Below, piece after piece: positions 1 through 64,000 of a stretch of DNA of 64,000 nucleotides. This DNA is from Ignavibacteria bacterium. Its GTDB lineage: Bacteria > Bacteroidota > Ignavibacteria > Ignavibacteriales > SURF-24. Below the pieces are notes generated by a model. The model was not told the DNA's origin and did not search any database. It saw nothing but the letters and a program-made list of their open reading frames with translations. The stretch lies in contig JAAXKN010000008.1 in assembly GCA_025612375.1 (NCBI GenBank), forward strand, positions 1 through 64,000, given 5' to 3'. The position numbers and the translations under genes were made by a program. Positions within the stretch are counted from its first letter, which is position 1. Each line of letters opens with the position of its first letter.

Positions 1-80
1 AGCTCCGGCGGAGCGACTTGTAAAAAAATGACTAACGTGTCTACCCGTTATACAACTCGTCCCTCCGGGACTCTCTCGAT
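1..80. repeat. REPIN-like pair of short palindromes
   Basis: Two 5-bp-stem palindromes, GCTCCGGCGGAGC at 2-14 and GTCCCTCCGGGAC at 59-71, lie about 45 bp apart. The adjoining sequences GCGACTTGTA and TACAACTCGT are near inverted copies of each other. Two REP palindromes in opposite orientation is the layout of a REPIN. The element is cut by the window edge, so its left limit is unknown. No transposase gene for it is visible here. Confidence 0.5.
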
Positions 81-192
81 ACGTAATTTTCAAATGTTCA
101 TTTCTCATAAAAAAACACGGCTGAGGCCTGTTTTATCTTCCGCATAATTTAATAAATACCCACGTATAAATAAACGACAAAACATGCTCTAA

Positions 193-528
193 AGTTTTAC
201 TTTTAGGCATAATAGAGTGCCTATACAGAAGGAACCGGATACCGAGTTTATACTTGTGGGAGATATCTTTATCGCTTCATTCCGCCGGAAATCTGTGTTG
301 AAGCCGAAAAGTGAGGGTATAAATGAGGGTATAAGTGAGGGTTTAAATGAGGGTTTAAAATCTTTACTAGCCATGATCCAAAGCAATCCAGGTTGGAATG
401 CGGTTGTAATATCCACTGAGTCCGCAGTACCATTTAAGACAATAGAAAGACGCTTAAAACAGCTGAGAGAAAAAGGATTAATAGAATTCAGAGGCAGCAA
501 GAAAACAGGCGGATATTTTGCTAAATGA
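193..528 (+). pseudogene. C-terminal remnant of AAA_4-type ATP-binding protein
   Basis: The open frame begins just after an in-frame TAA at 190. The only early start is GTG at 217, without a ribosome-binding site, giving about 103 residues. The product resembles only the tail of divergent-AAA (AlbA_2/AAA_4) ATP-binding proteins: a short strand-rich piece, a Glu-Gly-rich linker (SEGI-NEGI-SEGL-NEGL) and a winged-helix ending in FRGSKKTGGYF. The large N-terminal AlbA_2 and ATPase parts are absent, so this is most likely a decayed fragment. It sits beside REP palindromes. A small stand-alone winged-helix protein is the less likely alternative. Confidence 0.6.
310..357 (+). repeat. Four 12-bp tandem repeats in the remnant gene
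   Basis: Four consecutive 12-bp units of the form (A/A)(G/A)TGAGGGT(A/T)TA encode the linker SEGI, NEGI, SEGL, NEGL. The units differ at only two or three positions. In-frame Glu-Gly repeats of this kind are a familiar variable linker before the winged helix of AAA_4-type proteins. Confidence 0.8.
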
Positions 529-563
529 ACGATTCATTTGTGAAAGTCACTTGTTGTTATATT

Positions 564-610
564 AAAAAAAAGACCCCGGGCAGGCATTAAAGCCTTTACG
601 GGGTCTTATA
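564..610 (-). terminator. Terminator of the zinc-ribbon gene
   Basis: The arms at 570-578 and 599-607 (core AGACCCCG/CGGGGTCT) form a GC-rich stem. On the minus strand it is followed by a run of T (A-run at 564-570 on the plus strand). It lies 60 bp beyond the stop of the minus-strand gene ending at 672. Confidence 0.85.
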
Positions 611-671
611 AAAAAAGTTGTTCTGATCCTGAAATGTTTCAGCCCTGAAATTTCCGAAAAAGCTTCAGCAC

Positions 672-1406
672 TTATTTTACGGCTGTTTCTACCTGGTCGG
701 CTATTTCTGCCGAGACAAGGATTCTGCCGCAGTATTCGCAGTTGTAAAGCCTTCTGTTCTGACGGATCTCAAGCTGACGCTGCGGTGGCACAACGTTGTG
801 GCATCCTGTGCAGGCACTGCGCCTGATTGTTGCAACAGCCTGTCCGCCTTTTGCCTTACGGATTCTCATATAAGCAGCGTAGTCGGGCTTTTTGGTCTCG
901 ACCTCAACGGCCTGCCTTTTTGTGCTTAACTTTGCTTCTTCTTTTTCGTTGGCTTTGATGATTTCCTTCAGGTCGGCTTCTTTGCCTTTCATTTCCTCTT
1001 CAAGTGTATCGAGCTGGGGATTGATGTCTTCAATTTCAATTTTAAGTTTCTGTATCAGCTCCTCGAGGGCGGTGTTCTGGGCTTCAAGCTTTGTTATGTC
1101 TTCGTCTATGTGATCAATCTCTTTTGTAAGAGCGTCATATTCCTTGTTGTTTCTTACCTGGTAGAGCTGGGCTTTAAACTTTTTCTGGTTTGCTTTTAAG
1201 TGTTCTATCTCTTCTTCATTGCTCATTCTTTTATCGATAGAAGCCTGCTGCTCAGCCTGCTTCTGGTCTTTCTGGTCCTTAAGTCCCTGAATGCGTCCCT
1301 TCAGTTCATTTACTGCAGCTGGAAGATCTCCTCTCAGCTCTTCGAGTTCATCGAGCTGGTCATCTATAAGCTGCAGTTCATACAGTGTTTTTAGTCGATT
1401 TATCAA
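672..1406 (-). CDS. Zinc-ribbon coiled-coil protein (zf-RING_7 / CT398-like)
   Basis: This 244-residue protein consists of a long, charged coiled-coil hairpin (about residues 5-175) followed by a C4 zinc ribbon with Cys199, Cys202, Cys223 and Cys226 (CTGC and CEYC). This is the layout of the family that includes Helicobacter HP0958 and chlamydial CT398. Members act as adaptors, in some species for sigma-54 or flagellar/type III functions; the role here is not known. The start is TTG with GGAG about 10 nt upstream. The gene follows the Nif3-like gene by 14 bp, so the two probably share one transcript, an arrangement common in bacteria. Confidence 0.85.
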   Translation of the reverse strand: MINRLKTLYELQLIDDQLDELEELRGDLPAAVNELKGRIQGLKDQKDQKQAEQQASIDKRMSNEEEIEHLKANQKKFKAQLYQVRNNKEYDALTKEIDHIDEDITKLEAQNTALEELIQKLKIEIEDINPQLDTLEEEMKGKEADLKEIIKANEKEEAKLSTKRQAVEVETKKPDYAAYMRIRKAKGGQAVATIRRSACTGCHNVVPPQRQLEIRQNRRLYNCEYCGRILVSAEIADQVETAVK

Positions 1407-1420
1407 TTTTATCTATCTCC

Positions 1421-2536
1421 TTATTTATGAAAAAATTTTACGGGGTTTGTAGTTCCGCTATATATATAAACATTTATATCGGCATCTTTATCTTTTATAA
1501 AATTCTCTAGTCTTCTTTTTACTTCTTCAAGGACGGGAAATTCCGTCTCATAATGCCCGGCATCCACCAGAAGGATCTTTCCCTCGGCGTCCTGGAAAGT
1601 GTGGTACTTTATGTCGGCCGTCACGTAGGCTTCGGCTCCCGATGCCATGGCAGCGGGGATAAGGTCGGAGCCGCTTCCTCCGCAGAGAGCTACTTTTTTT
1701 ACAGGCACACCCCGGCCCATAGTAAAGCGCAGGCTGTCTGTTTTAAGGCACTTTGCCGTGTGAGCTAAAAATTCATTTTCATCCATTTCACGTTCAAGTT
1801 CACCTATGGCGCCAAAGCCGTAGTTGGCATTCATATTATTAAGAGGATAAATGTCGTAGGCAGGCTCTTCATAAGGATGCACTTTCAGCATTGATGATAT
1901 AACGCCCTTCAGCTTCCATTTATCCACTATAACTTCCAGTCTTACCTCACTTACTTCTTCGAAGTTTCCGGCCTGTCCTATTGCGGGGTTTGTTTCCTGA
2001 GATCCAAGGAAAGTGCCGCGGCCCGTGCTCTTAAAGCTGCAGCTGGAGTATTCTCCTATTACTCCGCCGCCCGAGGCAAAAATGGCATCTGAGACTTCCC
2101 TGAGATTATCTTCAGGAACAAAGACAACAAGTTTCATCTGGTTGGCTTCTTCGTGTTCAAGGAATCTGATGTTATTAAGTCCGAGGGTTTTTGCCAGGTG
2201 ATAGCTTACACCGTTTTTTGTAAAATCTAGGTTTGTATGGGCCGAGTAGAGGGTGATTTGGTTTATGAGGAGCTTCTCAATGAGTCTGGAGGTTTTATCG
2301 TTCTGAGTATCTATTTTCTTAAGAGGCTGAAAGATCAGAGGATGATGCGTAAAGATGAAGTTGCTTTTTTTCTTTATCGCCTCCTCGAGGGCTTTTTCGG
2401 AGAGCTCGAGGCAGAGAAAAATATTTGCCACCTCGTTTCCTAAAGATCCCGCCTGCAACCCGGGATTATCTTTCTGCCATGCAGCTTCTTTAGGCGCCCA
2501 GTTTTCAATATGTTTTATAAGATCTTTTGCTGTCAT
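1421..2536 (-). CDS. Nif3-like dinuclear metal-centre protein
   Basis: This 371-residue protein is of the Nif3/YqfO (GTP cyclohydrolase I type 2-like) family. The His-His-Pro metal ligands are at 64-66 (FTHHP), and the C-terminal metal-binding motif is the GHYETE segment near residue 330. At 371 residues it is the long form with a CutA1-like inserted domain between the two halves, as in Bacillus YqfO, rather than the short E. coli YbgI form of about 250. The biochemical role of the family is unsettled. The gene leads a two-gene unit with the zinc-ribbon gene. A terminator-like hairpin ends only a few bases before its ATG. Confidence 0.9.
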   Translation of the reverse strand: MTAKDLIKHIENWAPKEAAWQKDNPGLQAGSLGNEVANIFLCLELSEKALEEAIKKKSNFIFTHHPLIFQPLKKIDTQNDKTSRLIEKLLINQITLYSAHTNLDFTKNGVSYHLAKTLGLNNIRFLEHEEANQMKLVVFVPEDNLREVSDAIFASGGGVIGEYSSCSFKSTGRGTFLGSQETNPAIGQAGNFEEVSEVRLEVIVDKWKLKGVISSMLKVHPYEEPAYDIYPLNNMNANYGFGAIGELEREMDENEFLAHTAKCLKTDSLRFTMGRGVPVKKVALCGGSGSDLIPAAMASGAEAYVTADIKYHTFQDAEGKILLVDAGHYETEFPVLEEVKRRLENFIKDKDADINVYIYSGTTNPVKFFHK

Positions 2537-2540
2537 AAGA

Positions 2541-2576
2541 AAAAAAATGCACTCCCTTTAGGGGAAGTGCATTTTT
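2541..2576 (-). terminator. Hairpin with T-run directly before the Nif3-like start
   Basis: The arms at 2544-2556 and 2561-2576 form a stem of about 13 bp with one wobble. On the minus strand it is followed by T8, CTT and then the ATG at 2536. By form it is an intrinsic terminator, but it lies inside the leader of the Nif3-like gene. It could be the last terminator of the upstream ispG transcript or an attenuator. Confidence 0.65.
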
Positions 2577-2694
2577 ATAAATTTATCTAAACTTTTCCGG
2601 TTTTAATTTTCTGTAGAAAGTGTAATATTGAAATTTTGTTTTCCATAATTCTAAAACAAAAATACACGATTGACAAGATATTTTCAACACTATA

Positions 2695-2721
2695 AAAAAT
2701 AAAATTCGGCCCTTTTAGGGC
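2695..2721 (-). terminator. Terminator of ispG
   Basis: On the minus strand the palindrome GCCCTAAAAGGGC is followed by a T-rich tail (CGAATTTTATTTTTTA). It lies about 27 bp after the ispG stop codon. Confidence 0.65.
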
Positions 2722-2746
2722 AATGCGTTTTCGGGTAAAAAAGGAC

Positions 2747-4690
2747 CTACATCTCCTTTGGGTTTTCCCAGCGGTTGTCTTCCTTTATAAGCTCAATTAA
2801 GGCATCCACGGCCAGGGCAGAATCGATGCTTCTTTTTACAATTGTCTGTCCGCGGTATAATGTGATCTTTCCTACTCCCGAGCCGACATAGCCGTAATCG
2901 GCATCGGCCATTTCACCGGGGCCGTTTACAATGCACCCCATTATGCCGATTTTTACGCCTTTTAAGTGCCCTGTACGTTTTCTTATCTGATGCGTCACTT
3001 CCTGAAGATCAAAGAGCGTGCGTCCGCAGGAAGGGCAGGCGATGTATTCTGTTTTTGATATCCTGAGGCGTGAGGCCTGAAGTATGCCGAATAAAATTCT
3101 GTTTACAGATTCTTTTTCTTCCCAGGGCCTCATGTCCTGAAGTGTAACATCCGCCCAGACGCCGTCACCCATGCCGTCAATTAATAGGGCGCCAAAATCA
3201 GTTGAGCTGTAGAGCATGAACTTTTCCTGATCGAGATCACCATAGGACCTTTTTATTATAACAGGATTATTTACGCTCCTGTTTATCATTTCAAAGATGA
3301 TCCTTCTTTGTTCCGCCATGCCGTGGAGGTTTTCAGTTACCAGTACTATTACGGCAGTTTTATCTTCTTTAAGTGCTTCGAGCTTATCTATATTATTTAT
3401 ATCTGTAAGTACAAGATTTAGTTCCGAAGATTTTTCCCCGGCGCATGAATATTCTTCAAATGTAAAGAGAGGATATCCGGACCTCCTTTTCCTCCAGAAG
3501 CTGTAATCATATACACCCATCAGGTTGAGTGGAAGTTCAAATGGAATTGTCCGGCTTCCAAGATAGATAAAGTCGGCTGCGGCATCCTTAAGGTTCCACT
3601 TATCCGACTGGGGATTGTAAGAATATCCTATTGCCTCCAGATCCTTCGGGCTTTTTATTTCCAAATTGCTGTAATCGGCAAATACTCTTGGAACGTTATC
3701 GCCTCCAAGGCCCTCAAGAGAAAAACTCTTTCTTTTATTATATGTGAACGGATCGATGGGGATAGTTACAACAGGAGGAATATCTTTATGCTCGCTTCTG
3801 TTTTTATACCTGTTGGCAAGCTGAATTGCAACGGGGGATTCATGCTCGGGGTCTTCCGTCAAGGAAACGCGTATTGTGTCGCCAAGGCCGTCTTCTAAGA
3901 GGGTGCCAATGCCGGCAGCGGATTTAACCCTGCCGTCTTCTCCGTCGCCTGCTTCCGTTACCCCCAGGTGCAGGGGATAGTTCATTCCGGCTTCAGTCAT
4001 CTTTTTAACCAGGAGCCTGTAAGCCTGAACCATAACGCGCGTATTGCTGGCCTTCATTGAAAGGACTATATCGTGATAGCCCAGATCCTCACAGATCCTT
4101 AAAAATTCCAGAGCCGACTCAACCATTCCAAGCGGGGTGTCGCCGTAGCGGCTCATGATGCGGTCCGACAGGGAGCCGTGATTAGTCCCGATCCTCATTG
4201 CCGTTCCATATTCCTTGCAGATTTTTACCAGGGGAGTAAAGCGCTCCCTGATCCTCTCCAGCTCGGCCTGGTACTCATTTTCCGTAAAGTCGATTTTCTT
4301 GAATCTTTTCTTATCGGCGTAGTTGCCCGGATTAACCCTTACCTTCTCAACAATCCTGGCTGCCAGCTCTGCTGCATTTGGCGTAAAATGTATGTCGGCA
4401 ATAAGAGGCACATTACAGCCCCTTTTCTTAAGTTCTTTTTTTATTTCGAGGAGATTCTGCGCGTCGTTGACGCTGGGCGCCGTAATGCGCACGTATTCAC
4501 AGCCGGCATCAACCATCCTGATAGTCTGTTCGACCGTGGCAATGGTGTTCATGGTGTCTGTTGTGGTCATCGACTGGATGCGGATGGGGTTATTGCCCCC
4601 TAGAGGAACGTCGCCAATCTTTACTTCACGTGTTCTGAATCTATTATACCGGGTTAAACTGCTGCAATACTGATTATTCAACTGGTCCAT
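2747..4690 (-). CDS. ispG: 4-hydroxy-3-methylbut-2-enyl diphosphate synthase (three-domain form)
   Basis: IspG (GcpE) reductively converts methylerythritol cyclodiphosphate to HMBPP in the MEP isoprenoid pathway. The N-terminal TIM-barrel part starts with IRIQSMTTTDT. The C-terminal [4Fe-4S] domain holds CPSCGRTLFD and MGCIVNGPGE, which carry the three cluster cysteines. At about 647 residues it is the long form with an inserted middle domain (roughly residues 270-530), as in plants, Chlorobi and Bacteroidetes; the E. coli enzyme has about 370. ATG at 4690 has GAAAGG just upstream and is preferred to an in-frame TTG at 4702. The gene appears to be transcribed alone between two terminators. 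Confidence 0.96.
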   Translation of the reverse strand: MDQLNNQYCSSLTRYNRFRTREVKIGDVPLGGNNPIRIQSMTTTDTMNTIATVEQTIRMVDAGCEYVRITAPSVNDAQNLLEIKKELKKRGCNVPLIADIHFTPNAAELAARIVEKVRVNPGNYADKKRFKKIDFTENEYQAELERIRERFTPLVKICKEYGTAMRIGTNHGSLSDRIMSRYGDTPLGMVESALEFLRICEDLGYHDIVLSMKASNTRVMVQAYRLLVKKMTEAGMNYPLHLGVTEAGDGEDGRVKSAAGIGTLLEDGLGDTIRVSLTEDPEHESPVAIQLANRYKNRSEHKDIPPVVTIPIDPFTYNKRKSFSLEGLGGDNVPRVFADYSNLEIKSPKDLEAIGYSYNPQSDKWNLKDAAADFIYLGSRTIPFELPLNLMGVYDYSFWRKRRSGYPLFTFEEYSCAGEKSSELNLVLTDINNIDKLEALKEDKTAVIVLVTENLHGMAEQRRIIFEMINRSVNNPVIIKRSYGDLDQEKFMLYSSTDFGALLIDGMGDGVWADVTLQDMRPWEEKESVNRILFGILQASRLRISKTEYIACPSCGRTLFDLQEVTHQIRKRTGHLKGVKIGIMGCIVNGPGEMADADYGYVGSGVGKITLYRGQTIVKRSIDSALAVDALIELIKEDNRWENPKEM

Positions 4691-4754
4691 ATCGCCTTTC
4701 AATAATATCTTTAAATAACACTCATCTCTTGGTAAGAGTTCTTAAATAATTCTG

Positions 4755-5276
4755 CTAAAGCAGAGCTATAATGGCTTCAGAAAACTCCAGCGAGGCCTGT
4801 GCGTTCTGCGCCGTAACAATTTTCTTTCTTGCTACTACGGGCGTGTCCTTGTACTCAGCGCCCATCCTTTCCAGCTCTTTTTTATCATCCGGAAAACAGG
4901 TTGAGGGTAAGCCCTTCAGGAGTCCTGCCTTTGCCAGGATTACAGGAGCGCTGCAGATTGCGGCAACAGGTTTTTTGGAGTTAAAGAATTTTTGTGACGT
5001 CTTGTGCAGAATTGAATTATTCCAGTAATCCTTTACTCCCTGTCCACCGGTAAAAACAATGGCGGCGAAGTTGGATTCATGGATATTAAAAAAATTTATG
5101 TCAGCCTTAACCTTCAGTCCCGACTTACCCGTACAAAGCGTATTGCTGTCCGAGGCAATAAAGATCTTAAAGCCTTTTTTCTCAAAGGTATTCTTAACGG
5201 TTAAGAATTCCTCTTCGTTAAAATCCTTTGCCGGGAGGATAAGTAGAATGCTTTTATTTATCACAAAAAGAGCCAT
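4755..5276 (-). CDS. DJ-1/PfpI family protein
   Basis: This 173-residue single-domain protein has the DJ-1/PfpI flavodoxin-like fold. The conserved nucleophile-elbow cysteine is Cys108 in AAICSAPVILAKAGLL, and the IVFTGGQG segment precedes it. Family members include glyoxalase/deglycase-like enzymes, chaperones and proteases, so the substrate cannot be given from sequence. It lies 52 bp upstream of ispG on the same strand. No signal peptide is seen, so it should act in the cytoplasm. Confidence 0.85.
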   Translation of the reverse strand: MALFVINKSILLILPAKDFNEEEFLTVKNTFEKKGFKIFIASDSNTLCTGKSGLKVKADINFFNIHESNFAAIVFTGGQGVKDYWNNSILHKTSQKFFNSKKPVAAICSAPVILAKAGLLKGLPSTCFPDDKKELERMGAEYKDTPVVARKKIVTAQNAQASLEFSEAIIALL

Positions 5277-5519
5277 CTGTTAATAATTATTTTGCAAATA
5301 TAATAAATAAACCTGAAAGGCGGAAAACCCCCTCGGGGCTAAAAAAGAGAATTATCAGTGCCGGAAGAGGGCACGGGCAATTTTCTTTTTAAAAAGTTAT
5401 TCTTTCTTTATATTTCGAAATGGCGTATTTTCATCAGCACAGTACGCAAAATTCCAGAGCCCTGAAAGCGCTCTTTTTAATGTTGAACAAAGACTTAAAC
5501 TTTCTTTCCAAGAGGTACT

Positions 5520-7568
5520 ATGAAAATTTTCAGTAAAATTTCATTCCTGCTACTTTTTTCAGCAGCAATCTTATCCGGCAGACAGTTGGATACTAAACTA
5601 AACCTTATGCCTATGCCGGCTAAGATATCTTTAAGCGAAGGCAAGTTCCGCCTTACCCCTGAATTTGCAATGTCAGTAAAAGGCAGCCCTAACGAGAGGC
5701 TTTATCCTTATGCTACAAGGATATTAAGAAGACTCTCCGGGAGAACGGGACTTTTCTTCCAGCAGGACTTTATTACAAAAGCTTCACAGTCCGATACGGT
5801 TTCTTTCTATATTAATTGCCAGAGACCGGGTGAAGTAAAACTAAACGAGGATGAATCCTACACTCTTGAAGTCACACCCGGAAAAGTAACCCTTAACGCC
5901 ACAGATGACCTTGGCGCATTGAGGGGTCTTGAAACTTTTGTTCAGCTTCTTTCGGTTGACCAGGACGGCTACTACATCCCCTGCATGAAGATTGAGGACA
6001 ATCCGCGCTTTCAGTGGAGAGGGCTCATGATGGACGCTGCACGCCACTTTATGCCGGTTGATGTTGTGAAACGCAATATTGACGGTATGGCAGCTGTAAA
6101 GATGAACGTATTCCACTGGCACCTTAGCGACGACCAGGGCTTCCGCGTTGAATTAAAAACAATACCCGAACTTACAAAGATTGCTTCAGACGGTCTTTAC
6201 TACACACAGGAAGAGATCAGGGAGGTCCTTCAGTACGCAAACGACCGCGGTATACGCGTAATTCCCGAATTTGACATCCCCGGACATTCAACAAGCTATC
6301 TTGCAGCGTTCCCTGAACTGGCAAGCGCTCCCGGGCCTTACAAGGTTGAAAGGAGATGGGGAGTGTTCGATCCTACTTTCAACCCTACAATTGAAGCCAC
6401 ATACACATTCTTCGACAAGTTCTTTGCCGAAGTGACAAAGATTTTCCCGGATCCTTATATGCACATAGGCGGAGATGAGAATAACGGAAAGCAGTGGAAC
6501 ACCAATCCCGAAATCCAGCAGTTCATGAAGAAAAACAATATTCCGAATAATCACGCTCTTCAGGCCTATTTTAACAAAAGAATCCTTCAGATCTTAACCA
6601 AATACGGCAAGAAGATGATAGGCTGGGATGAAATCCAGCAGCCGGACCTTCCGAAAAATATCGTCATACAGTCCTGGCGCGGACAAAAAGGCTTGGCTGA
6701 CGCCGCAAAGGCAGGCTTCCAGGTAATCCTTTCAAACGGATATTATATTGATCTTATTCAGCCTACAGACTTCCATTACCTGAACGATCCTATTCCGGCA
6801 AACTCCCCCTTAACAGAAGATGAGAAGAAGCTCGTCATGGGCGGGGAAGTTACACAGTGGGCTGAACTTGTAACTCCCGAGAACGTGGATTCACGCATTT
6901 GGCCGCGCACGGCAGCCATTGCCGAAAGGTTCTGGTCGCCTCAGTCGGTAAACGACGTTGAGGATATGTACCGCCGCATGGATGCCATAAGTCCCTATCT
7001 TGAAGAACTTGGCCTTATGCACATTAAAAACCAGGGGATGATGCTCCGCCGCCTGTCAAATTATGCTGACACCACACCCCTTAAGACCTTTGTAGATGTT
7101 GTGGAACCAGTAAAGCTTTATGCCAGGCATTCTCAGGGGGTTAAGTACACACAGTATTCGCCATACACAAGATTGGTAGACGCCGCAGTGCCCGATCCCA
7201 AGACAGTGCGCGACTTCAGAAAGCTTGTTGACAGTTTCCTGAAGACAAATGACGATGCCTCCTATAACGCCTTAAAAATGTGGCTGACGCTCTGGAAGGA
7301 AAACCACAAGAGCCTTCTTACGGTTATAAACCAGTCGCCGGTACTTAAGGAAATTGAGTCGATGTCTTCAGACCTTTCTGAGCTTTCTCAGACCGGACTT
7401 ACGGCTTTGGAGACTCTGCACTCCGGCAAGTCACTTGACAAGAGCTGGCAGAGTGAACAGGCATCCTTAATTGAAAGGGCTAAAAAACCGCGCGGACAGG
7501 CAGAAATTATGGTAGTTCCGGCCATAGAAAGGTTAATTTCTCCGGATAAGAGTTTCACTACCAAATAA
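5520..7568 (+). CDS. Secreted beta-N-acetylhexosaminidase (GH20)
   Basis: This 682-residue protein removes terminal N-acetyl-hexosamine residues from chitin-derived or other glycans. After a signal peptide (about residues 1-20) comes the GH20b-type alpha/beta domain (about 25-145). The TIM barrel follows, with FHWHLSDDQGF and the catalytic pair Asp319-Glu320 in HIGGDE. The substrate-assisted mechanism uses this Asp-Glu pair. The C-terminal 150 residues are helical and not assigned. The product is probably periplasmic or extracellular. AGAGG lies just before the ATG. Together with murQ it fits the use or recycling of amino sugars. Confidence 0.94.
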   Translation: MKIFSKISFLLLFSAAILSGRQLDTKLNLMPMPAKISLSEGKFRLTPEFAMSVKGSPNERLYPYATRILRRLSGRTGLFFQQDFITKASQSDTVSFYINCQRPGEVKLNEDESYTLEVTPGKVTLNATDDLGALRGLETFVQLLSVDQDGYYIPCMKIEDNPRFQWRGLMMDAARHFMPVDVVKRNIDGMAAVKMNVFHWHLSDDQGFRVELKTIPELTKIASDGLYYTQEEIREVLQYANDRGIRVIPEFDIPGHSTSYLAAFPELASAPGPYKVERRWGVFDPTFNPTIEATYTFFDKFFAEVTKIFPDPYMHIGGDENNGKQWNTNPEIQQFMKKNNIPNNHALQAYFNKRILQILTKYGKKMIGWDEIQQPDLPKNIVIQSWRGQKGLADAAKAGFQVILSNGYYIDLIQPTDFHYLNDPIPANSPLTEDEKKLVMGGEVTQWAELVTPENVDSRIWPRTAAIAERFWSPQSVNDVEDMYRRMDAISPYLEELGLMHIKNQGMMLRRLSNYADTTPLKTFVDVVEPVKLYARHSQGVKYTQYSPYTRLVDAAVPDPKTVRDFRKLVDSFLKTNDDASYNALKMWLTLWKENHKSLLTVINQSPVLKEIESMSSDLSELSQTGLTALETLHSGKSLDKSWQSEQASLIERAKKPRGQAEIMVVPAIERLISPDKSFTTK

Positions 7569-8133
7569 ACTTATTTATACCGGGGGATGAAAGCTTCCCC
7601 CTTCCCAGCTTGAAAAACAAAAGCTCAAAGACGGATTAAAAAACGTATTTGAGCTTTTGGCATTTTTATCCCTCTATACTAAGAAGAAGGGGAAATCGAT
7701 TCCTTCTAATTACACTATTTTCACCTTATTTGCGTTAGGCGAGTTATTAATCTGATAAAATCCTTTTATTGTTTTAATAAAGTTACAATTCGAGACACAT
7801 TAATAAATTATCATTATATGCAAAAACAAGACTTTTTACCTGTGGAACGATTATTGATTAATGAGGCGGAATGTTTTCATTGTTGCCAACTTGAAATGCC
7901 TTTGAGTTTACAATAGTTATGCCTTTGGATCCGATGTGCAGACAGATTAGTCCCCGGATGGTTTAATAATTATTACTAATGAAAGTTATAATAGAACTGG
8001 AAAAAGTTACTATACATAGAAGTATTCAGTTATTTAAGCTATAATATTTTCTTCAGGTTAAAATCACAAGATCTGTTTTATATTCAAATTATAAGAACAC
8101 TGATTTTACCCAAGTAAACCGGGACATAATGCG
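7569..8133. other. 565-bp intergenic stretch
   Basis: Apart from the GH20 terminator at its left end, this AT-rich stretch contains no open frame with a start and ribosome-binding site, no tRNA-like element and no obvious repeat. It presumably holds the promoter of the gene starting at 8134. Confidence 0.5.
7618..7669 (+). terminator. Terminator of the GH20 gene
   Basis: The arms CAAAAGCTCAAA (7618-7629) and TTTGAGCTTTTG (7648-7659) form a perfect 12-bp stem, followed by GCATTTTTA. Confidence 0.8.
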
Positions 8134-9792
8134 ATGAGAGTTATCTGCCTTAATTTCTACAAAACACTGTTGTGTTTAATCCTCTTCTTTTCATACGGCA
8201 ATTTATTTTCACAGCAAATCCTGAATATTGAGGGCAAAATTACGGCATCCGATATGCCGGTCAGCAATGCCTTAATAACTTTTGTAAGTTCAACAGATAC
8301 CTCCATTAAATATTCCGCACTTACAGATATCCTGGGCACTTACAAACTCGGCATTACAACCGGTGTAAATAACCAAAGCCCGCTTAATGTAACAGTAAAT
8401 ACAATAGGGCTTGATCAGAATTACCCAAATCCATTTTCATCCTCCACATCTATTCCATATCAGCTATTGGAAAAGCAGCCGGAAGTAACCCTCAGGATAT
8501 TTGATATACTTGGACGGGAAATAAAGTCATTTACTCCGGGAGAGCAGTCCCGGGGCCAGTACAAAATAATCTGGGATGGGAAGAACAGTTCAGGCCAGAG
8601 AGTGACAGCAGGAGTTTACTTCTGCCAGCTTTTATCAGGCAGGCAGTCGCTTGTAAGAAAGATGATCTTCGGTACCGGAAGCTCCACGGCAAACTTTTCA
8701 GCTCCTAAAATAACTTATTCACAGCAGAATAGGTTAAGAAAAGAATATTTAAGTGCAGCGGCATTTAATATTACAATTAAAAGCCTCCAGGCTACAGAAC
8801 CGCAGGTATTTGAAAAGAATATCATTTCACAGACGCTTCAGGGAGATACGGTATTAAACTTTACAGTAAAAGAAGCAGACAGTGAATATGTTCTTTGCTA
8901 TACTAAGCTTATCGACCGTAAACAGGCGATATTCCAAAGCAACATTACTGGAGCAATAAATAAGAACCTGTCCTTAGATTCCTGGGGGAATGGTGCAGCA
9001 TGGTCGCCCGATGGGAAATATCTGGCTTTCGAGAACTCCGGCCAGATATACCTTTCTGACTTAGAAAAAGAAACAATAAAAAATCTAGGAGGGGGGAATT
9101 ACCCTGAATGGACACCCGATGGTAAGCAAATAGTCTATTACGGCGGCAGATACATAATGAATGCAGACGGAAGCAATAAGCGTAAATTGCTTAATCAAGA
9201 GTATCGCTATTACTTTTACGGCGACGGTTATTCTTTTATCTATAAGGATGGTTACAATATATATAAGACAAACACAGACAACTCTTCAAAAGAACTCATT
9301 CTTGACTTAAAGACACTTGGGAAAAACTATGTCAACGTATTTGACTTTGATCCTTTCAGGCATGAACTATTAATATTGGCCGATCCGACTCCCCAGATTA
9401 CCAACCTGCTTTTGACATTTAACACGGAAACTAAAAAGCTTGATACGCTCGCAGTTGCAGATCCTGGCCAGTCCTATCACTTTCCAAAATTCTCTAGTGA
9501 TTATTTAAAAGTTGCATTCGAAGAGTCGGGTCGTCAATTCTTATCTAAAATATTCCTTCTTGAAGGCGGCATAAAAACCGAATTGTTCGGAATTACACAA
9601 AATAACGAAGGGATAGATTTTAACCCCTTTGCCTTTAGTTCTGATGACAAATTCTTTGCTTTTTCAAAGAATGTTGATTTACCTGTCCCCTGGGTTCAGT
9701 GGGATTCCTACCTCTACGTCATTGATTTGGAAACAAAACAACCGGCACTCATAGGCATGGGCTACGGCCCGGTATGGAAGCCTAAAAAATAA
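8134..9792 (+). CDS. Secreted propeller protein with internal T9SS-like domain
   Basis: This 552-residue exported protein has a signal peptide (about 1-26, ending near LFSQQ) and a carboxypeptidase-regulatory-like beta-sandwich (about 28-85). A complete FlgD-like/T9SS type-A-like domain follows (about 90-185), containing NYPNPF at 96-101, LGREI and GVYFCQLLSG. The rest is a TolB/WD40-like beta-propeller (about 265-550) with repeats such as WSPDGKYLAF and WTPDGKQIVYY. T9SS sorting domains normally end the protein, yet here the propeller follows it and the C-terminus is KPKK. Either the domain has been re-used as an ordinary Ig-like module, or the gene is a fusion. The substrate is unknown. Confidence 0.75.
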   Translation: MRVICLNFYKTLLCLILFFSYGNLFSQQILNIEGKITASDMPVSNALITFVSSTDTSIKYSALTDILGTYKLGITTGVNNQSPLNVTVNTIGLDQNYPNPFSSSTSIPYQLLEKQPEVTLRIFDILGREIKSFTPGEQSRGQYKIIWDGKNSSGQRVTAGVYFCQLLSGRQSLVRKMIFGTGSSTANFSAPKITYSQQNRLRKEYLSAAAFNITIKSLQATEPQVFEKNIISQTLQGDTVLNFTVKEADSEYVLCYTKLIDRKQAIFQSNITGAINKNLSLDSWGNGAAWSPDGKYLAFENSGQIYLSDLEKETIKNLGGGNYPEWTPDGKQIVYYGGRYIMNADGSNKRKLLNQEYRYYFYGDGYSFIYKDGYNIYKTNTDNSSKELILDLKTLGKNYVNVFDFDPFRHELLILADPTPQITNLLLTFNTETKKLDTLAVADPGQSYHFPKFSSDYLKVAFEESGRQFLSKIFLLEGGIKTELFGITQNNEGIDFNPFAFSSDDKFFAFSKNVDLPVPWVQWDSYLYVIDLETKQPALIGMGYGPVWKPKK

Positions 9793-9944
9793 CAATACTA
9801 TTCGCCCCGGCAGTCACCTTTTAAAGGGCATTTTTTTCTGCAATAAACTTTCCTGATTCCGTGCCGATAATATGGCAGTTTCGGATTTTTTCAGACCCGA
9901 TGATTATATTTGAAAACGATTTTTTGAATTTTTTGAGATTATCT

Positions 9945-10358
9945 ATGCCTATTACCATATTATCGCAGATTGACTACCCCGCAGTTTTTATGGCTGCATG
10001 CGCTTATTTTGTTTTAGGTGCCGCCTGGTACACTCCGAAAACCTTCGGACATAAGTGGCTCCAAATGAACTATATTAAAAATAACGACAAAAGAAACACC
10101 TCCAAGATTTTAACCATTGCTTTCCTTTCCACACTTACTGCTGCCCTCATTTTAGATTATTTTATCTGTTTTGCTAAGACCAGCACAGTAACAGGGGGAA
10201 TGTGGATTGGAATTATTCTCTCGATTTCTATTCTGGCCCTTACGGTCGGAGTCTCCTTTATATTTGAAGAAAGAAAAGTAAAACTGCAGTTTATTGATGC
10301 CGGCTATCACCTGCTTGGCTTCATGTCCATGGGTTTTATATTAACTTACTGGCGCTAG
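9945..10358 (+). CDS. DUF1761 membrane protein
   Basis: A protein of about 137 residues with four hydrophobic segments (near residues 8-25, 45-65, 75-98 and 112-135). It has the DUF1761 hallmark near the N-terminus, a Trp-Tyr-Thr-Pro segment after the first helix (GAAWYTPKTFG). It is an inner-membrane protein of unknown function. ATG at 9945 is chosen because it matches the family's N-terminus. In-frame GTG at 9861 and ATG at 9900 would add up to 28 residues of non-conserved sequence. No start has a convincing ribosome-binding site. Confidence 0.75.
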   Translation: MPITILSQIDYPAVFMAACAYFVLGAAWYTPKTFGHKWLQMNYIKNNDKRNTSKILTIAFLSTLTAALILDYFICFAKTSTVTGGMWIGIILSISILALTVGVSFIFEERKVKLQFIDAGYHLLGFMSMGFILTYWR

Positions 10359-10403
10359 AATTTATAGCACTTGATTTTCCCGGGCAGCATGGGAAATAAC
10401 ACA

Positions 10404-10448
10404 ACGGCATGGAGAAATTACAAAGTATTCATGCCGTCATGTTTTATT
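10404..10448 (+). terminator. Possible terminator of the DUF1761 gene
   Basis: The arms ACGGCATG (10404-10411) and CATGCCGT (10430-10437) form an 8-bp stem, followed by CATGTTTTATT. The T-tract is weak. Confidence 0.4.
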
Positions 10449-10601
10449 AACAGCATTCTTTTTTCCCGCCTTTTACACAGATTAATTTTCTGTTTATCTT
10501 ATTTCTTTTTATGTATACCCCGGTAAATTTGCTTATTTTAATAGCGAAAATAATTTTCTAATTTCCAGGCTGACTGGAAAATTTTAATGGAGACTTGTTA
10601 A

Positions 10602-12470
10602 ATGGAAAAAAGTGTCATTAATGAATTCATTAAGGAAATCGAGCTCTTTAAGGATCTGACCGAAGATGAACGCAGACTGCTCTCAGAAGAGATAGATGTT
10701 CAGACTTACCCGGCCAATTCCATTGTTTTTGCCGAGAACACACCGCGTAAAAACCTTTTCATTATTTATGAAGGCGAGATCGAACTTTTTAAGAAAACTC
10801 CTTTCGGCGAAGAAAAACGCCTTTCCTTCTTCTCAAAGTACGATTTTCTGGGGGAAGGTGCCCTGATGGACGACTCCCCGCACTCGACAAGCGCCAGAAC
10901 ACTCTTAAATTCCACGCTTTTTGAAATAAGCAGGGAAAGGTTCCATGAGCTCTTTAAACAGAACTCCGCACTTGGGAGCAAGATCTTATCACGCATTGCA
11001 AGGGTTATTTCACGCCGCATGAAACAGACCAACAGCCATATGGTTAATGCTGCCGCGGAATTTGAATCGGGCAGAACACGCCTGGAACATGACCTTCTGG
11101 GCGAACGCGAGGTGCCACAGGAATTTTATTACGGCGTTCAGACCCTCCGCGCACTTGAAAATTTTAACATCAGCGGTATTACACTTGCCCAGTACCCGGT
11201 TTTAATACAGTCGCTGGCAATGGTCAAAAAAGCTGCCGCACTTTCTAACTATGAACTGGGACTTTTATCAAAACCTGTAACTGACGCAATTGTACAGGCA
11301 TGCAACGAAATACTTAACGGAAGACATCACAACCATTTTGTTGTCGATATGATTCAGGGGGGAGCAGGCACTTCAACAAACATGAACGCAAATGAAGTGA
11401 TTGCCAACCGCGCACTTGAAATCCTTGGATATGAAAAAGGGGAGTACAAGTACTGCCACCCGAATAACCACGTTAACCTCTCACAGTCGACAAATGACGT
11501 TTACCCATCGGCTGTTAAGATTGCAGTTATCTACAGCAACAAGAAGTTAATTGAAGTGCTTAAAAACCTGATCCTTTCCTTCAAGGCTAAGGCCAAGGAG
11601 TTTTCGCACGTCATAAAAATGGGACGCACACAGCTCCAGGATGCCGTTCCGATGACACTGGGACTGTCCTTTGAGGCTTACGCCGTAACGCTTGGAGAAG
11701 AAATTGAGCGCCTTGAGCAGAATGCAAAACTCTTCCTGGAGCTTAACATGGGTGCTACGGCAATAGGCACAGGCATTAACTCTGAACCCGGATACAGTGA
11801 AAAAGTAATCAGCCACCTCAAGTCAATTACGGGTCTTGATGTTGTACTGGCCCCGAACCTTGTTGAGGCAACACAGGATACAGGAGCCTTCGTAATGTAT
11901 TCTTCGGCAATAAAGCGCCTGGCCGTTAAGCTTTCAAAAATTTCAAACGACCTCAGACTTTTAAGTTCAGGCCCCAGAGCAGGCATTGGAGAAATTAACC
12001 TTCCCCCGATGCAGCCCGGATCTTCAATTATGCCGGGCAAGGTAAACCCGGTTATCCCTGAAGTTGTAAACCAGATAGCCTTTAAGGTAATCGGTAACGA
12101 CCTTACAGTAACCCTTGCTGCCGAAGCCGGACAGCTGGAGCTGAACGTTATGGAACCCGTAATAACACAGAGCCTTTTTGAATCAATTGAAATGCTGAAA
12201 AACGGCATGGAAACGCTCAAATACCGCTGCATTGAGGGCATTACCGCAAATGAGGCCCGCTGCAGAAAATTAGTTGAGGACTCAATAGGCATTGTTACGG
12301 CCCTTAATCCTATTCTTGGCTATGAAACCTGCACGGAACTGGCCAAGGAAGCTCTTGCTACAAACCGCGGTGTCTGCGAGCTCGTACTGGAGAAAAATCT
12401 CCTTTCGAGGGAAAAGCTGGACGAACTTCTTGCACCCGAGCACATGCTCAGGCCCCAGAAAATGAAATAA
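10602..12470 (+). CDS. aspA: Aspartate ammonia-lyase fused to a cyclic-nucleotide-binding domain
   Basis: This 622-residue protein combines a Crp-type cNMP-binding beta-barrel (about residues 10-135, with FLGEGALMDDSPHSTSART as the phosphate-binding-cassette-like segment) with a full aspartase (about 155-620). The aspartase part carries the fumarase/aspartase signature GSSIMPGKVNP near 472-482. Aspartase deaminates aspartate to fumarate and ammonia; E. coli AspA has about 478 residues and lacks the extra domain. No DNA-binding helix-turn-helix is present, so the N-terminal domain probably senses a ligand and acts allosterically; this is inference. The PBC-like segment has Ser-Thr-Ser-Ala-Arg, close to the Arg-Ser/Thr-Ala pattern of nucleotide binders. 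ATG with GGAG upstream. Asparaginase is encoded nearby. Confidence 0.93.
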   Translation: MEKSVINEFIKEIELFKDLTEDERRLLSEEIDVQTYPANSIVFAENTPRKNLFIIYEGEIELFKKTPFGEEKRLSFFSKYDFLGEGALMDDSPHSTSARTLLNSTLFEISRERFHELFKQNSALGSKILSRIARVISRRMKQTNSHMVNAAAEFESGRTRLEHDLLGEREVPQEFYYGVQTLRALENFNISGITLAQYPVLIQSLAMVKKAAALSNYELGLLSKPVTDAIVQACNEILNGRHHNHFVVDMIQGGAGTSTNMNANEVIANRALEILGYEKGEYKYCHPNNHVNLSQSTNDVYPSAVKIAVIYSNKKLIEVLKNLILSFKAKAKEFSHVIKMGRTQLQDAVPMTLGLSFEAYAVTLGEEIERLEQNAKLFLELNMGATAIGTGINSEPGYSEKVISHLKSITGLDVVLAPNLVEATQDTGAFVMYSSAIKRLAVKLSKISNDLRLLSSGPRAGIGEINLPPMQPGSSIMPGKVNPVIPEVVNQIAFKVIGNDLTVTLAAEAGQLELNVMEPVITQSLFESIEMLKNGMETLKYRCIEGITANEARCRKLVEDSIGIVTALNPILGYETCTELAKEALATNRGVCELVLEKNLLSREKLDELLAPEHMLRPQKMK

Positions 12471-12478
12471 TTTTACCT

Positions 12479-12508
12479 CAGGGTCCTTAAACGGACCCTG
12501 AATTTCTG
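12479..12508 (+). terminator. Hairpin after aspA
   Basis: The arms CAGGGTCC (12479-12486) and GGACCCTG (12493-12500) form a strong 8-bp stem. The tail AATTTCTG is only moderately T-rich. Confidence 0.6.
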
Positions 12509-12619
12509 TATACCTCTCCCGGAACTAATCAATTGCAAATGATGTATACATGAGCTAAGTTAGTAACCTGTTTTTGACCGGGACTTTTCAAAAATGATTA
12601 AATTATAAAAGGAGAACGA

Positions 12620-13324
12620 ATGAAAATTCGATTAATGGCGATCCTGGCTATCTTAAGCGTGGGTATCGCTGCTTGCCAGCAGAAAGATCTTAAGAAAGAG
12701 GATCTCAAGACTTCAAAGGATAAAGCCAGCTATGCAATAGGTCTGGATATAGGCAAAACTTTTAAGAGACAGTCAATTGAGATCAATGAAGATGCCCTTT
12801 TACAGGGAGTAAAGGATGCCATAAGAAAAGACAGCCTCTATCTTTTAACAGAAGCTGAAATTCAGCAGACCATGATGACATTCCAGAAGGAAATGATGGA
12901 AAAACAGACTGCAAAGATGAAAGAATTGGGCGATAAGAATAAAAAAGAAGGGGATGCTTTCCTTGCTGCAAACAAGACGAAAGAGGGCGTTAAGACTACG
13001 GCCAGCGGCCTTCAGTACAAGGTTATTACCGCAGGAACCGGAGCAACACCAAAGGCAACAGACAAGGTTAAAGTTAACTACCGCGGCACACTGGTCAATG
13101 GAACTGAATTCGACAACTCCTATAAAAGAGGCGAACCAATCGTATTTACCGTTGGAAGCGTAATTAAAGGCTGGACCGAGGCCCTTCAGCTGATGAAGGT
13201 CGGCGACAAGTGGCAGATTTTTATTCCTTCTGAACTCGCATACGGTGAACAGGGTGCCGGACAGACGATTCCGCCTAACTCAACACTTATTTTTGACGTT
13301 GAACTGCTTGGAATTGAAAAATAA
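12620..13324 (+). CDS. FKBP-type peptidyl-prolyl isomerase lipoprotein
   Basis: This 234-residue protein has a lipoprotein signal with Cys19 (VGIAAC). A helical dimerisation region of the FkpA/Mip type (about 30-125) is followed by an FKBP domain (about 130-234) with VNYRGTLVNGTEFDNS, GWTEALQLMKVGDKW and IPPNSTLIFDVELLGIE. It catalyses prolyl cis-trans isomerisation and helps fold envelope proteins. It is expected to be anchored in a membrane facing the periplasm. AAAGGAG lies 8 nt before the ATG. The gene ends in a bidirectional terminator shared with the convergent asparaginase gene. Confidence 0.93.
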   Translation: MKIRLMAILAILSVGIAACQQKDLKKEDLKTSKDKASYAIGLDIGKTFKRQSIEINEDALLQGVKDAIRKDSLYLLTEAEIQQTMMTFQKEMMEKQTAKMKELGDKNKKEGDAFLAANKTKEGVKTTASGLQYKVITAGTGATPKATDKVKVNYRGTLVNGTEFDNSYKRGEPIVFTVGSVIKGWTEALQLMKVGDKWQIFIPSELAYGEQGAGQTIPPNSTLIFDVELLGIEK

Positions 13325-13344
13325 ATTCATCTCACAATAGTACT

Positions 13345-13383
13345 AAAAAAGGCCTTCAGGGATTATTTCCGAAGGCCTTTTTT
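13345..13383. terminator. Bidirectional terminator
   Basis: The arms AAAAAAGGCCTTC (13345-13357) and GAAGGCCTTTTTT (13371-13383) are perfectly complementary with T-runs on both strands. They serve the FKBP gene and the convergent asparaginase gene. Confidence 0.92.
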
Positions 13384-13397
13384 CATTTCTTTTATTT

Positions 13398-14369
13398 CTA
13401 TCTGAAAAATTCCCTCAGCTTTTCCAGATCCCTGCTTTCCCCGAGGGCCAGCATCATTTTAATTCTTGCCTTCTGCCCGTTCAGGTAGTCGGCAAATATT
13501 ACACCTATTTTTGAAAGCCATTTACCGGCTCCCGGGTATCCGTAGATGTCAAGAGTTTCGCCGGCAGGGCAGCGTGATACCAGTACAACAGGAATGCCTT
13601 TTTCCCTGGCGTATTTAATTCCTTCAAATGCAGCAGGAGGAACGTTTCCGACCCCCATGGCTTCAACAACAATTCCGTCTGTACCGCTGTCAACCGAATA
13701 CCTGAAAAACTTGTCGTTCATTCCGGCATAAGCTTTCAGGAGGTCGACATTCGGGTTTATGCTGTCAGTCAAAATGTGTTCAAGCTTCCTTGGAAGGCGG
13801 TTAAAGAAAACCCTTCCGCGGTCAACAAAGCCCAGGGCGCCAAAGTCCAGGCTGTGGAAGGTTTCAATGTTATCGGTGTGTGTTTTAGTAACTTCGCTTG
13901 CAGCGTTGATCTCGCCGTTTAAGCAGACCAGCACTCCAAGCTCCCGGCTGTTGGGGTTCAGGCATATGCTTATTGCATCCTTGAGGTTGCGGGGGCCGTC
14001 CCAGTCAGGCTCAGAACTGTTTTTCATGGAGCCTATAACAACAATCGGGATTTCAGTTTTAATTGTAAGATCCAGAAGGTATGCCGTTTCTTCAAGCGTA
14101 TCCGTCCCGTGCGTTACTACAACGCCGTCGGGGTGGTCTTTTTCAATATAGCCCTGAATGTCTTTCGAAAGTTTAAGCATCAGTTCCGGAGTCATATGTG
14201 GTCCCGGGTACTTGCCGAAATCATAGATGGAAATAGTTGCCAGCTTGTTTATTTCCGGCATCATTTCAATTAGTGCGTTACCAGAAAAGTGCGGTACGGC
14301 GCCTCCAGTAGTCTCATCAATTTTCATTGAAAAGGTGCCGCCTGTAAAAACCACGAGAATATTTTTCAT
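13398..14369 (-). CDS. L-asparaginase
   Basis: This 323-residue enzyme hydrolyses asparagine to aspartate and ammonia. Both catalytic threonine motifs are visible: Thr12 in TGGTFSM, and Thr89-Asp90 in HGTDTLEE. The conserved lysine lies in GSMKNSSEPD. The C-terminal domain with GMGNVPP-like segment (VEAMGVGNVPPAAF) completes the fold. There is no signal peptide, so it acts in the cytoplasm (type I-like). Its product aspartate is the substrate of the aspartase 900 bp away on the other strand, suggesting a shared asparagine-to-fumarate route. Some family members act on glutamine or in Glu-tRNA amidation, but length and context favour asparaginase. Confidence 0.9.
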   Translation of the reverse strand: MKNILVVFTGGTFSMKIDETTGGAVPHFSGNALIEMMPEINKLATISIYDFGKYPGPHMTPELMLKLSKDIQGYIEKDHPDGVVVTHGTDTLEETAYLLDLTIKTEIPIVVIGSMKNSSEPDWDGPRNLKDAISICLNPNSRELGVLVCLNGEINAASEVTKTHTDNIETFHSLDFGALGFVDRGRVFFNRLPRKLEHILTDSINPNVDLLKAYAGMNDKFFRYSVDSGTDGIVVEAMGVGNVPPAAFEGIKYAREKGIPVVLVSRCPAGETLDIYGYPGAGKWLSKIGVIFADYLNGQKARIKMMLALGESRDLEKLREFFR

Positions 14370-14536
14370 GCTCTCATTTTCCTAAAAATTGTTTCAAAAT
14401 TATCAAATCCCCGCTTAATTAAAAAATGAAAAATGAGAGTCCATATTTTTCATTTTATTATCGGTCCTGATTATTATTTACTTTTCACCCAATCCTGATT
14501 ACTTTTGAAGTAATTGTTTTTGAAACGGAGGTTAAC

Positions 14537-15754
14537 TTGAAAAGACTTGTGACTCTATTATTACTTATTATCTCTTTTAATATTACGAACGCCTGCACAT
14601 CGGCAATTGTTTCGGGCAAGGCCACGCCGGACGGGCGCCCGCTGCTCTGGAAGCACAGAGATTCGGGATTCATTGAAAATAAGCTCATGTTTTATCACGG
14701 AGCCAAATATGACTATATAGGTGTAATAAATTCTGCAGACTCACTGGGCCGTGAGATCTGGATGGGAAGCAACAGCGCGGGCTTCAGCATTATGAATACC
14801 ATGTCTTATAATCTTAACATAGGACAGAAGGCCGGTGTGCCGGACGACCAGGAAGGGCTTTTTATGAAAGCCGCTCTTGAAAGGTGCGCAACACTCAAAG
14901 ACTTTGAAGAGTTCTTAAAGGAAGGAAAAGGGAAGTGGGGTATAGCCGCAAACTTCGGCGTAATTGACGCCCAGGGAGGCGCGGCTTACTATGAAACAGG
15001 TTACTACTCTTTTGTTAAGTTTGACGTCAACGATCCTAAAGTTGCACCCGACGGATACCTGATAAGAACGAACTTCTCCTTTACAGGAGACGAGGAGCAC
15101 GGGCTTGGCCACATACGCTACAACACGGCTGAAAGTCTTTTTAAGAATTATTACACAAATAAAAATATTTCACTGGAGTTCATTCTTCACGATGCCGACC
15201 GCAACCTCCAGAACTCTCTTCTTAAAACGGACCTTTATAAGATGGATCTTCCGGAAGATACAAAGGACGTAAAATACATCCCCTTCAGGGATTATATTGT
15301 TCGTAACTCCACTGTTTCTTCAATGATCGTTCAGGGAGTAAAGCCGGGGGAAAACCCGGATATGACCACACTCTGGACTGTCCTTGGCTGGCCCATGACG
15401 ACGCTTGTAACTCCCGTCTGGGTTAAGGCCGGAGCCTCGCTTCCAGAGGTCACAGTGGCGCCTGAGGGAAAAACTGCACCAATTAACCAATATGCCCTTG
15501 ACCTCAAAAAGAAATGTTATACCGCCACTATGGATAACGGCAGTGACTATCTTAACCTGTCTGCTTTACTAAACAAGAAAGGTACAGGCATTGCACAGAC
15601 GCTTCTTCCAAAGGAAAAAGAGATAGTTTCAAAAACAAACGCTTTAATTTCAAAGTGGCGTGATAAAGGCTTTAACTTGGGTGAGGCAAAAGAATTCTAC
15701 GGCTGGCTAGACAAATACATTTACTCCCAGTATAAAAATCTCTCGGGAATATAA
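14537..15754 (+). CDS. Secreted Ntn-hydrolase (C45/acyltransferase-like)
   Basis: The 405-residue precursor has a signal peptide ending at ITNA, after which Cys20 becomes the N-terminal residue of the mature protein (CTSAIVSGKATPDGRP). An exposed N-terminal Cys followed by WKHRD is typical of Ntn-hydrolases of the isopenicillin-N acyltransferase/carcinine-hydrolase (C45) group. These cleave or transfer acyl groups at amide bonds, and the real substrate cannot be told. Peptidase C69 and choloylglycine hydrolases share the N-terminal Cys logic and are alternatives. The start is TTG with GGAGG 5 nt upstream. The gene stands alone and ends in a strong terminator. Confidence 0.75.
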   Translation: MKRLVTLLLLIISFNITNACTSAIVSGKATPDGRPLLWKHRDSGFIENKLMFYHGAKYDYIGVINSADSLGREIWMGSNSAGFSIMNTMSYNLNIGQKAGVPDDQEGLFMKAALERCATLKDFEEFLKEGKGKWGIAANFGVIDAQGGAAYYETGYYSFVKFDVNDPKVAPDGYLIRTNFSFTGDEEHGLGHIRYNTAESLFKNYYTNKNISLEFILHDADRNLQNSLLKTDLYKMDLPEDTKDVKYIPFRDYIVRNSTVSSMIVQGVKPGENPDMTTLWTVLGWPMTTLVTPVWVKAGASLPEVTVAPEGKTAPINQYALDLKKKCYTATMDNGSDYLNLSALLNKKGTGIAQTLLPKEKEIVSKTNALISKWRDKGFNLGEAKEFYGWLDKYIYSQYKNLSGI

Positions 15755-15756
15755 AA

Positions 15757-15798
15757 CAAAAAAAGGCCGGATACTAAAAAACGTATCCGGCCTTTTTT
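15757..15798 (+). terminator. Terminator of the Ntn-hydrolase gene
   Basis: The perfect arms AAAAGGCCGGATAC (15761-15774) and GTATCCGGCCTTTT (15783-15796) are followed by TT. Confidence 0.92.
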
Positions 15799-15802
15799 CT
15801 AC

Positions 15803-15976
15803 CAACTGAAGAATCAGTTGTAGCCTAATTGTGCTTTTATGATTAGCCCCGAACTTCAGGTCGGGGTTTAATAATCCAAAAAATATTTGGGCTTTAGCCC
15901 CAGATCTTCCGTTCGAGAATCTGGGGCTAAAGCCCGTTTTTGTTTGATTTCTTGATCCACGGCCTAAGGGCCGTGG
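15803..15976. repeat. Cluster of REP palindromes
   Basis: Four palindromes lie in 175 bp: CAACTGA/TCAGTTG (15803-15820), CCCCGA/TCGGGG (15847-15866), a perfect 17-bp inverted repeat GGGCTTTAGCCCCAGAT with its complement (15889-15905 and 15919-15935), and CCACGGCCTAAGGGCCGTGG (15957-15976, 8-bp stem, TAAG loop). Each arm of the third contains a GGGCT..AGCCC palindrome, so it is two REPs head to head (a REPIN). It lies between convergent genes and can also act as a terminator for rlmD. Confidence 0.75.
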
Positions 15977-15986
15977 CTATTCAACC

Positions 15987-17495
15987 TCACTTTTCCAGCA
16001 GGGCAACATTTTCAATGTGATATGTGTGCGGGAACATATCCACCGGACGAACCTTCATCAGGCGGTAGCCTTCCTCGTTAAACATTTTTATGTCGCGCAC
16101 CTGGGTGGCCGGGTTGCAGCTGATGTAGACGATACGGTCAGGATCTAATGCTACAACGTCTTTAACCGTAACGGGATTCATGCCGCTTCTTGGCGGATCC
16201 AGTATCACAACGTCAGGAGAAGGGAGGCCCTTAATTTTTACAACGTCTAAAAACGAGCGGTTCAAATCTGCCGTAATAAACTTCACGTTGTCTATTTTAT
16301 TCATTTTTCTGTTTTCCTCGGCATCCTTTACAGCGGGCTCCACTGTCTCAAAAGCGTAGACTTTCTTTGCCGACTCTGAAACATAAATTGATATTGTGCC
16401 CGCACCTGAATACAGGTCGTATACAACGTCGTCTTTTGTAATTTTACCGAACTTAAGTCCCGTGTGATAGAGCTTTTCTGCCTGCAGTGTATTTGTCTGG
16501 AAGAATGAGTTTGCGCTTATTCTGAAATTATATTTTCCTATCGTGTCGTAAATATTTCCCGTTCCGAAGTATACTATCTCATAGTCGCCGACTGCAATCT
16601 GAGCCTTCTTTGTATTGATGTTATTTATTACAGTTGTCACTTCAGGAACCGCCTTCAGCAATCCTTCCGTATACTCCTTCATAAGAGAGTCATTTTCTTC
16701 TGAAGTCACCAGGTTCACCATGAGGTCAGAGGAGTGATGCGTTTTTCTTATTATGAGGTTCCTGAGGTAGCCCGAATGTGTCTTAGTTGAATATATCGTT
16801 GTGTTTCTTTTCTTAAAAAAGTCTCTTGTGAAATTAAGAATGCCGTTGCTTTCCTCCGACTGCAGGAGGCACTCATTTATGTCAAGGACCTTGTCGAATA
16901 TGTTCGGCAGGTGAAGTCCGAGTGCAAAATTCCGTTCCACGTTTTCATCACCCAGCTCATCTTTAGTAAGCCAGCGGCGCTCGGCAAACGAGTACTCCAT
17001 TTTGTTTCTGTAGAAGAATGTTTTTTCTGAAGGCAGTATCTCCTGGAATTCAAAATCATGGAAGCCTCCCAGGCGTTCAAAAATATCTTTAACCTGCTCC
17101 TGCTTGTATTTCAGCTGCGCCCCGTAGCTGAGGTCCTGCTGCTTGCAGCCGCCGCATACCCCGAAATATTTGCATGGCGCTTTTGTTCTTTCTTCAGAGG
17201 CGCTTAGGACTTCAACTGTTTTAGCTTCGGCATAGGACTTCTTAATCTTTGTTATCATGGCTTTCACCCTGTCACCCGGGTATGAGCCATGGACAAAGAT
17301 GACGTAGTTTTTCTGATCTTTATCTGATGTCAGTTCATCATAGTCGGCGTCAGAATTTATTTCGACTTCAACTTTTTTTTCTGTTCCCGGAACGATCAGG
17401 CTTTTTTCAACCTTTGCAATTCCTTTTCCTTCAAAAGCGTACTTTGAAATCTCCAGCTCTATTATATCACCTTTTTTCAATTCTTTTTTCTCCAC
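15987..17495 (-). CDS. rlmD: 23S rRNA (uracil-C5)-methyltransferase, RlmD-like
   Basis: This 502-residue protein is of the RumA/RlmD/TrmA family, which makes 5-methyluridine in 23S rRNA. The N-terminal TRAM domain (about 1-105) is followed by the [4Fe-4S] cysteine cluster CKYFGVCGGC. The SAM-binding domain contains DLYSGAGTISIYV, the substrate-binding DPPRSGM and the catalytic YISCNPAT motif. U1939 (RlmD) is the most likely target, but RlmCD-type or TrmA-type specificity cannot be excluded. The start is GTG. The gene follows a methyltransferase gene by 15 bp on the same strand and is probably co-transcribed with it. Confidence 0.9.
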   Translation of the reverse strand: MEKKELKKGDIIELEISKYAFEGKGIAKVEKSLIVPGTEKKVEVEINSDADYDELTSDKDQKNYVIFVHGSYPGDRVKAMITKIKKSYAEAKTVEVLSASEERTKAPCKYFGVCGGCKQQDLSYGAQLKYKQEQVKDIFERLGGFHDFEFQEILPSEKTFFYRNKMEYSFAERRWLTKDELGDENVERNFALGLHLPNIFDKVLDINECLLQSEESNGILNFTRDFFKKRNTTIYSTKTHSGYLRNLIIRKTHHSSDLMVNLVTSEENDSLMKEYTEGLLKAVPEVTTVINNINTKKAQIAVGDYEIVYFGTGNIYDTIGKYNFRISANSFFQTNTLQAEKLYHTGLKFGKITKDDVVYDLYSGAGTISIYVSESAKKVYAFETVEPAVKDAEENRKMNKIDNVKFITADLNRSFLDVVKIKGLPSPDVVILDPPRSGMNPVTVKDVVALDPDRIVYISCNPATQVRDIKMFNEEGYRLMKVRPVDMFPHTYHIENVALLEK

Positions 17496-17510
17496 TCTTC
17501 TGGTTCAATT

Positions 17511-18224
17511 TTATTTTTCGTTTTTTAATATCAGTACCTTAAAGCCGATGTGCCTGTCGCCGCCCTGTCTTAGATAGACGTTGGTTTCATGGCTCATTCT
17601 GTTGATCAGTTTCTTGTTGTAGCTTTTTTCCTGTTCTGTCATCAGGCTGACATTTTTCTTTAACTGTTCCTGTCCCATCAGGTAAAACTCTTTAAGCGAC
17701 CTGCTCATATCCGCACTTTTTACGACTTCAAAATTTTTTGATTTGTAGAAGTCTTCTATTTCATCCTGGTAGACAGGGGAGAGGTCCGAGCTTTTCCATA
17801 CGTCCTGCACAAAGCGCGGAGTGTCCTTTGAGAGTTTTACAATTTCACCCGCGCACAGATAGCCCCCGGGCTTAAGAATTCTTTTTATTTCCTTTAGTAT
17901 CTTTACTCTTGAAGATCCTGAAATTGACGCCTGCGCATAGACGAGGTCGAAGGAGTCGTCAGGGAAGTCCGTTGCCGAAAAAGACATTATACGCGCCTTT
18001 ATGCCTTCCAGATTTTTTATCTCCAGCTGCGCCTGTATCAGCGAGTCATAGTCTTCCACTATTAGTTCAACACTTTTTCCCGAATCATCCTGAATGAGCC
18101 TGGCAATTGTGCCGCTGCCCGAACCGAAAACGGCAGAGGCCATTCCTTCAATTGTTATTTCATTTTCAAGGAACCTCAACTGTTCGCCCGAACCAGGTAA
18201 GAATATTTTCTGTTTTACTGCCAT
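17511..18224 (-). CDS. Class I SAM-dependent methyltransferase
   Basis: This 237-residue Rossmann-fold methyltransferase has the glycine-rich motif I FGSGSGTIARL (about residues 33-43) and the post-II segment FPDDSFDLVYAQASI. IKRILKPGGYLCAGE follows it and is the motif III region of UbiE/Coq5-like small-molecule methyltransferases. The substrate is not evident. Its place 15 bp upstream of rlmD suggests joint expression but not a shared reaction. Confidence 0.8.
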   Translation of the reverse strand: MAVKQKIFLPGSGEQLRFLENEITIEGMASAVFGSGSGTIARLIQDDSGKSVELIVEDYDSLIQAQLEIKNLEGIKARIMSFSATDFPDDSFDLVYAQASISGSSRVKILKEIKRILKPGGYLCAGEIVKLSKDTPRFVQDVWKSSDLSPVYQDEIEDFYKSKNFEVVKSADMSRSLKEFYLMGQEQLKKNVSLMTEQEKSYNKKLINRMSHETNVYLRQGGDRHIGFKVLILKNEK

Positions 18225-18328
18225 TTTCGTTTTCCAAATTCAGATAAAAAATTTTCAAGAATTAAACATAACTAATTCCCGCCTGAAATTAACCATAAAA
18301 TTACAGGGAGGATTCCGGTTGCCCGGTA

Positions 18329-18364
18329 ATAAAAAGAGCGGACACATAGCCCGCTCTTTAATAA
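18329..18364 (-). terminator. Terminator of the mnmG-rsmG-murQ unit
   Basis: The arms AAAGAGCGG (18333-18341) and CCGCTCTTT (18351-18359) form a 9-bp stem. A-rich sequence on its left gives a T-run on the minus strand. It lies 24 bp past the murQ stop. Confidence 0.85.
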
Positions 18365-18388
18365 AATGTTTTACTTTTATAAAATAAA

Positions 18389-19318
18389 TTAAAACTTATC
18401 TTCAATAGCACGTCTTACAAATCCGTCGGCTTTTTCGAGCCTTATTTTAGCTTCCTCAGCTGTAACATTGGCCTTAAACATAACAAGAGCCGTCTTTACG
18501 TGTCCGCCTGCTTTCTGGAGGTATTCTGCGGCCTCATCGTAGCTGGCGCCTGTAATTGTCATTACAATTCTCTTTGAGCGTTCAACGAGTTTCTTGTTTG
18601 TCATCTGAAGGTCGATCATCATGTTCTCGTAAACCTTGCCCATGCGGACCATAGCTGTAGTAGTAAGCATGTTAAGAACAAGTTTCTGTGCTGTACCGCT
18701 TTTCATGCGTGTTGAGCCCATGATGACTTCGGGGCCAACGTAAGGGCACATGGCAACGTCAACTTCCTTGATGTTAAAATTCTCTCTCGGGTTGCAGGTT
18801 ACAAAGAGCGTTTTGGCTCCCAATTCCTTGGCTTTTTTTACGGCGCCGACAACATAAGGGGTTCTTCTGCTTGCTGCAATTCCGCAGACAACGTCTTTAT
18901 CTGTAACATTAGCTTTCAGGACGTCGTTGGCTCCGTTTTCCTCGTAGTCCTCAGCTCCTTCCTGTGCCCTGAACATGGCTTCTTTTCCGCCCGCAATAAA
19001 GCCGTCAATCATTCCAAAGGGTGTTCCGAAAGTAGGAGGGCATTCAGAGGCATCCACAACGCCAAGGCGGCCGCTTGTGCCTGCGCCGAAATACAAAAGT
19101 CTTCCGCCGTTTTTTAATGCTTTAACAATAATTTCAACTGCCTGCTCGATATAGGGTATTTCTTTTTCTACGGCAAGGGGCACCTGCTTATCTTCATTGT
19201 TAATAATTCTCAGGATCTCGCCGGTTGAACGGGCATCTATATCCATTGAATTCGGGTTTCTCTGTTCTGTTGTAAGGCTGGCAATTTCAGCAAACAACTT
19301 CTTGGTATCTGCACTCAT
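18389..19318 (-). CDS. murQ: N-acetylmuramic acid 6-phosphate etherase
   Basis: MurQ cleaves the lactyl ether of MurNAc-6-phosphate to give GlcNAc-6-phosphate and D-lactate in cell-wall recycling. The 309-residue protein has the N-terminal TEQRNPNSMDID segment and an SIS fold with LLYFGAGTSGRLGVVDASECPP. The conserved SSTRMKSGTAQK-type motif appears here as GSTRMKSGTAQKLVLNML. The gene overlaps rsmG by 4 bp (ATGA), so the two are translationally coupled, an unusual partner for an rRNA methyltransferase. Confidence 0.96.
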   Translation of the reverse strand: MSADTKKLFAEIASLTTEQRNPNSMDIDARSTGEILRIINNEDKQVPLAVEKEIPYIEQAVEIIVKALKNGGRLLYFGAGTSGRLGVVDASECPPTFGTPFGMIDGFIAGGKEAMFRAQEGAEDYEENGANDVLKANVTDKDVVCGIAASRRTPYVVGAVKKAKELGAKTLFVTCNPRENFNIKEVDVAMCPYVGPEVIMGSTRMKSGTAQKLVLNMLTTTAMVRMGKVYENMMIDLQMTNKKLVERSKRIVMTITGASYDEAAEYLQKAGGHVKTALVMFKANVTAEEAKIRLEKADGFVRRAIEDKF

Positions 19319-20007
19319 TTGTTCAATTCCAGTAAAATTAATTTTTTTTCTTTTTCGTTTCTGACATTAGTCGGTTTATAATTTAATTCAAAGACTGTCA
19401 GCTTTCTTATGTGCGGTTTGTACTTTAATTCCGCCGCCCTGATCTCCTCTTTAAGATCACCGCCTTTTAAGGAGGCAAGAATTGTTTTTTCCTTTATCAC
19501 AGGCATAGCGTATCTTAAAAGCATTGCAAGGGGCACTGTAGCGCGGCTTACAATCAGGTCGAAACAGCCTGTAAATTTTTCCGTAAATTCAGGAGCCTCA
19601 ACCCTGCTGTTTACAGCCGAGGCATTACTTAACTTAAGCTTGCTTATAAATTCCTGGACGGCATCGATCTTCTTTGTTGTAGAATCAACCATTACGCCCT
19701 TCATCATCGGGCGCATGATAGCCAGGGGGATGCCGGGAAATCCGCCCCCGGTGCCTATGTCCAGAAACCTTGTACATTTTTCCGGTATGAAGTGCGAAAT
19801 AAATGCCGAGATAAAAACGTGGTTTTCGACTACCGAAGCAGTATCCTTTCTTGATATCAGGTTTACCGCCTGATTTTTTTCAACTACCAGACTGGCATAC
19901 ATTGATAAGCGTTCTAACTGATAAGGATCAGCATTCAGGCCATTATCCCGGAAAAAGGAGCTTAATTGGTTATAATACAGCTCTTGATTTTCCACTGAAC
20001 TCCACAA
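19315..20007 (-). CDS. rsmG: 16S rRNA (guanine-N7)-methyltransferase
   Basis: RsmG (GidB) methylates G527 of 16S rRNA. The 230-residue protein shows NLISRKD near the N-terminus, the SAM site FLDIGTGGGFPGIPLAI and VNSRVEAP, with SRATVPL at the C-terminal side. The start is TTG, 9 bp after the mnmG stop. The order mnmE-mnmG-rsmG is common near bacterial origins. Loss of RsmG gives low-level streptomycin resistance in other bacteria. Confidence 0.95.
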   Translation of the reverse strand: MWSSVENQELYYNQLSSFFRDNGLNADPYQLERLSMYASLVVEKNQAVNLISRKDTASVVENHVFISAFISHFIPEKCTRFLDIGTGGGFPGIPLAIMRPMMKGVMVDSTTKKIDAVQEFISKLKLSNASAVNSRVEAPEFTEKFTGCFDLIVSRATVPLAMLLRYAMPVIKEKTILASLKGGDLKEEIRAAELKYKPHIRKLTVFELNYKPTNVRNEKEKKLILLELNK

Positions 20008-20016
20008 CTTTAAAAA

Positions 20017-21894
20017 TTAATGCCTCAAATATACTAATAAAATAGAAATATCTGAAGGGGTTACTCCTGAAATTCTGGAGGCCTGGCCTATTGAACGCGG
20101 CTTTACACGGCTCAGCTTCTCCCGTCCCTCGGAAGAAAGTGATTTTATTTGTAAATAATTAAAGTTTAAAGGAATTTGCATCTCCTCATACCGCTCCAGC
20201 TTTTCAACCAGTTCCTGCTGGCGCTTTATGTAGCCCTCGTACTTAAGCTCAATTTCCACCTGCTCTAATGCCGCGGGGTTATTCAGCAGTTCACCGATGC
20301 CGTTACGTTTTTCTTCCTCAACCAGCTCCAGAATCTCCTGAAGCTTCAGTTCAGGACGCTTGCAGAGCTTTGCAATTGTTTCTGTGGATTCAATAGGATC
20401 TGTATTCAGTTTTTCCAGGTAAGGGTTTACAACTTTTGCGTGGAGCTTGAATTCCCTGAGAAAATCCATATTTTTATTTATCAAAGCCTCGCGTTTTTTC
20501 ATTTCGCTTAAGGTCTCATCGGGTATCAGTCCTAACCTGGCGCCATATTCAAGCAGGCGCCTGTCGGCGTTATCCTGCCTTAAGAGAAGCCTGTGCTCGG
20601 CGCGCGAGGTAAACATGCGGTAGGGCTCCTCTGTGGACTTGGTTACGAGGTCATCAATCAGAACTCCTATATAAGCCTCGCTTCTTTTGAGAGTGAACTC
20701 TCCTTCGCCCTTAATTTTAAGTGCAGCGTTAATTCCTGCTATAAGACCCTGCGCCGCGGCTTCCTCATAGCCCGAAGTGCCGTTGATCTGCCCGGCAAAG
20801 TAGAGCCCTTCAACAAGCTTTGTCTCAAGCGTCAGGTCCACCTGGTAGGGTGGGAAGTAGTCGTATTCCACAGCATAGCCCGGGCGCACCATTTCAGCTT
20901 CCTCCAGCCCCTTAACCGAGTGAATTGCTTCTAACTGGATCTCCTCAGGCAGGGAAGTGGAGAATCCGTTTACATAAATGAGGTCGCTGTCAAGTCCTTC
21001 CGGCTCCAGGAAAAGGTGGTGTGAATTCCTTTCCTTGAATCTCACTATTTTATCCTCTATGGAAGGGCAGTACCTGGGACCCACGCCGTGGATGACACCT
21101 GTAAAAAGAGGGGAACGCGAGAAACCTTTTTCCAGAATCTTATGTGTGCCTTCATGGGTGTTTGTTATGTGGCAGCTTACCTGCGGAAGCCTGGGGAATG
21201 ATGCCAGGTCCGTTCTTAAGGAGAACGGCTTCGGCACTTCATCTCCCGGCTGCTCGGAAAGAATGCTGTAGTTAATGGAGCTCTTAAGGAGTCTTGGGGG
21301 TGTTCCGGTTTTTAAGCGTCCTGCCTTAAAGCCTAGCTTAATCATGCTCTCGGTTAGTCCCGCGGCAGGTTTTTCACCAAAGCGCCCGCCGCTGGTTGAG
21401 GTAAGTCCCGTATGCATGAGGCCGTTTAAGAATGTACCCGAGCATATTACGAGAGCCCGGCAGGCGATCTCTTCACCTTTTCCGGTGATGACTCCTGTCA
21501 TCTTATTATTTTCCGTCAGAGCCTCAACTACGGTATCTTCCACTATGGTAATTCCGGGTATGGAAGTAATCACCCTGCAGGCTTCCTCCGAATAGAGCTT
21601 ACGGTCTGACTGGCACCTGTGAGCCCAGACGGCCGGACCCTTGGAGAGGTTAAGTGTACGGAACTGAATTCCTGTCCTGTCAGCTATTAAGCCCATGACG
21701 CCTCCCAGGGCATCTATCTCATGCACCAGGTGCCCCTTGGCACTTCCTCCTATTGCAGGGTTGCAGGACATTCGTCCCATGGCATACCTGTCCATGGTGA
21801 GAAGCCCCACCTCAAGACCCATGTTTGCCCCTGCGGCTGCGGCTTCCACGCCTGCGTGACCACCGCCAACAACAATTATATCAAATTTTCTCAA
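20017..21894 (-). CDS. mnmG: tRNA uridine 5-carboxymethylaminomethyl modification enzyme, FAD subunit
   Basis: MnmG (GidA) works with MnmE to install the cmnm5 group on U34 of tRNAs. The 625-residue protein begins with the FAD-binding [18 protein letters not shown]. It carries the GidA signatures [20 protein letters not shown] and [16 protein letters not shown], and ends in the helical MnmE-binding domain (about 540-625). The start is TTG without a clear ribosome-binding site. A parS site lies 18 bp upstream of it, inside the leader. Length is standard for the family. Confidence 0.97.
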
Positions 21895-21911
21895 AAATTA
21901 GTCCTTTTTGA

Positions 21912-21927
21912 TGTTTCACGTGAAACA
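21912..21927. other. parS site (chromosome segregation)
   Basis: TGTTTCACGTGAAACA is a perfect 16-bp palindrome that matches the bacterial parS consensus bound by ParB/Spo0J. It lies between mnmE and mnmG, about 14 kb from dnaA. parA and parB themselves are not in this window. Confidence 0.9.
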
Positions 21928-22006
21928 TTAGTTCTATAGAAACGTTATTCATCTGAAAAAGTTCTTCTGCATAATACACCATGGAAAGATGCTTCCTCCC
22001 CGGGAA

Positions 22007-23368
22007 TTATTTTCCTATGCAGAACTTTGAAAATAGATTATTAAGAATATCTTCCGTGGTAACTTTACCTATAATTTCCCCAAGACTGGTCTCGGCCTTT
22101 CTAAGGTCCACGGAAACAAACTCGCCGCTCAGGTTTTCCTTTAAGGATTCCTTTGCCGCAAGGAGGCTTTCTGCGGCATCTTCAAGCGCCTTATAGTGCC
22201 TCATGTTGGAAACAACGGCAGCGTTTTCCGTGTAGACTTCTGTGCCTATGGCCCTTTCCTTCATCAGGCGGAGGAGTTCATGGATCCCTTCACCTGTTTT
22301 TGAGGAAATAAAAACGTCTGCCTTAGGACCCTTACCAGGGTAGAGATCAACCTTATTGGTGACCCGTATAATCCTTTTATCTTCCGTTATAGTCCCGAGC
22401 TCCGAATAAAGATCTTCTGAAAATCCTGATTCCTCGTCACTGAGGAAAAGCACAAAGTCGGCATCCTTTACGGCCTGACGGCTCCGTCTTACACCTTCTT
22501 TTTCTATTACATCTTCTGTCAGGCGGATGCCGGCAGTATCTGAGAGCCTGAACAAAATTCCTTCGACAAAAATTTCCTCGCTTATAACATCCCTGGTCGT
22601 ACCCGGAATCTCGCTTACTATGGCGCGGGATTCCTTAAGGAGGTAGTTAAGCAGGGAGGACTTTCCCACGTTAGGCTTTCCAACAAGCGCGACATTAATG
22701 CCGTCCCTGATTACCTTGCCGAAAGAATAAGTGCCAAGGAGTTTCCTGATCTCAAGCACAATCTCATCGATCTTCTTAATGATCTGGCTCGTGTTCATGA
22801 ACTGGATATCTTCTTCGGCAAAGTCGAGCTCAAGCTCGATCAGGGAAGAAATGTTAAGAAGGGAAGTCCTGATGAGTTCCACCCTGGAGGAGAGTATGCC
22901 ATCTAACTGGTTGCGAGCACCCCTTAGGGCGGCATCGGTCCTGGAGTTAATAACATCGGCTACGGCCTCAGCCTGCGCCAGGTCAATTCTTCCGTTTAAG
23001 AAAGCTCTCTTTGTAAACTCTCCCGGTTCAGCAAGCCTTATGCCCTGGTGCAGGAGGGCTTCAACAATGCGGCTTGCAACAAGGGGACTTCCGTGTGAAC
23101 TTATCTCCACACTGTCTTCACCTGTATAGGAATTTGGGCTGCGGAAGACTGAGATGAGCACGTCATCAATCGCTTCACCCCTGGAGTCCACAACTTTGCC
23201 GTAATGGATCGTGTGGGATGGGGAGCCTGAAACAGGCTTTTTACCCTGAAAAACCTTGTCGGCAATTTCAAAGCTTTTAGCTCCGCTAACCCTTATAACC
23301 GCAATGGCGCCAACACCCATCGGGGTTGCAATTGCGGTAATAGTGTCTTCATTCAAGTTATTTAACAT
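22007..23368 (-). CDS. mnmE: tRNA modification GTPase
   Basis: MnmE (TrmE/ThdF) is the GTPase partner of MnmG in tRNA U34 modification. The 453-residue protein has an N-terminal tetrahydrofolate-binding domain (about 1-120) with GVGAIAVIRVSG. A helical domain surrounds the inserted G domain, which has VGKPNVGKSSLLNYL (G1), PGTTRDV (G2), LSDTAGIR (G3) and TNKVD (G4). The C-terminal catalytic motif FCIGK supplies the conserved Cys. The gene is flanked on each side by a parS site. Confidence 0.97.
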   Translation of the reverse strand: MLNNLNEDTITAIATPMGVGAIAVIRVSGAKSFEIADKVFQGKKPVSGSPSHTIHYGKVVDSRGEAIDDVLISVFRSPNSYTGEDSVEISSHGSPLVASRIVEALLHQGIRLAEPGEFTKRAFLNGRIDLAQAEAVADVINSRTDAALRGARNQLDGILSSRVELIRTSLLNISSLIELELDFAEEDIQFMNTSQIIKKIDEIVLEIRKLLGTYSFGKVIRDGINVALVGKPNVGKSSLLNYLLKESRAIVSEIPGTTRDVISEEIFVEGILFRLSDTAGIRLTEDVIEKEGVRRSRQAVKDADFVLFLSDEESGFSEDLYSELGTITEDKRIIRVTNKVDLYPGKGPKADVFISSKTGEGIHELLRLMKERAIGTEVYTENAAVVSNMRHYKALEDAAESLLAAKESLKENLSGEFVSVDLRKAETSLGEIIGKVTTEDILNNLFSKFCIGK

Positions 23369-23447
23369 AGGTATTAAAATTAAAGATAAGGGCGTATAAA
23401 CTCAACGCTAATTTTACCCCATGTCCTTTATTTCACGGGTTTTTAAA

Positions 23448-23463
23448 TGTTTCACGTGAAACA
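23448..23463. other. Second parS site
   Basis: A second perfect TGTTTCACGTGAAACA lies 80 bp upstream of mnmE, 1.5 kb from the first. It falls in the divergent mnmE-clpB intergenic region. Confidence 0.9.
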
Positions 23464-23663
23464 TTTTTCTTTAGTTTTATATATTTTTTACTTTTCTAAA
23501 TCTTGCCGGGACAAAAGGACAGGGATTTATTTAAGCCGAAATTTTGTTCTTATTATTAGAAATTAAAAATACAATGAGCACACGGCAACATACGGAAACT
23601 CATTGATTTTATTTTGGTATAATAGTTAATTTATTTATTGAAATAAGAGCGGATAAAAAAATT

Positions 23664-26300
23664 ATGGCATTTAATTTTAGTAAACTGACAGTTAAGGCGC
23701 AGGAGATAATCCAGAACGCGCTTGAGATCGCTCAGAATTACAATAATCAAATTATTGAACCTGAGCATCTGCTTGCTGCAATGATTCAGGATGAATCAGG
23801 CATTGCAGTATCCTTCATGCGTAAAGCAGAAGTAAACATAAATCACCTTAAGCTTAAGGTAAATGAGCTCCTTGAAAAACTTCCTAAAGTTTCCGGCGCC
23901 GGCGCCGGGAACCAGCAGATTTCAGGGCAGACGGCACGCCTCCTCGATCAGGCGGCTGAAGAAGCAAAGAACTTAAAAGATGAATTTGTTTCAACCGAAC
24001 ACCTCCTTCTTGCACTTGTTGACGGCGACGGCAAGGCAGGGCAGCTATTGCGCGATTACGGCGTTAACCACGACACGCTTCTTGCAGCCTTAAAAGATAT
24101 CAGGGGAAACCAGAGGGTTACATCACAGAACCCCGAGGACACATACCAGGCGCTGACAAAATATGCACGCAATCTGAACGACCTTGCAAGATCAGGAAAA
24201 CTGGATCCCGTTATAGGGCGCGACGAGGAGATAAGACGGGTACTTCAGGTCTTGTCGCGCAGGACTAAAAATAACCCTGTGCTGATAGGGGATCCCGGTG
24301 TGGGTAAAACTGCAATAGCCGAAGGCATTGCACACAGAATTGTGAGCGGCGACGTACCTGAAAATCTTAAGACTAAAAAAATCATGGCCCTCGACTTAGG
24401 AGCACTCGTTGCAGGTACACAATTCCGCGGGCAGTTTGAGGAAAGGCTTAAAGCTGTAATAAAAGAAGTACAGGATTCGAATGGTGAAATAATACTATTT
24501 ATTGATGAGCTCCATACGCTTGTTGGAGCAGGCGCAGTGCAGGGATCAATGGATGCGGCAAACATACTTAAGCCCGCACTTGCAAGAGGAGAGCTTCATG
24601 CAATAGGAGCAACAACTCTGAATGAATATAAAAAGTACATCGAAAAAGATGCAGCTTTGGAAAGACGCTTCCAGCCTGTGCTTGTTGGTGAGCCGTCAGA
24701 GGAAGACGCGATATCAATATTAAGAGGACTCAAGGAACGCTACGAAGTCCACCACGGCGTAAGAATAACCGACGCCGCAATTGTAGCTGCAGTACAGCTT
24801 TCAAACAGGTATATAACAGACCGCTTCCTGCCCGATAAGGCAATTGACCTGATTGATGAAGCGGCTTCAAAACTCAGAATTGAAATTGATTCAATGCCAG
24901 AAGAACTTGATAATGTTGAACGCAAAATCAAGCAGCTTGAAATTGAAAAGGTGGCCCTGGAAAGGGAAAAAGATGAAGAGTCATCGCGCAGAATATCAGA
25001 CATTAACCGCGAAATGAGCGGGCTTACAGAAGAAAGAAATAATCTTAAAAGCCACTGGCAGTTAGAGAAAGATAAGATTCAGCAGATACAGAAAATGAAG
25101 AGCGAGATTGAAAACGCAAAGCTTCAGGCCGAACAATACGAGCGCGAAAGCGATCTGGGAAAAGTTGCAGAACTAAGATACGGCACAATTGCAAGCCTTG
25201 AGAAAAAATTAAAACAGGAATCGGCACAGCTCTCGGAAATCCAGCACCAGCACAAAATGCTGAAGGAGGAAGTTGAACCCGAAGACATCGCAGAAGTAGT
25301 AGCCAAGTGGACAGGCATACCTGTTCAGCGCATGCTTGAAAGTGAAAGGAGCAAGCTCCTCAGAATGGAAGATGAACTCCACAGGAGAGTAGTGGGGCAG
25401 GAAGCTGCCGTCATTGCTGTTGCAAACGCCATCAGGCGTTCACGCACAGGACTGCAGGACGTTAACCGCCCAATAGGATCGTTTATATTCCTCGGCACAA
25501 CAGGCGTCGGGAAAACCGAACTTGCAAGAGCTCTAGCTGAATTCTTGTTCGACGACGAGCACGCAATGGTAAGAATTGACATGTCGGAATATATGGAGAA
25601 GTTCTCGGTCTCAAGACTTATTGGTGCACCTCCGGGATATGTGGGATACGAAGAAGGAGGACAGCTTACTGAGGCCGTAAGAAGACGTCCATACTCTGTA
25701 ATACTTCTGGACGAAATTGAAAAAGCGCATCCTGATGTGTTTAATATTCTTCTTCAGGTCTTAGATGACGGACGCCTTACAGACAACCAGGGAAGAACAG
25801 TCAACTTCAAGAATACAATTATCATCATGACTTCAAACCTTGGAAGCCATTTGATACAGGAAAAACTGGAGACGATGACGGAAGAGAATGCGTCGTATGT
25901 GCTGGATGACCTGAGGGTAAAACTTGTGGACATGCTGAGAAAAACCATAAGGCCGGAGTTCTTAAACCGTATTGATGAAGTAGTACTATTTAAGCCGCTG
26001 CTTAAACCGGAGCTCCGCCGGATTGTAGACATACAGCTTGAAAAGGTAGACAAGATGCTCCATGATAAAGACATTCACATTACTGTTGACGATGAAGCAA
26101 AAGACTGGCTTTCTACAATAGGCTACGACGTCACCTACGGCGCAAGGCCTCTTAAAAGGACGATACAGAATTACCTTATCAATCCTCTTTCCACGCAGCT
26201 GCTAATGGGAACCTTCCAGGCGGGGGATACAATTGGGGTAACCTTGGGAGACAGAGGCAAACTGGAATTCCACAAACAGGAACCGGTAAAAGAGGTATAA
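23664..26300 (+). CDS. clpB: ATP-dependent disaggregase ClpB
   Basis: ClpB is the hexameric AAA+ chaperone that rescues aggregated proteins with DnaK. The 878-residue protein has the Clp_N repeats (about 1-150) and AAA-1 with Walker [14 protein letters not shown] near 210. The coiled-coil M-domain (about 410-530) distinguishes ClpB from ClpA/ClpC. AAA-2 has Walker [14 protein letters not shown] near 612, Walker [12 protein letters not shown] and the D2 C-terminal domain. The protein has the expected full length. No CIRCE or other heat-shock operator was recognised in the 295-bp upstream region. It ends at a strong bidirectional terminator. Confidence 0.97.
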
Positions 26301-26310
26301 TATAATCAAC

Positions 26311-26342
26311 AAAAAGGCCGCTAACTTAAGCGGCCTTTTTTA
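26311..26342. terminator. Terminator between clpB and the VUT gene
   Basis: The arms AAAAAGGCCGCT (26311-26322) and AGCGGCCTTTTT (26329-26340) are perfectly complementary with T-runs on both strands. They serve the convergent clpB and VUT genes. Confidence 0.93.
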
Positions 26343-26369
26343 ATACAGAATATTTTAACCTAAATATAT

Positions 26370-26885
26370 TTAGTTTGAAGATTTCTCTTCAGCCAGCTCT
26401 TTACTCCTTTTGTGCTTATTCAGCAGAAGCGACCAGATAAACCCGCCTCCGATTTTAGCCGTGAACTGCCCCATTATAACCCACGGCATTATGTGGCCGA
26501 AAGCAAGAGTAGGGAACAAGAACGAATCCATAAGAGAGCCTGCCAGGTTCGATCCGTTGGATTTAACCATGAAAGACCTGCTTAAAAGTTTCGAATAAAT
26601 AAATGCATCCGCAAAGGCTGCAACTGCAAACGATACGACGCTTGCAAGGGCAATGGGACCGGCGTTCCTGTTAATTATATAGGTAAGAGCGGAACCTCCT
26701 GCAATTAAAAGAAACATTTTAAGCCACAGGTTATTTCCCATCCATTTTTCATGAAGCCTGTCGCGCAGTGTAAGATCCAGGCCGATTAAGAAAAACGCAT
26801 TTATGGGCGTTGAAATAGGACCGAACCAGAGCACGGTCATATTAGCCAGAACAATCGCAAATAAATAAACTATAATTGAAAACAT
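26370..26885 (-). CDS. VUT-family transporter (probable queuosine-precursor uptake)
   Basis: This 171-residue inner-membrane protein has five or six hydrophobic helices and belongs to the Vut_1 (YhhQ-like) family. It carries the N-terminal FSIIVYLFAIVLANMTV, the DLTLRDRLHEKW loop and the C-terminal LMDSFLFPTLAFG segment. YhhQ of E. coli takes up preQ0/preQ1; the short form seen here is also found in phages and other bacteria. Link to queuosine is an inference supported by queC and queF at 58-59 kb. It is transcribed toward clpB. Confidence 0.75.
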   Translation of the reverse strand: MFSIIVYLFAIVLANMTVLWFGPISTPINAFFLIGLDLTLRDRLHEKWMGNNLWLKMFLLIAGGSALTYIINRNAGPIALASVVSFAVAAFADAFIYSKLLSRSFMVKSNGSNLAGSLMDSFLFPTLAFGHIMPWVIMGQFTAKIGGGFIWSLLLNKHKRSKELAEEKSSN

Positions 26886-26995
26886 ATATAATATTACTTT
26901 TTAAAAATAAAGAGCTAAACTTATGAATTCACAAAGATAATTAAAAGCACCAAAATATTAATATACAAAAACAAATCCACCGCTTTTTAAGCATT

Positions 26996-27004
26996 ATTCA
27001 GTAT
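26996..27004 (+). repeat. Target-site duplication, left copy
   Basis: The 9-bp sequence ATTCAGTAT directly precedes the left end of the IS element and recurs directly after its right end at 28335-28343. Confidence 0.88.
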
Positions 27005-28334
27005 CACTACTGTCCGGTTATAAGTTGAATAAATTCAACTGGTTAGCCGGATCATGGTTAAAATTTGTGTAATCGATCCCGTTTACAAGCTGTAAAATCG
27101 GGGTTCTTTCAAAAATTGACACACTTAAAATCTGTAGAAAAGTGTAAAGTGACAAATTGATTTTAAGCTTTTTCTTTACAATTGCAACCAGAAGATAAAT
27201 GCTGACTGCAATCCAGATTTGAGTCTTTACAGCATTTTCACTTGTTCCATAAAATGATTTTATTCTTAAATGCTGTTTAATCCATTTGAAGAAAAGCTCT
27301 ATCTGCCATCGTTCTTTGTAAAGTTGAGCTACAACAAGGGCCTTAAGAATAAAATTATTTGTCAGAAACGTAAGGTTCTTTTCTGTCTTTTCATCAAAGT
27401 ATTTTATTCTTCTTAGTTTATCTGGATAATGAATAGAAGAATAAAATCCTGAAAGTGAAATCGTCTGATCACAGATAAGTCCGGTCTTACGGTCAACTGT
27501 GTTCGAATAAATTCTCCTGAAATCAAAATTAGTTTTGGCCCTTGTTATAAAAAATGCATGACTTAGATTGAGGTTATATAATCTTTCAAAATCAATATAG
27601 CCTCTGTCCATGATGTAATAAGCTCCTGGTTCAAAGGGCAGTTCATCTAAGATGTTGACTTCATGAACAAGGCCCGTTGTAACCTTTATAAATGAGGGTA
27701 TATTGCCATTAAGGTCTAAAAGAGTATGCATCTTTACTGCTCCTTTGTGCTCGCGAAAGTGAGCCCAGGGGAAGAGTGATAAACACAGGTCAATTGTTGT
27801 TGCATCAAGAGCATAAACAGTTGAATTCAGTTCGGAAATAAATTCATTGTCATCTTTATAAAGGTCACGTGCATGTGTAATAAGCACATGGGCAAAATCC
27901 TGATATATTCTGAAGTCTCTTGTTTCATTTGCATCAGAGATTGTGCTTCTGGATATTTTACTCTTTATTCCCATGTGATATAGTTTACTTTGCATTGCTC
28001 TTAAACATGTTTCAATGTCACGAAGACTTTCACGGTATGTAAGCTGTGCAAAAGCCATGACCAGAAACTGTTCCCAGCACGTAAATGATTTTACCTTGTA
28101 ATTACCTTTATATCGATTGACACATTTTTGAAATTCATGAAAAGGAACATAGTCGATCAACTGAGAAAATACTGTTTTGCCATTATTCACTTTTGATGCT
28201 CTTCTTAATAATTCTTTGAAAAGCATCAAATTAAGCAATTTTCAATTCAAATCGGGAACGACTAATTTTCCTTCTATTTTATTAAATTACAAGTAGTTAC
28301 GGCGTTTTAAAAATTCAACGTCCGGACACTACTG
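27005..28334 (-). mobile_element. IS4-family insertion sequence, 1330 bp
   Basis: The element is bounded by imperfect terminal inverted repeats: CACTACTGTCCGG at the left end and CAGTAGTGTCCGG read inward from the right end (11 of 13 identical, shared core TGTCCGG, with GTTGAAT again a few bases inside). A perfect 9-bp target duplication ATTCAGTAT flanks it. It encodes one intact DDE transposase. Intact ends, intact ORF and a perfect duplication indicate a recent insertion. The right end supplies the present stop codon of the neighbouring M64 peptidase gene. Confidence 0.9.
27018..28226 (-). CDS. IS4-family DDE transposase
   Basis: This transposase of about 402 residues belongs to the DDE_Tnp_1 (IS4) family. 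The N-terminal DUF4372-like part (FSQLIDYVPFHEFQ) precedes the RNase H-like catalytic domain. The acidic residues lie in YALDATTIDL, YYIMDRGYIDF and the IS4 hallmark Y-(2)-R-(3)-E-(6)-K seen in YKERWQIELFFKWIK. ATG at 28226 is preferred over an in-frame TTG four codons upstream; neither has a ribosome-binding site. The frame is uninterrupted, so the element may be active. Confidence 0.93.
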   Translation of the reverse strand: MLFKELLRRASKVNNGKTVFSQLIDYVPFHEFQKCVNRYKGNYKVKSFTCWEQFLVMAFAQLTYRESLRDIETCLRAMQSKLYHMGIKSKISRSTISDANETRDFRIYQDFAHVLITHARDLYKDDNEFISELNSTVYALDATTIDLCLSLFPWAHFREHKGAVKMHTLLDLNGNIPSFIKVTTGLVHEVNILDELPFEPGAYYIMDRGYIDFERLYNLNLSHAFFITRAKTNFDFRRIYSNTVDRKTGLICDQTISLSGFYSSIHYPDKLRRIKYFDEKTEKNLTFLTNNFILKALVVAQLYKERWQIELFFKWIKQHLRIKSFYGTSENAVKTQIWIAVSIYLLVAIVKKKLKINLSLYTFLQILSVSIFERTPILQLVNGIDYTNFNHDPANQLNLFNL

Positions 28335-29808
28335 ATTCAGTATAATGCTTAATTACATTTACTACCGCTTCATCGCAAACCCTGCAGAAGGGCTTGTTTC
28401 CCTTGCTGAACATAAGGCAGTCGAGCATGGAGCGGTAAAGTCCTTTTGAAGCGTAGCCTGCGCCTTCGAAGGCCCCGACTTTACCCCAATACCTGCTTTC
28501 CTGAAGGTACTTATCGGTTCTGTCTGCACTTACTTTTGAAAGCTTCTCTGCTTCATCTTCCACTTTAGCCACCTCTTTTTCAGGAGCACCATTGCGTTTC
28601 ATTTCTGCAATTTTCTGGTTCAGTTCGCGTCTCACCTTCTGGTATGAAAGGTCCAGGCTGTCGTAGCCCGATTTTTCCCATGGAGTAGGAATTTCAATTC
28701 CGGGAGTAATTAAGGACTTCCACTTTAAGTCCTGCGGGTTTAAGAGCGCCGTAATGTTAGGCTCAACCGGTTCAACTCCCTTGGGGTAGAACTCATTATA
28801 TGCCACGTCAGAAGTGTAGTACTCATCGGCCAGCCCGGCAAAGGAATGCCCGAACTCATGCAGGAATACATATTCATGCCACTGGTTGTCTGTAGTAAAT
28901 GTGCAGAAGAGATTATATATGCCTCCGCCCCCGTAGCGCTTGTGGTTAACCATTATATAGATGGCGTCATAAGGCACGTGGGCTGCCATGTCGCGCATCG
29001 ACTTATTGTCTTCCGTTAAAAGATATCGCTCAGAGCCAAGCGAGTAGAATGTAGAATTAAGGACAGTATTCTTAAATGAGAGGTGATCCGGCTCATCTGA
29101 GCCGCTTTCTTCAGAAGGCTTAAAGACACCGTAAAAATTAAAATCACTCTTGTGAGTCTTATAAGGCTCTTTATTAAAGAAAATGTCCGAGAACTTTTTA
29201 AGGTCACGCCTGAATTTCTTCTCCTCCTGTGCCGTATATCCCTCGGCAAGAACAACAACATCCACCTTCGTATGCGGGTCGCCGTTATAGACCTGTTTTA
29301 CAACCTTAACGCTTTTATCCATTGGCTCCTCGCGCAAGATCGTCCAGTCCTTAGGGTCAATTACCTCTTCAAAGAAGGGCTTCAGCTCATTTTGCCTGTT
29401 CCTTACTTCAACAGTAAACCTGATCTTATTTTTAGGAAATGGCAGGAGTGCCGATTCATGGTAGGTCTTTTGAATTCCTTTAAGGGCCTGGTCGCCTGTT
29501 TTATATTCGCCGAAGTAGCTGTCGAAGCCTTTGGAGAAGATGAGGCTTCCCGAGGCCGCGTCATAAACCTTATAATAGTATTTTCCGTTATTAAAGTTAT
29601 CAATCAGGTTTTTCCTGCTCCCGGCCCAGATCCCCTGCTGAAAAATCCTGTCCACGGTTACAATTTCACTTTTCGAATCCCCTATATGAAAGTAGTCCAC
29701 CCGCATAGTCTTATCAATAAAATAGTCGTCAAACTTAACGGCGTCCTGCGCTCTTAAAAGAAGGGGGGCAAAAAGAAACATCAGCGGCAAAAAGTATAAG
29801 TACTTCAT
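28315..29808 (-). CDS. Secreted peptidase M64 (IgA-peptidase family), 3' end altered by IS
   Basis: This 497-residue zinc metallopeptidase has a signal peptide (about 1-20), an M64 N-terminal beta domain (about 25-140) and the catalytic domain. His317 and His321 are in FLHEFGHSFAGLADEYY, the HEXXH motif extended by the family's G-L-A-D-E-Y. It probably acts in the periplasm or outside the cell; family names refer to IgA cleavage, but the substrate here is unknown. The last six residues, SVVSGR, and the stop are encoded by the right end of the IS element. Without it the gene would end KHYTE-stop. The catalytic domain is untouched, so function is probably kept. Confidence 0.9.
   Translation of the reverse strand: MKYLYFLPLMFLFAPLLLRAQDAVKFDDYFIDKTMRVDYFHIGDSKSEIVTVDRIFQQGIWAGSRKNLIDNFNNGKYYYKVYDAASGSLIFSKGFDSYFGEYKTGDQALKGIQKTYHESALLPFPKNKIRFTVEVRNRQNELKPFFEEVIDPKDWTILREEPMDKSVKVVKQVYNGDPHTKVDVVVLAEGYTAQEEKKFRRDLKKFSDIFFNKEPYKTHKSDFNFYGVFKPSEESGSDEPDHLSFKNTVLNSTFYSLGSERYLLTEDNKSMRDMAAHVPYDAIYIMVNHKRYGGGGIYNLFCTFTTDNQWHEYVFLHEFGHSFAGLADEYYTSDVAYNEFYPKGVEPVEPNITALLNPQDLKWKSLITPGIEIPTPWEKSGYDSLDLSYQKVRRELNQKIAEMKRNGAPEKEVAKVEDEAEKLSKVSADRTDKYLQESRYWGKVGAFEGAGYASKGLYRSMLDCLMFSKGNKPFCRVCDEAVVNVIKHYTESVVSGR
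28335..28343 (+). repeat. Target-site duplication, right copy
   Basis: ATTCAGTAT follows the right end of the IS element, identical to 26996-27004. Confidence 0.88.
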
Positions 29809-30052
29809 TTTGTTAGCTCCTCTTAAATAATTGGTTTATTAAAATTAAAGAAAAGAATTCAGAATAGGGAATACTTCATGAGCCTTGTCTTACAAATTAT
29901 AACCGGATATTCTTCTCTTGTTTTTGAGTCCCAGGTTTTTAATTTCAATTCTGAAGAGAAAAATCTTTAACGAAATTATTATGTGTGGAAACTTTAAATG
30001 TTACAACATTTGTTTTAATTACAACAAAGTCATTTAACAAGGAGGAAAAAAA

Positions 30053-30607
30053 ATGGAAGCTACAAAGAAAGAATCGATCGTCGGAACCTGGAACCTGGAC
30101 AGGACACATACAAGAATTCAGTTCTCGGCAAGGCATATGGTAATTGCACACGTGGCAGGAGAGTTTAAGGACTACGACCTCAAGATGAGAGTTAAAAATG
30201 AAAAATTTCAGGACAGTGACATCGAATTTACAATTAATGCACAAAGCATAGACACCGGAGTAGCTGACCGCGACACGCACCTTAAAAGCGAGGATTTCTT
30301 CGGCGCGGAAAACTTTAAGGAGATCCGCTTTGTAAAGACCTCGATTGAAAAAATTGACGACGAAAACTTTAAGATGAGAGGCGACCTGACAATAAGGGAC
30401 GTAACAAAAACAATAGACCTGGACGTCACCTTCGGCGGACTCATCATGGATCCTTACGGGAACCTGAGGGCAGGCTTTAACGTAAAGGGAAGCTTAAACC
30501 GCTTCGATTACGGGCTTAAGTGGAACGCCCTTATTGAGACGGGCGGAGCAGTAGTGGGTAAGACAATAACTATCAACTGCGACGTTGAAATCGTAAAACA
30601 GAAGTAA
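30053..30607 (+). CDS. YceI-family lipocalin-like protein
   Basis: This 184-residue single-domain protein is of the YceI family (isoprenoid-binding beta-barrel). It shows the typical start TWNLDRTHTRIQFSARHM and the terminal DYGLKWN and IEIVKQK strands. No signal peptide is present, so this is the cytoplasmic type. E. coli YceI binds polyisoprenoid; the physiological role is not clear. A strong AAGGAGG precedes the ATG. It starts a plus-strand series YceI-nitroreductase-MarR, a set often linked with redox or acid stress. Confidence 0.92.
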   Translation: MEATKKESIVGTWNLDRTHTRIQFSARHMVIAHVAGEFKDYDLKMRVKNEKFQDSDIEFTINAQSIDTGVADRDTHLKSEDFFGAENFKEIRFVKTSIEKIDDENFKMRGDLTIRDVTKTIDLDVTFGGLIMDPYGNLRAGFNVKGSLNRFDYGLKWNALIETGGAVVGKTITINCDVEIVKQK

Positions 30608-30632
30608 TTTAGTAAGTAAGAATTGACCTCAC

Positions 30633-30655
30633 GCGGGATAGCAGCTCTATCCCGC
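30633..30655 (+). other. Hairpin between YceI and nitroreductase genes
   Basis: The 9-bp perfect stem GCGGGATAG (30633-30641) with CTATCCCGC (30647-30655) has a 5-nt loop and no T-run. It lies 20 bp before the nitroreductase start, so it may stabilise or separate the two messages. Confidence 0.6.
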
Positions 30656-30675
30656 AGAACTTTAAGAAAGGCACC

Positions 30676-31281
30676 ATGGTACACGATTTAATTAAGAAAC
30701 GATACAGCACGAGAACTTTTTCTGAAGAACTGATCGACGGCGACGTAATTCTATCGCTTTTTGAAGCAGCCCGCTGGGCGCCCTCGGGGGGAAATGAACA
30801 GCCCTGGAGGTTTATTATCGCGGGTAAAAATGACCCGGAAAACTACTGGAAAATTTTCAGCTCTCTTGCCGAGGGAAATAAGGTCTGGGCTAAACATGCA
30901 CCACTCTTAATTGTGGGCGTAGCAAAGCTGGACCGCGGCATAGACAAAAAGTTAAACAAGTATGCGTTCTACGACCTTTCGAGCGCGGTGACAAACCTGA
31001 CGCTTCAGGCGACATCCAGAAACCTTTATGTCAGGCAGATGGGGGGATTTAATCCTTTAATATTAAGGGAACTCTTTGACATCCCTGAAAATTTTGAACC
31101 TGCAATCGTTTTTGCTGTTGGCTATAAATCGGAAGAAAGCGACTTGCCTGAAAACCTGAAGGTGAGGGAAAACGCTCCAAGACAAAGAAAGCCGTTAAGT
31201 GAAATTGTATTCAGCGGAAAATTCGGAACGCCTGCCAGCCTGGAGCCGGAAAAGATTGAAGTTCCACAAAAAGAGGAATAA
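30676..31281 (+). CDS. Nitroreductase-family flavoprotein
   Basis: This 201-residue protein is of the FMN-dependent nitroreductase family. The FMN phosphate-binding start is KKRYSTRTFSEE, and the AARWAPSGGNEQPWRFI segment and the C-terminal AVGYKSEESDLPENL follow. Enzymes of this fold reduce quinones, nitro compounds or flavins with NAD(P)H; the substrate cannot be assigned. It lies between YceI and a MarR regulator on the same strand, which suggests that MarR controls this small cluster. Confidence 0.9.
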   Translation: MVHDLIKKRYSTRTFSEELIDGDVILSLFEAARWAPSGGNEQPWRFIIAGKNDPENYWKIFSSLAEGNKVWAKHAPLLIVGVAKLDRGIDKKLNKYAFYDLSSAVTNLTLQATSRNLYVRQMGGFNPLILRELFDIPENFEPAIVFAVGYKSEESDLPENLKVRENAPRQRKPLSEIVFSGKFGTPASLEPEKIEVPQKEE

Positions 31282-31334
31282 TGAAATTGAATAAACTGAT
31301 TATTGACATTACTGTGTAATTTAAGAAAATTATT

Positions 31335-31832
31335 ATGATGAACGAAGATTTAGAATTAAACGGCATCCGGTTAAAAGAGCAAATGCGTTTAGAAGAAGAA
31401 ATAAAACAAAAACACTTTTCCAGCCAATACCATAAGGCGCTGGTAAATATTATATATACAAACAACTGGATTGCCTCACAGCAGACGGATATACTGAAGC
31501 CCCACGGCATTACAATGCAGCAGTATAATGTGCTCCGTATACTGAGGGGGCAGCATCCAAATCCTGCAACCATAAAACTAATCAAAGAACGCATGCTGGA
31601 CAAGATGTCTGACGCTTCAAGAATTGTAGAAAAGCTGAGGGCAAAGGAGCTCGTCGAAAGAACCATTTGTCCCAAGGACAGACGGAACGTTGACGTAATG
31701 ATAACTCCAAAGGGGCTGGAACTCTTAAAAAAAATAGATGCTATGGAGCACCTGCTGGAAGGAAGGCTTTCTACTTTGGACCATGAGGAGGTACAGAACC
31801 TCAACCACCTGCTGGACAAACTGAGGGGATAA
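31335..31832 (+). CDS. MarR-family transcriptional regulator
   Basis: This 165-residue protein has a helical dimerisation start and the MarR winged helix (about 55-140) with GITMQQYNVLRILRGQHP, the recognition-helix region MLDKMSDASRIVEKLRAKELVER and the wing CPKDRRNVDVMITPKG. MarR proteins bind palindromic operators as dimers and release them on binding phenolic or oxidising ligands. It is probably the local regulator of the YceI-nitroreductase genes upstream; I did not find a clear operator palindrome other than the hairpin before the nitroreductase gene. Confidence 0.92.
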   Translation: MMNEDLELNGIRLKEQMRLEEEIKQKHFSSQYHKALVNIIYTNNWIASQQTDILKPHGITMQQYNVLRILRGQHPNPATIKLIKERMLDKMSDASRIVEKLRAKELVERTICPKDRRNVDVMITPKGLELLKKIDAMEHLLEGRLSTLDHEEVQNLNHLLDKLRG

Positions 31833-31983
31833 GACAAATCCGCAATAAACCTCATTGCCGCGAACAAAATATCACTGGCTGCCTCTTGACAGGGAGCTAA
31901 TTTTATCCCTAAAATAGGAAAGATGTTTTAATTTCTTTTTTGTATCTTAACGCCGGAATTTAACAATTATTAATGGAGAACAG

Positions 31984-32673
31984 ATGAAACGCTCTTTAAT
32001 CGTATTCCTGGCTGTGGCGCTCTTAAGCCTCACGGCATGCAGTAAAAAAGAAGATTCAAAACCTGTCTCGGCCCAGGGGGTCCACACAGGTAAAGTTATA
32101 GATAAAATAAACGCTTCAAATTACAGTTACCTTCAGCTTGAAGAAAACGGAAACACTTACTGGATTGCCGCTCCGCAGATGCAGATAGAAAAAGGGGAGA
32201 CGGTACAGTTTGCAAAATCGATGGAAATGAAGAACTTCCACAGCGAAACCTTAAACCGCACGTGGGAAACAATACTCTTTGTCTCCGACGTCGCTAAAAA
32301 CGGTCAGCTTGCACAGCCTACCATGGGCGCCCACCCGCAGGTAAAAACCGATCAGGAACAGGTTAAGGTCGATCCTGTAAAGGGCGGAAAAACTGTAGCC
32401 GAAGTTTACGCACAGAAGGAATCCTTAAGCGGCAAGCCTGTTACTGTACGCGGCAAGGTTGTAAAATATAACGCCGGCATTATGGGTAAAAACTGGATAC
32501 ACATACAGGATGGAACAAACAGCCAGGGCAACTATGATCTTTTAGTTACCAGCACCGATGAAGCCCAGGTGGGAAGCGTTATTACAGTAGAGGGAAAAGT
32601 TTCTGTAAACAAGGATTTCGGGGCAGGGTATTCATACTCCGTTTTACTTGAAGACTGTAAAGTAAAAAAATAA
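31984..32673 (+). CDS. Lipoprotein with OB-fold domain
   Basis: This 229-residue protein has a lipoprotein signal (lipobox LTAC, Cys19). It has two related halves: an N-terminal segment HTGKVIDKINASNYSYLQLE with IAAPQMQIEKGE, and a C-terminal OB-fold nucleic-acid-binding-like domain (about 135-229) with VTVRGKVVKYNAGIMGKNW and VEGKVSVNKDFGAGY. Such envelope OB-fold lipoproteins (also annotated as DNA-binding or GW-type) have no assigned role. GGAG lies upstream of the ATG. It ends at a strong terminator. Confidence 0.75.
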   Translation: MKRSLIVFLAVALLSLTACSKKEDSKPVSAQGVHTGKVIDKINASNYSYLQLEENGNTYWIAAPQMQIEKGETVQFAKSMEMKNFHSETLNRTWETILFVSDVAKNGQLAQPTMGAHPQVKTDQEQVKVDPVKGGKTVAEVYAQKESLSGKPVTVRGKVVKYNAGIMGKNWIHIQDGTNSQGNYDLLVTSTDEAQVGSVITVEGKVSVNKDFGAGYSYSVLLEDCKVKK

Positions 32674-32692
32674 TTACTTTTGGGTTTTTATT

Positions 32693-32744
32693 AAGCGCCT
32701 TTTGAGGGGATGAAAAGTATTCCCGTCATACAGGCGCTTTTTTT
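32693..32744 (+). terminator. Terminator of the OB-fold lipoprotein gene
   Basis: The arms AAGCGCCT (32693-32700) and AGGCGCTT (32732-32739) are followed by a T-run to 32744. The stem encloses a 31-nt loop. Confidence 0.8.
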
Positions 32745-34686
32745 ATTTTAAGTATTCCCCGGGCACAGTAAAACGGAATGTGCTTCCTTTTCCAATTTCA
32801 CTCTCAACGCTGATCGTGCCCCCGTTCATCTCCACAAACTCACGGCAAAGGACAAGCCCCAGCCCCGTTCCTTTTTCCTTTTCCGTTCCCTCGCGCGTCA
32901 TCGTTTCATCTATCCTGAACATACGCTCAATGTCATCCTTGTCTATGCCGATCCCTGTATCCGATACACTGACCTCAACATAAGGCGAGGCCTTCCTTGC
33001 TGAAATTCTGATTTCGCCGCCGGAAGAAGTAAACTTAATTGCATTTGAAAGCAGGTTCCTCAGAACGCTGTCCATCATGTCCTTGTCGGCAAAGAGGCTA
33101 TACTGCTGATCGGGGCTACAGAGGATCTTAATGTTTTTCCGGGCGGCATTCATATTGTATACGTTCAGTATCTCGTCTAAAAGATCATTGAGGCTGAAAA
33201 GAGCGGGAGCGAACTCCATCTTGCCCGTGTGAATCCTCGCCCACTGAAGGAGGTTTTCAATGAGCTTAAGGAGGCTGTTAAGCGATTTATATATTCTGAA
33301 TGAAAAATCCTTTATCTCATCGGGAGTGAGTTCCTCGATGTGTTTGTACATGTATTCCGAAAAGCCCAGCAGGGCAGAAAAAGGACTCCTTAAGTCGTGC
33401 GCCACGATGGAGAAGAACTTGTCCTTGCTCGTATTTAATTCCTTAAGCTTCTGGTTCAGTTCATTCATCTCGCGGGCATTGTTCTCTAAAGTAACCTTGT
33501 TTGCCTGGAGTTCATCCACATACTGCTGAATCTGAATCATGGCCTGTTTGCGTTCTGTTATGTCGGTTACAACAGAAAGCATCTGCGGTTCGCTTTCAAT
33601 ATTCAGTACCGTCGCCTGAAGGAGGCCTGTTGCTAAGTCTCCCGACTTAAGGCGGAACTCAAATTCCATATTACGGATTTCCCCGTTTTTTTCAATCGCC
33701 TTATATATATTCCTCCTGTCCGAGGGATTTGCAAAGATATCGACTTCTGAAATTCTGCGGCCAATTATTTCCGTTCGGCTGTAACCTGTAATGCGCTGGA
33801 AGGCCTCATTAATGTCTATGTAGCGCCCGTCAGCCATGGAGGTTATAACAATAGCCGAAGGGGACTCCCTGAAGATGGTCCTTAGCCTCTGCTCCGAATC
33901 CAGGAGTGCAAGCTCTGTCTGCTTTCTTTTTGATATGTCCTGAATTACAGAAAGAAAGTACTTTGGAGCCTCGGGGCTTTCCTCTACAAGTGAGCGCGTC
34001 AACTGGCACCAGACGTACTGGCCGTTTTTATGCTGGTAGCGTTTTTCAATTGTGTAGGTTTTTGTCTTATATTTAAGCAGGAGGTCTATATTTCTTGCGT
34101 CTTCCGGCAGGTCATCAGGATGCGTCATCTTAAGGCAGTTCATGCCGAGGAGTTCGGCGGGGCTGTACCCCAGAATATTACTGAGCTTCTCATTAACCCT
34201 CAGCCAGTCGCCCACGAGCGATACGTGTGCCAGCCCGACGGCTGCCTGGTCGAATGTCGAGCGGAAGCGTTCTTCGCTGCGCCTCAGCTTTTCGTCAATT
34301 CTTTTTCTTTCAATTGCATAACGGATGGAGCGGATTAAAATGTCAGGGTCAATTTCAGATTTGACCAGGTAATCCTGCGCTCCGGTCTTAACGGCCTTAA
34401 GCCCAAGTTCCTCGTCATCAAGACCTGTCATAATAACAATGGGAATAATAGAATTAATGGAGTGAATTTTCTCCAGCGTCGAGAGCCCCATGCTGTCGGG
34501 CAGCCCGAGGTCCAGAAGTATGAGGTCAAATTCTTGGCTTTTCAGGAATTCTATTCCTGAGGCCAGATCCGAAGCATGCCTTAGTAAACAGCCCGGGGAT
34601 TTAACTTCCTTCAGCATTTCCTTTATCAGACGCACGTCACCCGGATTATCCTCTATCTGGAGGATACTTATTTGCTTACGTTCCAT
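32743..34686 (-). CDS. Histidine kinase with N-terminal receiver and two PAS domains
   Basis: This 647-residue cytoplasmic protein begins with a receiver domain (about 5-125) with phospho-acceptor Asp59 in LILLDLGLPDS. Two PAS domains follow (about 140-260 and 265-385), then a coiled coil, a HisKA domain with His near 427 in FFSIVAHDLRSPFS, and an HATPase domain with N-box NLLSNAIKFTSSGG and GTGLGLVLCREF. There is no membrane segment. An N-terminal receiver means that it probably takes input from another kinase and passes the signal on; no partner regulator is adjacent. The PAS ligands are unknown. Confidence 0.93.
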   Translation of the reverse strand: MERKQISILQIEDNPGDVRLIKEMLKEVKSPGCLLRHASDLASGIEFLKSQEFDLILLDLGLPDSMGLSTLEKIHSINSIIPIVIMTGLDDEELGLKAVKTGAQDYLVKSEIDPDILIRSIRYAIERKRIDEKLRRSEERFRSTFDQAAVGLAHVSLVGDWLRVNEKLSNILGYSPAELLGMNCLKMTHPDDLPEDARNIDLLLKYKTKTYTIEKRYQHKNGQYVWCQLTRSLVEESPEAPKYFLSVIQDISKRKQTELALLDSEQRLRTIFRESPSAIVITSMADGRYIDINEAFQRITGYSRTEIIGRRISEVDIFANPSDRRNIYKAIEKNGEIRNMEFEFRLKSGDLATGLLQATVLNIESEPQMLSVVTDITERKQAMIQIQQYVDELQANKVTLENNAREMNELNQKLKELNTSKDKFFSIVAHDLRSPFSALLGFSEYMYKHIEELTPDEIKDFSFRIYKSLNSLLKLIENLLQWARIHTGKMEFAPALFSLNDLLDEILNVYNMNAARKNIKILCSPDQQYSLFADKDMMDSVLRNLLSNAIKFTSSGGEIRISARKASPYVEVSVSDTGIGIDKDDIERMFRIDETMTREGTEKEKGTGLGLVLCREFVEMNGGTISVESEIGKGSTFRFTVPGEYLK

Positions 34687-34909
34687 GAAATTTCCGTCTT
34701 ATATATAAACGAACATTATTATTCAATGATTTCCGGAAAAGATACTGGACACGTGCAAAAAGAAGGAGACAAAAAGGAAGATGAAGAACCTCTTGGGGAA
34801 TTGTCATCTTCCTTTTTTAATTTTTCCGTTTTCAGAAATTCTTTCTCTATAATTAATAAAGCAGATTTTCCGAAATAAAAAAATACGATTAAATCCGGAG
34901 GGATGAATT

Positions 34910-35875
34910 TCAGGCCTTTTCCTGGCTGAATTCATTTACAAAGTAGGATATTGTTTCCTTTAGGCCGTCAATAAGGTTGAACTCAGGCTTAAAGCCCAGG
35001 CCTTCAACGGTATCCTTTATTGAGGCCAGGCTGTGCTTTATGTCGCCGGGCCTTTCAGGCTCAAAAACGATCCTGCTCCGGCTTCCTGTTTCTTTAATTA
35101 TAAGTTCAGCAAGCTCCTTTATAGTAATAGACGCCCCGTTTGCAACATTAAAGACCCCGTGCGCCTGAGGGTTCGCTGCCGCAATGACGTTTGCATTTAC
35201 AACATCCTTAACAAAAACAAAGTCGCGTGTCTGCTCTCCGTCGCCATAAATTGTAATCGGTTCATTTTTAAGCGCCTTGCTGACAAATATGGGAATAGCT
35301 GCTGCATACTGGCTCTGGGGGTCCTGCCTGGGCCCGAATACATTAAAGTATCTTAAGGAAACCGTCCCCAGATTAAAGCTTTCCCTGTACATTTCCAGGT
35401 AGTACTCGCCGTCAAGTTTTGTAATGCCGTAGGGACTCTTGGGCATAGGGCGCATTGTAGTAAATTTCGGGCTTTCGGGATTATCGCCGTAAACGGCCGC
35501 AGAGCTCGAATGGACGACTTTCCTTACATTATGCTGCCTTGCAGCCTCAAGCACGTTTAGAAGCCCCAGTACGTTAATCTCAACGCATTCCACGGGCTTC
35601 ACTACCGATTCAGGTACAGAAATCATTGCGGCCAGGTGATGGACGTAGGTTGCACCCTCAAGAACAGAAAAAACAAGATCCCTGTCTGTTATGCTTCCGC
35701 GGTGAAAGTTTATTTTTGGAAACAGCGTCACATTCTTCAGGTGGCCGCTCCTCAGGTTATCTATGACGTGCACATCTGCACCCCTGGCAATCCAGTACTC
35801 GGCAATATGACTTCCTATAAAACCGGCTCCGCCGGTAATAACCACCTTTAAGTTATCCACATTCAAGTTATCCAC
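34910..35875 (-). CDS. NAD-dependent epimerase/dehydratase (UDP-glucose 4-epimerase-like)
   Basis: This 321-residue protein is of the extended short-chain dehydrogenase family. The NAD-binding motif is TGGAGFIGSHIAEYW, and the catalytic Ser-Tyr-Lys set lies in SSSAAVYG and YGITKLDGE. NVFGPRQDP and GDGEQTRDFVFV are typical of GalE-like or WbpP-like nucleotide-sugar epimerases. The likely role is sugar-nucleotide supply for surface polysaccharide. The start is uncertain: GTG at 35875 and the next in-frame GTG at 35860 both lie inside DnaA boxes, so the N-terminal VDNLNVDNLK-like stretch is encoded by origin sequence. Confidence 0.88.
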   Translation of the reverse strand: MDNLNVDNLKVVITGGAGFIGSHIAEYWIARGADVHVIDNLRSGHLKNVTLFPKINFHRGSITDRDLVFSVLEGATYVHHLAAMISVPESVVKPVECVEINVLGLLNVLEAARQHNVRKVVHSSSAAVYGDNPESPKFTTMRPMPKSPYGITKLDGEYYLEMYRESFNLGTVSLRYFNVFGPRQDPQSQYAAAIPIFVSKALKNEPITIYGDGEQTRDFVFVKDVVNANVIAAANPQAHGVFNVANGASITIKELAELIIKETGSRSRIVFEPERPGDIKHSLASIKDTVEGLGFKPEFNLIDGLKETISYFVNEFSQEKA

Positions 35876-36214
35876 ATTTTACCCCGATATTTTTGTTATG
35901 AATGTACTTCCGCTTTTAAGAAAGATCAAAGCATGAAATATATAAAATTTTATCTTATTCCGGCATAATGACTTAGAGAATTTTCTTAATAATTAATTTG
36001 CACAGGCAGAAAAATCTATCTATTTTTCATTCCCCCAAAGAATGTTAATAAGTGTGGATAACTTGTGAATAACTTTTTAACGTGAAACCGTTTCACATAC
36101 TCAATGATACACAGATCACATTTTGAAAATGTGGATAACTGTGAGTGAAACCAAGAGAGTGTCTGTAAATGCTTATTTTTCAATAACTTAACTTTTCCAC
36201 ATTAATGTGGATAA
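35853..36214. other. DnaA-box cluster upstream of dnaA
   Basis: Perfect or near-perfect DnaA boxes (TTATCCACA or its complement) lie at 35853-35861, 35868-35876, 36053-36061, 36064-36072 (TGTGAATAA), 36130-36138 and 36206-36214. The first two overlap the start of the epimerase gene. A perfect inverted repeat GTGAAACCGTTTCAC lies at 36082-36096. This region holds the dnaA promoter and the first part of a split origin, and probably serves DnaA autoregulation. Confidence 0.88.
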
Positions 36215-36300
36215 CTTGTTGACAATTTGTGGGGGATTGTGGAAAAACGCCAGAATCTTTAGAATTTTCAATTTTTAACCCATTTTAAATGTTAATAACT

Positions 36301-37716
36301 ATGAATAATGCTGAAAACTTTGCTACAGAAGCCGTAAGTAGCGATCCTAAAATAATTTGGAAAGAATGCTTAAAAGTCATCAGGGAAAACGTCCCCCTTA
36401 TAACCTACAATACGTGGTTCCTGCCCATCAAACCTCTTCACCTGGATAACCTGACATTAAAGATTCAGGTGCCTAACAACTTCTTTATAGAGTGGATTGA
36501 TGAGCACTATAACACCCTGATAAACAAGACCATAAGGCAGATAATAGGCTCTGAGGCAAAGCTCGCTTATGTGATCTCTGAGGAGAACGAAGTGCCCGAG
36601 ATAGAACTCGGACGGGAAACAGCCCCCGAAAAACCGGAACCGGTTACGCATGCTGCTCCCGAACAGGATAAAAAACCTCCTTTTGAATCTTATTTGAACA
36701 GCCGCTACACTTTTGACAACTTTATAAAGGGGGAGGGAAACCAGCTTGCCCGCGCTGCAGCTATTGCAATTGGGGATAACCCGGGCGAAACATCCTTTAA
36801 CCCTTTGTTTATATACGGGGGCGTAGGGCTTGGCAAAACACACCTCATGCAGGCAATTGGAAACAAAATATTAAGCAATTACCCACAAAAAAGGGTTATT
36901 TACCTCTCCAGCGACATCTTTACTGTTGAATTTGTTGAAGCCATACAGTCAAATAAAGTAAATGAATTCTCCAACTTCTATAAAAGCATGGATGCCCTCA
37001 TAATAGATGATATCCAGTTCCTCATAAATAAAGAAAAAACGCAGGACTTATTCTTCCATATTTTCAACACACTTCACCAGTCGGGCAAGCAGATCATACT
37101 TTCCAGCGATAAACCCCCTAAAGACCTGAAAGGCCTGAATGAAAGGCTCATTTCGCGCTTCCAGTGGGGCCTTACAGCTGACGTTCAACCGCCTGACTTT
37201 GAAACCAGAATAGCCATATTAAAGAAAAAAAGCGAAAACTACGGAATAAGCCTTTCTCCTGAAATACTGGAATATATTGCAATTAATATCACATCCAACA
37301 TACGTGAACTTGAAGGCTGCCTGATAAAGCTCCTGGCAAACGCTTCACTGAGCTCAAAAGAGATAAATATTGAGCTGGCAAAGAAAACTGTCCGTGAGAT
37401 TGCAACCGACAGGAAGGTTAATATTTCAATTGAATACATTACCAAGATTGTCTGCGAGACACTGAACGTTGAAGAAGACAAGCTGAGGGACAAAAACCGC
37501 AAAAAAGAGGTCGTACAGGCGCGCATGATTGCAATGTACCTGTCCAAAAAGCTCACAAAGTCGTCCCTAAAGACAATTGGGCTCCACTTTGGGGGAAGGG
37601 ACCACTCAACGGTAATTCATGCCTTTTCGAGCATGGAGCAGATGATGGATGAAGACCAGACGCTGAAGGAGACCGTGGATACGATAAAGAACAAAATAGA
37701 GATGAGCGTATCCTAA
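36301..37716 (+). CDS. dnaA: Chromosomal replication initiator DnaA
   Basis: DnaA is the AAA+ protein that binds DnaA boxes and melts oriC. Domain I (about 1-85) has IWKECLKVIRENV, and a variable domain II (about 90-125) is Pro/Glu-rich. Domain III has YTFDNFIKGEGNQLA, Walker A GGVGLGKTHLM and Walker B LIIDDIQF. Domain IV (about 360-470) has the DnaA signature KTIGLHFGGRDHSTVIHA. ATG at 36301 or 36289 (four codons earlier) could be used; neither has a clear ribosome-binding site. Length (about 471) is normal. It is flanked by DnaA boxes on both sides. Confidence 0.97.
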   Translation: MNNAENFATEAVSSDPKIIWKECLKVIRENVPLITYNTWFLPIKPLHLDNLTLKIQVPNNFFIEWIDEHYNTLINKTIRQIIGSEAKLAYVISEENEVPEIELGRETAPEKPEPVTHAAPEQDKKPPFESYLNSRYTFDNFIKGEGNQLARAAAIAIGDNPGETSFNPLFIYGGVGLGKTHLMQAIGNKILSNYPQKRVIYLSSDIFTVEFVEAIQSNKVNEFSNFYKSMDALIIDDIQFLINKEKTQDLFFHIFNTLHQSGKQIILSSDKPPKDLKGLNERLISRFQWGLTADVQPPDFETRIAILKKKSENYGISLSPEILEYIAINITSNIRELEGCLIKLLANASLSSKEINIELAKKTVREIATDRKVNISIEYITKIVCETLNVEEDKLRDKNRKKEVVQARMIAMYLSKKLTKSSLKTIGLHFGGRDHSTVIHAFSSMEQMMDEDQTLKETVDTIKNKIEMSVS

Positions 37717-38154
37717 AAAAAAAACGGCCCCTGCGGGGCCTGAAAACGGGGTAGAGGAGGGCTTATTCTACCCAAAAACAGCCCCTGGAAACTACCCCGA
37801 AACAAGTGTTCTTTTAATGTGGATTTCCACAAAACTTATGTGGACAAGCTGTGGATAAACAGTGGAAATGGTGTGGATAAAACACCCCTTATTCACACAG
37901 TGTTAATTACTCAAAGTTAGCCTGAAGTTGTCCACATTTAAAAACGTTTAAAAACGCGGAATTTGAGCCGAATCCACGGCATTTTGAGTTATCCACATAT
38001 TAACACTATTATTAAATTTATTAATTATTTTAAAAACATAAATAATAATAAATATAAGCCTGTGGATTGTTGATAACACGACTTAATACCTCACGATTCG
38101 CATTGAAAGTGAGGTTAAAAAATGATATTTTTACACTTTAATTTGGAGAAAAAA
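37717..38154. other. Putative oriC between dnaA and dnaN
   Basis: A 438-bp gene-free stretch. It begins with the hairpin GGCCCC-TGC-GGGGCC (37726-37740) after dnaA. DnaA boxes follow at 37850-37858, 37872-37880, 37889-37897 (TTATTCACA) and 37989-37997, with a one-mismatch box TTGTCCACA at 37928-37936. Directly after the last box comes a very AT-rich stretch (about 37998-38058) of TTAA/TAAT repeats, a good candidate for the DNA unwinding element. Boxes followed by an AT-rich element next to dnaA is the usual form of a bacterial origin. Confidence 0.85.
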
Positions 38155-39288
38155 ATGGAATTTAAGGTAAACAGTAAGTCACTGGAAAAACTGCTGACGA
38201 AAATAATTCCGGCCGTCCCAAACCGCACACCTATGCCTATCCTGGAGAACTTTTTATTCGACTTAAAGGACGGATTGCTTACCATTTATGCTACCGATCT
38301 GGAGATAGCCTTAAAATCATCATTAAACGTAGTAACCGAAGAAAATATGAGGCTGGTTGTACCTGCACGCCTCCTTTTTGATATAGTCCGTTCACTGCAG
38401 GAAACTACCATAATTTTTGACATTTCCGGCAGCGGAAAAATAAACTTAAAGACCGATAATGGTGTTTACACTATTAGTTATCTCATGCCCGAGGAATTTC
38501 CCGATATACCCGCTTTCCCGGCCGGGGATATTGATACAGAACGCATAGGAGAAGTGGACATTACGGGAGGTGAACTGAAAAAGGCAATTGAACAGACCTC
38601 ATTTGCAATGAGCAAAGAGGATATGCGCCCGGCAATGATGGGAACCCTCCTGGAATTTCAGGATGACGGTCTCAGGTTCGTTACCACAGACGGCCACAGG
38701 CTGGTTAACCTCTTCAAGAAAAACATCAGCCTCCGCTTTAACGAGCAGTATATAATTCCTGAAAGGGCTATTTCAGTTTTGGTGAAAATTCTGGATGAAA
38801 AAGACGTAAAAATGCTCTTAAGCAAGACACACATCTCTTTCAGGGTCGGCGACCTGGAGTTTATAACAAGGCTCATCGGGCAGAAATACCCCGACTACAG
38901 GAGCGTTATTCCTCTTGAAAATGAAAACAAGATGAAGATTAAGAATCAGGACCTGCTTTCAACCGTAAAAAGAATGCTCCTGTTTTCACCTTCAAATTCC
39001 AGAAAGGTAAAATTTGCCATATCAAAGGACAACCTTGAGGTTTCAGCCGAGGATCTGGACCTGGGTGCCTTTGCAAAGGAAAACATACAGTGCGAGTATT
39101 CGGGCGAACCGATGGATATAGGCTTTAATTCGGCGTATGTAAATGACGTCATAAGCCATCTTTCAGGCGAGGAAGAGATTACCTTCAGGCTTCATTCTCC
39201 AACAAAGGCCGTTATAATTGAGCCCGTGAAGAACAGGGAGAACGAGGAACTGATGATGCTTTTAATGCCTGTTCGCTTAAACAATTAA
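38155..39288 (+). CDS. dnaN: DNA polymerase III beta sliding clamp
   Basis: DnaN is the ring-shaped dimer that tethers polymerase III to DNA. The 377-residue protein has the three-fold clamp architecture, starting MEFKVNSKSLEKLL and ending in the conserved MLLMPVRLNN. The motif PAMMGTLLEF lies in the second domain. ATG at 38155 with GGAG 6 nt upstream is preferred to an in-frame ATG at 38122, which would add 11 non-conserved residues. Next is recF, 22 bp away. Confidence 0.97.
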   Translation: MEFKVNSKSLEKLLTKIIPAVPNRTPMPILENFLFDLKDGLLTIYATDLEIALKSSLNVVTEENMRLVVPARLLFDIVRSLQETTIIFDISGSGKINLKTDNGVYTISYLMPEEFPDIPAFPAGDIDTERIGEVDITGGELKKAIEQTSFAMSKEDMRPAMMGTLLEFQDDGLRFVTTDGHRLVNLFKKNISLRFNEQYIIPERAISVLVKILDEKDVKMLLSKTHISFRVGDLEFITRLIGQKYPDYRSVIPLENENKMKIKNQDLLSTVKRMLLFSPSNSRKVKFAISKDNLEVSAEDLDLGAFAKENIQCEYSGEPMDIGFNSAYVNDVISHLSGEEEITFRLHSPTKAVIIEPVKNRENEELMMLLMPVRLNN

Positions 39289-39310
39289 ATTGTAAATCCG
39301 CCGGAGCGGA

Positions 39311-40426
39311 ATGAAATTAGAATCCATACTGCTAAAGAATTTTAGAATTCATTTAGATACACAAATTGAGTTTTCTAACGGTATAAATTACATAGTAGGA
39401 GGAAACGGACAGGGGAAGACTTCTATTTTAGAGGCGATCTATTATTTGTGTACGACCAAGGGGTACAACTCTGTTACCGACAGCGAGGTTGTAAACTTTA
39501 ATGACAATTACTTTGAGGTCAAAGGTACATTTAAGGGCCTGACTGATAATAACGTCAGAGTATATTATACGGCACCGGATAACAAGAAGTATTTTTTTGT
39601 GGATGGCAAACAGGTCTTCCGTGCGGCAAACGTTATCGGAAAGTACCCTGTTGTAATTCTGACTCCCGAGGATCACTCCATAACACAGGGATCCCCCGGC
39701 GACAGAAGAAAATTTATAGATTCTGTAATCTCTCAGTCCAGCGAAACATATTTGCAGATTCTTCTGGAATACAACCGTACACTGCGCCAGAGATCCTCTC
39801 TTTTATCCCAAATTAAAGAAACCCGGGACAGAAGTTTATTCGGGCAGCTGGATGCCTGGTCGGAAAGGCTTGCCGAGGCGGGCTCTGAGATCATAAAACA
39901 CAGGATCAGTTTCCTGGAAAGCTTTAACGTCTACGTGGAAAGTTCTTACAAAAATATCATGGGAAGCCTGGAAAACCCGACGGTACTTTATCAGTACCTG
40001 GACGGACTTGCAGATGGAGTAAATGTTGAGGCAAGGTTTCTGGAGCTCTTAGGTAAAAAGCGGGATGATGAAATCAGGCGGGGCACTAACCTGGTCGGGC
40101 CGCACAGGGACGACTTTGATTTCAGCATCAACGGGGTGAATTTGAAAAAATACGGCTCGCAGGGGCAGAATAAAACATTTCAGATTATGCTGCGCTTTGC
40201 ACAGTTTTTTTATCTGAAAGACAGCCTCTCAAGAGTACCCATTTTTCTCATGGATGACGTCTTCGGAGAGCTCGACACACTGAGGGCTTCTAAGATAAGC
40301 GAGTACCTCAGGCACGTCGGGCAGGCGTTTGTAACGCTTACAGATTTTTCAAATTTTTCCTATTTAACTAAATCGGAAAACGACATTTTAATAAAAGTTA
40401 AAGACGGACAGGCCACATATGCCTGA
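39311..40426 (+). CDS. recF: DNA replication and repair protein RecF
   Basis: RecF is an SMC-like ATPase that helps load RecA at gaps. The 371-residue protein has Walker [16 protein letters not shown] (about residues 30-44), signature-motif region around [14 protein letters not shown], and Walker [12 protein letters not shown]. The start [12 protein letters not shown] is typical. GGAG precedes the ATG. Its end overlaps the DUF721 gene by 8 bp. Confidence 0.96.
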
Positions 40427-40703
40427 TGCAAAAAGTTTTTCGGAAGTTTTTCAAAAAGATGAAACTTTAGCCAACTTAAGAGCATTTATACAGAGTGCGG
40501 AGGTCGTTGATAAGTTCTATGAACTATTTCCCGACCTTAAAAAGCTGGCAAAGGCAAAAAAGGTAGACAAGCAGGTTCTCTATCTCAAGGTCGAGAATTC
40601 GGTCTTGAGGAGCGAACTGAAATTCAGGCAAAAAATAATTATAGACAAGATAAACTCCCACTTCCACAAGGAGCTTATTAAGTCAATAAAGTTCGTTGCT
40701 TAA
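40419..40703 (+). CDS. DUF721 protein (DciA-like)
   Basis: This 94-residue protein of the DUF721 family lies between recF and gyrB, its classical position. It shows the basic KH-like fold with [27 protein letters not shown]. DciA proteins of this family interact with and help load the replicative helicase DnaB in bacteria lacking DnaC/DnaI. Identity as a functional DciA is inferred from family and context. The gene overlaps recF by 8 bp, so it is translationally coupled. Confidence 0.85.
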
Positions 40704-40721
40704 AAAGAAGTACAGTAATAA

Positions 40722-42710
<1,989 letters not shown>

Positions 42711-42789
42711 ATTACTAATTAGCAAGTTGTAATTAGTAGGCAGTAAAGAGTTAAGATAAAATTATTATAAAACAGGAAATATTTTTAGT

Positions 42790-45279
42790 ATGGCTACAAT
42801 TTTTGAAAAAATAGTGCCGGTTGCATTGGAAGAGGAAATGAAATCCTCCTATATAGATTATGCTATGTCTGTTATAGTTTCAAGAGCATTGCCGGATGTA
42901 AGAGATGGCCTTAAACCTGTTCACCGCAGAGTTTTGTATGGAATGCATGAACTGGGAGTTCCGTTCAATAAGCCGTATAAAAAGTCAGCAAGAATCGTCG
43001 GTGAGGTTTTAGGAAAGTACCATCCGCACGGCGATACGGCAGTATATGATACGATGGTTAGAATGGTGCAGGATTTCTCACTTAGATACCCATTGGTTGA
43101 CGGCCAGGGTAACTTCGGTTCCGTTGACGGCGACTCTGCTGCTGCTATGCGTTATACAGAGGCACGCCTGGCAAGAATAGCCGAGGAAATGCTGCGCGAC
43201 CTGGATAAGAACACGGTTGATTTCGCACCTAACTTTGACGACTCTTTGCAGGAGCCGGTGGTTATGCCTTCATACCTTCCGAACCTTCTTGTCAACGGTG
43301 CAAGCGGTATTGCTGTTGGTATGGCAACAAACATTCCGCCTCACAACATTGTTGAAGTGGTTGACGGCCTGGTGGCACTCATTAAAAACCCCGACATTAC
43401 TTCTGAAAAACTGATGAAGTATGTTACGGCGCCTGACTTTCCCACGGGCGGAATTATCTTCGGCTACGACGGCGTAAAGGAGGCTTATACAACGGGCCGC
43501 GGCCGTGTGGTTGTAAGGGCAAAGGCTAACGTTGAAACACTCAAAAACGACAGGGAAAACATCGTTGTAACTGAAATTCCCTACCAGGTAAACAAGGCTA
43601 ACCTCATTGAAAAAATTGCTGAACTGGTCCGCGAAGGAAAAATAAACGACATATCGAACATACGCGATGAGTCGGACAGGGACGGAATGAGGGTTGTAAT
43701 TGAACTTAAGCGCGACGCTCAGCCTGAGGTGGTCTTAAACCAGCTCTTTAAGCACACACAGATGCAGATCACTTTCGGCGTCATTATGCTGGCACTCGTT
43801 AAGGGTATACCGAAGATCCTGACGCTGAAGGAAATGATGTCGTACTTCCTCGAACACAGAATGGAAGTCCTGATCAGAAGGACAAAGTTCGAGCTCGACG
43901 CCGCAGAACGGCGCGCCCACATTCTTGAAGGCTATATAATTGCACTCGACAATATAGATGAAGTGATCGAGACAATTAAGAAGTCAAGGGACGTTGAGAC
44001 CGCCAAGAACAACCTTATGAGGCGCTTCAAGCTCTCAGAAATACAGGCACGCGCAATCCTGGATATGAGGCTTCAGAGGCTGACAGGCCTGGAAAGAAAG
44101 AAAATTGAAGACGAGTACAGGGAAATAATAAAGTTAATTGAAAAATTAAGAGGCATTCTGGCAAGCGAAGAAAAAAGATATCAGATTATCATACAGGAAC
44201 TCCAGGCTATCAAGGAAAGATACGGCGACGAAAGAAGAACAGATATCATCCGCGACTACAAGGAATTCTCACTTGAAGATATCATTGCCGAGGAAGACGT
44301 TGTTGTAACAATCTCGCATAACGGCTTCATCAAGCGCTTCCCGGTCAGCGGATACCGCAAGCAGGGACGCGGAGGCAAGGGAGTTACCGGTGCCGGTACG
44401 AAAGAAGATGACTTTGTTGAACACATGTTTATCGCTTCAACGCACCATTACATAATGTTCTTTACAGACAAGGGCAAGTGCTACTGGCTGAAGGTTCACG
44501 AGATTCCCGAAGGAGGACGCGCCTCCAGAGGCCGCTCGATACTTAACCTGATTGAAAAGGAAAAGGACGAAAACATTACGGCTTTCGTTTCTGTCAAGGA
44601 ATTCAGTGACGACATGTACCTTGTTATGGCAACAGAACAGGGCACGGTTAAGAAGACTGTCCTTTCAGCCTACTCAAACGTCAGAAAAGGCGGCATTAAC
44701 GCCATTAACCTTACTGACGGCGACCGCCTGATTGAGGTTAAGAAAACCGACGGCAATAACGACCTCATTCTTGGTACCCGCAACGGTATGGCAATCCGCT
44801 TCAGCGAGAAAGACGTCCGCGACATGGGACGTACAGCCACCGGCGTACGCGGAGTCAACCTTGGCAAGGGAGACGTTGTTGTTGGACTCATAGTCATAAG
44901 CCGCGCTTCAACGGTTCTTGTTGTAACCGACAAGGGCTATGGCAAACGCTCGGACCTTGAGGATTACAGACTCACTCACCGCGGCGGCAAGGGAATCATT
45001 ACTATCAAGACAAGCGATAAAAACGGCAAGATGATAGCAATGAGGGAAGTTAACGACAACGATGAACTCGTAATCATGACCGAACAGGGAATGATCATTC
45101 GCCAGAGCGTCAGAGACCTGAGAGTCATGGGACGGAATACCCAGGGCGTAAGGCTCATAAGACTCAGCGAAGACGATTCAATTGCTGATATCGCACGCGT
45201 AATTTCCGAAGATGATGAGGCTCAGGAAACTGCAAACGGAAAAGAGTCCGTTGAAGTTGAAGAGGCTCTGGATATATAA
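42790..45279 (+). CDS. gyrA: DNA gyrase subunit A
   Basis: GyrA cuts and rejoins DNA. The 829-residue protein has the catalytic Tyr122 in [10 protein letters not shown]. The quinolone-resistance region is [22 protein letters not shown]; it has the sensitive-type pattern HGDTAVYD with Thr at the position of E. coli Ser83's neighbour. The C-terminal six-bladed pinwheel holds the GyrA box QGRGGKG, and ends in an acidic tail. It is followed by a strong terminator that closes the dnaA-gyrA series. Confidence 0.97.
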
Positions 45280-45307
45280 GATCGCGTAATTTGATCTTAA
45301 ATTTGTT

Positions 45308-45347
45308 AAACCCTGAAAGGTCTTTGTACTTTTCAGGGTTTTTTTTC
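45308..45347 (+). terminator. Terminator of gyrA
   Basis: The arms AACCCTGAAA (45309-45318) and TTTCAGGGTT (45331-45340) are perfectly complementary and followed by a T-run. Confidence 0.92.
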
Positions 45348-45454
45348 ACCCAAAAAGACAAAAATAAATCCACTTTGAATATTTAACGGCGTTAGCTATT
45401 TTAGATCCGGAAGAAAAATAAATACATGATTAAAAAACAAAAACCAGGTTTTTT

Positions 45455-46675
45455 ATGAAAAATCACGACATCCGGAATTTCGACACAAAATGCGTTCATT
45501 CAGGAATCGGCAGTTATGAGTTCGGACCAGTAACTCCTCCAATTTACCAGACCTCAACATTCAGGTTTGATTCGGCCCAGCACGGAGCGTCTCTTTTCGC
45601 AGGAAAGGAAAAGGGATATATCTACACAAGGATGACCAACCCTACCGTGGAAGCTCTGGAAGACTGTGTGGCTGAACTTGAAGGCGGATACAAGGCACTT
45701 GGATGCGCAAGCGGAATGGCCGCAGTTCACACTGTTTTTATGGCAATGCTTAAAGCAGGCGACCACGTTGTATGTTCTTCAATTGTATACGGCCCCACTT
45801 CCACACTCCTCATCACTATAATGGCAAACTTCGGCGTGGAGACTACATTTGTAGACACTTCGGACCTCGCGAAAGTAAAAGAGGCAATGCGCCCAAATAC
45901 AAAAATGCTGTACGTGGAAACCCCCGCAAACCCGACACTTTCTATTACCGACCTGGAAGGAGCAGCAAAGATTGCGCACGCTAACGGTGCAAAGCTTGTT
46001 GTGGATAATACATTTTTAAGCCCTGCTCTGCAGCGCCCTATGGAATTTGGTGCTGACGTTGTGCTGCACAGCATGACGAAATTCTTAAACGGGCACGCGG
46101 ATGTCGTTGCGGGAATTGTTGTGGTTAAGGATGAGGAAGCTTATAAGGTATTTAAAAAAGTATTAAATCAGATAGGCGGCGTCATTGATCCCTTTAATTC
46201 ATTCCTTGTGCACAGGGGAATCAAAACCCTTTCTCTCAGAATGCAGAAGCACTGCGAAAACGCACAGGCGGTAGCTGAATTTCTGGAAAAGCACCCACTC
46301 GTAAAATGGGTTGCCTATCCGGGACTTAAGAGCCATCCGCAGTATGAAATTGCTCAGAAACAGCACCATGGCGGACACGGCGGCGTTATCTCTTTTGAAG
46401 TTGAAGGAGGCTACGAGGCAGGTGAGATTATGATGAACTCGGTTAAACTCTGCCAGCTGGCTGTAAGTCTTGGCGGCATTGAAACCTTAATTCAGCATCC
46501 TGCAAGCATGACACACGCCTCAATGGGCAAGGAAGGAAGAAAAACCGCTGGAATTACAGAAGGCCTGGTAAGGCTTTCGGTAGGAATTGAAAACGCTGCC
46601 GATATAATTGAGTGCCTTGAAAACGCACTTGCAGAAACCACAAAAACAGATACAACGGTTTTTGAACAGATCTGA
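45455..46675 (+). CDS. Cys/Met-metabolism PLP enzyme, methionine gamma-lyase-like
   Basis: This 406-residue enzyme is of the trans-sulfuration family. It has TRMTNPTVEALEDCVAELEGG, the cofactor-binding SGMAAVHT, and PLP Lys209 in HSMTKFLNGHADVVAG. The overall pattern (FGVETTFVDTSDL, YVETPANPTLSI) is closest to methionine gamma-lyase, which splits methionine into methanethiol, ammonia and 2-oxobutyrate. The active-site position that is Cys in well-studied methionine gamma-lyases (YGCT) is Pro here (YGPT). Cystathionine gamma-lyase or O-acetylhomoserine sulfhydrylase activity is therefore possible. No SAM riboswitch was seen upstream. Confidence 0.82.
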   Translation: MKNHDIRNFDTKCVHSGIGSYEFGPVTPPIYQTSTFRFDSAQHGASLFAGKEKGYIYTRMTNPTVEALEDCVAELEGGYKALGCASGMAAVHTVFMAMLKAGDHVVCSSIVYGPTSTLLITIMANFGVETTFVDTSDLAKVKEAMRPNTKMLYVETPANPTLSITDLEGAAKIAHANGAKLVVDNTFLSPALQRPMEFGADVVLHSMTKFLNGHADVVAGIVVVKDEEAYKVFKKVLNQIGGVIDPFNSFLVHRGIKTLSLRMQKHCENAQAVAEFLEKHPLVKWVAYPGLKSHPQYEIAQKQHHGGHGGVISFEVEGGYEAGEIMMNSVKLCQLAVSLGGIETLIQHPASMTHASMGKEGRKTAGITEGLVRLSVGIENAADIIECLENALAETTKTDTTVFEQI

Positions 46676-46721
46676 TTTGAACAGATATAAAAAATATTAA
46701 TCTTTAGAAAGAATAAATTAT

Positions 46722-46761
46722 AAATCCCGGGAGTTACTATAAAAGACTTCCGGGATTTTGT
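46722..46761 (+). terminator. Terminator of the PLP enzyme gene
   Basis: The arms AAATCCCGGGAG (46722-46733) and CTTCCGGGATTT (46747-46758) pair with one wobble and are followed by a short T-run. Confidence 0.8.
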
Positions 46762-46792
46762 AATTCAGACATAATTACCAAGGAGACAAAAG

Positions 46793-48712
46793 ATGAAGAG
46801 CCCGTCTTTACCTGCTGCACGCATCATGCTTCCATTATTAATTACTCTTTTATTATTAAGTACAGATTTATTTTCACAGGCTAAGGATTTATATGTCCCT
46901 CTTAACATTAAAAATGCCGTAGAAAAGCAAACGCGCACGCTAAGCGGAATGCCGGGGAAAAACTACTGGCAGAACCGTTCGGACTATAAGATCCAGGCCT
47001 CGCTGGACCCCAAAACAAGACTCCTTACGGGAAAAGAAGAAATTACTTACTTCAACGACAGCCCCGACACGCTTAAGGAAATTGTAATAAGGCTTTACCA
47101 TGATATATTCAGGTATGAGGCCGCAAGGGATTTTCCAGTGGGCAAAAGATTCCTCTCGGACGGGATGAATATTGAAAATTTAACCGTTGCCGGAAGTGAA
47201 ATAAATATTAAGGACAATAAAACAGTAAACCGCTCGGGTACAAACATGACCGTTAAGGTGCCTGAAAAGATCCTCCCTAAAAGCAACATTAAACTTGAAG
47301 TAAGCTGGAGCTTTACAATGCCCAACGGCTCATTCAGAATGGGCACTTACGGAGATTCAACGTTCATGGTTGCATACTGGTACCCACAGATGGCGGTATA
47401 TGACGACATAGACGGATGGGACAGGACAGATTACACGGGAACGGTGGAATTTTATAACGATTTTTCAAACTATGACGTTGAACTGACCGAGCCTGAGGGA
47501 ATCGGCCTCTGGGCTACGGGTGAACTTCAGAACGCCAAAGATATATTTTCAGACAAGATTCTTGACCGCATAAATCTTGCAAAAACTTCGGACAATGTAG
47601 TTAACATTGTTACAAAAGAAGACCTTTCAAAAAAAGACATTTACCAGGATAATGACAGCCGCACCTGGCACTTTAAGGCCAGTCGCGTGCCCGACTTTGC
47701 CTTTGCAATGAGCAGCCATTATCTCTGGGACGGCGTGAGCATTGAGGTGGATAAAGGCTCTCACCGCAGGACTTTTATAAGTGCAGCATACAATGAGGCT
47801 TCAAAGGATTTCTATGAGGTAGCTTCAATTGCAAGAAAAACGGTTGAAAGCCTTTCGTTCGACCTTCCGGGTGTAGCGTATCCGTACCCGTGCCTTACAG
47901 TTTTTAACGGTGAAGGAGGCATGGAGTTTCCCATGATGGTTAACGACGGCTCTATGGAAAACCGCTCTGAAACCGTGCACGTTACCTCCCACGAAATTAC
48001 GCACACATACTTCCCGTTTTATATGGGTACAAACGAGCGCAAGTACGCGTGGATGGATGAAGGCTGGGCAACCATGATACCTTTCGACCTGCAGGCTTCC
48101 CTTGCTCCGGGATATGACCCGAGATCGGAAAATGCCCGTGACTATGCCTCTTTTGCCGGAGGCGAGCAGGACATGCCCATTATGACGCTTTCTTATATGA
48201 TGAAATGGGGCTCGTACAGAATTGCTTCATACAGAAAGCCTGGAGTGGCCTACGACATGCTGAGGGCTTTACTGGGAAAGAAAACCTTCGATAATGCGCT
48301 CAGAGAATACATAAGCCGCTGGAACGGAAAACACCCCGGCCCATATGATTTCTTCAACACGTTCAATGATTATCTTAAAACTGACTTAAACTGGTTCTGG
48401 AACAGATGGTTTTTTGAAAAAGGTTACCCCGACCTGGCAATAAAAGAAGTAAAAGTTGAAGATAATAAATTAAAATTGCTAATTACAAATGAAGGTACAA
48501 TACCTGTTCCAATTGTTCTTAACATAACGTGGGAAGACGGCAGGAAGGTAATTATTCCGCGGGACGCTGAAGTATGGAAAGATTCCAGCTCCACGTGGAT
48601 CGAATGCGGAACAAGCGGAAAAATAAAATCAGTAGAGCTGGGTGATCCATCGGTTCCGGATATTAACAAAAAGAATAACTTTTTTGAATTTAATAATCAA
48701 AGTTCCTTATAA
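46793..48712 (+). CDS. Secreted M1-family metallopeptidase
   Basis: This 639-residue aminopeptidase-like zinc peptidase has a signal peptide (about 1-28, ending near LFSQ). The N-terminal beta domain is followed by the catalytic domain. The zinc ligands are His400 and His404 in HEITH and Glu423 in WMDEGWATM, spaced exactly as in M1 (HEXXH-18-E). The exopeptidase motif is GEGGMEFPMM (G-x-M-E-x form). A C-terminal domain with a beta-sandwich follows, but no T9SS sorting signal is visible, so it is probably periplasmic. A good GGAG precedes the ATG. Confidence 0.92.
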   Translation: MKSPSLPAARIMLPLLITLLLLSTDLFSQAKDLYVPLNIKNAVEKQTRTLSGMPGKNYWQNRSDYKIQASLDPKTRLLTGKEEITYFNDSPDTLKEIVIRLYHDIFRYEAARDFPVGKRFLSDGMNIENLTVAGSEINIKDNKTVNRSGTNMTVKVPEKILPKSNIKLEVSWSFTMPNGSFRMGTYGDSTFMVAYWYPQMAVYDDIDGWDRTDYTGTVEFYNDFSNYDVELTEPEGIGLWATGELQNAKDIFSDKILDRINLAKTSDNVVNIVTKEDLSKKDIYQDNDSRTWHFKASRVPDFAFAMSSHYLWDGVSIEVDKGSHRRTFISAAYNEASKDFYEVASIARKTVESLSFDLPGVAYPYPCLTVFNGEGGMEFPMMVNDGSMENRSETVHVTSHEITHTYFPFYMGTNERKYAWMDEGWATMIPFDLQASLAPGYDPRSENARDYASFAGGEQDMPIMTLSYMMKWGSYRIASYRKPGVAYDMLRALLGKKTFDNALREYISRWNGKHPGPYDFFNTFNDYLKTDLNWFWNRWFFEKGYPDLAIKEVKVEDNKLKLLITNEGTIPVPIVLNITWEDGRKVIIPRDAEVWKDSSSTWIECGTSGKIKSVELGDPSVPDINKKNNFFEFNNQSSL

Positions 48713-48721
48713 ACAATCAAA

Positions 48722-48754
48722 GTAACAGTTCAGGCGTATGTCCTGAACTGTTAC
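48722..48754 (+). other. Perfect 13-bp hairpin before the subtilase gene
   Basis: GTAACAGTTCAGG (48722-48734) and CCTGAACTGTTAC (48742-48754) are perfectly complementary with a 7-nt loop. No T-run follows. It fills most of the short gap between the M1 peptidase stop and the subtilase start. Confidence 0.75.
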
Positions 48755-48778
48755 CAGACATAAGTGAAGGTCGTCAAG

Positions 48779-51607
48779 ATGTTAAGAAAAGCTGCTTACC
48801 TGTTCTTTTTTATATTTTTAAGTAATCTGGCTTTTAGCGCCACCTCCCAAAAGGGAAGGGTATTGGGCCAGGGAAACACTCATTACCTCCGGGGTGAAGT
48901 TGTAGTAAAGCTGAAGTCCGGAGCGAGGCTGAATAAGTCTCTGGCTTATGCTTCCTTAAGTAAAAAGCTGAGTGCCTACAGTATTAAAAATATATCAAGT
49001 ACATTTCCCGATAAGACTGGCATTCTGGAAGATATAGTTACAGTTGAGTACGGCTCGGACGTTGATCCCCGGGATATGGCAGAGAAAGTCAAATCCACAG
49101 GTGAAGTCCTCTGGGCAGAACCCCACTTTGTATACAAAACCAGCACAGTGCCAAACGACCCCAGCTACAGCCAGCAGTGGAGCCTTGCGACCATACAGGC
49201 CGAGCTTGCATGGGGAATTACCAAAGGAAGCGATGCAATAATTATCGGCATCGTGGATACAGGAGTAGAATGGGGCCATCCCGATCTGACGGATAAAATC
49301 TGGATAAATACAAAGGAAACTCCGGATAACGGAGTTGATGACGACCATAACGGCTACGTTGATGACGTAAGGGGATGGGACTTCGGTGGCATGACAGGAA
49401 CGCCCGACAATAACCCGGACGAGGATCAGGCTGACCACGGGACGCACGTGGCCGGTATTGCCGCTGCCACAACGGGTAACGGAAAAGGAATAGCCTCCAT
49501 AGGGTATAACTGCAGGATTATGGCAGTTAAAACCTCAAGAAACGACGACCGTGATTCCCAGGGTGAAGTTTATGTCGATTACGGCTATGAGGGAATAATC
49601 TATGCCGTGGATAACGGCGCCAGGGTAATCAACTGCAGCTGGGGCGGTGACGGATATTCAAAGATGGGGCAGGACGTGGTGGATTACGCCCTTTCAAAGA
49701 ATGTGCTTATTGTCGCCTCTGCCGGCAATGAAAATTCAGACGCGGCTTCATATCCGGCTTCTTACGACGGCGTGCTATCAGTGGGCTCAACAGACCAGCT
49801 GAATGACACCAGATCATACTACTCAAACTTCGGCTCTACGGTGGATGTATTTGCCCCGGGAAGCAACATTTATTCTACATGGAAACAGGACGTATACAGA
49901 AACCTCTCCGGAACCTCAATGGCTTCACCACTTGTTGCAGGGCTTGCAGGACTGGTACTGTCGCGTTTTCCACAGTTTACGCCCCGCCAGGCAGCAGAAC
50001 AGATAAGGGTTAACTGCGACAACATAGACGCCGCCAATCCTTCGTATAAGTACCAGTTAGGCGGAGGAAGGATCAACGCCTTTAAGGCATTAAATAACGT
50101 AAACTCGAAATCCGTAAGGGGTTACGATTTTGTTTTCTCCGATGAGGAGGGGAATAACAATGGGGTTTTTGAACCCGGCGAAACAGTAACCCTTTCAGCA
50201 AATTTTGTAAATTACCTGGATCCGGTATCTTCACTGAGTATAACTTTAGAGAGTCTGGACGGCTATGCTTCGGTTACAGGAGCGTCATTCAGCCAGGGGC
50301 AGGCTCAGACACTTTCAAGCTTTAATAACAGCATGAGCAAGTTCCGCTTTACCATAAACAGCAATGTGCCGAATAATTATGAAATGAAGCTCCTCCTTAA
50401 ATATAATGACGGCACATATTCCGACTACCAGGTGATTGCAGTTAAGGTTAACCCTTCCTACATGACCCAGACATCGGGAAAAGCCGGTCTTACAATTACG
50501 AGCAAGGGGAATCTTGGCTTTAATGACTACCCGATGAATTTTGAAGGCGACGGCTTCCGCTACAACGGGGGATCGAACCTTCTTTTTGAAGGCGCCCTTA
50601 TGTACGGAATTTCCGCGGATAAGCTCACAGACGCCGCAAGAACGGGTGACGTGCAGGAACAGGATTTTAAGGTGCTGAAGAATTTTATGCTTGCTAAAAA
50701 TCAGTTAACGGGAGGCTATGAAGGGTTTACCATGTTTAATGACGAGGACGCCGGGAGCTACAGCCTGGGGGTTGAAACAACGCTTCGTTCTTATTCATAC
50801 GCACAGGCGCCCTATGATAAATTTGTGATCTTAAGATACCGCATGGCCAACAAAAGCGGAAACGACATAACCGGCTTCCGTGCGGGGTTATTCCTTGACT
50901 GGGACATTAATGCCGATACGGCTACGGCTGATAATGCATACTGGGAAAAGGATTACAACTTCGGCTATGCATATAGCCAGCTCAGTAATCCCGGAGTAAT
51001 TGCAGGATGCGCGCTTGTATCTTCAGGCGATTTCAACTATTACGCCATACGCAACGACGGCTCCGAAGGCGGGGTTGGTTTATATACCCCGAGCCAGAAC
51101 GAATTTACAAAACAGGAGAAGTGGACAACACTCTCGACACAGAAAATGAGCGCCGGAACAGGGGACATTTCCATGGTGGTATCCGGAGGCCCATATAGCA
51201 TAAAAGCAAACGACACGCTTGAAGTTGCCTTTGCAATTTTTGCAGGAGAGACGATGGCGGATTTGAGGAATACGGTCCAGAACGCCAGGAAGAAGTTTCA
51301 TGAGATAGTAAACACAAGTGATACAGGAGAGGTTGCGATTCCGGTTGAATACAGCCTGAGCCAGAACTATCCAAATCCCTTTAACCCCGGGACGCAGATC
51401 GACTATTCAATTCCTGAGGCATCGGATGTAACGCTTAAGGTATACAATATTTTGGGGCGTGAAGTGGCAACGCTAGTTAATATGCACCAGAATAGCGGCC
51501 GTTACACAGCTGAATTCAAGAGCGAAGGCCTTCCAAGCGGCATATACATCTACCGTCTCAAAGCCGGTAACTACACCTCCGCAAAGAAGATGACAATCTT
51601 GAAATAA
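48779..51607 (+). CDS. Subtilisin-like serine protease with T9SS sorting domain
   Basis: This 942-residue extracellular protease (S8 family) has a signal peptide (about 1-22), an inhibitor-like propeptide region (about 25-125), and the subtilase domain with the catalytic triad Asp160 (GIVDTGVEW), His220 (DHGTHVAG) and Ser380 (SGTSMASPLVAG). An Ig-like and beta-rich middle part (about 425-850) follows. The C-terminal type-A sorting domain (about 862-942) holds NYPNPFNP and ends in KKMTILK, so export is through the type IX system and the domain is removed outside. ATG at 48779 with GAAGG 8 nt upstream is chosen over GTG at 48764. Confidence 0.95.
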   Translation: MLRKAAYLFFFIFLSNLAFSATSQKGRVLGQGNTHYLRGEVVVKLKSGARLNKSLAYASLSKKLSAYSIKNISSTFPDKTGILEDIVTVEYGSDVDPRDMAEKVKSTGEVLWAEPHFVYKTSTVPNDPSYSQQWSLATIQAELAWGITKGSDAIIIGIVDTGVEWGHPDLTDKIWINTKETPDNGVDDDHNGYVDDVRGWDFGGMTGTPDNNPDEDQADHGTHVAGIAAATTGNGKGIASIGYNCRIMAVKTSRNDDRDSQGEVYVDYGYEGIIYAVDNGARVINCSWGGDGYSKMGQDVVDYALSKNVLIVASAGNENSDAASYPASYDGVLSVGSTDQLNDTRSYYSNFGSTVDVFAPGSNIYSTWKQDVYRNLSGTSMASPLVAGLAGLVLSRFPQFTPRQAAEQIRVNCDNIDAANPSYKYQLGGGRINAFKALNNVNSKSVRGYDFVFSDEEGNNNGVFEPGETVTLSANFVNYLDPVSSLSITLESLDGYASVTGASFSQGQAQTLSSFNNSMSKFRFTINSNVPNNYEMKLLLKYNDGTYSDYQVIAVKVNPSYMTQTSGKAGLTITSKGNLGFNDYPMNFEGDGFRYNGGSNLLFEGALMYGISADKLTDAARTGDVQEQDFKVLKNFMLAKNQLTGGYEGFTMFNDEDAGSYSLGVETTLRSYSYAQAPYDKFVILRYRMANKSGNDITGFRAGLFLDWDINADTATADNAYWEKDYNFGYAYSQLSNPGVIAGCALVSSGDFNYYAIRNDGSEGGVGLYTPSQNEFTKQEKWTTLSTQKMSAGTGDISMVVSGGPYSIKANDTLEVAFAIFAGETMADLRNTVQNARKKFHEIVNTSDTGEVAIPVEYSLSQNYPNPFNPGTQIDYSIPEASDVTLKVYNILGREVATLVNMHQNSGRYTAEFKSEGLPSGIYIYRLKAGNYTSAKKMTILK

Positions 51608-51632
51608 TTCGTTTACAAATGCTACAAATTGG

Positions 51633-51837
51633 TAACTGCTAACGCAGTTAGGAAATTTCTTTGATTCAAAGCAAAGTTTTTCCTATCCGCGTTAGCGGAT
51701 ACCTACAAATAGACAACCGCTGAAAGCGGTTAAAAGAATTATTTCAACACTGAATTGAAAATTGTCCTATCCGCGTTAGCGGATACCTATTTGTAGAAAA
51801 GCAGATCAAAAATAAATTCCGAACCACGCAGTGGTTC
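51633..51837. repeat. Five palindromes upstream of the RAYT gene
   Basis: Palindromes at 51633-51650 (TAACTGC/GCAGTTA, loop TAAC), 51684-51701 and 51768-51785 (TATCCGC/GCGGATA, loop GTTA), 51715-51731 (AACCGC/GCGGTT, loop TGAAA) and 51821-51837 (GAACCAC/GTGGTTC, loop GCA). The TATCCGC copies are followed by CCTACAAATAG or CCTATTTGTAG. They are the presumed target repeats of the adjacent transposase. Confidence 0.85.
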
Positions 51838-51960
51838 CATATGCCGGCTTTGCACGGAATAATAAACATTCTATATTTTCCCTTCCCGCTTGCATGTTGT
51901 GGTATTATTTATAATAATATCATTAACCTTCCCTTAAAAACAATTATGAGGTATGCTGGC

Positions 51961-52413
51961 ATGGCAAACACGTATTCCCAGGTCTACATCCATATTGTTC
52001 ATTCCACACTGGGCAGAGTACCTTTAAACCATCCGGACTTCAAGGATGAGCTCTGCAAGTACATTACAGGAATTGTATCTAAAAAACGTCAGAAGATGAT
52101 TGCAATTAACTGCGTAAGTGATCATATCCATTATTTCCTTGGTCTGAATACGGAATTGTCCATTGCTGAGATTGTCAGGGAAGTAAAGCGTTCTTCAACA
52201 TGTTTTATCAATGATAAGAGACTCTGCCTGGGTGAATTCAAATGGCAGGATGGATACGGTGCATTTTCATATTCACATTCACATATTGACAGGGTGGTCA
52301 GATACATTGCTCGCCAGGAAGAACACCACAGGATACGGACATTTCAGGAAGAATACATTGAATTTTTGAAATCATTCGGGGTGAAATATGATCTTAAATA
52401 TGTGTTTGGGTAG
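51961..52413 (+). CDS. IS200-like (REP-associated, RAYT-type) Y1 transposase
   Basis: This 150-residue protein is of the Y1_Tnp HUH nuclease family. The metal-binding HUH motif is His55-Ile-His57 (SDHIHYFL). The catalytic tyrosine is Tyr115 in YIARQEEHH, with Gln119 in the usual Y-x3-Q spacing. These enzymes nick single-stranded DNA at hairpins and copy or move REP sequences. It is a single gene with no TnpB. Its location among matching palindromes indicates a domesticated RAYT rather than a mobile IS200. Start ATG 51961 matches the family; longer upstream reading would cross the palindromes. Confidence 0.9.
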   Translation: MANTYSQVYIHIVHSTLGRVPLNHPDFKDELCKYITGIVSKKRQKMIAINCVSDHIHYFLGLNTELSIAEIVREVKRSSTCFINDKRLCLGEFKWQDGYGAFSYSHSHIDRVVRYIARQEEHHRIRTFQEEYIEFLKSFGVKYDLKYVFG

Positions 52414-52423
52414 GGAAAAATAT

Positions 52424-52493
52424 GGAACCACTACGTGGTTCTGAAAATCTTTTCTTTCATATTCCTACAAATAGGTATCCGCTAAAGCGGATA
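52424..52493. repeat. Two palindromes downstream of the RAYT gene
   Basis: GAACCAC-TAC-GTGGTTC at 52425-52441 has the same stem as the palindrome just upstream of the gene. TATCCGC-TAAA-GCGGATA at 52476-52493 has the same stem as 51684-51701 and is preceded by CTACAAATAGG in inverse orientation. The transposase gene is thus bracketed by pairs of inverted palindromes. Confidence 0.85.
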
Positions 52494-52595
52494 GCAATAG
52501 GTTATATTCAGAAAGCCGGAATGAAACTGGAGCAGGTACAATCTCATCCATACCAGAGATACTGTGAAATTGTTCATGGCATCAAGTTAATATAT

Positions 52596-52628
52596 AAAAA
52601 AAGGCGGGCTTAAAGACCCGCCTTTTTT
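52596..52628 (-). terminator. Terminator of aspS
   Basis: The arms AAAAAAGGCGGG and CCCGCCTTTTTT form a 12-bp stem with T-runs on both strands. It lies 16 bp past the aspS stop. Confidence 0.9.
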
Positions 52629-52643
52629 ATATTATTTTGTAGA

Positions 52644-54410
52644 TTATCTGACTTTTATGTGCAGCTCTTTTAACTGGTCGTCGGCTACGGTTGAGGGGGC
52701 CTCGTCCATTAAAGATACTGCGCTGGCTGTCTTCGGGAACGCTATTACTTCCCTTATTGAAGGCGCACCGGCAAATATCATAGCCATTCTGTCGAATCCG
52801 AATGCAATTCCTCCGTGAGGCGGTGCTCCGTACTTGAAGGCGTTCATAAGGAATCCGAACTTCATCTCGGCTTCTTCATCCGAAATACCCAAAGCCTTGA
52901 ACATCAATGACTGAAGGTTTGCGTCGTGGATTCTTATGCTGCCTCCGGCAATTTCGCTTCCGTTTAATACAAGATCGTATGCGCGGGCTTTAACCCTTGC
53001 CGGGTCTGTAAGCATGTATTCAACGTCTTCAAGCCTTGGAGAGGTAAACGGGTGATGCATTGCATAGAAACGCTTTGTATCTTCGTCCCACTCGAAAAGA
53101 GGGAAGTCCGTAACCCACAGAAGCGCCGGCTTGGCTTCTGGCGTAATCAGGCTTAGCCTGCGTGCCATCTCAAGCCTTAAGTAGCCCATTACGGTCAGAG
53201 CTTTCAGGCGTGGGCCTGAAATTATGAATATCAAATCTCCTGCCTCAGCACCCATCTTCTTAATAATTGCCTTCTGTTCTTCTTCGGTTAAGAATTTAAC
53301 AGTGGGAGATTCCAGGCCGTCTTCTTTTACCCTCATCCATATGAGGCCGCTGGCACCAAGCTTCTTTACAAAATCTGTCAGAACGTCAAGCTGGTTTCTT
53401 GTATAATCTCCGCATCCTTTTGCAAGAAGTGAAGTTACGATGCCGCCTTTTTCTATTGCATCCTGGTAGACGCGGAAAGTTGAATTCTTAAGCTCTTCAT
53501 TTAATGTAATCATCTCAAGACCGAATCTAAGGTCGGGCTTGTCGCTGCCGTACTTTTCCATGGCCTGGTCAAATGTCAGTCTTGGAATGGGGAGCGTGAG
53601 GTCGTAGTCTTTAATTTCCTTAAAGAACCGCTGCATCAGGCCTTCGACGATACCGAAAACGTCTTCCTGGTCCACAAAAGACATCTCAACGTCTATCTGC
53701 GTAAACTCGGGTTGTCTGTCGGCTCTTAAATCCTCGTCGCGGAAGCACTTTACAACCTGGAAGTAGCGGTCCATGCCTGAAACCATCAGTATCTGCTTAT
53801 ACTGCTGCGGCGACTGCGGCAGGGCGTAGAATTTTCCCTTATGGACGCGGCTCGGCACCAGATAATCTCTTGCGCCCTCAGGAGTGCTTTTCATTAAGAC
53901 CGGAGTTTCAATTTCAACAAAGCTGTTCTCGTCAAAATACTTCCTTGTAATCTGGTACATCTTGTGGCGCAGAAGCAGGTTCTTCTGCATAGAAGGGCGT
54001 CTTAAGTCCAGATAGCGGTACTTTAAGCGCAGGTCCTCATTTGTATCCACATTATCTGTCAAAGGGAATGGCGGCGTTTTAGCCTGGTTGAGTATAATGA
54101 GCTTATCCGCCATTACATCTATAAGTCCTGTAGAAAGCTGCGGGTTTTCAGTGCCCTCGGGGCGGCGTCTTACCTTGCCTACTACGGAAATTACATACTC
54201 TCCTCTTAAGTCTTTTGCAAGCTCGTGAGTTTCTGAATTATAATGAGGCTCAAAGACCACCTGCGTAATGCCGTAACGGTCGCGCAGGTCAATGAATATT
54301 ACTCCTCCAAGATCACGCCTGGTATCTACCCAGCCGTTCAGGACGACTTCCTCTCCAATGTTTTGCTCTCTCAGCTCTCCGCAGGTATGTGTTCGTGTCT
54401 TAAATTGCAT
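52644..54410 (-). CDS. aspS: Aspartyl-tRNA synthetase
   Basis: This 588-residue class II synthetase charges tRNA-Asp. It has the N-terminal OB anticodon-binding domain (about 1-105; GWVDTRRDLGGVIFIDLRDRYG). Motif 2 is CFRDEDLRADRQPEFTQID and motif 3 is GIAFGFDRMAM. A GAD insertion domain lies between motifs 2 and 3, as in bacterial-type AspRS. Discriminating versus nondiscriminating (Asp/Asn) type cannot be told safely from this. It is transcribed alone. Confidence 0.97.
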   Translation of the reverse strand: MQFKTRTHTCGELREQNIGEEVVLNGWVDTRRDLGGVIFIDLRDRYGITQVVFEPHYNSETHELAKDLRGEYVISVVGKVRRRPEGTENPQLSTGLIDVMADKLIILNQAKTPPFPLTDNVDTNEDLRLKYRYLDLRRPSMQKNLLLRHKMYQITRKYFDENSFVEIETPVLMKSTPEGARDYLVPSRVHKGKFYALPQSPQQYKQILMVSGMDRYFQVVKCFRDEDLRADRQPEFTQIDVEMSFVDQEDVFGIVEGLMQRFFKEIKDYDLTLPIPRLTFDQAMEKYGSDKPDLRFGLEMITLNEELKNSTFRVYQDAIEKGGIVTSLLAKGCGDYTRNQLDVLTDFVKKLGASGLIWMRVKEDGLESPTVKFLTEEEQKAIIKKMGAEAGDLIFIISGPRLKALTVMGYLRLEMARRLSLITPEAKPALLWVTDFPLFEWDEDTKRFYAMHHPFTSPRLEDVEYMLTDPARVKARAYDLVLNGSEIAGGSIRIHDANLQSLMFKALGISDEEAEMKFGFLMNAFKYGAPPHGGIAFGFDRMAMIFAGAPSIREVIAFPKTASAVSLMDEAPSTVADDQLKELHIKVR

Positions 54411-54501
54411 CGGTTCTTACTTACTCCAAAAAAAATTATAGTATAATGCGAAGATAATAAAAACTTCTTTTAATTTCGAATCAGCCCCAATAAATGTTAA
54501 A

Positions 54502-54522
54502 TTTTAAGTTTTAAGTTTTAAG
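54502..54522 (+). repeat. Triple 7-bp tandem repeat
   Basis: Three direct copies of TTTTAAG lie in the intergenic region between aspS and the divergent histidine kinase gene. Confidence 0.8.
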
Positions 54523-54621
54523 TTGAATTCTATACCTCCGCCTTTCCCTTTACCTTTGCATGGATTTTTAATATGTTCGCAGGAATAAGAATTTGCTCCG
54601 AGTAATTAAACAAAGGATCCA

Positions 54622-56550
54622 ATGGCGCCTTTTGAACCCAAGATCATCAGGAATATAAAAATATCCTGGAAGCTGAGGCTTACGGCTTTGGGCTTTCTTC
54701 TGCCCCTCGTAATACTGCTTTACCAGCTCATCTCAGAAAAGAATATATCGATAGATTTTGCGGACAGAGAATTAAGGGGAACAGTCTATCTCCAGCCCTT
54801 AAGTGAACTCTACAGGTATATGTGGCAGCTTGACCGTGAGGCAATTTACGGAAAAATAAACACTAAGGCTGAAGTACTTTCCGGCAAAGTTGACGCCGCC
54901 TTCAGGCGCCTGGATGAATATGAAAAGAAATTCCCATGCTACAGCAGGATATCTAATGATATAAAGGAAATTACAGCCCTGAGGTCTGAATTCATCAGTA
55001 ACTTTCCTGTTGCCTCCCTTCAGGAAAAGGGCTATAAGAGCATGGAAATGCTGCAGAAGGTCCGCTTTGTAATCATTGACGTAGGAGACTTATCCAACCT
55101 CATACTTGACCCGAGGCTCGACAGCTACTACCTGATGAATACGGTCCTGATGAGAATTCCGGAAGCTACTTTTCAGATCTACCAGATCATACATTATTCC
55201 GATATGATACATACCGGACTCAGGCTGAGCCCTGATGAACTCTCACGCGTGCTTGAGCTTAACGGGCTCTTAAAATCCAATATAGTTAAAACCCGGGTGA
55301 CTATGGAATACGCCTTCGGGCGTAACGCAGGCGGACAGCTGCAAAGTGCCCTGAAGACAAAACTGCTGGATGCCATAAATAAATCCAGGTTTTTTACTCA
55401 GATACTGGACAGCGCCTTAAAAAACAGAACTATTCCTGAAAAGGCTTTATTTGAAGCCTCGGCAATTCAGGCCGTGGATTCAAACTTCAAGCTCTGGAAA
55501 AGCTCCACCGAAGAGCTGGATAACCTGATTAAAAAAAGGATCGTAGAGCTTAAATATAAAAAGTATTTAGCTCTCGGCATTGCAGGCGTTTTTATTCTGC
55601 TTACAACAATGATCTTTATTTTTGTTTCGGGAAACATTACGCGCTCGGTTCAAAGGCTCAATGAAGCGGCAAACAGGGTGTCAATCGGGGACCTGGATGC
55701 CACGGTAGATATAAATGCAATGGACGAGCTAGGCAATCTGGGGCGGAACTTTAACAAGATGGTTGTGGAATTAAGGAGCTTTATAAAAGAGAAAACAGAA
55801 CGATTCGAGGAAACTGAAAAAGAACTTACAAACAGGATCTACCAGCATGAACAGCAGGAGGAAGCAACAAGCCAGCAGCTGAGAAACCTTTCTTCAAGAA
55901 TACAGTCCATCAGGGAAGAGGAAAGAACAATGATTGCCCGCGAGATCCATGATGAACTAGGACAGGTGCTTACGGTCCTGAAGATACAGATATCCCTCTT
56001 TGCAAATAAACTCAGAGACGACCAGAAATACTTAAAGGAAAAAATTGAATCTGCCAGCAAGGTAATTGATAAAACAGTTGAATCGGTGCAGAGGATATCG
56101 GCAAAGCTCAGGCCGGGGATACTCGACGACCTGGGGCTGATACCCGCCATAGAATGGCAGGCACAGGATTTTCAGAAAAGTACCGGAATTAAATGCGACT
56201 TAAGCCTACCGAAAGAGGAAATTGAAATGGATGAGGAAAAGTCCACAGCCATATTCAGGATCTTTCAGGAAGCGCTTACAAACGTGGCAAGGCATGCAGA
56301 TGCAAGTCTTATATCCGTATTTATGGGAATTTCCGGCAGGAACTTGGTTCTTGAGGTGACAGACGACGGCAAGGGAATTACCGGACAGCAGCTCTATGAC
56401 CCCAGGTCACTGGGGCTTTTGGGAATGAAGGAGCGCGCCTATATTCTGGGCGGCTCGGTTGTAATTTCAGGAGAGCCGGGCAGGGGAACTTCTGTAAAAG
56501 TTGCTATGCCTGTAGCCGGCAGAAATGAAATCCTGAACGCCGGGGTATAA
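54622..56550 (+). CDS. Membrane sensor histidine kinase, NarX/DesK type
   Basis: This 642-residue kinase has a first membrane helix (about 18-38), a large helical periplasmic sensor (about 40-310), a second helix (about 313-335) and a HAMP domain (about 338-392). A coiled coil precedes the HisKA_3 domain with phospho-acceptor His near 442 in MIAREIHDELGQVL. The HATPase domain has LTNVARHADAS and GLLGMKERA. HisKA_3 kinases pair with NarL-type regulators, and one is encoded 97 bp downstream. The signal is unknown. Confidence 0.94.
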   Translation: MAPFEPKIIRNIKISWKLRLTALGFLLPLVILLYQLISEKNISIDFADRELRGTVYLQPLSELYRYMWQLDREAIYGKINTKAEVLSGKVDAAFRRLDEYEKKFPCYSRISNDIKEITALRSEFISNFPVASLQEKGYKSMEMLQKVRFVIIDVGDLSNLILDPRLDSYYLMNTVLMRIPEATFQIYQIIHYSDMIHTGLRLSPDELSRVLELNGLLKSNIVKTRVTMEYAFGRNAGGQLQSALKTKLLDAINKSRFFTQILDSALKNRTIPEKALFEASAIQAVDSNFKLWKSSTEELDNLIKKRIVELKYKKYLALGIAGVFILLTTMIFIFVSGNITRSVQRLNEAANRVSIGDLDATVDINAMDELGNLGRNFNKMVVELRSFIKEKTERFEETEKELTNRIYQHEQQEEATSQQLRNLSSRIQSIREEERTMIAREIHDELGQVLTVLKIQISLFANKLRDDQKYLKEKIESASKVIDKTVESVQRISAKLRPGILDDLGLIPAIEWQAQDFQKSTGIKCDLSLPKEEIEMDEEKSTAIFRIFQEALTNVARHADASLISVFMGISGRNLVLEVTDDGKGITGQQLYDPRSLGLLGMKERAYILGGSVVISGEPGRGTSVKVAMPVAGRNEILNAGV

Positions 56551-56647
56551 AAGGATTAAAACAGGCGGCAGACAAAGTACAGTCTGAGGCTTGATTTTTA
56601 GCCGGGATTTCTTTTGATTCCATACACAAAATAAAAGGGGAGTTCAG

Positions 56648-57286
56648 TTGATCAGAATTCTTATAGCAGACGACCACGCAATTGTACGCGAGGGCTTAAA
56701 GCAGATTGTGGCCGAAGAAAACGATATGAAGGTGCTTGGCGAGGCTTCAAATGCCAATGAGATGTTCGATCTTCTGAAAAAGAGTAAGTGGACGATTGTT
56801 GTCCTGGACATCAATATGCCGGGCAAAAGCGGTCTTGAGGCCTTAAAGGAACTAAAGGTGCTCTATCCCGCGCTTCCTGTTTTAATATTGAGCATGTATA
56901 CCGAGGAGCAGTACGGCCTGAGGGCAATCAAGGCCGGGGCCGCGGGCTACCTCAAGAAAGTAAGCGCCCCGGATGAACTGGTAAAGGCGATAAGAAAAAT
57001 CGTCTCTGGCGGAAGGTATATAAGCGAGCCTCTGGCGGAAAAGCTTGCCTCCATATTCGAATCAAAGAACAGGGCACTTCCGCACGAAACGCTTTCAGAC
57101 AGGGAATACCAGATAATGTGCCGCATAGCCTCGGGGAAATCGGCCGAGGAGATAGCAGAAGAGATCTCAATCAGCATCAACACGGTTTACTCATACCGCA
57201 ACCGCATACTGGAGAAGATGAACATGAAGTCAAACGTGGAGCTCACGCAGTACGTCATCCACAATAAACTCATCGAACTGGAATAG
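56648..57286 (+). CDS. NarL/FixJ-family response regulator
   Basis: This 212-residue regulator has a receiver domain with phospho-acceptor Asp54 in IVVLDINMPGKSG and Lys near 105 (GYLKKVS). A LuxR-type helix-turn-helix follows (about 145-205) with LSDREYQIMCRIASGKSAEEIAEEI in pieces. It is the partner of the kinase just upstream. The start is TTG, 5 nt after GGGGAG. The stop codon is immediately followed by a large inverted-repeat element. Confidence 0.94.
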   Translation: MIRILIADDHAIVREGLKQIVAEENDMKVLGEASNANEMFDLLKKSKWTIVVLDINMPGKSGLEALKELKVLYPALPVLILSMYTEEQYGLRAIKAGAAGYLKKVSAPDELVKAIRKIVSGGRYISEPLAEKLASIFESKNRALPHETLSDREYQIMCRIASGKSAEEIAEEISISINTVYSYRNRILEKMNMKSNVELTQYVIHNKLIELE

Positions 57287-57826
57287 CCGCGACCTTTTAG
57301 GTCCATGGTGTATACACAAGTTGGCACCTGCTTTATTCCATACTCAGGAATTCAGAAAACCCGTGAAATTAAGAGCATTTAGAAAGACACAGTTACTAAG
57401 CCCCGGAGGGGTGTTTTGTTTGTAGCCGGGGGTGACCAAATTCACCGAAGGTGAATGCGGGAACCCCCGGGGGAAATGATCCCAAACCCCACCCCCGGAG
57501 CCGCGGCAGCCGCGACATATTCCCGTTCCATGATGGATAAATTTCATGAAATTGGGTTATCATTTGTGGTTAGGCGGGATTTCCCCAATAGATTCAACCA
57601 TTTTCCATACATGTCGCCCCTCCCGGGGCTCTTTTTTGTGTGGGGGGAATACGTTTCCCGGGGGTTCCCTCACCCCTCCGGGGTTTTGTCACCCCCGGCT
57701 ACAGACAAAGCGCCCGCCCGAGGCGGGCTTAGTGATTGCGTTATTCCAGATGCTCACATTTCATATACGGGGGGATTGCTTTATGCTCTAAAATGTGTAT
57801 ACACCGTAGGCCTTAAAGGTCGTGGT
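57287..57826. repeat. Composite inverted-repeat element (about 540 bp)
   Basis: The two ends are inverted copies: 57287-57317 and 57795-57826 both read (C)C(G/A)CGACCTTT(T/A)AGG followed by GGTGTATACACA, each strand inward. Inside, TGTAGCCGGGGGTGAC (57421-57436) recurs inverted at 57688-57703, GGGAACCCCCGGG (57459-57471) inverted at 57657-57669, and CCCC-GGA-GGGG (57401-57411) inverted at 57673-57683. Extra palindromes such as TTCACC-GAA-GGTGAA (57441-57455) interrupt the arms. No plausible gene is inside. It resembles a nested pair of REP/REPIN elements or a MITE. Confidence 0.8.
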
Positions 57827-58128
57827 TAGTCATAGAAAAATCCCTCCCAAAATCCCTGTAACAAAATCTATTACAAAACTTTCATATATTCTGTTATTTT
57901 TCAGTCGACCCCGGAGTCGTATTTTAGCACTGTTAATATTCCATTTCCAGATGATAGACTTGTACGGGGGAGCCTTGGGGGAGATGGCTATCCTCGTACA
58001 AGTTTTTTTATTTTCTGCATTTACCGCGCCCAAAGATCACTTCAAAACAATTAACACGCTGCGCATTTCTGCCCTTTCATTTTCATGCTTTATTTTTGTA
58101 TCTTGTCTTGCATTTTTAGAAAAATATT
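57827..58128. other. 302-bp upstream region of queC
   Basis: AT-rich non-coding sequence between the composite repeat and queC. TATTTTTG at 58090-58097 matches the Bacteroidetes -7 promoter element (TAnnTTTG), about 30 bp before the queC ATG; the -33 element is not clear. I do not see a convincing preQ1 riboswitch. Nothing else recognisable. Confidence 0.35.
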
Positions 58129-58824
58129 ATGAGCATTATGAACGGGAAAAAACTTGCGGTTGTTGCCGTAAGCGGAGGAATGGACAGCCTGGTTACTGCC
58201 GCTATTGCAATGAGGGACTATGAAGTGGCCTTTGCACATTTCAATTACGGACAGAGAACAGAAAAACGTGAACTGAAGGCTTTTTTGGACATTGCGGATT
58301 ACTACCAGGTAAAACACAGGCTTATTATTGACTATACTCACCTGGCTAAAATTGGCGGATCATCCCTTACAGATAAAACGATTGATATAGAAAAAGCGGA
58401 CCTCACCAGAACCGATGTGCCTATGTCTTATGTCCCTTTCAGAAACGGCAATATACTTTCAGCCTGCGCAAGCTGGGCCGAAGTCCTCGGGGCTGAGGCT
58501 ATTTTTATAGGCGCAGTATATGAGGATTCCTCGGGATATCCCGACTGCCGCCCGGAGTTTTTTGCCGCTTTTGAAAAGATGCTGGATCTGGGTACTAAAC
58601 CCTCAACCAGAATTAAAATTGAAACACCGATAATCCATTTTTCTAAAGCAGAAATTGTAAAAAAGGGTATTGAACTAAATGCCCCCTTGAACCTTTCATG
58701 GTCGTGCTACCAGAACGAGGACGAGGCCTGCGGAGTGTGCGACAGCTGCGCCCTCAGGCTCAGGGGATTTAAGATAGCCGGATGTGAAGACCCGATCCGC
58801 TATAAGATAAGACCGGCATATTAA
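58129..58824 (+). CDS. queC: 7-cyano-7-deazaguanine synthase
   Basis: QueC turns carboxy-deazaguanine into preQ0 with ATP and ammonia. The 231-residue protein has the PP-loop SGGMDSL near residue 16 and ends with the zinc site: Cys in SWSCYQNED, followed by CGVCDSC (about residues 193-205). FRNGNILSACASWAE is conserved in the family. It lies 42 bp upstream of queF, so the pair gives the last two steps to preQ1. The earlier enzymes (FolE, QueD, QueE) are not in this window. Confidence 0.96.
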   Translation: MSIMNGKKLAVVAVSGGMDSLVTAAIAMRDYEVAFAHFNYGQRTEKRELKAFLDIADYYQVKHRLIIDYTHLAKIGGSSLTDKTIDIEKADLTRTDVPMSYVPFRNGNILSACASWAEVLGAEAIFIGAVYEDSSGYPDCRPEFFAAFEKMLDLGTKPSTRIKIETPIIHFSKAEIVKKGIELNAPLNLSWSCYQNEDEACGVCDSCALRLRGFKIAGCEDPIRYKIRPAY

Positions 58825-58866
58825 AAACTATTTGAATCAGTTTGGAATTTTATTAAGGAGATATAA

Positions 58867-59250
58867 ATGGAAGAAAGAGTAAAGATCCTGGAAGTGTTTA
58901 AGAACCAGTACCCCAACAGGGATTACACTATTATACACGAGGCAACCGAATTTACATCGCTCTGCCCCAAGACAGGACAGCCTGACTTTGCAACAATTAC
59001 AATTGAATATATACCGGAAGAACTCTGCGTCGAGCTTAAAAGCTTAAAACTCTATCTGCAGTCCTACAGGAACGAAGGGATATTTTATGAAAGCGTAACA
59101 AATAAAATTCTTGACGACCTGGTTGAGGCTACAAAGCCGCGCTACATGCATATAACCGCGGCCTTTAAGGTGCGCGGCGGAATCTCTTCTGTAATTGAAG
59201 CAGATTATGAGAGCGACGACTATAAGGAAAGCTACTGGGGGGAAAACTAA
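58867..59250 (+). CDS. queF: NADPH-dependent preQ1 synthase (type I QueF)
   Basis: QueF reduces the nitrile of preQ0 to preQ1 for queuosine. The 127-residue protein is the short, unimodular T-fold form. The catalytic Cys33 lies in FTSLCPKTGQPDF, and YRNEGIFYES carries the NADPH-binding E-S/L-K-type region (LKSLKLYLQSYRNEG). A strong AAGGAG precedes the ATG. The gene follows queC by 42 bp in the same direction. Confidence 0.96.
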   Translation: MEERVKILEVFKNQYPNRDYTIIHEATEFTSLCPKTGQPDFATITIEYIPEELCVELKSLKLYLQSYRNEGIFYESVTNKILDDLVEATKPRYMHITAAFKVRGGISSVIEADYESDDYKESYWGEN

Positions 59251-59463
59251 TTGTAAGAGGATCCATAGGGAAGTAAAAGGAAAATTTTTGTCAGGAGCAG
59301 GGATGCCCTCTTTTTTCTGCAAAGGCGCCATTATGAAAGTGCACGCACTTAAGAGCCATCCTTTAGTAACAGTATCAGTGTCAGTTATCTTAATTGTTAA
59401 ATAAATCTGTCCTCATGCCGGAAGATCCCGGATGGGGAAAACTCTCATTAAACAAAATCTTAA

Positions 59464-60867
<1,404 letters not shown>

Positions 60868-60880
60868 TTAATGCTTTTAG

Positions 60881-60911
60881 AGGGGCAGGCGGGCTGCCTG
60901 CCCCTTTTTTA
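60881..60911 (+). terminator. Terminator of tpl
   Basis: GGGGCAGGC (60882-60890) and GCCTGCCCC (60896-60904) form a 9-bp all-GC-rich stem followed by T6. Confidence 0.93.
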
Positions 60912-60917
60912 AGCTGA

Positions 60918-63500
60918 ATGAAAAATAAAGAATTTAATATGATCAATCCGGCAGAAATAAAACAGGAATTCATTAAAAGCAGGGATAAGCTTTTCCGCAA
61001 CCCCCAGCTTCAGAAAGATGCCTTCAGGTTCTGCGTGGCGTACAGCCTCCTGGTCGAAGAGCACATCTTCATGATTGCCGGGCAGGAAAAGTCTGACTTT
61101 GCCCTCGCCTCTGCCGGAAGCTTCAGCCGCAGGGAACTCTCACCGTATTCCGATATAGACATAATGTTCATTGCCGAAAAGATTGAGGACAATGAGAATC
61201 AGATCAGGGACTTTGTTAGGCTGCTCTGGGACTGCGGAATTGAGGTCTCACACACAACGCGCGATTTCTATGATATTGAAAAATTCCTGAACAAGGACCT
61301 GCACACTTTTACACAGTTCTTTGAAACGCGTTTCCTTCTGGGTAATGAAAAAGTTTATCAGAAGTGGAACGGGCAGATATTCTCTTCCATAGAATCTCAG
61401 GATATGCCGGAGATCCTTTTTGAATTTTTCAGGGACATTGAATCACGGTATAGCAAATACGGGAAATCCGCAAAAACTCTGGAGCCCAACCTTAAAATGT
61501 CTGCCGGTGCCTTAAGGGACCTGCACGCGGTAGAATGGATGTATTCGCTGAAAAACAGGGTGCTTCTTACAGAGCAGTCGGAAATTACACAGGCCGAGAG
61601 CTTCATACACCGCCTGAGGGAAGAGAAGATTACTTCGGCAAACGAGTGCAAGAGCGTGCTGGAAAGCTACCGCTTCATTCTGAACGTCCGCAATATGCTT
61701 CACCTGATCAGCAAAACCAGAAACGACCGCCTCGAATTCAGGGCACAGACAAAAATTGCGAAGATTCTGAATTACAAAGGGGATTCATCCGTACAGAACT
61801 TCATGCGTAACTATTTCCAGGCGGCAAATACTGTAAACCGTTTTTCGAAAACTATGATCAGGCGCTACGAGGAGGAAATTGCATATCCTCTGTCAAACTT
61901 CCTTGCCGTAGAACTTGATGAGGATTTTACGCTGAAGGGCTCCACGCTTTCAATTAAGGACAGCCGCAGCCTTTCTCATTCTGACATTTTAAGGGCTTTT
62001 TATTACAGGGGGCTTTACAGCGCAAGGTTTGACGAGAGCCTGCGCTCTTTGGTAATTCAGAGCATAGAGCACATAGGGCAGACTGAAAACAGTTCGGGCA
62101 GCGAAGCGCGCTCTTCTGTATTCTTCAGGGAAATTTTAAGACTTCCCAAGAACGTCGGCGAGACGCTTATAAACATGAATGAGCTGGGCGCACTTCAGCT
62201 CATACTGCCGGAGTTCGGCGACCTTATAGGGTTTTTCCAGGCAGGAGTATATCATAACTATACGGCTGACGAGCATACCTTAATTGCAATCAGCAACGTG
62301 GAAAGCCTCTTTGGGCAGGAAAGTGAGCTGGGAAGGATCTATACCAGCCTCAAGGAAAAAGAAATTTTATATCTTGCAATACTCCTGCACGATATTGCAA
62401 AGCCCGTCAGCGTCTCAGGCCATGAGATCATTGGCGCCGAAATCGCCTCATCGGTTATGTACCGCCTTGGCTATGATGAAAAGGAAGCCGAACAGGTAAG
62501 CTTCCTGGTTGAAAACCACCTCGTAATGGAACAGATAGCTTTCAGGCGTAACCTGAACGACCCGGTGACGCTGAATAACTTTACGGCAAAGTTTTCTTCT
62601 CTGATGGATCTGGACCTTTTGTATCTTATTACGTATGCCGACTTGTCGGCCGTAAATCCTGTGGTCTGGACAGAATGGAAAAGCGACCTTCTGGCCGAGC
62701 TTTACCGCAAGGCCAAGGCCATGCTGGTTGAGCAGCTTACGGGCGAGGAGCTTTTGTTCTCAAGCACAATCAGCTTCCCGCAGGCCGAGGCCGACCCGAC
62801 GATGCAGAAGCATATAGAATCAATTGACGACATAGGCTACATTCAGCACTTTTCAGAAGAGGAGATATTAAGCCACCTTAAAGAGATCAGCAAGGGCTTA
62901 AGCCTTTCTGTTTTCTTCAAGCAGGTTAACGTTTTTACAAATATTACGATAATAGCAAAGGATTCACCGTCACTGCTTTCAAGGCTTTGCGGCGTGCTTT
63001 CAATTAACGACCTGAATATACACGACGCAAGGATATTTACGCGCAAAGACGGAATAGTTATAGACAGTTTTAATGTGACGGATTTCAGGACCCATAAGCT
63101 GGTTGAAGCCGAAAGGTATGAGAAAATTGAAAGCGACTTAAAAGCGGTTATTGAGGGAAGCTTCCAGCTGGTGCAGGAGTTCAAGCGCATGAAATCCAAG
63201 TGGTGGCGTATAGAAAACAAATTCTTCAAGCGTTCTGGCAAGGTTAAAATTGCATTTGAAGAGCACGATAAATTTACAATTATTGACGTATTCTCACCCG
63301 ACCGCCTGGGGCTGCTTTATCAGATCACAAGAAAACTTTCCGAACTGGGTTTGTCAATCTACTTCGCTAAAATTTCCACCAAGGCAGATGATGTGGTGGA
63401 TTCCTTCTACCTTTTGGACCGCAACGGAAAGAAGGTGTCTCAGAACGATTATGAATTTATTAAGGCTGAGCTGACCTCTGCCATAGAACAGATGTTATAA
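60918..63500 (+). CDS. glnD: [Protein-PII] uridylyltransferase/uridylyl-removing enzyme
   Basis: GlnD senses glutamine and adds or removes UMP on PII signal proteins. The 860-residue protein has the nucleotidyltransferase domain ([19 protein letters not shown], about 68-86), a GlnD-type linker, and the HD hydrolase domain (DEHTLIAI near 450 and [15 protein letters not shown]). It ends in two ACT domains (about 670-745 and 785-860; [28 protein letters not shown]). All expected domains are present. PII and glutamine synthetase genes are not in the window. An in-frame ATG 10 codons downstream could also start translation. Confidence 0.95.
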
Positions 63501-63529
63501 GAATTATAGGATCAAGTAAAGTGAATTTC

Positions 63530-64000
63530 ATGGAAAAAGAAAAGCCGATAGGTGTATTTGATTCAGGTATCGGCGGACTGACGGTTGTAAAAAGAATTTC
63601 TTCAATTTTACCCACAGAAAACATAGTTTATTTCGGGGATACTGCCCGCGTGCCCTACGGCTCAAAATCCAATGCAACCGTAGTGGATTATTCTCTGCAG
63701 GATGCGGGATTCCTTATGAGCAAAAACGTCAAGGTTATTGTTGTTGCCTGCAATACGGCCTCATCAGTTGCTCTGGATGAGCTGAGAAAATATTTTAATG
63801 TGCCGGTTATAGGCATGATTGAGCCCGGTGCCTCATTTGCGCTGAAAAATACAGTAAGCGGGAAAATTGGCGTTATCGGTACAAACACCACGATAAATAA
63901 CCAGGCGTATTCAAAAGCAATACACCGCCTGAATCCTGAGGTTGAGGTCTTCGAAAAGGCATGCCCCCTGTTTGTACCTCTGGCAGAAGAAGGGTGGATA
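63530..64000 (+). CDS. murI: Glutamate racemase (5' part, cut by window end)
   Basis: MurI makes D-glutamate for peptidoglycan. The first 157 codons are present. The catalytic pair's first member Cys74 lies in VVACNTASS, and Asp11 and Ser12 in [11 protein letters not shown] match the conserved start. The second catalytic Cys is beyond the window. ATG at 63530 is used; an in-frame GTG at 63521 is possible. It lies 29 bp after glnD and may be co-transcribed with it. Confidence 0.95.

Follow-up and report, generated by a model that had tools for sequence, protein, structure and literature searches.

A subclass 1.2 Y1 HUH transposase gene of an Ignavibacteria bacterium lies within mirrored hairpins carrying a 3′ tag

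Results

The window analysed in this work, the whole 64,000-nt stretch at the start of contig JAAXKN010000008.1 of an Ignavibacteria bacterium, harbors a gene for a 150-residue Y1 HUH transposase (tnpA) surrounded by seven palindromes at 51633-52493, each with a perfect 7-bp stem (Table 1). The initial annotation had described these palindromes around an HUH transposase, and we recovered its inventory: the stems TAACTGC, TATCCGC (three times), AACCGC(T) and GAACCAC (twice), the form GC-GTTA-GC common to three hairpins (51684, 51768 and, inverted, 51633), CTACAAATAG or its complement adjoining all three TATCCGC copies, and the two GAACCAC hairpins bracketing the gene.

Table 1. Features of the tnpA locus, with positions in the window
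Feature	Position	Strand	Sequence and support
tnpA, Y1 HUH transposase, TnpA_Y1 subclass 1.2	51961-52413	+	150 aa; Pfam and motifs; reading frame open back to 51841, conserved start at 51961, stop ends at 52413
Unit 1, tagged hairpin	51620-51650 (hairpin 51633-51650, tag 51622-51628)	-	TAACTGC-GTTA-GCAGTTA-CCAA-TTTGTAG; covariance model R1 36.6 bits, R2 E=3e-8
Unit 2, hairpin	51684-51705 (hairpin 51684-51701)	+	TATCCGC-GTTA-GCGGATA-CCTA, own tag broken by the tag of unit 3; R1 14.4 bits (weak), R2 E=0.006
Unit 3, hairpin	51701-51732 (hairpin 51715-51731, tag TTTGTAG 51703-51709)	-	AACCGCT-TTC-AGCGGTT; R2 E=1.9e-4
Unit 4, tagged hairpin, towards gene	51768-51798 (hairpin 51768-51785, tag 51790-51796)	+	TATCCGC-GTTA-GCGGATA-CCTA-TTTGTAG; R1 38.1 bits, R2 E=2.4e-9
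Inner hairpin, mirror partner of 52425-52441	51821-51837	+	GAACCAC-GCA-GTGGTTC, degenerate tag; perfect 7-bp stem
Inner hairpin	52418-52441 (hairpin 52425-52441)	-	GAACCAC-GTA-GTGGTTC, then CATATTTTTC (degenerate tag); R2 E=0.17
Unit 7, tagged hairpin, towards gene, mirror partner of unit 4	52463-52493 (hairpin 52476-52493, tag 52465-52471)	-	TATCCGC-TTTA-GCGGATA-CCTA-TTTGTAG; R1 23.2 bits, R2 E=4.5e-8
Outer mirrored pair around gene	51750-51799 and 52462-52511		50 nt, 82% complementary
Inner mirrored pair around gene	51809-51842 and 52420-52453		34 nt, 85%

The tnpA product matched Pfam Y1_Tnp (E=1.8e-20) and carried the motifs DHIH at residues 54-57 (H55-I-H57), WQ at 95-96 (W95-Q96) and YIARQEEHH at 115-123 (Y115-x3-Q119-x2-HH), with Y115 and Q119 invariant in an alignment of 23 relatives. 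It stayed below the NCBIfam cut-offs for IS200 (47.7 vs 55 bits) and for the REP-associated transposase NF047646 (20.4 vs 80 bits). An AlphaFold (AF2) model of TnpA reached a pLDDT of 88, and its best PDB matches were the TnpA proteins of ISDra2 and IS608, followed by TnpAREP 4er8. The label RAYT that the initial annotation had given to the protein had to be abandoned: judged by its sequence, it is a TnpA_Y1 of subclass 1.2 with Y---Q--HH and not a strict (class-2) RAYT with the tyrosine motif Y---NP. With subclass 1.2 as described in the survey of Quentin et al. 2018 (PMC6006769) it shares DH[IV]H, WQ and Y---Q--HH, a length of about 148 (148-150) aa, a C-terminal part that is short and conserved, a low copy number and paralogues that have diverged. 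The genome contained eight Y1 gene copies, and the other seven were 46-62% identical to the window copy. Between the window tnpA and the copy of a genus-mate, dN was 0.088 and dS 0.70 (dN/dS about 0.12), so the protein is under purifying selection. In one copy (L008, genome G000, C91:305-748) the coding sequence was split over two reading frames and the flanking hairpins, with the stem GTCCTTC, were kept; this transposase copy is probably dead.

The hairpins followed a recurrent unit, made of a hairpin of 5-7 bp with a loop that is usually GNA or GNNA and, 3′ of it at a distance of exactly 4 nt, the tag TTTRTAG. The initial annotation had missed that CTACAAATAG belongs to this conserved tag at fixed spacing and that the loop reads GN(N)A on the tag strand; the loop of unit 3, TTC, did not fit this pattern. 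Around the gene the order was hairpin-tag, hairpin-tag, gene, tag-hairpin, tag-hairpin, with an additional inverted pair (51633 and 51684) and an overlapping hairpin (51715) upstream. Units 2 and 3 overlapped at 51701-51709, where the tag of unit 2 read CCTA-CAAATAG and not the expected CCTA-TTTGTAG; this junction looks like two units joined within the tag. Further upstream, a 13-bp perfect inverted repeat (GTAACAGTTCAGG) was present at 48722-48754, about 10 bases ahead of the GTG start of a subtilase-like gene of 947 aa that ends at 51607.

The same unit was found beside relatives of the gene. The sample comprised 133 distinct subclass-1.2 loci from outside the Cyanobacteria, a plasmid search having given two Bacteroidota records only. 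In the 200 bp to either side of the gene, hairpins with an arm of at least 7 and a loop of 3-4 reached 1.7-1.8 per kb, compared with about 0.2 per kb more than 1 kb away from it and about 0.04 per kb in dinucleotide shuffles. When hairpins were oriented by their GN(N)A loop alone, 72 of 161 had the tag T[TC][AG]TA[AG] 3′ of the hairpin and 5 of 161 had it at the mirror-image position; when they were oriented by the tag alone, the loops were chiefly GTA, GAA, GTTA and GGA. Starting from the tag, with at least 6 of 7 pairs demanded and spacings of 0-15 nt tried, a hairpin lay exactly 4 nt upstream of 91 of the 255 TTTRTAG tags within 500 nt of a gene, compared with 0-4 at any other spacing and a mean of 6.5 (maximum 12) when 3′ arms were dealt randomly. 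Such units were present near the gene at 58 of 133 loci vs 2 of 55 far windows, and in another count units with the exact spacing lay beside 62 of the 133 genes; these locus counts are safer than unit counts because copies in one locus are related. Among class-2 RAYT loci from the same taxonomic order, the tagged unit was seen at 0 of 27. The genes with units belonged to Ignavibacteriota, Bacteroidota, Verrucomicrobiota, Fidelibacterota, Poribacteria, Thermodesulfobacteriota and Acidobacteriota. About half of the 133 loci had no unit under these rules. Some genes of the own genome, such as L004 and L008, had flanking hairpins with other tags; TCTGTAG and TGTTA are among the other tags seen in this genome. 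For alignment of the units, 3-nt loops were padded with N. The profile upstream of the hairpins showed no conserved 5′ guide, and the hairpins had no match in Rfam.

In two paralogues of the own genome (L005 at 1223-1295 and 2030-2109; L006 at 1165-1330 and 2066-2136), GTAG ran straight into a long bulged hairpin, CCCAGGGT...ACCCTGGG, so that a single GTAG doubles as 3′ tag for one hairpin and as 5′ foot for a long REP of the canonical type. We rejected GTAG directly before a long hairpin as a general feature, as it was clear in just these two paralogues.

The initial annotation had claimed that the stems differ with pairing kept, and this was borne out, the tag-first count given above being the unbiased test. 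As an illustration, since they were chosen for pairing, 23 units of the genus had 97.5% of cells paired vs 78% when shuffled, and 32 cells were changed on both arms vs 8 shuffled; five of the seven stem pairs changed on both sides. Compensating changes were also seen between homologous sequences: the genus-mate gene copy had GGACCAC/GTGGTCC where the window has GAACCAC/GTGGTTC at 51821-51837, and the homologous mini-elements at C14 and C15, described below, differed by CCGC/GCGG vs CCAC/GTGG, with both arms changed. The stem was nevertheless not free. Positions 4 and 7 were C-G in all 23 genus units, the upper stem was mostly YYCC/GGRR across phyla and free variation was found mainly in the lower pairs. 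The stem varied more than loop and spacing did, in line with the earlier suggestion that the enzyme would read shape and loop rather than stem sequence, but stem sequence was not ignored; the tag TTTRTAG, which that suggestion leaves out, was at least as constant as the loop. Across phyla (62 loci), stem position 2 took two main forms, a pair (56 units at 32 loci) or an A-G mismatch closing a 5-bp stem (56 units, 40%, at 31 loci), and all remaining mismatches together accounted for 29 units. Loci mostly kept to one form and five used both. The A-G foot was far commoner than random mismatches would give, and it may be an unpaired recognition feature like the bulge in E. coli REPs.

With a covariance model of the genus units, at least 57 units with E<0.05 were detected in the own 5.2-Mb genome, where they formed 23 clusters; scoring covered the 150 best first-look candidates, which makes the counts lower bounds. 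The E-values are rough. The palindromes are thus dispersed in the genome, and their absence elsewhere, which the initial annotation had named as an observation against its reading, does not hold. Among the matches listed, 3 of the 23 clusters held a Y1 gene and 20 did not. Three gene-less mirrored mini-elements of about 250 bp (L261, C14:63219-63505; L256, C15:13074-13358; L254, C38:15466-15750; all in genome G000) had the hairpin order + + - -, shared with the gene-bearing loci at C26 and C17, and the similarity among these copies stopped at the outer hairpins. A 197-bp array of four hairpins (C2:43905-44101) was absent from the matching site of a genus-mate; its right end read ...TTTGTAG vs GGGAAAATTC in the shared flank. 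Two further dispersed clusters were compared and gave one half-clean junction (C3:137902), with the left junction at the tag. One element ended at the tag, another at the hairpin foot. The nearest relative of the gene (84%) occupied another locus in the genus-mate. For the gene-bearing element there was no clean empty site: the window site in the genus-mate held other genes, and the reciprocal site in the own genome held other palindromes. The alternative sites of this element are therefore also explicable by loss or rearrangement.

Discussion

The tnpA locus shows the arrangement of a REPtron, in which inverted hairpins flank a gene and also occur scattered through the genome. As in the class-2 TnpAREP/RAYT REPtrons of E. 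coli and Stenotrophomonas, a Y1 HUH gene lies amid short inverted hairpins found genome-wide and associated with a GTAG-like tetranucleotide. The position of the latter, however, differs. Canonical REPs have GTAG 0-2 nt 5′ of the stem, whereas the tag found here follows the hairpin on the 3′ side in the loop strand, after 4 nt plus TTT, and may also be ATAG; the protein, too, differs in its tyrosine motif and falls short of NF047646. REPINs (Bertels and Rainey 2011, PMC3116915) likewise consist of inverted hairpin pairs, about 60-70 nt apart and dispersed without the gene, although in the present case partners may differ in stem, TAACTGC being paired with TATCCGC, and carry a 3′ tag. In the survey of the family, subclass 1.2 was listed with "REP: no" and generally without IS200-type ends (PMC6006769). 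The 3′-tagged units beside its members and their distribution beyond Cyanobacteria and Bacteroidetes are at variance with that description. The automatic search of the survey demanded GTAG or GTGG 0-2 nt 5′ of the hairpin foot (PMC6006769), and could not detect a 3′ tag at a distance of 4 nt. Our search, which covered open-access papers, found no later report of subclass 1.2 with hairpins.

We consider it probable, at about 75%, that the locus is a REPtron-like unit in which a subclass-1.2 Y1 HUH gene lies inside its mirrored cognate hairpins with a 3′ tag, the enzyme being the presumed agent of their mobility. A domesticated transposase would be the most serious alternative: the enzyme would move nothing, the hairpins would be used on behalf of the host, for example in repair or in the processing of replication forks, and dispersal would be a relic. 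The strong purifying selection on tnpA is compatible with this, as is the combination of low copy number and diverged paralogues, from which domestication was argued for TnpAREP (PMC8266576). The location of the gene at different sites in two congeneric species, the array present in one and absent from the other and the several gene-less elements of one architecture, on the other hand, speak for movement, and we regard domestication as unlikely, if worth keeping in mind.

A degenerate IS200/IS605 element has still less in its favor. The gene would then be an ordinary IS transposase and the hairpins subterminal structures of left and right ends, multiplied by nested insertions. Fold, catalytic residues and the Y---Q motif are indeed those of the IS200/IS605 family (IS608, ISDra2), hairpin-directed single-strand cutting is the likely shared chemistry, and the hairpins lie close to both ends of the gene. 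The ends of IS200/IS605 elements, however, lack mirror symmetry and depend on a 5′ guide, whereas the units described here occur as mirrored copies, carry a 3′ tag and are dispersed without the gene. Active IS copies are near-identical, in contrast to the eight diverged copies of this genome, the window gene has no tnpB beside it and its product missed the IS200 cut-off; we therefore judge this explanation improbable. That the hairpins act mainly at the RNA level, as bidirectional terminators or stabilisers of mRNA 3′ ends tolerated in intergenic space and around the gene, would agree with terminator-like scores (8 found vs 1.0 expected) and with a tag starting with TTT, but is very improbable, as a terminator can do without a loop specific to one strand and without a TTTRTAG at exactly 4 nt, the enrichment was confined to subclass-1.2 genes and not seen at those of class-2 RAYTs, the mirrored layout and the dispersed mini-elements of one architecture are left unaccounted for and Rfam gave no match.

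For the REPtron-like unit, a mechanism can be proposed from IS608, ISDra2 and TnpAREP (PMC8266576). The cognate site would be a hairpin in single-stranded DNA, its loop a compact GNA or GNNA and its upper stem rich in C-G, followed after 4 nt by TTTRTAG on the 3′ side. Once this strand is exposed, e.g. at replication, the enzyme, probably a dimer like its relatives, would bind the hairpin via shape, loop and upper stem and read the RTAG end of the tag. Tyr115 would then nick near the tag or the hairpin foot and the ends would be joined. Hairpins would be moved in this way, singly or in pairs, as would gene-less mini-elements and perhaps the element that bears the gene. The lower stem would drift with compensating changes because only pairing would be required there. 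GNA loops closed by C-G form unusually stable DNA hairpins, according to Yoshizawa et al. 1997 as cited in PMC6479982, and this points to the strand with the tag as the one that folds; calculations with ViennaRNA DNA parameters gave no stability difference between the two strands of the unit. A precedent for an enzyme that reads shape and loop is provided by TnpAREP of Stenotrophomonas (TnpAREP Sm), for which the stem sequence of REP_Sm counts for less than the first base of the loop and the integrity of the stem (PMC8266576).

Another observation concerned residue 106, nine positions before the catalytic tyrosine: it was Arg or Lys at 18 of 28 loci with a TTTG tag and at 0 of 39 with a TTTA tag, and His in most others. 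On the tree this amounted to just two independent pairs on well-supported branches, and a role as specificity residue for the tag base is possible, a lead and not a result. More broadly, subclass 1.2 could be a separate hairpin-mobilising class in at least seven phyla, with reversed polarity, i.e. with the GTAG-like motif as a 3′ cleavage or recognition tag and not a 5′ guide, in which the gene-bearing unit moves and recognition of the variable tag base falls to residue 106 (Arg/Lys or His). We hold this wider proposal tentatively, at slightly below even odds.

In conclusion, a class of single-strand transposases that had been described without a DNA partner appears to have one. The tagged hairpin is a concrete candidate substrate for subclass 1.2, and its natural series of stems offers material for determining what an HUH enzyme reads. 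Its consensus is sharp enough for searching any genome, and it would account for a set of small palindromic elements scattered through genomes of Bacteroidota and neighbouring phyla. All in all, the unit provides a point of comparison for the evolution of 5′-guide and 3′-tag systems.
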